From the NCBI GenBank assembly GCA_030429045.1, contig JAUIEA010000027.1, positions 1-33,768 on the forward strand: a stretch of DNA of 33,768 bases. The letters run 5' to 3'. The notes below the pieces were generated by a model. That model searched no databases and was not told the DNA's origin. It saw nothing but the letters and a program-made list of their open reading frames with translations. Position 1 is the stretch's first letter. The number at the start of each line of letters is the position of its first letter. The stretch comes from Bacteroidia bacterium (GTDB lineage Bacteria; Bacteroidota; Bacteroidia; Chitinophagales; Saprospiraceae). Both the position numbers and the translations under genes were made by a program. This document shows, piece after piece, positions 1 to 33,768 of this stretch.

Positions 1-827
1 GCACAGGCTGGCTGGGCCCAAATGGAAACGCCTGGCAATTTGTGCTGGGTGTAGGTATGGCTTGTGCGGTGACGGCATTGCCGATCCTAATACTTTTTAT
101 GGAGAAGATGGACATTTTACGCCGACCGATCGGTCAGCGTATCCTGCGTTATGCCAGCCTGGATGATATCGCCATTTGGGCGGTTTTGGCCTTGATCCTC
201 ATGGATTGGACCCGCGTAGGTCGTCAGGGATTATTTCTCCTCTGTTTTGGACTGGCCAGTTTGCTTTTTCGCAAGCTGATGCGTGCCGTTGCTGAACGAG
301 ACAGATGGTTTCTGGGGTTGATCTGGCTGGCCGCTTACGGGTTTATTGCCGACTGGGCCGGGCTTCATTTTATGGTTGGCGCCTTCCTGGCAGGGGTGGT
401 CATGGATGCCGAATGGTTTGACCAGGCAGACATGGACAAGTTGCGTCATTTTGTGTTGTTGACCATTATGCCGGTATTCTTCCTGAGCACCGGCTTGCGG
501 ACTGATTTTGAAGTGGGCGGACTGACCGTCTTCCTGGCAGCTGGCCTGCTGCTCATCGCCTCCGTTGGCGGGAAACTGGCCGGGGTCCATCTGGCCGGAT
601 GGATCCTGCACTGGAAAAAAGGGGAAGCCTCCATCATCGGTTGGTTGCTGCAGACCAAGGCCCTGATCATGATCATTTTTGCCAATGTCCTTCTGGATAA
701 AGGGATCATTACCAGCCAGGCATTTACCGCCTTGTTGGTCATGGCCGTTTGGAGCACCATGTTATCCGTTCCCATGACGGCGCCCGGCCTGAAGAAACTG
801 GAAGAGCTGCTCTCCCGGTCCAGTTGA
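1..827 (+). CDS. Cation/proton antiporter, CPA2 (KefB-type), C-terminal part; 5' end outside window
   Basis: The reading frame is open from the window edge (first full codon at 3), so the true start lies upstream. About 275 residues are visible. They form many hydrophobic helices typical of the Na_H_Exchanger fold. The stretch TALPILILFMEKM followed by SLDDIAIW matches the CPA2 pattern, in which the paired Asp residues sit in the ion-binding helix. It should exchange Na+ or K+ for H+ across the inner membrane. No TrkA-N or TrkA-C regulatory domain follows, so the protein ends after the membrane domain with LLSRSS. The stop is followed by a 233-base gap before the next gene. A decayed copy of the last 79 codons lies at 8696-8934. 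The substrate ion cannot be told from sequence. Confidence 0.88.
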   Translation, partial: TGWLGPNGNAWQFVLGVGMACAVTALPILILFMEKMDILRRPIGQRILRYASLDDIAIWAVLALILMDWTRVGRQGLFLLCFGLASLLFRKLMRAVAERDRWFLGLIWLAAYGFIADWAGLHFMVGAFLAGVVMDAEWFDQADMDKLRHFVLLTIMPVFFLSTGLRTDFEVGGLTVFLAAGLLLIASVGGKLAGVHLAGWILHWKKGEASIIGWLLQTKALIMIIFANVLLDKGIITSQAFTALLVMAVWSTMLSVPMTAPGLKKLEELLSRSS

Positions 828-1014
828 CCTGCTGTTTGTCCTGCCTTTGGGTCCGGGTAAGCGACCACTGGATCATCCGGCTGACCCTGGAGGAAAAGAT
901 GGATGCAAATGGAAAGAGGCGCTCCGGCAACGGATCATGATCTCATTTTGCCATCCAGCCTGCTCCCGGCATGGCTCACAGGAGGCCTCCAGAGCCTATT
1001 CTTTTGAATTTTAC

Positions 1015-1028
1015 CGACCTTTGGGTCG
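1015..1028. promoter_or_regulatory. Small hairpin upstream of the phnA-like gene
   Basis: CGACC and GGTCG pair around a TTTG loop, 33 bases before the ATG at 1061. The second copy of the gene has a related hairpin, GACC-TTT-GGTC at 9007-9017, also 33 bases before its ATG. The rest of the 233-base gap (828-1060) shows no convincing gene or promoter. Conservation of position in both copies suggests a leader or terminator element, but the function is inference. Confidence 0.4.
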
Positions 1029-1060
1029 AAGGTGAAGAATGCCTTCAAAAAGAATAGATC

Positions 1061-1270
1061 ATGGAAGTCAGAGATTCGAACGGCAATCTTCTCAATACCG
1101 GAGATAGCGTACATGTCATCAAGGACCTCAAGGTGAAAGGGAGTTCTACCGTGATCAAGCGGGGAACGGTCGTGAAGAATATCCGCCTCAACGACAATGA
1201 AGACGAGGTCGAGGGAAAAGTGGGAGGATCCATGATGGTCCTTCGAACCGAGTTTCTCAAGAAAAAGTGA
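1061..1270 (+). CDS. Stand-alone PhnA/YjdM C-terminal domain protein
   Basis: This 69-residue protein is only the C-terminal domain of the PhnA/YjdM family. Recognisable signatures are DSNGNLL, the GDSV-IKDLKVKGSS block, KRGTVVKNIRL and the lysine-rich end FLKKK. The E. coli YjdM protein is about 111 residues and carries an N-terminal zinc ribbon. Here no cysteine pair precedes the domain and the upstream sequence does not encode one. Despite the old name alkylphosphonate uptake, the role of the family is not settled, so I assign no reaction. The ATG at 1061 is the only sensible start. The next gene begins about 70 bases downstream and the same neighbour follows the second copy at 9051-9260, so the two genes may be inherited as a unit. 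Confidence 0.85.
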   Translation: MEVRDSNGNLLNTGDSVHVIKDLKVKGSSTVIKRGTVVKNIRLNDNEDEVEGKVGGSMMVLRTEFLKKK

Positions 1271-1341
1271 GCGCGGATCCCTTTACCTGCGGCGCCCATC
1301 CGAACGGGATGGCAAAACGTCCAACCGCGGTATATTGGAGG

Positions 1342-2559
1342 ATGATTCGCAGCCTCCTGGTGTGCATCCTGGGTATGACTGTATGGATCCCTGTCGAGGC
1401 ACAGGTGTCCGGATGTACAGACCCCCTGGCACAGAACTACGATCCCCTGGCCGTGAACAATGACGGCTCCTGTGTCTATGCGGCAGCAGGCGTATCCCCA
1501 TACCAGACCCTGGACCTGCCTTCAGCCGTTTCGGAGACATCCGGACTGATCGATTGGGATGGAGCATTCTGGACGCATAATGACGATACAGATGTGCAAC
1601 TCTATGCGTTAGACCCTGCGGATGCCAGCATCAGCCAGGAATGCCTCCTGGCAGGTGTGATCAATCAGGATTGGGAGGATATCGATCAGGATGATGCCTG
1701 GATCTATATCGGGGATTTCGGAAATAACAGTTCGGGCAACCGGCAGGATCTCCACATTCTGCGGATCGAAAAAGCGTCCCTGTGCTCGGGGCAGCCTCAG
1801 ATCGACACCCTCTGGTTCAGCTACGAAGACCAGACCGATTTCGGCAATCAGGGCAGCAACAATACGAATTACGATTGCGAAGCGATGATCGTCGGAACAG
1901 ACAGTATCTACCTTTTTACCAAGCAATGGAAAGGTCTGGGTACCTCAGTATATGGTTTGCCCAAGACGCCAGGTGACCATAGTGCCGAATGGCGGTCCTC
2001 CTGGCCGGTAAATGGTCTGATCACCGGGGCGACCTGGCTGGAGGAAATGCGTTTGGTGGTGCTGAGCGGATATTCTGCATTATTGCAACCCTTTGTCTTC
2101 CTGTGTTATGATTATCCGGGGCATGATTTTTTCAGCGGCAATAAGCGAAGGCTGGAAATCACGCTTCCCTTTCACCAGGTCGAAGGGATCACGACGACGA
2201 ATGGATTGGATTATGCCCTGACCAATGAGCGATTCAGTCAGATCGTGATGGTGCCGCCCCGACTACACCGATTGGACCTCGAGGCCTATTTATCTGCATA
2301 TCTGGACGGCTCCACCAGCCTGGATGGTCAAGTGCCTCTGGAACCGGAGGTGATTGTCACAGTAGAAGGTGGTCGAATCGTGATTCAAACTGAGGAGACC
2401 AGCATCGGCCAGCCATGGCGGGTCATGGATCTGTGGGGGCATGTCCTGTTGGAAGGTGTCTTGCACTCGGCCAGGCAGCACCTGGAAAGCTTCAATGCCC
2501 AGCCGGGATGGTATGTCGTTCAGCTGGGACATGAGGTGTACAAGGTGTGGTGTCCGTGA
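1342..2559 (+). CDS. Secreted protein with CTDP/NDGSC calcium-loop-like motif and T9SS-like tail
   Basis: The product is 405 residues from the ATG at 1342, chosen because it starts a clean signal peptide (MIRSLLVCILGM, ending near VEAQ). Earlier in-frame starts (1309, and GTG 1267 overlapping the previous stop) only add a polar leader. After the signal comes CTDPLAQNYDPLAVNNDGSC, a motif common in exported Bacteroidota proteins. The remaining 300 residues look like a beta-rich, propeller-type domain with repeated aromatic-Asp strands (TSGLIDWDGAFWTHND, DWEDID, IYIGDFGNN, VEGITTTNG). The last 75 residues (WRVMDLWGHVL, PGWYVVQLG) resemble the T9SS type A sorting fold but lack an obvious PNP motif. 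No catalytic signature was recognised. A pseudogene copy is at 9330-10541. Confidence 0.75.
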   Translation: MIRSLLVCILGMTVWIPVEAQVSGCTDPLAQNYDPLAVNNDGSCVYAAAGVSPYQTLDLPSAVSETSGLIDWDGAFWTHNDDTDVQLYALDPADASISQECLLAGVINQDWEDIDQDDAWIYIGDFGNNSSGNRQDLHILRIEKASLCSGQPQIDTLWFSYEDQTDFGNQGSNNTNYDCEAMIVGTDSIYLFTKQWKGLGTSVYGLPKTPGDHSAEWRSSWPVNGLITGATWLEEMRLVVLSGYSALLQPFVFLCYDYPGHDFFSGNKRRLEITLPFHQVEGITTTNGLDYALTNERFSQIVMVPPRLHRLDLEAYLSAYLDGSTSLDGQVPLEPEVIVTVEGGRIVIQTEETSIGQPWRVMDLWGHVLLEGVLHSARQHLESFNAQPGWYVVQLGHEVYKVWCP

Positions 2560-2648
2560 TGGTGATCGATCGGGATCAATGGACGGCTTGTGACCTGCAC
2601 TACGGAAGGACGTATACTAAAGGTGTCATGATGGAAAAATGATCAAAT

Positions 2649-2837
2649 ATGGATACACTTAAAAATGCCAATACAGCAGCGTTGATCATCGGGGCTGTTG
2701 GAGTAATTGCAGGACTTTATGGATGGATCACGGGAAGTTCTTTCCAGAGTTATTTTCTGAACCTGGTCATCGGCATAAGTTTATGCGGCACCGCCTGGTT
2801 TAATCTCAGGGAGTGGAAGCGAAAAAACAGGGAATAA
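2649..2837 (+). CDS. Two-helix small membrane protein, unknown function
   Basis: This is a 62-residue frame with two hydrophobic segments, roughly residues 11-28 (ALIIGAVGVIAGLYGW) and 33-50 (FQSYFLNLVIGISLCGTAWF). A basic tail, REWKRKNRE, predicts a cytoplasmic C-terminus. No family was recognised. It sits alone between the CTDP protein and the permease, with about 90 bases before it and 220 after it. The composition is convincingly membrane-like, so it is probably a real gene, but similar short frames can arise by chance. Confidence 0.5.
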   Translation: MDTLKNANTAALIIGAVGVIAGLYGWITGSSFQSYFLNLVIGISLCGTAWFNLREWKRKNRE

Positions 2838-3059
2838 CCAGACAGCGGCAATGCCAGATGCGTTGTCATGCACAATCTGTATCTTTTCCGCACTGACTTG
2901 AAATTATCGTTTCCACTTCAAGACCAGACCAGAGACCTGTGTTCGGACGGGTGAAGGCTGGATGAATGGTCATTCTTTCGATCTTTTGGAAGATGATCAA
3001 GCAATGGCGAATAGTGGATCCAAACCCGGTATTGTTCGGCTTTCACAACTACATAGAAT

Positions 3060-4505
3060 ATGACATCTCCTGCCGCATTCCAACGACCCCAATTAAAGCG
3101 AGGAATCGGGAAGGCGGGGATGTTCAGTTTGGCTTTCGGTGCCATGATCGGGGTTGGCTGGGTGACCGCCATGGGGTCCTGGTTGGCGGATGCCGGCCCA
3201 CTTGGTGCGGTGATCGCGTTTGCGCTTGGGGGGGGACTCATGCTGGCGATCGGAATGTGCTATGCTGAAGTCACGGCTGCCCTGCCCCTTTCCGGTGGGG
3301 AGGTCGCCTATGCCTATAAGTCCTATGGGACATCCAAGGCTTTTATTGTGGGCTGGTTTCTGGTATTTGGCTATTTGTCGGTTTCGGCATTCGAGGCAGT
3401 ATCAATCAGCAAAGTGATCAGTTACCTGATTCCATCCATTGATTATTGGCAGCTTTATTCGGTGAACGGCAGTCCGATCTATTTTTCCCACATTGCCTTG
3501 AGTGCCGTATTTGTCCTGTTGATCAGTGCAATCAATTACACGGGAGTCAAAAACTCGGCTCGATTCCAGTTGGGGCTGACCATCCTTTTTGTCAGTTTGA
3601 CATTTGTATTTGTGATCGCTGGATTAATAATGGGAGACTGGAGCAACCTGAGCCCGGTATTCTCGGGAAGTAGTTCCGGATCCATAGCGGCAGGTGTGGC
3701 CATGGTGCTGGTGACGGTCCCGTTCTGGTTTGTCGGTTTTGATACCATCCCCCAGGCGGCTGAAGAAGCCAATCACGCCATATCGCCCAAAACCATCGGG
3801 CTGCTCATTCCCCTGTCCATTGCTGCTGCGGTCAGTTTTTATATCCTGATTATTCTCAGCACCTCGATTGCAGCTCCCTGGAATGAGATCGTCGCAGACA
3901 AGCTGCCCACTGCCAAAGCATTTGGCATGGCCACGGGATCCCCTTTTTTAGTGAAACTTATCCTGGTCACTGCACTGGTGGGCTTGCTCACCAGTTGGAA
4001 TGGTTTTTTTCTGGCAGGTTCACGCGTCCTCTTTGCAATGGGCAGGGGGAAAATTATCGCCCCGGTTTTGGGAAAATCCCATCATCGCTACAAGACGCCT
4101 TACACTGCCGTTTTATTTTGTGGTATCGTGACGTTCCTCGCATCCTTGATGGGGCCTGGGGCCATGTTGACATTTGTCAATGTCGGTTCTCTGTGTATTG
4201 TGATCGCCTTTGTCGGTGTTTCGGCTTCTTTTATCACCTTGCGCAATAAGTATCCCCTTTTGCATCGTCCCTACCGAACTCCGGGGGGAAAGCTTTTTGG
4301 CCTGATCGGTATAGCTGGCTCATCACTGATTCTGTTTATGATGGTATTTCCCAACAGTCCGGTCGCCCTGGTCTGGCCGCTGGAGTGGGGTGTGTTTCTG
4401 GTCTTTTCTGCATCCGGAATATTTTTCTGGGTGCTTTCTGCCAGAAGCAGGAATCGGGTGTCCAGGGAAGAGCGGGATTTTCTGATCCTGGAAAAATATG
4501 CGTAG
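3060..4505 (+). CDS. APC-superfamily amino acid permease
   Basis: The 481-residue protein has about 12 hydrophobic segments. It opens with the helix-1 signature of the family (KAGMFSLAFGAMIGVGW, with the broken GxG helix that contacts the substrate carboxylate) and has helix-6-like VPFWFVGFDTIPQAAEEA, both hallmarks of the APC fold. It should import an amino acid or amine with H+ or Na+ across the inner membrane; the substrate is not predictable. The length is normal for the family. The start at 3060 follows a non-coding stretch (2838-3059) without a clear promoter. The last 15 codons and stop are copied almost exactly at 8345-8391, far from any permease gene. Confidence 0.9.
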   Translation: MTSPAAFQRPQLKRGIGKAGMFSLAFGAMIGVGWVTAMGSWLADAGPLGAVIAFALGGGLMLAIGMCYAEVTAALPLSGGEVAYAYKSYGTSKAFIVGWFLVFGYLSVSAFEAVSISKVISYLIPSIDYWQLYSVNGSPIYFSHIALSAVFVLLISAINYTGVKNSARFQLGLTILFVSLTFVFVIAGLIMGDWSNLSPVFSGSSSGSIAAGVAMVLVTVPFWFVGFDTIPQAAEEANHAISPKTIGLLIPLSIAAAVSFYILIILSTSIAAPWNEIVADKLPTAKAFGMATGSPFLVKLILVTALVGLLTSWNGFFLAGSRVLFAMGRGKIIAPVLGKSHHRYKTPYTAVLFCGIVTFLASLMGPGAMLTFVNVGSLCIVIAFVGVSASFITLRNKYPLLHRPYRTPGGKLFGLIGIAGSSLILFMMVFPNSPVALVWPLEWGVFLVFSASGIFFWVLSARSRNRVSREERDFLILEKYA

Positions 4506-4597
4506 CATGGTGGGTTTAACATTGACTACTGAACATACGAGTTGGATGTGCAATGTCCACTATCAATGATTCCTTACATCTCTCTAGATAATATTAA

Positions 4598-6538
4598 ATG
4601 AAAAAATTCTACTGGACCCTATTGGGTGTCGCGCTACTCCAGTATGGAACCCTGCTTGCACAAACAGATCAGAATATTCCGATTCGCGGGTTGTGCATCT
4701 ATATCGATTATCCGGATAAACCGGTAGATGTGGACCCCGTTACGTTGGACAGTATGTTCAATGATATGGACTACCAGGACGTTGGTATTAACCGCTCATT
4801 TCGCAGGTACTGGTATCAGGAAACCAGGCGCAACTATGATATCCAACATGAAGTATTCTATTATACGGCCCCCAATCCATCCACGTTTTATGAAGGGTTG
4901 CCATGGTATGAAGGCATTGAATTATGGCGGGATGCACTGGAGTGGGTGATTGCGAATTATCCGGAGTTTGACTGGGATGAGTTGAGCAAGTGGAGTCCTA
5001 CGGATCCATTTGATGATGAACGGCCCGGGTATTTGGATGGAGCCATCCGATCGGTGGTGGTTGTCAGCAGTGTTTTTGGCCCATCGGGGATTGGAGCTGC
5101 ACATCACGCCGGATGGTCACTTTCAAATGGGGCGTTTGTCGGACGTATACAGGGTTCTGTTTTGCAAGCACCCTGGCATCCAACAAAAAATTTATTTGTG
5201 CTTTTTCATGAGTCCGGTCATGCGCTGTTCAATCTGCCGGATACGTATGATTATGATGCCAGTTCCGGCGGTACGGCCAAATATTCCCTCATGTCTGCAC
5301 AGGGGCCTGATGTAGAGCCTGTCGGCGCTCCATTTGTTTTTCAACATGGTTGGGGGTATGTGAAGGAGCCTGAGGGGGGAACCCATGTATATAGTCTGCC
5401 TGCTGACGGGGATACGGTGGTCGTGATCAAGAATATTCATGACCCCGTAGAATTTTTTGCCCTGGAGGTCAGGAAGAATAGCACACCAGGCAATTCACTC
5501 TTTCCTGCTCCGGTGGGATTGTTAATCTGGCATTCAGATTTAAAAGTGCATACACACAATACGCTGGAAGACAGAACCCGATATGCCCATTACAAACATT
5601 CCATTGTTCAAATGGATGGCTTGTATGAATTGGAAAATAGTGGATCTGAACCACCGATCAATGCAGGGGATATTTATCTGCCGGGTGATGAATTCAGCGA
5701 TAAAACTACACCGAATTCTCGGTGGTGGTCAGGTGAGCCATCTGGTATCGAGGTAAAGGATATTGTTTTAGTTGGAGACGTGATTCAATTTACCGTTGTT
5801 ATCCCGGACGTGCATGAAGAACATGCAGAACTTATCCCAAAAGCCGGCTGGTCCCTTGTTTCCCAAACGCCTAGCCAACCCGGGTATGATGGGACAATGG
5901 CCTTTGATGATGATGGTTCGACATACTACCATGTGCCCTGGGGGAGCAGTGCTCCTCGACCACATGAACTGGTGATCGATTTGGGGGCTGACTATGAGAT
6001 CAGTGAATTCTATTATACGGCAAATGACAACTATTCTCCTCCCTGGGAAGGACGAGTCAAGGATTATGAACTCTTTTTAAGTATGAATGGGGTGGATTGG
6101 GGGGCTCCTGTGGTTGCGGAGCAGTTTTTTCAGACACCGTATCGGCAGTATGCATTATTTCCCAAAGAATTAGCAAGGTATGTCCGGTTTTCAGCACTCA
6201 ATTCCTGGTTGGATGATGTCAGGACTTCTGTGGCAGAAATTGATTTCAGAGGGAAACTATCCGATGTATCAGCTACAGAGGATGGTCTGTTGGTTGGCTC
6301 ATCCTCGATTACCTTTTCCCCGAACCCGGCATCCCATCAACTAAAAATAGATGGATTGGAACAGGATTTTTCAATTCGAATGTTCAGCCCACATGGTGTC
6401 CTGATTGATGAGCGAATATGCACAGCTTCGACTGTCTGGTTGGATGTGTCAGATTATCCTCCTGGCATTTGGATGATTCGTGTTTTTGATTCTAAAAATC
6501 AGTTGTTGACTTGTGATAAAATTATCAAACTGGATTGA
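4598..6538 (+). CDS. Secreted M6-like zinc metalloprotease with F5/8C domain and T9SS tail
   Basis: Of 646 residues, 1-22 are a signal peptide (MKKFYWTLLGVALL...LLAQ). The zinc site is H204-E205-S-G-H208, followed by LFNLPDTYDYD. This is the HExxH plus L-P-D-x-Y-D arrangement of M6 (immune inhibitor A-like) peptidases, with a later SLMSA resembling the Met-turn. A beta-rich region follows. About residues 405-555 then read as a discoidin or F5/8 type C carbohydrate-binding domain (DGTMAFDDDGSTYYH, HELVIDLGADYEIS, RYVRFSA). The last 75 residues form a T9SS type A sorting domain starting SPNPASHQLKI and ending KIIKLD. It should pass the outer membrane through T9SS and act on extracellular protein. 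It is monocistronic, with 92 bases before it. Confidence 0.85.
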   Translation: MKKFYWTLLGVALLQYGTLLAQTDQNIPIRGLCIYIDYPDKPVDVDPVTLDSMFNDMDYQDVGINRSFRRYWYQETRRNYDIQHEVFYYTAPNPSTFYEGLPWYEGIELWRDALEWVIANYPEFDWDELSKWSPTDPFDDERPGYLDGAIRSVVVVSSVFGPSGIGAAHHAGWSLSNGAFVGRIQGSVLQAPWHPTKNLFVLFHESGHALFNLPDTYDYDASSGGTAKYSLMSAQGPDVEPVGAPFVFQHGWGYVKEPEGGTHVYSLPADGDTVVVIKNIHDPVEFFALEVRKNSTPGNSLFPAPVGLLIWHSDLKVHTHNTLEDRTRYAHYKHSIVQMDGLYELENSGSEPPINAGDIYLPGDEFSDKTTPNSRWWSGEPSGIEVKDIVLVGDVIQFTVVIPDVHEEHAELIPKAGWSLVSQTPSQPGYDGTMAFDDDGSTYYHVPWGSSAPRPHELVIDLGADYEISEFYYTANDNYSPPWEGRVKDYELFLSMNGVDWGAPVVAEQFFQTPYRQYALFPKELARYVRFSALNSWLDDVRTSVAEIDFRGKLSDVSATEDGLLVGSSSITFSPNPASHQLKIDGLEQDFSIRMFSPHGVLIDERICTASTVWLDVSDYPPGIWMIRVFDSKNQLLTCDKIIKLD

Positions 6539-6882
6539 TGGTTCTGAGTTGATGTAATTCGTTATAAAAGGAGATCGTTCCATTCGTCCAAAGTAATGGG
6601 GATAGATATACACCATCCCAAGCGTTTATTTGCTATCCATGCTTTGGCCAGGTGCAATCCTTGTGGTTTGACTTTGGATTCGTGCAGAAAAGGGTTAGTC
6701 AATTGATCGGAATGGGGGAGACTCAACTGGATTTGACTCACAGGGGGATGAGGTTTTTTCCGGATTTTCAAGTTTGAATTACTTTGGAATTTCACAACGG
6801 ACCTATGGATGCCATTGAAGTCATATTGTCATAGAACATAGTTCCTACCATTCTGTTTCATACAAAACCAATAGATCACCTG
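6539..6882. other. Intergenic stretch without a supported gene
   Basis: No recognisable gene lies in these 344 bases. A minus-strand frame at 6562-6795 (GTG start, 77 residues, ending SIPITLDEWNDLLL) looks partly protein-like, with NKRLGWCISIPIT, but matches no family I know and has no good start. It could be an old gene remnant. No TAnnTTTG promoter motif was found before the downstream DUF2177 gene. Confidence 0.35.
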
Positions 6883-7290
6883 ATGAAACTTATCCTCTCT
6901 TACATCCTCACGGCTTCTGTCTTTTTTATTGTGGACCTGGCCTGGCTCGGGTTTATTGCCAAAGACTGGTATGCCAGGCATATGGGTCATCTGATGCGCG
7001 ATCCGGTGAATTGGCCGATTGCCATCCTGTTTTACTTGTTGTTTGTCGTCGGTCTGTTTGTATTTGCCATTCTGCCTGCTGTTGAGAAGGAGTCCATCTT
7101 CTCTGCCGTCATCTATGGAGCTTTGTTTGGCTTCTTTACCTATGCTACGTATGATCTGACCAACCTGGCTGTACTGAAGGGATTTCCAGCCGGGGTTGTG
7201 ATCGGGGATATCCTCTGGGGCATGGTGTTGAGTGCCATTGTCAGCGGTGCCGGATATGTAATTTATCAATGGGTTCGGACATTATGGTAG
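6883..7290 (+). CDS. DUF2177 family membrane protein
   Basis: The 135-residue protein has four hydrophobic helices. Family signatures include VDLAWLGFIAKDWYARHMGHLM near the start, YGALFGFFTYATYDLTNLAVLK in the middle and DILWGMVLS near the end. DUF2177 proteins are small inner-membrane proteins of unknown reaction. They are often encoded beside DUF1295 proteins and cyclopropane or modified fatty acid genes, and the next gene here is indeed DUF1295. The two genes overlap by 7 bases (shared ATGGTAG), which implies translational coupling. No lipid methyltransferase or photolyase gene is near, so the usual larger cluster is absent. Confidence 0.88.
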   Translation: MKLILSYILTASVFFIVDLAWLGFIAKDWYARHMGHLMRDPVNWPIAILFYLLFVVGLFVFAILPAVEKESIFSAVIYGALFGFFTYATYDLTNLAVLKGFPAGVVIGDILWGMVLSAIVSGAGYVIYQWVRTLW

Positions 7291-8054
7291 AATTATTCAT
7301 ACAGTCTTTGGCCATCATCGGGATTTATGCGACGCTCTGGTTTAGTCTGTCACTGTACTTCCGTCGAAATGACATTGCGGATATTGCCTGGGGTGGTGGT
7401 TATCTCGTTTTGATCCTGTGGTTCTTGATGACACGGCCAACTTCGGCAGTAGCAGGTGTCATCTATCTGCTCGTTGCCTTCTGGGCCATTCGCTTGGCCA
7501 TACATATCGGTTGGCGACTTCGAGGTAAACCTGAGGATTTTCGATACAGGCAATGGCGAGAAGAATGGGGTCCCCATTTTTACTTGAGATCATTTTTACA
7601 AGTCTATATATTGCAGGGTCTCCTGCTTGTGATAATTGCCATGCCGTTAATGATTGCTGCACATGCGGGTATGATGGCGATAGGCTGGATGACCTGGGTC
7701 GGCATCTTTGGTTGGGTAGCTGGATTTTTGTTTCAGGCAGTCGCTGATCGACAGTTGACCCGATTTGTGAAGCACCGTCAAAGCAAGGAAGAGGTTCTGG
7801 ATACAGGTCTTTGGCGTTACTCCCGTCATCCCAATTATTTCGGAGAGATCGTGATGTGGTGGTCCATTTTTATTATGGTCTTCCCGTTGCCCGGCGGTTG
7901 GATTGGGGTGGTCAGTCCGTTGATGATCACCTGGTTGCTGGTCTTTGTGTCGGGTGTGCCCATGCTGGAGAAACGGTATGCGGATCATCCCGGATATCAG
8001 GCCTACCGGAAGAAAACCAGCAAGTTGGTCCCCTGGTGGCCAACCAATGGATGA
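7284..8054 (+). CDS. DUF1295 family membrane protein (steroid 5-alpha-reductase-like fold)
   Basis: The product is 256 residues from the ATG at 7284, which overlaps the previous stop; an in-frame ATG at 7269 is also possible. It has six or seven hydrophobic segments. The C-terminal third carries the conserved cofactor region of DUF1295 and related reductases or methyltransferases: DTGLWRYSRHPNYFGEIVMWW, then MLEKRYADHPGYQAYRKKTSKLVPWWP. RHPNYFGE with the final PxYxxYxxxTxxxxPW pattern is shared with 5-alpha-reductases and isoprenylcysteine methyltransferases. The likely substrate is a lipid in the inner membrane. The reaction (reduction or methylation) is not established for this family. It forms a two-gene operon with the DUF2177 gene. 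Confidence 0.88.
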   Translation: MVELFIQSLAIIGIYATLWFSLSLYFRRNDIADIAWGGGYLVLILWFLMTRPTSAVAGVIYLLVAFWAIRLAIHIGWRLRGKPEDFRYRQWREEWGPHFYLRSFLQVYILQGLLLVIIAMPLMIAAHAGMMAIGWMTWVGIFGWVAGFLFQAVADRQLTRFVKHRQSKEEVLDTGLWRYSRHPNYFGEIVMWWSIFIMVFPLPGGWIGVVSPLMITWLLVFVSGVPMLEKRYADHPGYQAYRKKTSKLVPWWPTNG

Positions 8055-8250
8055 TTCCTGGATCGGCGGCTGACCATCTGTGACAGGAGGATGATATGAC
8101 CTTCCATCGGATAGATGGTTTCTTTCAGGGGATAATTGCCGACAGTGTCCATTCCATGTTTGTTCATCTATTGATGTAGCGTGCATTGGATTTTAGTTAA
8201 GAGGCAATTGTGACTACCTGCGAGTTGATCTTCATTAATATCTCCACACT
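8055..8250. other. Non-coding start of the degenerate region
   Basis: This stretch holds no open frame with recognisable content and no clear promoter. It begins a tract, running to about 10839, in which most sequence is remnant genes. Confidence 0.4.
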
Positions 8251-8406
8251 GTGATTCGAATTCTTTATATGTTGATCTTCCTTGGTTCTGGTTTGAGTAT
8301 ATGGGCTCAGGAATTTGGTGAAGGTCGATTCACACATCTGAATAGTGTCCTGGGAAGAGCGGGACTTTCTGATCCTGGAAAAATATGCGTAAAGAGGCCT
8401 GGTTGA
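8251..8406 (+). pseudogene. Signal-peptide 5' remnant of a secreted protein, fused out of frame to permease 3' end
   Basis: From GTG 8251 (or ATG 8269) the frame encodes a good signal peptide, IRILYMLIFLGSGLSIWAQ, followed by EFGEGRFTHLNSVL. It then runs into the 47-base copy of the APC permease end, in a different frame from the permease, and stops at 8404-8406. I read this as the first 30 or so codons of a lost secreted-protein gene cut off at about 8344. It is too short to identify the protein. Confidence 0.45.
8345..8391 (+). repeat. 47-bp copy of the APC permease 3' end
   Basis: By hand alignment 45 of 47 bases match 4458-4504. In the permease frame it encodes VSWEERDFLILEKYA and then a stop codon at the same place (TAA here, TAG in the intact gene). 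One difference is synonymous (GAT to GAC) and one changes Arg to Trp. Similarity ends at the stop codon and does not extend upstream. It is a fragment of a permease gene, either this one or a close relative. Confidence 0.8.
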
Positions 8407-8508
8407 AGAGTCAGGCAGGGAAGCCGAACGTTTCACATAAAAGCAGATATTGTCATATCAGGAGAAGAGGCATCGCATGCAAAGTGCAAAACTATTAGAT
8501 AGAATTGG

Positions 8509-8709
8509 ATGACGGGAAAGTTTATTTGTTCGATTTATTTTCTGATTTTCTGCAATATCGGATTCACCCATATTTTGGATTCTACCCGGCGAGTTGACTG
8601 GACACTGGCCGGATTGAGAGATACGTCGACAGTCGGTTTTATTGAATTGGTTATGAAAGCGAAGGGCATGATGGGTGATGGGATGACACCGAATGATCTG
8701 GCCGGATAG
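8509..8709 (+). pseudogene. 5' remnant of a secreted pectate-lyase-like protein
   Basis: ATG 8509 starts a signal-peptide-like leader (MTGKFICSIYFLIFCNIGF) followed by VDWTLAGLRDTSTVGFIEL and a GDGMTPND motif. The pattern VDW..AGL.DT...GF, then GDG.TPND, resembles the start of secreted Pectate_lyase_3-type beta-helix proteins. That assignment rests on memory of the family and is tentative. Real similarity ends at about 8695, where the sequence switches to the antiporter 3' end; the last codons LAG and the stop belong to that fragment. The remaining several hundred codons of the original gene are missing. Confidence 0.5.
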
Positions 8710-8934
8710 ATCCTGCACTGGATAAAAGGGGAAGCCTCCATCATCGGTTGGTGGCTACAGACCAAGGCACTTATCATGATCATCTTTGCCAATGTTCTTT
8801 TAGATAAAGGCATTTTCACCAATCAAACCTTTACTGCGTTGTTGGTCATGGCGGTCATCAGTATCATGCTGTCCGTACCGATGGTGGCCCCACAATTGAA
8901 GAAGATCAACGGATTGTTGAGCCGGTCGAGCTGA
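8696..8934 (+). pseudogene. Antiporter (CPA2) 3' fragment
   Basis: This is collinear with 589-827 with no insertion or deletion over 239 bases. In the antiporter frame it reads ILHWIKGEASIIGWWLQTKALIMII and ends LLSRSS, then TGA, as in the intact gene. A nonsense change (TGG at 600 to TAG at 8707) lies near its start and no 5' portion exists, so it cannot make an antiporter. Many differences are in third codon positions. Confidence 0.9.
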
Positions 8935-9006
8935 TCGACACTTTCGTTTTCTAAGAATGTAGCGATTCACCCTGGACGGCGGGGCCTGGGTTTGGATATC
9001 ATTCCC

Positions 9007-9017
9007 GACCTTTGGTC
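9007..9017. promoter_or_regulatory. Hairpin upstream of second phnA copy
   Basis: GACC-TTT-GGTC is a perfect small stem-loop, 33 bases before the ATG at 9051. It corresponds to the hairpin at 1015-1028 in the intact block. Confidence 0.35.
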
Positions 9018-9050
9018 CAGAGGGTGTTTTACCACAATAAAGAAAGAACC

Positions 9051-9260
9051 ATGGAAGTCAAAGATTCAAACGGCAACCTCCTGAATGCCGGAGATAGCGG
9101 ACATGTAATCAAAGACCTCAAGGTCAGGGAGAGTTCCACGGTGATCAAGTGGGGAACGGTGGTGAAGAATATTCGCCTCACGGATAATGAGGATGAGGTG
9201 GAAAGTAAGGTAGATGGATCGATGATGGTCCTGCGGACTGAATTCCTCAAGAAGAAGTAA
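9051..9260 (+). CDS. Second stand-alone PhnA/YjdM C-terminal domain protein, possibly decaying
   Basis: The 69-residue frame is intact and starts at the ATG at 9051, matching the first copy. An in-frame upstream start at 9012 would add an unrelated leader and is less likely. It differs from the first copy at nine residues. Three changes hit positions well conserved in the family: Val17 to Gly in the GDSV motif, Gly27 to Glu in KGSS, and Arg34 to Trp before the GT motif. At residue 55 this copy has Asp, as in E. coli YjdM, whereas the first copy has Gly. Flanking genes on both sides are broken, so expression or function is uncertain. Confidence 0.7.
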   Translation: MEVKDSNGNLLNAGDSGHVIKDLKVRESSTVIKWGTVVKNIRLTDNEDEVESKVDGSMMVLRTEFLKKK

Positions 9261-9329
9261 GGAATTCGTCCAAGCTGGTATGTGCGGATCATCAGTGGTC
9301 GAATATCAGTCGACATGCTATCTTGGAGA

Positions 9330-10541
9330 ATGATTCGATTCCCCTTTCTATTCTCATATATGGGTTTTTCGTGGATCTGGTCGCCAGTCAGACACCTGGA
9401 TGTACGGATCCGCTGGCAGAGAATTACCAGCTCATGGCCACCTTCAATGACGGCACCTCTATCTACAAGGCCACTGGTGTCACGTCTGTTCAGACCAATG
9501 ATCTACCCAATGCCATTTCTAAAACCTCTGGCCTGATTCGATGGAACGGCGCCCTGTGGACGCATAATGATAACTCGGATACCCAGCTGTTTGCGCTGGA
9601 GGAACCCGGCGGGAAAATCGTTCAGGAATGTCTTTTACCCGGGGTGATCAACCAGGACTGGGAAGATATCGACTAGGATGAAGACTGGATCTGCATCGGT
9701 GATTTTGGAAAAAAAGGGCAATCGCCAAAATCTGCATATCCTGCGCATAGAAAAAGCCACCCTGTGTAGTGGTTAGCCCAAGATCGACACATTGTGGTTT
9801 CAGTATGAAGACCCGACAGATTTTAGCAATCAGGGGAGCAATACCACCGACTTCGATTGTGAAGCCATGGTGGTTGTAGCAGACAGTATTTATCTGTTTA
9901 CCAAACAATGGACCAGCCTCAGCACATCTGTTTATCGTCTGTCCAAAGAACCCGGGAATTATGAGGCGAAATACAAGACGACTTATTCCATTAATGGGCT
10001 GATCACGGGGGCTACCTGGTTGGAAGAAAAAAAGTTACTGGCCCTGAGCGGTTATTCACCATTACTTCAGCCCTTTCTTTTCCTCTTTTACGATTATTCG
10101 GATATCCATTTTTTCGGAGGGAATAAACGCCGCCTGGAACTGACATTGCCCTTTCATCAGATTGAAGGGATTACGACGACGGATGGTTTGGAGTACGCCT
10201 TGACCAATGAACGCTTTACTCAGGTGTTGATGATTCCTCAACGACTGCACTATGTTGATCCGAGTGCATATCTGGAAGGTTATCTGGATGGACCTACGGG
10301 TGTAGAAAGCGAGGGGAGAGAACTTCAGGTTCTGAAGGTCACTTCAGCGGGAGGGGCCATCATCCTTCATGCCGACAACGACTGGCTGGGCCAGCCGATT
10401 CGCGTGATTGATCTATGAGGCAGGGTATTGGTTGAGGAGGTGTTGCGATCTTCAAACCAGCAAATACTTATCCGGGGTGCCCGACCTGTTTTCCTGGTGG
10501 TTCAGGTGGGCAGTGAGGTGAAGCGGGCTGTGGTGTGGTGA
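9330..10541 (+). pseudogene. Broken copy of the CTDP-motif secreted protein
   Basis: It is collinear with 1342-2559. The start ATG 9330 gives MIRFPFLFSYMGFSW, but a one-base deletion before the CTDP motif puts CTDPLAENYQ in another frame. Nonsense codons replace Gln at 9674-9676 and 9774-9776 (CAG to TAG) and Trp at 10416-10418 (TGG to TGA). The interval between the first two is five bases shorter than in the intact gene, another frameshift near a run of seven A. The stretches 9398-9674, 9774-10416 and 10416-10539 have exactly the same lengths as their counterparts. Five independent lesions rule out a functional product. Confidence 0.92.
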
Positions 10542-10580
10542 GGGGCTGAATCTAGCCGATTATTTGATGACCAAACAGGC

Positions 10581-10611
10581 TTGGTGGAAACAAAAGTTTG
10601 CCGTAAATTTA
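10581..10611 (+). promoter_or_regulatory. Possible Bacteroidota-type promoter
   Basis: TTG at 10581-10583 is followed after 20 bases by TAAATTTA, seven of eight matches to TAnnTTTG. It points toward the propeller gene, whose ATG lies 229 bases beyond. The intergenic stretch 10542-10839 otherwise contains only the palindrome at 10677. Confidence 0.28.
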
Positions 10612-10676
10612 TCAACTTGAGATGCGAGTAGGGTGCGAGCTTTATGCCTGTGGATGAGTTGTTTCGCGCAAGTTCA

Positions 10677-10693
10677 GAAATTATAATAATTTC
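10677..10693. promoter_or_regulatory. AT-rich 8-1-8 palindrome
   Basis: GAAATTAT and ATAATTTC flank one central base, a perfect 8-base inverted repeat. It lies about 150 bases before the propeller gene and could be a dimeric regulator site or a weak hairpin. This is sequence observation only. Confidence 0.3.
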
Positions 10694-10839
10694 TATATGA
10701 CATCTTTGTCAGATAGGCATGACGAAAAGATAGTGAGTGGATTGTGCTCAATAATTAGATGCTCATATAGGAGGAGATTTATAGCTTTATGTGGAACTGT
10801 CGACATACACACTGATCAGCCAACTTTAAAATCAGCAAA

Positions 10840-12531
10840 ATGGAAAAGAAATTCAAAATTCTGATTTTTGCAACTTTACTAGTTAGCAGTGTCTTAAATG
10901 CCCAAAATTTTGAATGGGTTAATCAAATGGGAGGGCCTACCTATGATACAGGGACCTCAATAACTGTAGATGCTTCAGGAAACATCTATACCACTGGTCA
11001 ATTTCAGGGCACTATAGATTTTGATCCAGGAGCAGGCACTAGCATATTAACTTCGAGTGGACAAAGCGATATTTTTGTCCAGAAATTAGATAGTAGTGGA
11101 AATTTTATTTGGGCAAAACAAATGGGTGGTGCATATAATGATTATGGTCACTCTTTAGTTGTCGATAATGATGGAAATGTCATTACTACGGGATTCTTCA
11201 ATGGCACAGTTGATTTTGATCCGGGAACAGGCACAAGCAATTTGACTTCAGCAGGCTTTGTTGATGTTTTCGTTCAGAAGTTGGATGCCAACGGTTCTTT
11301 TCTCTGGGCGAAGAGAATTGGAGGTCCTTCTAATGTAAATTCGAAGTCAATAGCATTAGATGATTCAGGAAATATTTATATCGCAGGTAGTTTTGAAGGC
11401 ACAGTTGATTTTGATCCAGGTGGGGGGGTGAAAAATTTAGCATCTGCTGGTGGTTATGACATTTTCGTTCAGAAGTTGAGCGCCAATGGTAGTTTTATTT
11501 GGGTAAAAAGAATGGGGAGTGATTTAGATGATCGAGGTCAAGCTTTGAAGGTGGATGCTTCCGGGAATGTCTGTACAGTTGGAACTTTTAGCGGTACAGT
11601 TGATTTTGATCCAGGTTCTGGATCAAATGTATATACTGCAATCGAGCGTGATGTATTTATCCAGAAAATGGATGATGAGGGTAACTTTCTATGGGCCAGG
11701 CAAATTGGGGGCCTTTCTCATGACTTTGCATACTCAGTTGCGGTTGATGCTTTCGAGAATGTCTATACAATTGGCCGATTCAAGTTGACTGTTGATTTTG
11801 ATCCTGGGATTGATACTTTCTATTTAGCTTCATTTGGTAACAGTTATGATATTTTTGTTCATAAAATGGATGTAAATGGTGATTTTATTTGGGCCAGGCA
11901 AATAGGTGGAATTGCTTCCGATGATGGGCAGTCAATTGGATTGGATGCTGCTGGAAATGTTTATTCCACTGGGGTTTTCTATGGTACTGCGGATTTTGAT
12001 CCCGGTGCAGATAAGTATAACATGGCTTCGGCTGGTAAGTATGATATTTTTGTTCAAAAGATGGATGCGGATGGTAACTTTCAATGGGCTAGACAAATAG
12101 GTGGTTCAGATAATGAATTCGCCTTCTCAATCGCTGTTGATGCTAGCGAAAATGTTTATACTACTGGCAATTTTACGGGTACGGTAGATTTTGATCCTGG
12201 AATTGGAACAAATTACTTGATTTCGGCTGGTGGTCAGGATATTTTTCTCCAAAAGCTTAGTAGTGTAACAGTTGCAATCAATGATAGTGAATTTGCTAGC
12301 ATACTCAATTTATATCCAAATCCTACCTCCGGGGAGTTTTTCATTTATTTGGATTCAATATACTCAAGTGTTCTAGTTATGATATTCGACATCAATGGCG
12401 ATTTGGTTCGATCTGAGTCTTTTAATGAGGGAGGTCTCATTCGGATGTCAATAGTAGAGCCTGAAGGCGTATACCTCATTGTAGTTGAGACGGATTCAAG
12501 AAGGTCAGTTATGCGATTACTCATGAATTGA
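10840..12531 (+). CDS. Secreted seven-repeat beta-propeller (SBBP-like) protein with T9SS type A tail
   Basis: The 563 residues begin with a signal peptide (MEKKFKILIFATLLVSSVLNAQ). Residues 24 to about 480 are seven tandem repeats of about 65 residues. Each runs F-x-W-(A/V)-K/R-Q-(M/I)-G, then D-x-x-G-N-(V/I)-Y-T-G, then GT-VDFDPG, then D-(I/V)-F-V-Q-K-(M/L). The VDFDPG Asp-rich turn could bind calcium. Seven repeats fit one closed seven-bladed propeller. Residues 490-563 are a type A sorting domain (LYPNPTSGEFFIYL ... GVYLIVVE). The gene is clearly AT-richer than its neighbours and lies next to a degenerate tract, consistent with acquisition. It is probably a cell-surface or released binding protein; the ligand is unknown. 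Confidence 0.85.
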   Translation: MEKKFKILIFATLLVSSVLNAQNFEWVNQMGGPTYDTGTSITVDASGNIYTTGQFQGTIDFDPGAGTSILTSSGQSDIFVQKLDSSGNFIWAKQMGGAYNDYGHSLVVDNDGNVITTGFFNGTVDFDPGTGTSNLTSAGFVDVFVQKLDANGSFLWAKRIGGPSNVNSKSIALDDSGNIYIAGSFEGTVDFDPGGGVKNLASAGGYDIFVQKLSANGSFIWVKRMGSDLDDRGQALKVDASGNVCTVGTFSGTVDFDPGSGSNVYTAIERDVFIQKMDDEGNFLWARQIGGLSHDFAYSVAVDAFENVYTIGRFKLTVDFDPGIDTFYLASFGNSYDIFVHKMDVNGDFIWARQIGGIASDDGQSIGLDAAGNVYSTGVFYGTADFDPGADKYNMASAGKYDIFVQKMDADGNFQWARQIGGSDNEFAFSIAVDASENVYTTGNFTGTVDFDPGIGTNYLISAGGQDIFLQKLSSVTVAINDSEFASILNLYPNPTSGEFFIYLDSIYSSVLVMIFDINGDLVRSESFNEGGLIRMSIVEPEGVYLIVVETDSRRSVMRLLMN

Positions 12532-12556
12532 GTTTTAATGTATCAATTTGGTAGTG

Positions 12557-12586
12557 TTGGTGTCTAATGCAGAGATTGTAACTTTG
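12557..12586 (+). promoter_or_regulatory. Bacteroidota-type promoter (-33 TTG, -7 TAACTTTG)
   Basis: TTG at 12557-12559 and TAACTTTG at 12579-12586 are 19 bases apart, matching the primary sigma consensus of the phylum. It would give a leader of about 350 bases before the lyase gene at 12946. A weak hairpin AAACCG-GATGGT-CGGTTT followed by CTTTT (12731-12752) sits in that leader. No gene was recognised in 12532-12945. Confidence 0.4.
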
Positions 12587-12945
12587 AGGTGATTAGTCGA
12601 TTCTGTCTATGGTTGACTGTAATCTTCCCCAAGGACAGGACCGAGCAAGACTTCTATAATTTAGCCCTGTACTAAAATTGGTAAGGCTACGGATCATTTT
12701 GCTTCAGGCAGATTGGGTTACCGGTACCAAAAACCGGATGGTCGGTTTCTTTTCAGAGTTAGCTTTACACCTTTTCTGGAACTGGGCACAAGTTCCTGCG
12801 AATTCCATCCGTCCGGGGGCGGGTCCTTTGGCTACACGTTCTAGTCCATGCAGTCCAGGGATTGTCTATTGTAACGGACAGGGGATTCTTCTCCACTGTT
12901 TATCTTTAGCAACATGAAGCTGACCTTCACTTTTTGCTGTCGCCC

Positions 12946-14676
12946 ATGAACGGCGGCCAACTTATCGCTGAACGACTCTCACGTCATGGCGTTCGTCATC
13001 TCTATACCCTGAGTGGTGGGCATGTTGCCCCGATCTATGTAGAAGCGGAAAAAGAAGGGATCCAAATTGTGGATGTACGTCATGAGGCCACTGCTGTGTT
13101 TGCTGCAGATGCAGAAGCCCGGCTTTCCGGTATTCCGGGAGTCGCCGTGGTTACTGCCGGACCCGGCGTGACCAATACGATTACGGCCTTGAAGAATGCC
13201 CAGTTGGCCCAGTCTCCAGTCATCCTGTTTGGCGGAGCGACAGCTACATTGCTCCGCAATAGGGGAGCCTTGCAGGATATCGATCAGATCAGCATTATCA
13301 AGTCTGTGGTCAAAACCTGGATCCAGGCCAGGCGGGTCAAAGACCTGGTTCCCGCAGTGGAAAAAGCCTTCCAGGTGGCTACTTCAGGGGTGCCTGGTCC
13401 GGTGTTCATTGAGTGCCCGGTGGATCTGCTCTATCCTGAAGCCACAGTCCGCGAATGGTATGGTGCCAAGAATGAACCGGGGAAGTCCCTGGCTGCCCGG
13501 CTGACCTATTGGTATATCAATCGTCACGTCAATCGACTTTTTGCCGGCGTAAAACCAGAGGTTTCACTTCTGCCTCAGCCGCAGCGAACAGCATCTGTTC
13601 GAAGTTCAGATGTTCGCTCCTGTTTGAAGGAGCTTGCCCATGCAAAGCGCCCCATGATGGTGATCGGAAGTGGGGCCATGAATCAGCCGCAGCTGGCTCA
13701 CGAGCTGGCAACAGCAGTTGAGCAGATCGGAATTCCTGTCTGGTTGAGTGGCATGGCGCGCGGATTAGTTGGCAAGGGACATCACCTGCACAATCTTCAT
13801 CACCGGAAAAAAGCACTTCGGGAAGCTGACCTGATCCTCCTGGCGGGGGTAGCTGCCGATTTCCGGTTGGACTACGGCCGCCATCTGGGTCGAAAAGCAC
13901 GGATCATCGCCGTACACCGGAGCGCAACGGATCTGAAACAAAACATGCCAGGGAGAAGCCTGCGCATTTACGGGGATCCGGCTTCCTTCCTCATTCAGGT
14001 GGGGAAGGGCGTGTCGAACAGCCCGGACTATCCAGAATGGACTGCCTTGTTGGGTACCTGGCAGGATGATCGGGAAACCGCCATTGCCAATATGGCCACG
14101 GAAGCCATGGACGGCATCAATCCGGTGGCCCTTTTTCAGTCCCTGGAGGAAATGCTTCCGGAGAATGCGATCCTGGTTGCAGACGGCGGTGATTTTGCCG
14201 CCACGGCTTCCTATACCCTGAAGCCCCGCAAATTACTCCATTGGCTGGACCCTGGTGTCTATGGCACACTGGGGGTCGGTGGGGGATTTGCCCTCGGAGC
14301 TGCCCTTCATGATCGAAGGGAGGAAGTATGGATCATCTACGGGGATGGAAGTGCCGCTTACAGCCTGGCGGAGTTTGACATTTTTGCCAAACACGGACTG
14401 AAGGTTTGTGCCATTATTGGCAACAATGCCAGTTGGGAGCAGATCGCCCGTGACCAGACCACCATGCTCGGAGCCCCTACTGCAGTTGAATTGCGGCATT
14501 CCGATTACCATCTCATCGGAGAGGCCTTTGGTGCCATAGGCGAACGAGTGGAGGATCTGGATCAGTTTCGTCAGGCTGTGCAAAGGGCCCGTCAGCACAT
14601 GGAGAAGGGGACGCCCTGTATCATCAATGCCATCATCGGAAAATCTGACTTTCGAAAAGGGAGTATCTCTATGTGA
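12946..14676 (+). CDS. ThDP-dependent 2-hydroxyacyl-CoA lyase-like protein (ILVBL/HACL2 family)
   Basis: The product is 576 residues from ATG 12946; the in-frame TTG at 12934 is not needed. It has the full acetolactate-synthase architecture. The N-terminal pyrimidine-binding domain carries the cofactor-activating Glu47 ([12 protein letters not shown]). A central domain contains [14 protein letters not shown] and [10 protein letters not shown]. The C-terminal domain carries the ThDP/Mg motif GDG466-468 ... NN493-494. [20 protein letters not shown], the WY-x-RH-x-x-RLFAG segment and the ending DFRKGSI are particular to the ILVBL/HACL2 branch, which in animals cleaves 2-hydroxyacyl-CoA into formyl-CoA and a shortened aldehyde. 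It therefore need not make acetolactate, and no ilvN-type small subunit follows. The CoA-transferase gene lies 25 bases downstream. Confidence 0.85.
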
Positions 14677-14701
14677 CCCTCTTTTTATGACCTGATCGTC
14701 T

Positions 14702-16363
14702 ATGGGCATTCTGGAAAAAATCGGACTCATTCTGCATATTCTCCGCTGGCGATTCAGCTGGGGGAAAAGGGATCTGAATTTTCATCCCGGATCGGGGGTG
14801 TCTTCGGTATTTGTCACTGCCCGGGAGGCGGTGGCCCGGATCCGATCCGGGCAAACCGTCTTCTCCTGCGGGTTTGCTGGTACGGCCCGATGCTCGGTAT
14901 TCTTCTGGGCCATTCGGGACCGCTATAAAAGGGAAGGTGCACCCGGAAACCTGACCTGGATCAATGTCGCGGCCCAGGGGGGGCGGGGCAAGGTCCCGGG
15001 AACCGTGGAGGAGCTGAATCTCCCGGGATTGATGACCACCTACATCGCCGGTCATGTCGAGACCACTCGTGCCCAGTTGCAAATGGCCGAAGCAGGCCGG
15101 TTGGACTTGCATACCCTTCCGCAAGGTGTCATGACCTATCTCCTGGAGGCTCAGTCCAGAGGGGAAACAGAGGTCCGCTCTGCTGTTGGACTGGGTACCA
15201 TGCTGGATCCGCGAATCGGATCAGGGAGTCCGGTTCTGTCGGACAGTCCCCTGCAATTGGTGCGGGTAGAGGGAGAGGAACTGGTGTATACCATGCCGAA
15301 GATCGATATTGCCCTGATCAATGCGCCTTATGCCGACGCAGACGGGAATATCTATTTTCATCATGCTGCTTCCATTAACGAAAATCGTGAAGCAGCAGCG
15401 GCTTCCCGGGCAAACGGGGGGCAGGTACTGGTCACCGTTTCCAGGATCATCCCCAGAGATGATGACCGGATTTCAATGATCCGGGAAGAGGTAGACCAGA
15501 TCGTGGTCCACCCTTACAACGAGCAATCTGCCGGTATTCGCCAATTGCGTTTTTGGCCATCACTGACTCCCTTCGGGCAGGTCGATCCGATCCGTGAAAT
15601 GCGGCGGACCCGGTATATCAACACCTTCCTGAAGATCACTCCGGTTCGCAATACGGTCGATGATCAGTTGTGCAGCATGGCCGCTGATCTCATCCTCCGT
15701 GTCGTGCCGAAAGGGGCGATGACAAATATCGGGGTAGGTTATCCCGAACACGTGGTCTGGCACCTCCTTCGACAGGGAAAGGGGGATCATCTCAAGTTTA
15801 CCACTGAGGCCGGCTCCCTGGGCGGGATCCCCCAGCCGGGCATCTTTTTTGGTTCGGCCATCATGCCCGACAAATTGATCTCCTCATTGGAAATGTTCCA
15901 GCTGTATGAGGCCCGATTAGGACTGGCCATCCTGGGGTATGTGCAGGTGGATGAAAAGGGGAATGTCAATGCCAGTCTGAAAGGCCATCGTATCCAGGAT
16001 ACCGTCGGTCCCGGTGGATTTATGGATATCATCTATGGGGCAAAGGTGGTGGTCTTTGTCGGGAGCTGGCATGCGCATGCCACCTATGCCATGCAGGAAG
16101 ACAGGATAACCCTGGTCAAACCCGGGAAACCCAAATTTGTCCGACAGGTGGATCAGATCACCTTCTCTGCCCGGGAGGCATTGCGATTGGGAAAGACCGT
16201 CTATTATGTGACACATGTCGGTATCTTCCGCCTCACATCGGCAGGATTGGTGTTGGACAAAACCGCTCCGGGTGTTGATGTGCAACAGGATATTCTCCGG
16301 ATGTGTTCTGCGAAGATCTATGTTCCCGATGGCAGTGAGGGAGAGGATATGCAACCTGAATAG
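14702..16363 (+). CDS. Class I CoA-transferase (acetate/propionate CoA-transferase-like)
   Basis: The 553-residue protein contains both halves of a family I CoA-transferase in one chain. The alpha-like half has a glycine-rich GFAGTARCSVFFW region in place of the usual GGF motif. The beta-like half has TEAGSLGGIP, in which Glu369 is in the position of the catalytic glutamate that forms the acyl and CoA thioester intermediates. The later GPGGFMD and VKPGKPKFV stretches also fit. It resembles fused propionate CoA-transferases more than two-subunit enzymes. It follows the lyase gene by 25 bases on the same strand, so the two are probably one operon. The CoA acceptor is probably a carboxylic acid used by the lyase, possibly a 2-hydroxy acid (inference). 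Enzyme fold: sure; substrate: unknown. Confidence 0.85.
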   Translation: MGILEKIGLILHILRWRFSWGKRDLNFHPGSGVSSVFVTAREAVARIRSGQTVFSCGFAGTARCSVFFWAIRDRYKREGAPGNLTWINVAAQGGRGKVPGTVEELNLPGLMTTYIAGHVETTRAQLQMAEAGRLDLHTLPQGVMTYLLEAQSRGETEVRSAVGLGTMLDPRIGSGSPVLSDSPLQLVRVEGEELVYTMPKIDIALINAPYADADGNIYFHHAASINENREAAAASRANGGQVLVTVSRIIPRDDDRISMIREEVDQIVVHPYNEQSAGIRQLRFWPSLTPFGQVDPIREMRRTRYINTFLKITPVRNTVDDQLCSMAADLILRVVPKGAMTNIGVGYPEHVVWHLLRQGKGDHLKFTTEAGSLGGIPQPGIFFGSAIMPDKLISSLEMFQLYEARLGLAILGYVQVDEKGNVNASLKGHRIQDTVGPGGFMDIIYGAKVVVFVGSWHAHATYAMQEDRITLVKPGKPKFVRQVDQITFSAREALRLGKTVYYVTHVGIFRLTSAGLVLDKTAPGVDVQQDILRMCSAKIYVPDGSEGEDMQPE

Positions 16364-16376
16364 AAGGATTGACATG

Positions 16377-16584
16377 CGACTCCTCCGGAGTCGACCCCAC
16401 CGATCGGAGGGAGGGTCAACAGGGATAGGACCTCTCCGAGGTCCGCCCATTTATCTTGCCTTGCGGATTATGTTTTCCAGGCATTCCAGCTCGGAGACAC
16501 GATTCTCCATATGTTAAAAGACCCCTGCGGGGTCTAATGTCTGTTGCCAAGGGGAATATAAAAAGTGGGACCCCGGCGGGGTCC
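16377..16584. repeat. Cluster of four 7-3-7 REP-like palindromes
   Basis: Four 17-base stem-loops lie between convergent genes: CGACTCC-TCC-GGAGTCG (16377-16393), GGACCTC-TCC-GAGGTCC (16428-16444), AGACCCC-TGC-GGGGTCT (16519-16535) and GGACCCC-GGC-GGGGTCC (16568-16584). All have perfect 7-base stems and 3-base loops, with purine-GA(C/G) style outer stems. The first starts 13 bases after the CoA-transferase stop. They may end transcription from one or both sides, and they look like REP/RAYT-type dispersed palindromes. The interval 16364-16721 has no gene. Confidence 0.75.
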
Positions 16585-16721
16585 TATGTCAAAACTGAAG
16601 CAAGAACTAAATCGTGGACCGAACACCTGATATAAAGGCTGGATTTGATTCTGTCTTATTCAAGATGAACCAGTTGGAGCAGTACAGCAGAAAGAAGTTG
16701 ATTACCAGCAGAAAAGGTTGA

Positions 16722-18941
16722 TCACCGGATGACCTGCACCTCGCCACTGTGGACCTGGGTTTCCCCCCAATAATCGACATACTGAAGTGACCAGACATAG
16801 GTGCCCGGATCCAGCGGATCGCCATTTCGTGAACCATCCCATTCCACTCCATCATCATCGGTCTCGAAAACCAGGTTGCCCCAGCGATCATACACCTGAA
16901 GCAGCATGCTTTCCAATCCACGGGACGTAAGGAGTCGGAAACCATCATTAAACCCATCAAAGTTGGGGCTGAACGCGGTGGGTGCATAAATGCGGTATAC
17001 CGGTTCGATCTCGACATAACGGACGATACTGTCATAACATCCTGCCGCATTGGACACTTCGAGGATGACCGGATAGATGCCGATATCGGGAAAGGAAAAA
17101 CTGATGGAGGGTGTATTGGCGGTGTAAACTCCGGGAATGGTCCAGGTGTAGAACTCCCCATATTGGGATTCATCCTGAAACAGCATCAGCGGATTGTCTT
17201 CGTTGACCCGGCCCGTCGGACTAAAGCTGAAATCGGCTTGCACGGGGAATCGTGTCAGGATCAGGTCATCTAATTGCAGGGACGCCTGACAGTCGAGGGG
17301 TGAAGTGATGGTCAGTTCGACATCCCAGGTGCCTGCATCGGTGTAGGTGTGGCTCGGGATGGTGCCGGTACCTGTGCTGCCATCCCCAAACGTCCAGTCC
17401 AGCTGATAATCCGGAGTCAGTGGTGTCGAGGTATTGACAAATTGGGCAATCACCGGGAGGCAACCCATATCCGGATCGTGGGCAAAGGAGATCGGGTCGG
17501 GCAGAGGAAACCAGTCCAGGAGCTGGGTGATGGTCCGTTCGCAGCCGAAGGTATCCCTGGCCGTGAAGGAAGGAGCATAGACCCCGAGGTTGGCATATGC
17601 GTGTTGGGAGATGGCACCGGTTCCGGTCATGCCATCCTTGTAATTCCAGGTGATCCCCGTCAATGCAGCGGGGTCTCGATTGACCGTGGCAGTGAACGTA
17701 AATGGATCCCACAGACAAGAATCGCCTGTGATGGTCATGCTGCCTTCCAATTCGGGGGTGACCAGGATTTCGATGGTCGTCGTGTCTGTGCAGGACAGGC
17801 CGGGATTGGCCACCAGTTTACCCGTGTACAATCCGGGTTGAGGGAAGGTCATTTGCAGGGTATCTGCGGTCTGGATGACTGCCGGGACTAATGAGCCAGT
17901 GTCGACCAACCAGGAGATATCGGCGATCTTGTTCACCGGTGTGCTCTTGTTGATCAGCGTCAGTATCGATTTACCACAAACCAGTGCTTTTCCACCATAC
18001 AGGATATCACTGGGAATTTCGATCTCTGCGTTGATGGCCTGCACGCAGGCTACCACGTTGAACTGGAAGTCCCGCTGGGTGATGGACAGGAGTTCGCCAT
18101 TGCGATATTCGGCCACACAAACACCGACGACATATTGCCCCTGGATAGTTGGAAAGCCGAAGATCTCTCCGGTGACCGGGTCCAGGGTGACTTGCGGATT
18201 TCCACCGATCGGATTGTCCTGGGAGAATGGAAACAGGAACGTGACCCCGTCGTAAGGCGGCTTGGATTCCGGATTGGGTGCGACATTGTTCTTGGAGCCG
18301 CCAAATAGAGGTGTGCAAAAGGAGTAGACGAGAGAATCGCCGTCCTGATCGGTGGCGCTGTGGTCAAAACGAAGGGTGTCGTTGACGCAAATGGCGATGG
18401 GCGGAAAATCCTGAAACGTCGGACTGCTGTTGCATTCCTGCTGAGCCAGTGGTGTGATCTCTACGGCATAGGTGGCACCGACATCACCGGGTGTGACGAT
18501 GTTGGAGATGGTACCATTCCGGCAACAGCGCTGATAGGCGATGAAGTAACTCTTGTCGCTGGGGATCAGGTTGACGATAAAGGTGTAAAGACCTTCTTCC
18601 ACACAGACATTGGGCGGGGCCGTCAGGCAGGGATTGGTGACCACGGGGTCGATCTTGGTGATTTCAGGTGCACCGATATTCGGTGTGCCCATTTGCTGGG
18701 CGGAAGGTCCGGATCCCAGGAAAATGGTGACACGAGCAGATTGGGAGCCCGGGGAACCGTCAAATCCAGCCTGTCCCGCATAACAATCCCGGTATACGCG
18801 CATGGTGATGCGGTACTGATTGTTGCCCAGACACTCGTAGGTCATTTCCCCGCCCACAATATGTGTGGCCTGCAACGGAGCCGGCATGAGGAGCAGTAAA
18901 CCTGAGACAAGGGTCAGGAATATGGAGATTGACTTCATCAT
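16722..18941 (-). CDS. Exported PKD-domain protein with gliding-type CHU_C (T9SS type B) C-terminus
   Basis: The 739 residues start with a signal peptide (MKSISIFLTLVSGLLLLMPAPLQA; the first of two adjacent ATGs is used). The N-terminal 300 residues begin THIVGGEMTYECLGNNQYRI and contain YRDCYAG, YFIAYQRCCRN and DQDGDSLVYSFC. This is a cysteine-rich module common at the start of gliding-associated proteins. About residues 385-640 hold three or four PKD-like repeats (FGDGSTGTG...HTYTDAGTWDVELTI and related). The end, from TAFSPNFDGFNDGF through YDRWGNLVFE to VQVIR, is the CHU_C domain recognised by T9SS for type B sorting. It is likely a large surface protein involved in adhesion or gliding; a direct role in motility is inference. 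Confidence 0.88.
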   Translation of the reverse strand: MMKSISIFLTLVSGLLLLMPAPLQATHIVGGEMTYECLGNNQYRITMRVYRDCYAGQAGFDGSPGSQSARVTIFLGSGPSAQQMGTPNIGAPEITKIDPVVTNPCLTAPPNVCVEEGLYTFIVNLIPSDKSYFIAYQRCCRNGTISNIVTPGDVGATYAVEITPLAQQECNSSPTFQDFPPIAICVNDTLRFDHSATDQDGDSLVYSFCTPLFGGSKNNVAPNPESKPPYDGVTFLFPFSQDNPIGGNPQVTLDPVTGEIFGFPTIQGQYVVGVCVAEYRNGELLSITQRDFQFNVVACVQAINAEIEIPSDILYGGKALVCGKSILTLINKSTPVNKIADISWLVDTGSLVPAVIQTADTLQMTFPQPGLYTGKLVANPGLSCTDTTTIEILVTPELEGSMTITGDSCLWDPFTFTATVNRDPAALTGITWNYKDGMTGTGAISQHAYANLGVYAPSFTARDTFGCERTITQLLDWFPLPDPISFAHDPDMGCLPVIAQFVNTSTPLTPDYQLDWTFGDGSTGTGTIPSHTYTDAGTWDVELTITSPLDCQASLQLDDLILTRFPVQADFSFSPTGRVNEDNPLMLFQDESQYGEFYTWTIPGVYTANTPSISFSFPDIGIYPVILEVSNAAGCYDSIVRYVEIEPVYRIYAPTAFSPNFDGFNDGFRLLTSRGLESMLLQVYDRWGNLVFETDDDGVEWDGSRNGDPLDPGTYVWSLQYVDYWGETQVHSGEVQVIR

Positions 18942-19134
18942 GGATCTATGTTCGGGTCAGGGCTGTCGACCCTTCATTAACACCAGAAGAGGGGAGGAGT
19001 TGTCGGGTGGATCAAAAACCATTTCGAAGATACGGATTTCCATGTCAGCCTGCACGGCCTGGAGGCCCCGAATGTCGGCATGGGGTCATTCTGATGGTCA
19101 AGGCGGAGGGAGAACAGGCAGTCCGAACCCTTGG

Positions 19135-19593
19135 CTACCAGACATAGGGGATCAGAAACCAGGTGCTGGTCTTGTAGAGCGACCATTCTGTTCCGAATTG
19201 CTCTTGCAAGTCCTCTTCTTCCCGCATGGCCCTGAGTACGAGGACCGGCCAGAGGATCAGGATCGTAGCGAGGACGGCCATCCAGTTGTTGGTCGCCAGG
19301 GCCAGACCGGCGAAACCGATGATCAACCCGAAATAGAACGGATGGCGAATATGGCGATAGGGCCCCCTGTTGACCAGATGTGGTCCGGGGTGGACCTGGA
19401 ACATGAGCCAGCCCAGGGTGACCAGGGCCCAGAACAGGAGGAGGATGGCCGGCAGGAGGACGGCCCAGGAAATATCCTCCCATTGGGCCTGATCTGTGGA
19501 GATGGGCCAGGGAAGGATCCAGTTGGCGGCCAGCAGGATGAACATCCCAACGGCAGTGGAGGCGATCAGTAAACGATGGCTCGGGAGTCTCAT
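19135..19593 (-). CDS. Isoprenylcysteine methyltransferase (ICMT)-family membrane protein
   Basis: The 152-residue protein from ATG 19593 has four hydrophobic segments. It carries the ICMT/PEMT cofactor region NRGPYRHIRHPFYFG and, about 45 residues on, REEEDLQEQFGTEWSLYK. Bacterial members methylate lipids or small molecules using S-adenosylmethionine, and the substrate here is unknown. An in-frame GTG at 19710 would add 39 residues, but it falls inside the stem of the terminator of the preceding gene, so the later ATG is preferred. A start at an intermediate TTG or GTG remains possible because the added residues FQLALPAYFVIKH are hydrophobic. Confidence 0.75.
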   Translation of the reverse strand: MRLPSHRLLIASTAVGMFILLAANWILPWPISTDQAQWEDISWAVLLPAILLLFWALVTLGWLMFQVHPGPHLVNRGPYRHIRHPFYFGLIIGFAGLALATNNWMAVLATILILWPVLVLRAMREEEDLQEQFGTEWSLYKTSTWFLIPYVW

Positions 19594-19680
19594 GGTCTTG
19601 TGTTTGATCACAAAATAGGCGGGGAGGGCCAATTGGAAAAGAATCTGAGTCACCGCCCCTCCTGTTTTGACGACAGGGAA

Positions 19681-19717
19681 GAAAAATAAAGGGATGGGTC
19701 CAAGACCCACCCCTTTA
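19681..19717 (-). terminator. Intrinsic terminator of the 19750-20169 gene
   Basis: Arms 19687-19700 and 19704-19717 pair over 14 positions with one mismatch around a CAA loop. On the minus strand the stem is followed by TTTTT. It lies 32 bases past the stop codon of the membrane protein gene. Confidence 0.85.
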
Positions 19718-19749
19718 ACTCAGGTTGTTTCGTTTTGCGAAGGACGTCT

Positions 19750-20169
19750 TTAATTTCCTCTTCCCAGCATCCAGGCGGCAACGGCACCGATGATGGCTGA
19801 AACAACTGCGGAGGCGATGATGTCGACGATCGTTCCATTGAGGCTCATCAGATGAGTCGTGCCATACATGGTCAGATCCCAGGCGCCTGCTGATATGAGG
19901 CCAATAATGGCACCTGCTTTGGCTCCGGTAGCCGGATTGGTGATATTGGCCCATTTGCCAAATATGTAGGCATAAAGGAAGCCCCACAGCAGGTTTCCAA
20001 CGATCAGCGCCCACCAGATCATGCCGTCTTCGCCACGACTGACGCCCGTAGCGGAGCCAGACATGGATTCTGACATGCCAGACAGAATCATTCCCCAGAC
20101 GATCCAGCCAAGGAAAAAGGCTACGATTCCGGCGACTATGCCGGACATCAAAATTTTGTTGGTACTCAT
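19750..20169 (-). CDS. Small membrane protein, unknown function, glycine-rich helices
   Basis: The product is 139 residues from the ATG at 20169. Four hydrophobic segments are visible, including ILMSGIVAGIVAFFLGWIVWG, WWALIVGNLLWGFLYAYIF, AGAIIGLISAGAWDLTMYG and IIASAVVSAIIGAVAAWML. The spacing of Gly/Ala in the helices suggests tight packing or oligomers. It resembles, at the level of pattern only, the 135-residue membrane protein at 30191-30598. It has its own terminator and an upstream inverted repeat, so it is probably transcribed alone. A truncated copy of its 3' end lies at 20361-20460. No function can be assigned. Confidence 0.75.
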   Translation of the reverse strand: MSTNKILMSGIVAGIVAFFLGWIVWGMILSGMSESMSGSATGVSRGEDGMIWWALIVGNLLWGFLYAYIFGKWANITNPATGAKAGAIIGLISAGAWDLTMYGTTHLMSLNGTIVDIIASAVVSAIIGAVAAWMLGRGN

Positions 20170-20172
20170 AAC

Positions 20173-20220
20173 ATGTGATTGGTTTGGTGAATAAAGTTGG
20201 TCGAATATAATCAATCACAT
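20173..20220. promoter_or_regulatory. Inverted repeat upstream of the membrane protein gene
   Basis: ATGTGATTG (20173-20181) and CAATCACAT (20212-20220) are perfect 9-base inverted arms 30 bases apart, directly before the ATG at 20169 on the minus strand. It could be a paired operator. The TGTGA/TCACA core recalls Crp/Fnr half-sites, but the spacing is too wide for one such site. Confidence 0.35.
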
Positions 20221-20360
20221 CTAAAATGAGATACCTCTCTCTTGAGGAGCCGGATATTATCCAGTCATGCCGGACTAATTCGGGAGAAGATTTGGTCTTT
20301 CTTCAGTCGCCTCGATCCTGGCCGGGGATCTGCCAGGAATCGCCATGTGGTGCATCAGGA

Positions 20361-20460
20361 TCAGGGCTGGGAGGGTCGATTTTCCCGTCCCAGCATCCAG
20401 CCTGCTGCGGCACCGACGATGGCTGCAATCACTGCGGTCAACATTATGTCGATCGAGCAT
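20361..20460 (-). pseudogene. 3' fragment of a paralogue of the 19750-20169 membrane gene
   Basis: On the minus strand the sequence reads SIDIMLTAVIAAIVGAAAG then WMLGREN, against IVDIIASAVVSAIIGAVAA then WMLGRGN in the intact gene. The original stop is lost and the frame continues RPSQP to a TGA at 20361-20363. No start or upstream helices exist. The stretch 20226-20500 contains no intact gene. Confidence 0.75.
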
Positions 20461-20500
20461 CCTGAGGTGAGAGCTGGGAATAGGGCAGGAGCGGTTCCTT

Positions 20501-21334
20501 TCATGCAGGGTTTTTCTGGACCAGCTGGTCCGGATTCCGGATCGCGCGTTTCAGATAGCGAAACAGTTTGCCTCCCTGCTGGGCATCTACGACGCGGTGG
20601 TCGAGGGTGGCCGACAGGTTGAGCAGGCGCCGGGGGACGATCTGTCCGTCGACCACCGCAGGTTTGGTTTGCACCCTCCCCATGACCAGGACCAGGGGGA
20701 CATTGGACACCGGCAGGAGGGCGGGATACCCGACATCCAGTCCGATGCTGCCAATGTTGGAGAAGATCAGGGATCCGAAGGAATCGGGTCCTGCAGGCAT
20801 GAAGGGGATACGCAAGCCCCATTCAACGATGACCTTCCGCCAGGCCCTGATCAGCCAGTTCCGAAATGGCCAGGGGGTTTTGGCCAGCCAGTTCTTCTGT
20901 TTTGCAGCGGCACCATGATCAGCGGTTCGATGGGCCTGGAGGTTCTCGGACATCCATTCTGCCATCTGTTGGATGGTGAGGGTATCTGCCCGGGGCAGAC
21001 GCAGGGAGGTCATTTCCCTGCCCCGGTTCATCAGGACACTGATGACAATATCCACGGTCTCGCGATGGACAAGATGGCCACGACGGACATAACAGTTCAA
21101 CTCGGGCACCTCCGTTTTTAGTGCTCGGGCCGTCATGAGGATCAGGGGGAACATGAGGGTGATCTTGAGACCTTCTTCCCGCTTTTGAAGCACCCATTGT
21201 TCCAGGTCGGTGACATCCAGTTCGACACTGCCGAAAATGCGTGCATCGACCGGTTTGCGATAGATGGCGGTAGAGACCAGTCGCCAGGGGGTGTTGGGAT
21301 CAAAGGTGGACATGGGTGGATCGGATCTGATCAT
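20501..21334 (-). CDS. Stand-alone E2-type (2-oxoacid dehydrogenase) acyltransferase domain protein
   Basis: This 277-residue protein has the chloramphenicol-acetyltransferase-like catalytic domain of E2 subunits but no lipoyl or E1/E3-binding domain. Visible family features are FPLILMTARALKTEVPELNCY, SVLMNRGREM, GSLIFSNIGSIGLDVGYPALLP and LSATLDHRVVDAQQGGKLFRYL. In classical E2 enzymes the active site reads DHRxxDG; here the His and Asp remain but Gly is Ala. Lacking a swinging arm, it probably transfers acyl groups from CoA to another acceptor, or binds rather than catalyses (inference). The first ATG (21334) is used; ATG 21313 (MSTFDPNTPW) is equally likely. No dehydrogenase genes are nearby. 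Confidence 0.82.
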   Translation of the reverse strand: MIRSDPPMSTFDPNTPWRLVSTAIYRKPVDARIFGSVELDVTDLEQWVLQKREEGLKITLMFPLILMTARALKTEVPELNCYVRRGHLVHRETVDIVISVLMNRGREMTSLRLPRADTLTIQQMAEWMSENLQAHRTADHGAAAKQKNWLAKTPWPFRNWLIRAWRKVIVEWGLRIPFMPAGPDSFGSLIFSNIGSIGLDVGYPALLPVSNVPLVLVMGRVQTKPAVVDGQIVPRRLLNLSATLDHRVVDAQQGGKLFRYLKRAIRNPDQLVQKNPA

Positions 21335-21634
21335 CTAACGCAAGTGTGAAGATTCAATAGGCATATTCCATGGTTGATTTGATTCATCTGCCCAAGATAA
21401 CAACGAGGAAGTGTACTGCAATGGGCGGGCGACCTTTTCCACAATTGCCGAACTGTAAACAAGAACTAGGTCATGATGGAAAGCCTTGATGGGTCGGTAC
21501 AGGGATCTCCGGGTCAATTGTCTGAATGATTCATGATCGAGGTCACTTTCGTGTGTGGCAAACATGCAATTGGACGGGTCTGTGACCTTCAACTTCAGGG
21601 TTTGAAAATCCATTCATCTGTACGTTCTAGTTTG
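21335..21634. other. Divergent intergenic stretch
   Basis: This separates the acyltransferase gene (minus) from the CsgG-like operon (plus). A minus-strand frame of 92 residues (21335-21613, MDFQTLKLKVTDPSN start) has no signal, no hydrophobic segment and no known family. I regard it as probably non-coding, but a small gene co-transcribed with the acyltransferase cannot be excluded. Confidence 0.3.
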
Positions 21635-21642
21635 TAGATTTG
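21635..21642 (+). promoter_or_regulatory. -7 promoter element of the CsgG-like operon
   Basis: TAGATTTG is an exact TAnnTTTG match, 25 bases before the first ATG of the operon. A -33 TTG at the expected spacing is not evident. It would give a leader of about 20 bases, normal for Bacteroidota genes without Shine-Dalgarno sites. Confidence 0.5.
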
Positions 21643-21667
21643 TAACTTCTCCTTCACTACTCGGTTG

Positions 21668-22477
21668 ATGATGAATATGCGAGCATTTTACCTGGTCTTC
21701 CTGTTCTTCCTGCTGGGTAGCCTGAATGGCTTTTCCCAGAAGCGGATCCTTGTCCAACCATCGGAGGTCATTGGAAGTCGAAAAATGAGGATCCTTTCCA
21801 CGAATCAAGGTGCCATCGAAGCTTCCAATGTAGTGCCCGCACACATCATCAATTTTCTGGCGACCAACAAGCATTTTCAGGTGGTCGACCGCAAGAATAT
21901 CACCTATATCCAAACTGAAAGGGAACTGCAGAAGAGTGAGGACTTTATCGATGGATACATGGTCGAACAGGGGCAGATCGAAGGTGCTGACTACATCTTC
22001 CGAATCGTCTTTATTGAAGATGAAAAAACCCTGAGCCTTCAGGTATTCGAAGTGTCTTCCGGCCTTCTCGTCTGCAGTCGTGATCAGCCAGTGAAAATCA
22101 GTTCATTCGGTATCCGTCAATTGGACCCCTTGTTGCGGAATTTACTGTATGAGATCATGTATGATTGTTTTGATATGAAATACTCCTTTGTCCGATCTCT
22201 GGCTGAAAAGAACAAATCGGTTCAACGCGCCTTAATCGCTATTGGGAAAACCAATCAGGCAAAGGAGGAAGATGTTGTCGAGTTTTATCAGTTGGAAACA
22301 GAAGAGGTCGACGGTGAAAATTATGTACGTCGGAAAGTTATTGCGAAGGGAGAGATCCTGAAGGTGGAGGACAATAATTTTTCGGAGGTCAAGATAACCC
22401 AGGGTCATGTTGAACTGTATCGCCAGATGAATGGGCCATCTAAGATCTATGTCATCATTAAGAATGAACTAATATAG
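21668..22477 (+). CDS. CsgG-like exported protein
   Basis: The product is 269 residues from ATG 21668; ATGs at 21671 and 21677 are alternatives. A signal peptide (RAFYLVFLFFLLGSLNGFSQ) is followed by a CsgG/HfaB-like core: VVPAHIINFLATNKHFQVVDRKNITYIQTERELQKSEDF, then GQIEGADYIFRIVF. The pattern F-x-V-V-D-R, E-x-x-x-Q and G-Q-x-x-G-A-D-Y is typical of periplasmic CsgG-type domains. There is no lipobox, so unlike true CsgG it may be soluble in the periplasm. The last 60 residues (EEVDGENYVRRKVI ... HVELYRQM) form a separate domain also found at the end of the next protein. It is the first gene of a five-gene run with gaps of about 4 to 13 bases between the first four. A role in outer-membrane assembly or export is inference. 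Confidence 0.75.
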   Translation: MMNMRAFYLVFLFFLLGSLNGFSQKRILVQPSEVIGSRKMRILSTNQGAIEASNVVPAHIINFLATNKHFQVVDRKNITYIQTERELQKSEDFIDGYMVEQGQIEGADYIFRIVFIEDEKTLSLQVFEVSSGLLVCSRDQPVKISSFGIRQLDPLLRNLLYEIMYDCFDMKYSFVRSLAEKNKSVQRALIAIGKTNQAKEEDVVEFYQLETEEVDGENYVRRKVIAKGEILKVEDNNFSEVKITQGHVELYRQMNGPSKIYVIIKNELI

Positions 22478-22483
22478 ACCAAG

Positions 22484-24136
22484 ATGGGAAGGATGACTAC
22501 CCTCATATGTGCATTGGGATGGTGTTTAGTGATTCCCATCTTTTTACATGCACAGGGCGACGCATTGGGGGTCGCATTATTGACCAATACGCCGTCGTGG
22601 TCAGATCCATTTTTCAGTAAAGTGAACCAGGCAGTTGTTGATGGGATCCGGAAAAGTAAGGCGGACAATATTTTCTTTTACGATTGGGATCCGGACACTC
22701 AGTCTGTCAGTTATGCTGCGTTGAATCAGAAAGAGGAGAAGCCTTGTCACACCATGATTTATTTGTATGGTGAATATCACTATCCAATGAATCCTCCCTT
22801 ACATGTTCAACGGGGTGAAAAAAATGTGATCACTGGAGTGTCACTGGCTCTGAATCCACGCGCCGGATATCAGATGAAGATCGTTGATGTTGCCACTGGA
22901 TCTTTGCTGTCCATCCAGCATGTGGAGGTTCATAAGGAGACACCCAAGTCAATAGCGATCAGTGATCATGCCAAGCTCTTTGGAGGAGATCCGGATGTGC
23001 TGAAGAAAAATAATGCCGCAAAATATAATGCTATTGTCGCCGGGTTGCATGAAAAATATCGAAATGATATCGTCCGGTTTTATCAGCAGTTGGTGGATGA
23101 CAGTTTTATCTATAAGGCACAAACCAGGAGATTGATCCTGTCCAAACCGAACAGAGTCTTTGATGTGGTTCCCGAACCGGGACGGACCGAGGAGAAGGCA
23201 AAGGTGATTCGACTTTATGGTGGCGAATCAGATAACCTGTATAAGGGAGAGGGATTTGACCTGTATGTTAAACAACAGATAGGAGGTCGAACGTATTATG
23301 AAGATATCGGTACGTATCATATTGATGAAGTCGGCGATACGATCAGTACAGCGACTGCCTGGCTTTCCTCTGGGAAGGATGTTGCTGAGGCATTGCAAAA
23401 TGATGATGAGTTGATTCTGGCTTCTTATGGTGATCATTATGCAGAAAAGCAGTTGAACAACAGCGATGATATCCCGAAAGTCAACCTTGCGCTGAAGAAA
23501 AAATGCCTGTTTTGCACCTCGCCCCTGGAATTGGTCCTCTTCAAGTCTCCGGTGATCAATCTGGTGGAGCGGCAAACCCCGGAGTTGGTGTATTTCGGCA
23601 GGCTATTGAAAGATGAGCGGTTTATCGATTTTCATGTTGAGGATTATCAGGGCAAGCGGTTGGGATATGAATTGCTGGTTGTTCCGGAGAATAAATATTG
23701 TGAAGTGGTAGATGTGCGCAAGAACACCAACCTGATTTCATTGCCTTATACCTTTACCATGACCGGGAATCAGGTCGTACCAACGCTTGGATATTCGGCC
23801 ATTCATCGGATGCTGGGGGCATACAATCCGGAGCAATATGCTGTTCAGATGCTGGAGGTATTGAAGGAAAAAAAAGATAAGATTGAGGAGATTGCGATAT
23901 TTCATCCGGCGGGTATGACCCGCTATATGGAGTTTGATCTTTCTGTCCTGGTGACCGAGGAAGTTGATGGCCAATCATTGGATCGTCGTCAGCTCATTGG
24001 AAATGGCCGGGTAGGTAGCAGTATTTCAACCAATATTTCGAAACTGAAGATCAAGGATGGTGAACGTGAATTATATCAGGCTATTACGACAGGCAAAGCG
24101 ATCTTGATTACAGTTTCAGATAGCTCTAACTATTAG
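22484..24136 (+). CDS. Exported 550-residue protein of the CsgG-like operon, unknown family
   Basis: A signal peptide (TTLICALGWCLVIPIFLHAQ) is followed by a region (residues 25-190) that recalls nucleotide-free TolB/CsgG N-terminal folds, with VALLTNTPSWSDPFFSKVNQAVVDGI and TMIYLYGEYHY. Residues about 220-310 resemble the small beta-barrel seen at the end of FlgT/CsgG-related proteins (VIRLYGGESDNLYKGEGFDLYV ... DIGTYHIDEVGD). A central CLFCTS pair of cysteines is notable. The last 70 residues (MEFDLSVLVTEEVDGQSLDRRQLIGNG ... RELYQAITTGKAILI) align with the C-terminus of the preceding protein. It begins six bases after that gene. No known enzyme motif was found. Confidence 0.7.
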   Translation: MGRMTTLICALGWCLVIPIFLHAQGDALGVALLTNTPSWSDPFFSKVNQAVVDGIRKSKADNIFFYDWDPDTQSVSYAALNQKEEKPCHTMIYLYGEYHYPMNPPLHVQRGEKNVITGVSLALNPRAGYQMKIVDVATGSLLSIQHVEVHKETPKSIAISDHAKLFGGDPDVLKKNNAAKYNAIVAGLHEKYRNDIVRFYQQLVDDSFIYKAQTRRLILSKPNRVFDVVPEPGRTEEKAKVIRLYGGESDNLYKGEGFDLYVKQQIGGRTYYEDIGTYHIDEVGDTISTATAWLSSGKDVAEALQNDDELILASYGDHYAEKQLNNSDDIPKVNLALKKKCLFCTSPLELVLFKSPVINLVERQTPELVYFGRLLKDERFIDFHVEDYQGKRLGYELLVVPENKYCEVVDVRKNTNLISLPYTFTMTGNQVVPTLGYSAIHRMLGAYNPEQYAVQMLEVLKEKKDKIEEIAIFHPAGMTRYMEFDLSVLVTEEVDGQSLDRRQLIGNGRVGSSISTNISKLKIKDGERELYQAITTGKAILITVSDSSNY

Positions 24137-24140
24137 TTGT

Positions 24141-24617
24141 ATGCGACAGCAAAAAATGCTTTTGGCCGGTTTGGTGTTCATAGTGTTTTCCGGGTGTCTC
24201 TCCAGTTGTAGTCCCCGGATGAATATTCCATATACACGAACCGGAGAGGTCGAAATGGTTGAATCAGACGCGTCTACGCTGACAGTGACAACTGTTGGCT
24301 ATGCTCGTACTTCCGGGCAGGCGATCGTGTTTGCCGAGCAAAATGCGTTGGAGAATATTCTTTTTCGGGGGATACCTGGATCAATACAGGAGAATCCGAT
24401 GATCCAGGATGAGGAAATGGCTTTTCGTTCACACGGGCCCGTATTGGAGGATCTGATCCAGGGAGAGAAATACAGGCAATTTGTTATTCAGTCCTATACG
24501 GACGATGAACAAAAAGGCAGCAAGGGGATCCGTGTAGATCGAGTCGTCAAATTTGATATAGGCGCATTAAGGAAGTATCTGGAACGAAACGGAGTTGTGC
24601 GAAAGTTTGGACTTTAA
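24141..24617 (+). CDS. Small lipoprotein of the CsgG-like operon
   Basis: The 158-residue protein has a lipoprotein signal ending LSSC, so Cys23 would be lipidated and the protein anchored in the outer membrane. The body contains GYARTSGQAIVFAEQNALENILFRGIPGSIQ. This recalls the small alpha/beta (SHS2-like) domains of LPP20/FlgP-type lipoproteins, in which GxAxxxxxAxxxAxxxAL is typical; I give this as a resemblance only. It lies four bases after the previous gene and 13 before the DUF6175 gene. It could be the membrane anchor of a complex formed with its operon partners (inference). Confidence 0.7.
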   Translation: MRQQKMLLAGLVFIVFSGCLSSCSPRMNIPYTRTGEVEMVESDASTLTVTTVGYARTSGQAIVFAEQNALENILFRGIPGSIQENPMIQDEEMAFRSHGPVLEDLIQGEKYRQFVIQSYTDDEQKGSKGIRVDRVVKFDIGALRKYLERNGVVRKFGL

Positions 24618-24630
24618 AAATGGACATATC

Positions 24631-25536
24631 ATGAGACGAATATCTGTTCAGGTCCTGCAAAGGACAGTGTTGGTTTTATTGGGGATGTGGTTATGGGTTC
24701 TCTGCAGTTACGCCCAGGAAACGGTGACTGCCCAGCCAACCATCATGGTCATTCCATTTGCCAGGGAAGGTGTCACATTGAGGTCGGTCTACGAGAACAA
24801 TGAATTGACTCGAATTGCCATTACAAAGGTGAAGGAGGGCTTTGACCAGAGGGGGGTCAATACCATCGATCTTCGGGCAAAGTTGAAACAGACAAATCTG
24901 AATGAAGCACTTCAGGAGGGTCAGCAACATGAAACGAAAGATGATGTTATCGCAGTTTCTGGTGCGGATATCTATGTGGAAGTCGATGCAAGTTCCAATC
25001 CCTCCAAAACTGGAAATAGTGCGTATGTGATCTTGACTGCATTTGATGCATTTTCCGGAGAGTCATTCGCCAATAAAACGGCTTCATCCCCCAAGATCTA
25101 TACCGACAACTATGAAAAGTTGATCGAAAAGGCCGTGGAAGCGGAAATTGATAATTTGTTGAATACCATTCAGGAGAAGTTCAATGATGTGCATTTGAAT
25201 GGCCGAACCATCACCGTTCATGTTGGAATTGAAGAGGGATCGGAATTATCATTGGATTCAGAATTTAATGATGAAGGTGATTATGTATCTGAGATGATCG
25301 AGAATTGGGTGAGCGATCATGCTTTTAATGGCACGTATCATATCCAGGGAGCTACTTCCAACAAGATCACGTTTGACCAGGTGAAGGTCCCCTTGTTTGA
25401 TGAAGAGGGTAAGAATTATCGAATTTCTGCCTTTGCAAATGCCTTTAGAAAGTATATGCGGGCGAATGGCATTTCTGTCAAACAAACCATCCAGGGGAAT
25501 AACGTCGTCTTTGTTATAACCGGTCTGAGAGAGTGA
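24631..25536 (+). CDS. DUF6175 family exported protein
   Basis: The product is 301 residues from ATG 24631; an in-frame start at 24595 overlapping the previous gene would precede the signal peptide by an odd leader. After the signal (VLVLLGMWLWVLCSYAQ) come QPTIMVIPFAREG, a long central domain with GADIYVEVD and LTAFDAFSGESFANKTA, then LNGRTITVHVGIE, VSEMIENWVSDHAFNGTYHI and KVPLFDEEGKNYRISAFANAFRKYMRANGI. This order matches DUF6175 proteins of Bacteroidota as I remember them, whose function is unknown. The fold suggests a TolB-N or CsgG-like first domain. It is the fourth gene in the CsgG-like operon. Confidence 0.78.
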   Translation: MRRISVQVLQRTVLVLLGMWLWVLCSYAQETVTAQPTIMVIPFAREGVTLRSVYENNELTRIAITKVKEGFDQRGVNTIDLRAKLKQTNLNEALQEGQQHETKDDVIAVSGADIYVEVDASSNPSKTGNSAYVILTAFDAFSGESFANKTASSPKIYTDNYEKLIEKAVEAEIDNLLNTIQEKFNDVHLNGRTITVHVGIEEGSELSLDSEFNDEGDYVSEMIENWVSDHAFNGTYHIQGATSNKITFDQVKVPLFDEEGKNYRISAFANAFRKYMRANGISVKQTIQGNNVVFVITGLRE

Positions 25537-25636
25537 CTCGTTGGCTCAGGTACTTATGGGCGAAGAAGGGCAGTCCGGCGTGGTGCGGGAAGTGTTTTGG
25601 TCGCAGTTGTCATTATTCGGATTAATCTACAGGGTT

Positions 25637-26506
25637 ATGGTTCAGTATAAGTGGTCTTTTCGGTTCTTGTGGCTTGCCGGCTGGTTCCTGGGTGTTCTCA
25701 CGGTAGGATGTGCTCAGACGGGTCTCTTGATCGACGCCTCACCAGCGCATTTCAACTCGCAGTCCGTCCAGGAGATCAGGGCACATTATTTTTCCAGTTC
25801 GACCCGGTTCAGGCCAGAACAAGGTGCATTGCTGAAGGTGGATATCCGTTTGGATAAAAGTGGCGTGCGTACCTTGGAAGGTATGGATATTCGTTCCTCT
25901 GGTGAAGTCACATGCAAGTTTTTGATCCAGAATTTGTTGACAGAGCAATCCAGTTGTTTTACAGTTGCTGTCCAATTGTCGGGCAATCATGCCAAAATGA
26001 CCATTGAGGAACGAGTTTTGGAAAGTCTGATCCGACGCGAAGATTGGTGTGATTCGCTGACGCAGAATTTGCAGTTGGTGTATGATCCGGGAGTTCAGGG
26101 ATGTCAGGAGTTGGTTTCTTTTCTCGATGCTGAGGAGGAAGGAAGTTGGTCCACTTCATTGATTCAGGTCTATCGGTTCAAAAAGACGTTTACGGAGTGT
26201 GCAGAGCTATCCGCAGCCATGCTGGAAGAAAAATTGCAGGAAATTGATCAACAACTTTGTGACCAGTTGATCTATGAAGCCACTCTTTTGTATGATACGG
26301 GGACGATGAGTAACGTGAATGCTGCGGTCAGAAAATTGATCAGGATCCCTCCCAATTCGCCTTGCAGGGAGAAGGCACTTTCGCTGAGTGAACAATATGG
26401 GAAAAACCGACGAATAACAGTTCAGGGTAAAGAAGAATTGCAAGCATACCGGGAGGTCACCCTGGTGAATAATGTGGATGCCTGGTTGGAATTGTTGATT
26501 GATTAA
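25637..26506 (+). CDS. Exported or lipid-anchored protein closing the CsgG-like operon
   Basis: The product is 289 residues from ATG 25637, chosen because it starts a signal peptide (YKWSFRFLWLAGWFLGVLTVGCAQ). The cysteine may be lipidated, although the residue three before it is Thr, or cleavage may follow AQ. In-frame starts at TTG 25541 and ATG 25556 would add a polar leader but would shorten the gap to the previous gene to four bases. Residues 30-160 are a beta-rich domain with a basic and aromatic pattern (LLKVDIRLDKSGVRTLEGMDI). The rest is helical and may contain TPR-like pairs (MLEEKLQEIDQQLCDQLIYEATLLYDTG, AAVRKLIRIPPNSPCREKALSLSEQYG). No family was recognised. It is the last gene on this strand before a convergent neighbour. 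Confidence 0.65.
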   Translation: MVQYKWSFRFLWLAGWFLGVLTVGCAQTGLLIDASPAHFNSQSVQEIRAHYFSSSTRFRPEQGALLKVDIRLDKSGVRTLEGMDIRSSGEVTCKFLIQNLLTEQSSCFTVAVQLSGNHAKMTIEERVLESLIRREDWCDSLTQNLQLVYDPGVQGCQELVSFLDAEEEGSWSTSLIQVYRFKKTFTECAELSAAMLEEKLQEIDQQLCDQLIYEATLLYDTGTMSNVNAAVRKLIRIPPNSPCREKALSLSEQYGKNRRITVQGKEELQAYREVTLVNNVDAWLELLID

Positions 26507-26582
26507 GAGGGTTATCTGTTGTCCGATGTTCTTTTTCCGGGTCACGTCGTATGCCAAAAGACACACCAGGGATTGGTCCGTA

Positions 26583-27251
26583 TCAGTGTTGGAGCAACAG
26601 GACTTCCATCGGTGCGAGACTTGTATTGCTCAGTGTGACCTTTTGGTTGCCCAACGGCCAGGTTGTCCAGCATCCATGGTCGAGGGAAATTGTTCCCTCT
26701 GAAGACTGGATCAGGAGATTTCCTTTTCCGCGGCAGAACAGTATTCCTGGACCGCGAAGCATTTGATCAACAGAAATACCCGGTTCCATCATTTTACGAA
26801 AGAGAAGGAAGTAGGGGTTGATATCCAAAGACTCCCAGTCCGACATCTCCGATTCTGAAAATAGGACATCCTGCCGCAGGGAAAGATGTTCTACTGCCAA
26901 TAACCGAAATGGCTGAAAGCCTACATTCGCAATTCGGTGAACGAAGGATGTCTCCGGATAATCCGTATCCCCTCCCCAGAAATCATCGGGCAGATAGACG
27001 CTTCGGGAATGCTCGCCCGGGACATCCAGCCAGATCCGGCTGCCTTCCAGGCCGATGTAGGTGATGGCATCGTGATGGCGGTGCCAGTCCGAGGTGTCTC
27101 CGGGTTGGAGCCGGACATCCAGAATGCGAATTTCACTGTTTTCAAACACCAGATGATGAAAGGGTTCCTGGTATACGGGCAGGGTATCCTGAGTCCAGCC
27201 AGATTGAATGGACAGAAGGATGAGGAGGAGGGTCAAACTTGCTTTCATCAT
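26583..27251 (-). CDS. Secreted cupin-fold protein
   Basis: The 222-residue protein has a signal peptide (MKASLTLLLILLSIQSGWTQ; the first of two adjacent ATGs is used). The core cupin motif is EIRILDVRLQPGDTSDWHRHHDAITYIGLEG, with a His cluster (H-R-H-H) that can hold a metal. The second cupin part is ill defined, though TFSLS-type strands follow (GTISLDHGCWTTWPLGNQKVTLSNTS). Secreted cupins of this kind act as metal-dependent enzymes or sugar-binding proteins. There is not enough detail to choose. It is transcribed toward the CsgG-like operon and is monocistronic. Confidence 0.75.
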   Translation of the reverse strand: MMKASLTLLLILLSIQSGWTQDTLPVYQEPFHHLVFENSEIRILDVRLQPGDTSDWHRHHDAITYIGLEGSRIWLDVPGEHSRSVYLPDDFWGGDTDYPETSFVHRIANVGFQPFRLLAVEHLSLRQDVLFSESEMSDWESLDINPYFLLFRKMMEPGISVDQMLRGPGILFCRGKGNLLIQSSEGTISLDHGCWTTWPLGNQKVTLSNTSLAPMEVLLLQH

Positions 27252-27483
27252 GCAAACTTCACCATTCCGGGCTAGATGTCGACCTGTCTTGTGCAAGATT
27301 GTCTTGTGATGTCCAAATCGTGCCGTATTCCTGGTGGATCGGGTGATCAGGGAAGATCGGGGTGCTTGTGATGGGCTAATGATCTGTATCCCGGTATGTG
27401 CCAGACCTACAACTTTGTACCCTGCATGGTGTTTTCATTCCAGTAAAAGCACACAACAAAGTACTGGATCGGTCGTTTTGTCG

Positions 27484-27491
27484 TACCTTTG
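27484..27491 (+). promoter_or_regulatory. -7 promoter element of the desaturase gene
   Basis: TACCTTTG is an exact TAnnTTTG match ending 21 bases before the ATG at 27513. A well-spaced -33 TTG is not seen. The rest of 27252-27483 contains no gene. Confidence 0.45.
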
Positions 27492-27512
27492 CGGCTTCTA
27501 TTATCATTAAGT

Positions 27513-28649
27513 ATGACCTTTATTCCTCCCAAGTATAACAAGCACTCGCTGGCGACGTTCTATCCGACGTTGCGCAGTCGGGTGAATGCCTATTTTACGG
27601 AGAACAATATTTCCCGGAATGCCAACGCTGCCATGGTGGCCAAAACGGTCATTCTCCTGCTGGTCTATCTGGTTCCGCTGGCCCTGCTTTACTTCGGTGG
27701 CATCTCCTCCAGGTGGATGGTCTTCGGGCTGTGGGTGATCATGGGCTTCGGGATGGCCGGGATCGGCATGGCCGTGATGCATGATGCCAATCACGGCGCC
27801 TATTCCAAGAGCACCCGGGTCAACAACCTGATCGGATACCTGCTCAACATGGTCGGCGGGAACGCTGATTTCTGGAAGATCCAACACAACGTCCTGCACC
27901 ACACCTACACCAATGTCGATGGTGCCGATGAAGATATTGACACCCCTTCTTTCCTGCGTTTTTCGCCGCATGTCGAGCGGAAGTGGATCCACCGCTACCA
28001 GCATTGGTATGCGCTGTTCTTCTACGGATTCCTGACCATTCCATGGATCACCAGCAAGGAATTGCAACAGTTGAATGACTACAGGAAGAAGGGATTGATA
28101 CCCGGAGGGAAACCATTCCGGAACCTTTTGATCCGTTCCATCGTATGGAAGATTGGGTACTACACGTATTTGCTCGTGTTACCCATGTTGCTCACACCTG
28201 TTTCCCCGTGGTTTACCCTGATCTGCTTTCTGACCATGCATTATATTGCCAGCTTCCTGCTGGGCATGATCTTTCAGACAGCTCATGTGATGCCTTCCCT
28301 GGACTTTCCAAAACCGGACGAAACCGGCAACCTGGAAAACAACTGGGCAGTTCATCAGCTGTATACCACAACCAATTACGCCCCCAAGAGCCGGTTCTTT
28401 GCCTGGTTCGTCGGAGGATTGAACTTTCAGGTCGAACACCACCTGTTTCCCAATATTTGCCATGTCCACTACAAGCGGATCTCGGCAATCGTCAAGGAAA
28501 CAGCCCGGGAATTCGGTCTGCCTTATCACTCACAGAAAAATTTCCTGGACGCTGTTCGAGGACATCTTCACATTCTGAAGACTCTCGGCCGTCAGGATCA
28601 TTTGCCGGTTCCTGCAACTCTTCCGAGGGAAGAAATGCACACCGTTTAA
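27513..28649 (+). CDS. Membrane fatty acid (acyl-CoA/acyl-lipid) desaturase
   Basis: The product is 378 residues from ATG 27513, close after the -7 motif; an in-frame TTG at 27489 lies over that motif and is excluded. Four or more membrane helices carry the three histidine boxes of front-end desaturases: H90-D-A-N-H94, H125-N-V-L-H129-H130 and Q306-V-E-H309-H310. These ligate the di-iron centre. The Gln in the third box is typical of delta-5/delta-6-type enzymes, but no cytochrome b5 domain is fused, so a separate ferredoxin or cytochrome donor is needed. It introduces a double bond into membrane fatty acyl chains, relevant to membrane fluidity. The position of the double bond cannot be told. 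It is monocistronic, with a 180-base non-coding gap after it. Confidence 0.9.
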   Translation: MTFIPPKYNKHSLATFYPTLRSRVNAYFTENNISRNANAAMVAKTVILLLVYLVPLALLYFGGISSRWMVFGLWVIMGFGMAGIGMAVMHDANHGAYSKSTRVNNLIGYLLNMVGGNADFWKIQHNVLHHTYTNVDGADEDIDTPSFLRFSPHVERKWIHRYQHWYALFFYGFLTIPWITSKELQQLNDYRKKGLIPGGKPFRNLLIRSIVWKIGYYTYLLVLPMLLTPVSPWFTLICFLTMHYIASFLLGMIFQTAHVMPSLDFPKPDETGNLENNWAVHQLYTTTNYAPKSRFFAWFVGGLNFQVEHHLFPNICHVHYKRISAIVKETAREFGLPYHSQKNFLDAVRGHLHILKTLGRQDHLPVPATLPREEMHTV

Positions 28650-28829
28650 CACCATTATTATTCACACCTCCTCGTTCTCGTTACTTTTTCCTGCAAGCGG
28701 AGCATCTGGCCCTGACAAAAGAGTCTGCCATTCAGCCCCGCGACCGGACCGCCCGAAGCTCTCGGATCTGTTCCGGACCTATCCTGCCGGACACGGCCGG
28801 GCCTGAGGCGGCTCATTGTAAGCAGTTTT

Positions 28830-30098
28830 ATGAAAAATCAGACAACATCGCGGTTCAAGCGTAAACCATCACGCTCGTCCGCTTCCAATGCCGGTGGATC
28901 CAATTCCGGCAGACCCCAACGTGGCGGATCCCGATTCGGGGGGCCATCACGCGGAAATGGGAAGAAATTCAAGAAAGGCGCGGAGATCCCCCACCACAAA
29001 TTTATTCAGGCAGCTCTTCCCCGTGAAGAAGAACCCACCATTGAAACCCGAGCATATGCCAGTCTGGATCTCCATCCGGACCTGCAGCGGGTGATCGCTG
29101 CCAAAGGCTATACACACACCACTCCGGTCCAGGATCAGGCTATTGAGCCCGGGATCGCCGGCCGGGATATTCTGGGCATTGCCCAGACCGGAACAGGTAA
29201 AACCGCCGCATTCCTCATCCCGATGATCCAGATGTGGCTGGAAGACCCGGATTTTCCTTCTGCCCTGGTGACCGTCCCGACCCGGGAACTGGCCTTGCAG
29301 GTCGAAGACGAGTTTCGCAGCCTGACGAAAGGACTGGGTATGTATTCAGCCACCTTTATCGGAGGTGGAAGTGTCAACGCCGATCTGCGCAAGCTCCAAC
29401 AGGGACACCACCTGATCGTCGGCACTCCCGGTCGACTCCTCGACCTGACCCAGCGTCGCGCCCTCAATCTGCGCCCATTTACCACCCTGGTGCTGGACGA
29501 GTTTGACCGCATGCTGGATATGGGCTTTATCAATGACGTCAAGAAGATCATCGAAATGATGCCCAACAGGCATCAGACCATGCTGTTTTCTGCGACCATC
29601 GACAAGAGTCAGGAGCCCTACATCAAGGAACTGCTCTCCGATCCAGTCACCGTTCAGGTGAACTCCGGCACTCAAACCGCTGAACATATCGAACAGGATG
29701 TGATCCGGATCGAGCCTGGGATGGACAAGTTTCAAATGCTGGAAGACCTCCTCCACAAACCGGAAATGGAAAAGGTACTGGTCTTTCTGGAAACCAAACA
29801 CCGTGTCGATCGGCTGACAACCAAATTGATCCGTTGTGGCTTCAAGGCCCAGCAGATCCATGGGAACAAATCACAAAGTCAGCGCCAACGAGCCCTGGAA
29901 GCGTTCAAGTCCGGACGCTCCTCCATCCTGGTGGCGACAGACGTGGCGTCACGTGGACTGGATATCAGCGATGTGACCCATGTCATCAACTTTGAGACAC
30001 CGAAGACTTTTGACAGCTATATTCACCGGATCGGTCGGACCGGTCGGGCGGGTAAGGCCGGAAAGGCTTATACCTTCGTCGAAGGAGTGGTGAAATAG
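28830..30098 (+). CDS. DEAD-box RNA helicase with basic N-terminal tail
   Basis: The product is 422 residues. Residues 1-60 are a disordered basic tail rich in Arg, Gly and Ser (KRKPSRSSASNAGG, RPQRGGSRFGG), likely for RNA binding. The helicase core then has Q motif TPVQDQAI, motif I AQTGTGKT, Ia PTRELALQ, Ib TPGRLLD, II DEFD (instead of DEAD), III SAT, V ATDVASRGLD and VI HRIGRTGRAG. DEFD retains the Mg-binding Asp and Glu, so ATPase activity should be kept. The tail is N-terminal, whereas many bacterial DEAD-box proteins carry it at the C-terminus; the core ends soon after motif VI. It probably acts in RNA unwinding during cold adaptation or ribosome assembly. A strong hairpin terminator follows. 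Confidence 0.93.
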   Translation: MKNQTTSRFKRKPSRSSASNAGGSNSGRPQRGGSRFGGPSRGNGKKFKKGAEIPHHKFIQAALPREEEPTIETRAYASLDLHPDLQRVIAAKGYTHTTPVQDQAIEPGIAGRDILGIAQTGTGKTAAFLIPMIQMWLEDPDFPSALVTVPTRELALQVEDEFRSLTKGLGMYSATFIGGGSVNADLRKLQQGHHLIVGTPGRLLDLTQRRALNLRPFTTLVLDEFDRMLDMGFINDVKKIIEMMPNRHQTMLFSATIDKSQEPYIKELLSDPVTVQVNSGTQTAEHIEQDVIRIEPGMDKFQMLEDLLHKPEMEKVLVFLETKHRVDRLTTKLIRCGFKAQQIHGNKSQSQRQRALEAFKSGRSSILVATDVASRGLDISDVTHVINFETPKTFDSYIHRIGRTGRAGKAGKAYTFVEGVVK

Positions 30099-30127
30099 GG
30101 CCGAAACCGATGATCTTCATCATTCAG

Positions 30128-30168
30128 CAGACCGGAAGTCACTTAGTTGGCTTCCGGTCTGCGTATTT
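30128..30168 (+). terminator. Intrinsic terminator of the helicase gene
   Basis: CAGACCGGAAG (30128-30138) pairs perfectly with CTTCCGGTCTG (30151-30161) over 11 bases with a 12-base loop. GCGTATTTT follows. It is 30 bases past the helicase stop. Confidence 0.8.
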
Positions 30169-30190
30169 TAGGCAATACAATCTCTGCACT

Positions 30191-30598
30191 ATGAGAAATC
30201 ACATTATCCCTGCTATTGTTGCCGGTGTCGTTCTGCTCATCCTGAGCGTGGCGGTCCTGTATGGGCTGGTCGCCCTTTTTCCAGGGTTGGCCCAGGAATA
30301 CTACAACCCCATTTTCCGGGCGGAAGATGATCGCAACTGGATGTATTATGTCCATCCCTTTATTCTCAGTTTTGCCCTGGCCTGGTTCTGGGACAGGTTT
30401 AAAGGCAAGTTTCACGGCTCCTGGATCATTCGCGGTCTCGAACTCGGTTTGGTCTACATCATCGTGGCGACCATTCCCGTCATGTGGATCACCTTCAGTG
30501 CCATTGATGTAGGTGCATCCATGGTGCTGACCTGGATCGCATATGGCTTTGTCCAGACCACTATCGCAGGCTGGATCTTTGCCCGTATGAACCCATAA
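30191..30598 (+). CDS. Small four-helix membrane protein, unknown function
   Basis: The product is 135 residues from the ATG at 30191, which follows the helicase terminator; in-frame starts further upstream would lie in that terminator. Four hydrophobic segments are seen: IIPAIVAGVVLLILSVAVLYGLV, YYVHPFILSFALAWFWDRF, LELGLVYIIVATIPVMWITF and MVLTWIAYGFVQTTIAGWIF. The layout (AIVAG near the start, a polar loop, W/F-rich second helix) is like that of the 19750-20169 protein, suggesting a common but uncharacterised family (inference). The DUF1801 gene starts eight bases after its stop, so the two are probably co-transcribed. Confidence 0.7.
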   Translation: MRNHIIPAIVAGVVLLILSVAVLYGLVALFPGLAQEYYNPIFRAEDDRNWMYYVHPFILSFALAWFWDRFKGKFHGSWIIRGLELGLVYIIVATIPVMWITFSAIDVGASMVLTWIAYGFVQTTIAGWIFARMNP

Positions 30599-30606
30599 GG
30601 CAACAG

Positions 30607-30981
30607 GTGGAGTCAAGTCTGGATTTTATTGAGGGGCACTCTGGTCTTCAGAGGGACTTACTGGCCTATCTGTATACCCTGATCGTTCAGACAGAACAGC
30701 TTCAGCCCCGGATGGTGTATGGCCTGCCCTTTTTTTATGGCAACAGATGGGTCTGCTACCTGCGGCCTCTCTCGGATGGTGGTGTGGAGTTGGGGTTTAC
30801 CCATGGATCTGAACTCTCCGATCAGTGTGGGCTTCTGGAGTCAAAAGGACGGAAGCAGGTCATGAGCGTCACCTTCCATGCCCTGACGGACCTTCCTGAA
30901 AATGCATTAGTGGAAACGCTGGAAAAGGCGGTCCGATTGGACCTGAATCGTCCAATATCCAAACGGAGGAATCCTGGTTGA
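30607..30981 (+). CDS. DUF1801 domain protein
   Basis: The 124-residue protein starts at GTG 30607, eight bases after the previous stop; no ATG fits. MVYGLPFFYGNRWVCYLRPLSDGGVELGFTHGSEL and the basic-Met MSVTFHALTDLPENALVETLEKAVRL near the end are typical of DUF1801 (YdhG-like) proteins. The GLPFFY motif is the strongest marker. The family has no settled function. Its stop codon lies in the left arm of a 10-base hairpin shared with the convergent superoxide dismutase gene. Confidence 0.8.
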   Translation: MESSLDFIEGHSGLQRDLLAYLYTLIVQTEQLQPRMVYGLPFFYGNRWVCYLRPLSDGGVELGFTHGSELSDQCGLLESKGRKQVMSVTFHALTDLPENALVETLEKAVRLDLNRPISKRRNPG

Positions 30982-31001
30982 TCCTGCGGAGCAACCAGGA
31001 T
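30971..31001. terminator. Hairpin spanning two convergent stop codons
   Basis: ATCCTGGTTG (30971-30980) pairs perfectly with CAACCAGGAT (30992-31001) with an 11-base loop. The left arm overlaps the end of the DUF1801 gene and the right arm touches the stop of the dismutase gene. No T-run follows on either side, so it may stop or protect transcripts less strongly than a classic terminator. Confidence 0.5.
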
Positions 31002-31708
31002 CAGCCAAAGAGTGCGTTGACCTGATCCCAGTTGACGACCTTCCAGAACGCACCGATATAGTCTGCACGCTTGTTCTGATAATGGAGATAATACGCGTGT
31101 TCCCAGACATCCAGGCCCAGAATTGGTGTTCCGGGCTTTGCAGCAATCTTCGACATCATCGGATTATCCTGGTTGGGTGTCGAGGTGATGAACAGGTTGC
31201 CCGATTGGTCCTTGCACAGCCAGGCCCAACCGGAGCCAAATACGCCCTTGGCCGCATTTGCAAACTCGGCCTGGAAGGCTTCCATCGTGCCCCAGCGTTG
31301 GTTGATCGCCTGGAGTAGCCGATCATTGGGTGTTGTTTGGATCGGGGAGAGCCACTTCCAGAACATGCTATGGTTCCAGTGCCCACCGCCATTGTTTCGC
31401 AGGGCCGTATCACCTTCTTTGATGGAACCGAGCAATTGCTCGAGGCGCATGGATTGCAGGGCAGGAGCGCCCTCAAGGGCATTGTTCAGCTTATTGACAT
31501 AACCGTTATGATGGCGGTCATGGTGGATCTCCATGGTTTTTGCATCGATGTGCGGCTCCAGATCGGCGAAGCCGTATGACAATGGCGGGAGGGTAAACGG
31601 GTATTGACCCAAAGCGCCTGCCCCGGCGGCCTTTTTCAGTGGTGAACACCCTGCCATTGTGCCCGCAGCTACGATTCCGGTCAATTTGAGAAAGGTTCTT
31701 TTTTCCAT
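31001..31708 (-). CDS. Exported Fe/Mn superoxide dismutase
   Basis: The product is 235 residues from ATG 31708. The N-terminus MEKRTFLKLTGIVAAGTMAGC is an export signal: KRTFLK resembles the Tat motif with Lys in place of the first Arg, and AGC at residues 19-21 may be a lipobox, although the preceding residue is Met. The mature part is a complete dismutase with metal ligands His62 (EIHHDRHH), the His of NHSMFW, and Asp and His of LGLDVWEHAYY. GGGHWNHSMFW and SGWAWL fit the Mn/Fe class. Most relatives are cytoplasmic, so this one probably protects the periplasm or cell surface from superoxide. Tat export would let it fold with metal first (inference). Confidence 0.92.
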   Translation of the reverse strand: MEKRTFLKLTGIVAAGTMAGCSPLKKAAGAGALGQYPFTLPPLSYGFADLEPHIDAKTMEIHHDRHHNGYVNKLNNALEGAPALQSMRLEQLLGSIKEGDTALRNNGGGHWNHSMFWKWLSPIQTTPNDRLLQAINQRWGTMEAFQAEFANAAKGVFGSGWAWLCKDQSGNLFITSTPNQDNPMMSKIAAKPGTPILGLDVWEHAYYLHYQNKRADYIGAFWKVVNWDQVNALFG

Positions 31709-31722
31709 GGAAGTGCTTTGTT

Positions 31723-31730
31723 CAAATGTA
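31723..31730 (-). promoter_or_regulatory. -7 promoter element of the superoxide dismutase gene
   Basis: On the minus strand this reads TACATTTG, an exact TAnnTTTG match ending 14 bases before the ATG at 31708. A TTTG lies upstream after only 16 bases, a little short for the usual -33 spacing. Confidence 0.45.
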
Positions 31731-31821
31731 CGACAAATGAGTGGGGCAAATGGTTGAGTATCCCCGGGTGCAATTTCGGGATCCCTTTTCTGGTACGGCT
31801 TGAAATGCAGATCTTCGGCAG

Positions 31822-33039
31822 ATGAATCCAATCCTGATCTTGCTGACCATATTGACCGGTAGCTTCTTTTCGAGCCCTGCTTGCCCACCAAATGCGATCG
31901 TCTCAGAACAACTCACCTCAGGTTCGGGGTATTTCACTGAGATTCCGGTGACTTATGTTCGTGATAAGATCCTCATCCAGGTGGAGATCGGTGGAAAAGC
32001 CCGCACGTTTCTTCTGGATACCGGAGCGCCCTTTATGGTGGATGAAGCCCTGGCCCGGGAGATGGGCTATCGGGAGGTCGGATCAAAAGGGTTGAAGGAT
32101 GCCTCTGGGAATCGAACTCGTGTCCAGAAGGTAAAAGTGCCTGAATTGTTTCTCGGCAGTACCCGATTTTCGAACCTTCCTGCTTTGGTGTATGATTTCA
32201 GGAGCAGCCTGCTGGGGTGTTTCCAGATCGACGGGATCATTGGCAGCAATATCCTGAAAAAGAGTGTTCTGCAGTTCGATCTCGCGGAGGGCGTGATCCG
32301 CTTGACGAACAAGTCTGATAAACTGGATGTCGCGGGATCAGATGCGATTTCCATTCGGTTGAAACCCAAACAGTTCAACCCGATGGTACCGGTTCGGATC
32401 AATGGTGAGATCCTGATATGGAGTCTTCTGGATACCGGGTCGGATGATTTCTACAGCATCAGTAAGGAACACCTGGCCGCTATTCAAAAGAAAGGGCAAT
32501 TGACCGAACCGGCACTTTCAAGAACGGAAGGAAGTGCATCACTGGGCCTGATGGGTGGAAATGAAAGTGCATTTGAGATCCTGGTCGGACTGGAGTCCCT
32601 GGCCTTTCAGGATCAGCCGATCACGGGTCAGGTGGCGATTGAATCCAACCACGATAATGACTCACGGATCGGGATGCGCTTGCTGGAACGGGGTGTTCTG
32701 ACCCTGGACTATCGGAAAAAGCGGATCTGGTTCAAACCCTATCCGGACCATGAGGATTATCGGTACATCCAGTTTGGTTTGGGCTTCGTCCCTGAAGGAG
32801 ATTCCTGGGTCATCCGTGAGGTATGGTCCGGTTCGGACGCCGAACGCGAAGGGCTGGTCAGGGGAGATACCCTCCTGGAATACGGGGACCTGACCTTTTC
32901 CGGGATGTCCGTCTGTGACGTCATGTTCCAACTGCCTGCCGAACGAGACAAATCCTCGATACGGATCAAGGTCAGGCATGTGGATGGCCGGGGCGACCGG
33001 ACCTATTTTCTCCGTCAGGTGACATTTTTCGGGGATTGA
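31822..33039 (+). CDS. Secreted aspartic (retropepsin-like) protease with C-terminal PDZ domain
   Basis: The 405-residue protein has a signal peptide (MNPILILLTILTGSFFSSPA). Two active-site motifs are seen in one chain, LLDTGAPF at Asp66 and LLDTGSDD at Asp204, each followed by the hydrophobic-hydrophobic-Gly pattern (IDGIIGSNIL; SRIGMRLL). Retropepsin-like proteins need two such motifs to form one active site, so a single chain can be active alone. From about residue 315 a PDZ domain follows (FGLGFVPEGDSWVIREVWSGSDAEREGLVRGDTLLEYGD), with GLVRGD as the typical turn. It should cut peptides or proteins outside the inner membrane, with PDZ guiding substrate choice. Its last 25 bases overlap the convergent glycosyltransferase gene. 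Confidence 0.85.
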   Translation: MNPILILLTILTGSFFSSPACPPNAIVSEQLTSGSGYFTEIPVTYVRDKILIQVEIGGKARTFLLDTGAPFMVDEALAREMGYREVGSKGLKDASGNRTRVQKVKVPELFLGSTRFSNLPALVYDFRSSLLGCFQIDGIIGSNILKKSVLQFDLAEGVIRLTNKSDKLDVAGSDAISIRLKPKQFNPMVPVRINGEILIWSLLDTGSDDFYSISKEHLAAIQKKGQLTEPALSRTEGSASLGLMGGNESAFEILVGLESLAFQDQPITGQVAIESNHDNDSRIGMRLLERGVLTLDYRKKRIWFKPYPDHEDYRYIQFGLGFVPEGDSWVIREVWSGSDAEREGLVRGDTLLEYGDLTFSGMSVCDVMFQLPAERDKSSIRIKVRHVDGRGDRTYFLRQVTFFGD

Positions 33040-33768
33040 TCAGCCCGGTTGAACTCCAGCAGTTTGGCTTCTCGCATAAAGACGTATTGAGCGGATGCCC
33101 AGGCGATCAGGAATCCATTGAATCCATCCAGGAAACCACGACGAAAGATATATTCCTTGACCCAGCGGAACACGGGTTTGACCAGGAGACGCATTGCGGA
33201 CCCCTTTTTTCCCTTCAGGTGCATTTCTTCTGCAGCCTGGCTGCTGTACCGGTTCTGTTTAGCTATCAGCCCATCAATATCCTTGTAGGCGTAATGCGTC
33301 AGTTTGCCTTCGAGGAATCCAGCCGGCTTCCCGGACCGGACCTCAATATATTCATGGATGGATGCCTCGCCATAGGCGCATGACCGGCGGTCAAACAGCC
33401 GGGTGATCCGGTTGGGATTCCAACCGCCATACCGGATGGGTTGCGTACCGAAATAATGTAATCTTGAAAAGGCGTAGGCATCCAGGGCCCAATTGAGGCG
33501 CACGGCTTGAATGGATTTTGCCAATTGGGGGGTCAGGGCTTCGTCGGCATCCAGGGCGAGGACATGGTCGTATCTGGCCTGATCAACAGCAAACTGTTTT
33601 TGGTCCCGGAATCCGGTGAATTCACGTTGGATCACGTTTGCACCGAAAGATTTTGCGACGTCTACGGTTCGATCTGTCGATCCGGAATCGACGATGACGA
33701 TCTCATCCACCAGTTCACGGGCGCTCTCCAGGCACCGTTGGAGGTTGAACTCTTCATTGTAGGTGATG
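33015..33768 (-). CDS. Family 2 glycosyltransferase, LPS-core type; 5' end outside window
   Basis: The frame runs off the window end, so the first codons are missing; the visible part begins ITYNEEFNLQRCLES. GT2 signatures are VDSGSTDRTVDVAKSFGANV, VLALDADEALTP (DxD-type metal site) and GGWNPNRITRLFDRR with GEASIHEY further on. The ending, with KPVFRWVKEYIFRRGFLDGFNGFLIAWASAQYVFMREAKL, is the pattern of WaaE/KdtX-like transferases that add glucose or heptose to the lipopolysaccharide core. It should act at the inner face of the cytoplasmic membrane on a nucleotide-sugar donor. The exact sugar and acceptor are unknown. It overlaps the convergent protease gene by 25 bases. Confidence 0.88.
   Translation of the reverse strand, partial: ITYNEEFNLQRCLESARELVDEIVIVDSGSTDRTVDVAKSFGANVIQREFTGFRDQKQFAVDQARYDHVLALDADEALTPQLAKSIQAVRLNWALDAYAFSRLHYFGTQPIRYGGWNPNRITRLFDRRSCAYGEASIHEYIEVRSGKPAGFLEGKLTHYAYKDIDGLIAKQNRYSSQAAEEMHLKGKKGSAMRLLVKPVFRWVKEYIFRRGFLDGFNGFLIAWASAQYVFMREAKLLEFNRADQSPKNVT

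Follow-up and report, generated by a model that had tools for sequence, protein, structure and literature searches.

We identified, in a window of 33,768 nucleotides (the whole stretch of DNA that was analysed), two adjacent genes whose products are predicted to be a HACL2-type 2-hydroxyacyl-CoA lyase and a class I CoA-transferase (Table 1). We consider it somewhat better than even, at a probability of roughly 0.55, that the pair is a CoA-recycling module for the removal of one carbon, for which we infer the substrate, the CoA donor and the direction. The in silico support comes from the family memberships of both proteins, their catalytic positions, the adjacency and co-occurrence of the genes, and the exchange of partners around the lyase. 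The substrate of the lyase would be a 2-hydroxyacyl-CoA, probably of medium or long chain, and its products formyl-CoA and the aldehyde with one carbon fewer. The transferase would take up the CoA of formyl-CoA as a glutamyl-CoA thioester at Glu369, release formate and hand the CoA on to another molecule of 2-hydroxy acid. The net conversion would be 2-hydroxy acid to aldehyde and formate, with CoA acting catalytically and zero ATP spent. A sequence-only reading had proposed an alpha-oxidation module at this locus, and it is partly supported by what follows.

Table 1. Features of the lyase and CoA-transferase genes, in window coordinates
Feature	Position	Strand	Details
HACL2-type ThDP-dependent 2-hydroxyacyl-CoA lyase (predicted)	12946..14676	+	576 aa; ATG at 12946, stop TGA
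Glu47, ThDP-activating Glu (= AcHACL E65)	13084..13086	+	alignment; role as given in the accessible part of PMC8760513
Gln110 (= AcHACL Q128, HACL2 Q161)	13273..13275	+	alignment; Glu in Oxc of E. coli
Predicted helix, residues 182-199, within extra segment	13489..13542	+	between first and middle domains
GDG...NN motif, residues 466-494, taken to be ThDP/Mg-binding	14341..14427	+	sequence
Ile500 to Asp503, active-site helix (= HACL2 I554/E557 positions)	14443..14454	+	alignment; accessible parts of PMC8760513 and PMC13327070
Intergenic gap	14677..14701	.	25 bp, lyase stop codon to transferase gene
Class I CoA-transferase (predicted), YdiF-like fold	14702..16363	+	553 aa
N-terminal extension, about residues 1-36	14702..14809	+	alignment
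Glu369 (= YdiF E333), presumed catalytic Glu	15806..15808	+	alignment; Glu in 27/27 rows, YdiF itself being one row

The lyase belongs with HACL2

Judged by its sequence, the lyase falls within the HACL2/ILVBL clade, as one of its bacterial members. The sequence-only reading had pointed to features of this branch, and these were borne out in the Ile and Gln positions, an extra segment, a short C-terminus (a 76-residue tail) and the tree itself. All three TPP_enzyme domains were matched in a domain profile search (E 1.2e-35, 9.5e-26 and 2.7e-18). The lyase is 46% identical over 584 columns to human HACL2, the latter in a provisional, non-database sequence whose length (632) and residues Q161, I554 and E557 fit published numbers or expectation. 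In the tree, the lyase and this provisional HACL2 sequence share one bacterial clade of 28 rows (support 100/100, stem 1.74), with a long-branch flag from the tree program on HACL2 and some outgroups. The clade leaves out ALS, OXC and AcHACL, and a 13-row ALS-like group lies far from the lyase.

The alignment places Gln at the AcHACL Q128 position in 27/27 family rows (Gln110 here), and Ile in 25 and Val in 2 of the 27 at the AcHACL E493 position (Ile500 here). The corresponding HACL2 residues are numbered Q161 and I554, with E557 three residues on, in the accessible parts of PMC8760513 and PMC13327070. Ile is not exclusive to the clade, as the Strep_H1 row has it too. Three residues further, all 27 family rows have Asp or Glu (Asp503 here, Glu in HACL2), but this acid, one helical turn past Ile500, marks nothing by itself because Asp also occurs in 3 of 5 outgroup rows (AcHACL, Mpe_TPP and Oxc). 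The extra segment, at the junction of the first and middle domains, is present in 27/27 family rows and 0/5 outgroup rows. The CoA-contact arginines R273 and R362 of AcHACL correspond to R287 and R376 here and are kept in all 27 family rows, where E. coli IlvI has Ala and Gln. The third, R417, is replaced by Ser or Ala in every one of the 27, which speaks against the CoA-recycling reading. The fold leaves the family of the lyase undecided, because OXC, glyoxylate carboligase and ALS structures scored at most about 3 Z units below the best HACL match, and AcHACL scored no better than ALS.

Two identities were rejected at the level of models and residues. Against oxalyl-CoA decarboxylase, the OXC models gave 217 (cut-off 557) and 195 (cut-off 739.4), and Gln110 stands where Oxc has Glu. 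Against an AcHACL-type lyase, I500 replaces the Glu at 493, the tail is short where AcHACL has a long lid, and model NF058623 gave 313.7 bits against a cut-off of 600.

Genome content and possible substrates

A role of the lyase as acetolactate synthase, or as a pyruvate carboligase of another kind, is highly improbable. Its best NCBIfam model is labelled "acetolactate synthase" (PRK05858), and the accessible text of PMC11237006 links mammalian ILVBL to dimethylglyoxal formation from pyruvate. The PRK05858 score of 382.7 bits is, however, under the 587-bit cut-off, as is that for the ALS model TIGR00118 (237.7 against 538.35), and the remaining listed ALS models are likewise below theirs. The source genome is 100% complete, and it gave no match to KARI_C (KARI, the enzyme after AHAS in the BCAA route; control 14/14) and no second TPP_enzyme_N protein over the cut-off. 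Acetolactate synthase is therefore very unlikely, and a branched-chain amino-acid role is nearly excluded. The retained arginines, the distance to the ALS-like group and the fact that neighbours of the lyase act on CoA esters all argue the same way. The genes flanking the pair are both large, encoding a repeat protein on one side and a PKD-domain protein on the other, so a small-subunit gene is not evident next to the pair, in agreement with the sequence-only reading at this locus.

That reading had also suggested endogenous 2-hydroxy fatty acids as substrates, a suggestion that is weakened here. Neither FA_hydroxylase nor P450 gave a match in the genome at E 0.001, which makes endogenous 2-hydroxy acids doubtful; they would need another enzyme or uptake. 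The label "alpha-oxidation" thus fits the predicted cleavage half only, the FA_hydroxylase or P450 hydroxylation half not having been found in the genome.

The CoA-transferase

By sequence and modelled fold, the second protein is, as had been read from the sequence, a class I CoA-transferase, and it has the YdiF/SCOT fold. It matches PF01144 (E 9.6e-16; 58.3 bits, cut-off 23), which we take to denote class I CoA-transferases, and the presumed catalytic Glu position is kept. The best fold match of the model is 2ahv, that is, YdiF (Z 42.2, rmsd 2.1, 477 aligned). The N-terminal extension has W16, R17 and W20 invariant in 22/22 aligned rows and is missing in E. coli YdiF and L033. An amphipathic membrane anchor was considered for it and found no support, as its hydrophobic moment ranks 59th of 535 windows; the extension is conserved nonetheless.

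The next fold matches after YdiF are acetate:succinate and 3-oxoacid CoA-transferases. These would suit a different account, in which the lyase is a true 2-hydroxyacyl-CoA lyase but acetyl-CoA or succinyl-CoA serves the transferase as CoA donor and hydrolysis removes formyl-CoA, giving activation and cleavage with no recycling. We regard this as possible, if somewhat unlikely. The AbfT structure 3gk7 is also among the fold matches (Z 20.7, rmsd 3.7, 364 aligned).

Pairing and distribution

The expectation that the two genes are paired in other genomes held in part. The lyase adjoins the transferase at 12 of 27 CoA-transferase loci, with both gene orders occurring, and a close lyase was found in 16 of the 24 transferase genomes tested. 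No close lyase was found in the other 8, and the lyase is unlinked in 5 of the 24, both of which count against the CoA-recycling reading. Since formyl-CoA is not an obvious donor where a close lyase is lacking, these genomes fit an acetyl-CoA or succinyl-CoA donor. Within the family, 5 of 199 genomes carry both genes where 0.48 would be expected (p 1.6e-5 by genome, 0.004 by genus). Either gene was found in 0/394 other genomes of the phylum sample at the thresholds used, and a lyase-only search at order level found the lyase in 40 of 396 genomes.

It is distinctly unlikely, in our view, that the genes are adjacent simply by descent, with the transferase serving ordinary short-chain or 3-oxoacid metabolism. 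An SDR adjoins the transferase in three Lewinellaceae, possibly a hydroxy-acid/oxoacid pair, so the transferase has at least one other context. Mere descent is nevertheless hard to square with the reversed gene order in Gammaproteobacteria and with the genomes that carry both genes unlinked.

The SDR at L018 passes the general SDR model PRK06181 only. Neighbours shared among the Gammaproteobacteria loci are urocanase, DUF429, an alpha/beta hydrolase, an esterase-like protein and a methyltransferase, which give no pathway clue. A plasmid search returned relatives at 26-32% identity only, among the 40 of 664 records listed. No report of a lyase/CoA-transferase gene pair was recognised in the open literature searched.

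Exchange of partners around the lyase

The best functional evidence for the CoA-recycling module is the exchange of partners: the lyase depends on CoA activation, and a single transferase could take the place of two other enzymes. Of 7 transferase-free genomes of the family, 4 have an acyl-CoA synthetase adjoining the lyase, as do 13 of 33 order-level loci, and an isochorismatase-fold hydrolase accompanies synthetase and lyase at 16 of these 17 loci (4/4 in the family, 12/13 at order level). In these related bacteria the ATP-dependent synthetase would activate the acid, and the hydrolase alongside would perhaps act on formyl-CoA. No relatives of hydrolase or synthetase were found next to transferase-linked lyases (E 1e-10, ORFs picked by length, loci only). 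This would be predicted if the removal of formyl-CoA also fell to the transferase, and it argues against acetyl-CoA or succinyl-CoA as donor. Neither synthetase nor hydrolase lies near the lyase at 11 of the 33 order-level loci, a point against CoA recycling. Near the unlinked lyase of L064, the other strand encodes a protein weakly related to the synthetase (24% identity).

A broader and, to us, unlikely proposal is that the HACL2 modules of bacteria exist in two forms that can stand in for each other: a synthetase with a cysteine hydrolase of the isochorismatase fold (MAR1/ISOC1 type), which hydrolyses formyl-CoA, or one ATP-free CoA-transferase doing both jobs. Human ISOC1 is peroxisomal, and one paper describes it as having no established enzymatic role; were the two-form proposal true, it would become a candidate for the formyl-CoA hydrolase in the alpha-oxidation of mammals. 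The isochorismatase-fold hydrolase family would likewise become a testable candidate for the formyl-CoA-releasing step.

Comparison with known systems

Compared with the provisional sequence of human HACL2 (ILVBL), the lyase is alike in the Gln and Ile positions, the residue spacing (390 vs 393), the tail (76 vs 78) and the extra segment. It differs in lacking the N-terminal extension of about 50 residues, in having Asp at the E557 position and in the gene lying beside a CoA-transferase. In mammals, HACL2 is located in the ER membrane. The bacterial proteins would offer models of human HACL2, which is credited with both lyase and pyruvate-derived activities.

The gene of AcHACL, an actinobacterial 2-hydroxyisobutyryl-CoA lyase, also adjoins a CoA-activating gene, and active-site residues are common to both enzymes. 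AcHACL differs in falling in a separate clade and in its partner, a ligase (presumably ATP-dependent) rather than a transferase. Its Glu at 493, long lid and C4-C5 substrates, as well as E65 as the ThDP-activating Glu, are given in the accessible part of PMC8760513, and that of PMC7176365 describes the adjoining genes and a lyase-ligase gene cluster in Actinomycetospora as precedent. The Frc-Oxc system, whose genes lie together in E. coli, resembles the proposed logic in that activation of each new substrate is paid for by the formyl-CoA already formed. However, Frc is a class III CoA-transferase (by a title cited in PMC7176365), unlike the PF01144 protein here, and Oxc is a decarboxylase with Glu at the Gln110 position, as opposed to the proposed lyase chemistry.

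The engineered cycle of glycolyl-CoA synthase and AbfT likewise joins a ThDP enzyme acting on formyl-CoA with a transferase that moves CoA between formate and a 2-hydroxy acid, and transfer of CoA from glycolyl-CoA to formate by AbfT is a precedent (accessible part of PMC8411744). That cycle is man-made, runs in the synthesis direction and uses glycolate, and AbfT is far less similar to our transferase than YdiF is. HACL-type enzymes are a subject of research on one-carbon chemistry. If our reading is true, the pair would be a natural ATP-free counterpart of this hand-built cycle.

With E. coli YdiF and staphylococcal FadX, the transferase has in common the best fold match (YdiF), the Glu position and a match to the FadX model. 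It is nonetheless only 27-28% identical to YdiF, has the conserved N-terminal extension and other neighbours, and scores far under the FadX cut-off (NF052271, 182.8 against 750 bits).

The gene pair and its predicted folds

The window's lyase and transferase genes lie on one strand, 25 bases apart, and the coordinates and the CoA_trans domain agree with the sequence-only reading of a lyase followed by a class I CoA-transferase. The closest PDB sequences are AcHACL (actinobacterial 2-hydroxyisobutyryl-CoA lyase) for the lyase and E. coli YdiF for the transferase. The transferase model (pLDDT 91.0) matches YdiF with Z 42.2 (rmsd 2.1, 477 aligned), clearly over SCOT-type enzymes (Z about 32), and its Glu369 aligns to YdiF E333, being Glu in 27/27 rows, YdiF counted. 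The lyase model (pLDDT 80.3, low around 103-113 and 495-498) has HACL/HACS structures as its top matches (Z 37.4, rmsd 3.0, 528 aligned). Because OXC and glyoxylate carboligase fall at most 2 Z units from the best match, and acetolactate synthase (ALS) scores 34.2 against 33.7 for AcHACL, fold alone does not settle the lyase family. The model has a helix at 182-199, in the extra segment, and another at 496-508 that coincides with the published position of the active-site helix. Frames resembling the PKD-domain protein of the window are found 3' of the pair in two relatives.

Genes and frames in the window and in loci of other genomes
Location	Positions	Strand	Feature
window	10840-12531	+	repeat protein 5' of the pair; SBBP beta-propeller repeats, Por secretion tail
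window	12946-14676	+	lyase gene; ORF, three ThDP-enzyme domains (Pfam)
window	14702-16363	+	CoA-transferase gene; single Pfam family, CoA_trans
window	16722-18941	-	PKD-domain protein, CHU_C type IX secretion signal
window	20501-21334	-	277-aa frame, 2-oxoacid dehydrogenase acyltransferase catalytic-domain match; small for this protein type
window	27489-28649	+	fatty acid desaturase gene
window	31001-31891	-	iron/manganese superoxide dismutase domains; the frame as listed has ~98 additional residues ahead of them
L018	7129-8001		SDR gene
L021	7076-7966		SDR gene
L030	7072-8001		SDR gene
L064	10621-12441	opposite	weak acyl-CoA synthetase relative (24% identity) near an unlinked lyase, deltaproteobacterial genome
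L088	9351-9929		isochorismatase-fold hydrolase
L089	2881-3456		isochorismatase-fold hydrolase
L090	7122-7676		isochorismatase-fold hydrolase
L091	9576-10133		isochorismatase-fold hydrolase
L099 (plasmid)	5962-7722		AcHACL relative, Glu at the E493 position

Placement of the lyase

The window lyase and 26 lyases from other loci (27 family rows) were aligned with five outgroup rows: E. coli IlvI, E. coli Oxc, two plasmid-borne relatives, and AcHACL. AcHACL residues G43, H44, E65, T88, L127 and Q128, with roles described in PMC8760513 and PMC13327070, are conserved in 27/27 family rows. The AcHACL CoA contacts R273 and R362 are likewise Arg throughout; at the third, R417, all 27 rows carry Ser or Ala, and the Q255 position is Gly, which disfavours a fully AcHACL-like CoA site. 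The E493 position holds Ile (25 rows) or Val (2), and three residues further on all 27 rows have Asp or Glu, an acid that is not exclusive to the clade (Asp in the AcHACL, Methylibium and Oxc rows). The tail beyond the E493 position is 76 residues in the window lyase and 78 in human HACL2 (ILVBL), if its length is 632. At the E493 position and the acid after it, HACL2 has I554 and E557 (PMC8760513, PMC13327070). The Q128 and E493 positions lie 388 to 393 residues apart in family rows and 393 apart in HACL2 as numbered in the literature, against 360 to 367 across the five outgroups. Counted against a HACL2-type reading, the helix acid (E557) is Asp in the window lyase and Glu in HACL2; according to PMC13327070, E493 to Asp costs AcHACL >500-fold activity, at a position that differs from the helix acid.

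With a provisional HACL2 sequence, which agrees with the expected length and with Q161, I554 and E557, identity is 46% between the window lyase and HACL2 over 584 columns, and 26 to 35% between HACL2 and the outgroup rows. In a 47-row tree, HACL2 groups within the bacterial family rows (28 rows, support 100/100), far from thirteen ALS-like rows; the tree program warned of long branches, HACL2 and several outgroups being among those flagged, so HACL2's placement inside the clade is uncertain. Judged by sequence, the lyase is HACL2-type, as first proposed from its ILVBL/HACL2 branch features: Ile, Gln, spacing, short tail and clade all agree. The plasmid AcHACL relative of L099 belongs to an acyl-CoA mutase gene region of Methylibium, close to a gene for an AMP-binding protein.

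The lyase's top NCBIfam model is PRK05858, 'acetolactate synthase' (382.7 bits, cut-off 587); the 2-hydroxyacyl-CoA lyase model NF058623 gives 313.7 (cut-off 600), and the scores for all 25 models shown stay under the respective cut-offs. Acetolactate synthase was rejected as its identity, since the 4.27-Mb genome of the window (completeness 100, contamination 1.72) has no KARI_C match (control positive in 14/14 genomes) and no TPP_enzyme_N protein over cut-off except the lyase, with one weak match below it; a lyase protein search of this genome at E 0.001 returned the lyase alone. Given the reported link of mammalian ILVBL to dimethylglyoxal (PMC11237006), pyruvate chemistry may be a side reaction of the clade.

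Distribution and pairing

In a sample of 395 Bacteroidota genomes (thresholds E 1e-90 and 1e-60), either gene was found only in the window's own. Of 199 Saprospiraceae genomes, 12 have the lyase, eight the transferase and five both (0.48 expected; Fisher p 1.6e-5 by genome, 0.004 over 112 genera). The lyase is commoner in Chitinophagales (40/396 genomes, of which two or three other families account for most); the three samples are not independent, some genomes repeating under different handles.

Scanning the genome collection for a pattern drawn from a transferase alignment yielded 27 loci. The lyase adjoins in 12, upstream as in the window in nine (Bacteroidota) and downstream in three (Gammaproteobacteria), with gaps of 6 to 238 bases in the 11 measured (L011 left out); the pairing noted at the outset recurs. 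For the 15 non-adjacent loci, a close lyase turns up at another site of the genome in five (L015, L022, L026, L027, L028); L019 and L020 have the transferase at a contig edge and the genome's lyase at or near one; L031 is a fragment; and the remaining seven come from genomes where no close lyase was found (L014, L018, L021, L025, L030, L032, L033). Leaving out L009, L010 and L011, a close lyase (E 3e-171 or better) occurs in 16/24 transferase genomes; no match in the eight remaining genomes is better than 2e-36. Since most of the 27 records carry MAG in the title, a missing gene may in some cases reflect a gap. The transferase is not limited to lyase genomes, which counts against reading the genes as a module. 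Three Lewinellaceae in which no close lyase was found (L018, L021, L030) carry an SDR gene directly upstream of the transferase; that of L018 exceeds the PRK06181 cut-off.

Exchange of partners and proposed chemistry

In 4/7 transferase-free family genomes with the lyase, the lyase, an isochorismatase-fold hydrolase and a long-chain-type acyl-CoA synthetase stand in a row; in the other three neither partner was found near the lyase. The four loci with the row form a single branch of the lyase tree and so may represent one event; among the earlier loci, the hydrolase was found only in them. Neighbourhoods were taken for 33 of 40 lyase places in the order, the other seven being the window or already among the earlier loci. 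The gene next to the lyase encodes the hydrolase in 20/33, and the synthetase lies at most three genes downstream in 13/33; neither is within the stretch in 11/33, and the transferase is in 0/33. These counts are not independent, 14 of the 33 genomes being of one genus (g301).

In the synthetase form, a 2-hydroxy acid would be activated with ATP and then cut by the lyase; formyl-CoA would have to be cleared, for which the hydrolase is a candidate. In the window form, a single transferase would both dispose of formyl-CoA and activate the following acid, and because it could do both jobs, this might explain why synthetase and hydrolase genes were not found beside window-type pairs. That formyl-CoA donates the CoA, how long the acid chain is and which way the reactions run in the cell are what we infer. 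PMC8411744 offers a chemical precedent (AbfT moves CoA from glycolyl-CoA to formate), and PMC7176365 an established lyase and ligase cluster for 2-hydroxyisobutyrate in Actinomycetospora. The sole hint of a long-chain substrate is the short lyase tail, as argued for HACL2 in PMC8760513. Endogenous 2-hydroxy fatty acids, suggested initially as substrates, are doubtful, which counts against the proposal: the window's genome has no match to FA_hydroxylase (control positive in only 2/14 genomes) or P450 (7/14). HACL2-related sequences outside human are mentioned in PMC8760513; in the open literature searched, we found no earlier report of the lyase/CoA-transferase pairing or of its swap for synthetase plus hydrolase.

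The hydrolase is the most frequent lyase neighbour found outside transferase-linked loci. Asp28, Lys89 and Cys122 (L088 frame numbering), presumably the catalytic triad, are invariant in 25/25 hydrolases. Among PDB sequences, the L088 hydrolase comes closest to MAR1 proteins, relatives of ISOC1, and to isochorismatase-family proteins. ISOC1, a human isochorismatase-domain protein, is peroxisomal and was of unknown function as of 2013 (PMC3583843); we conjecture a link to formyl-CoA.
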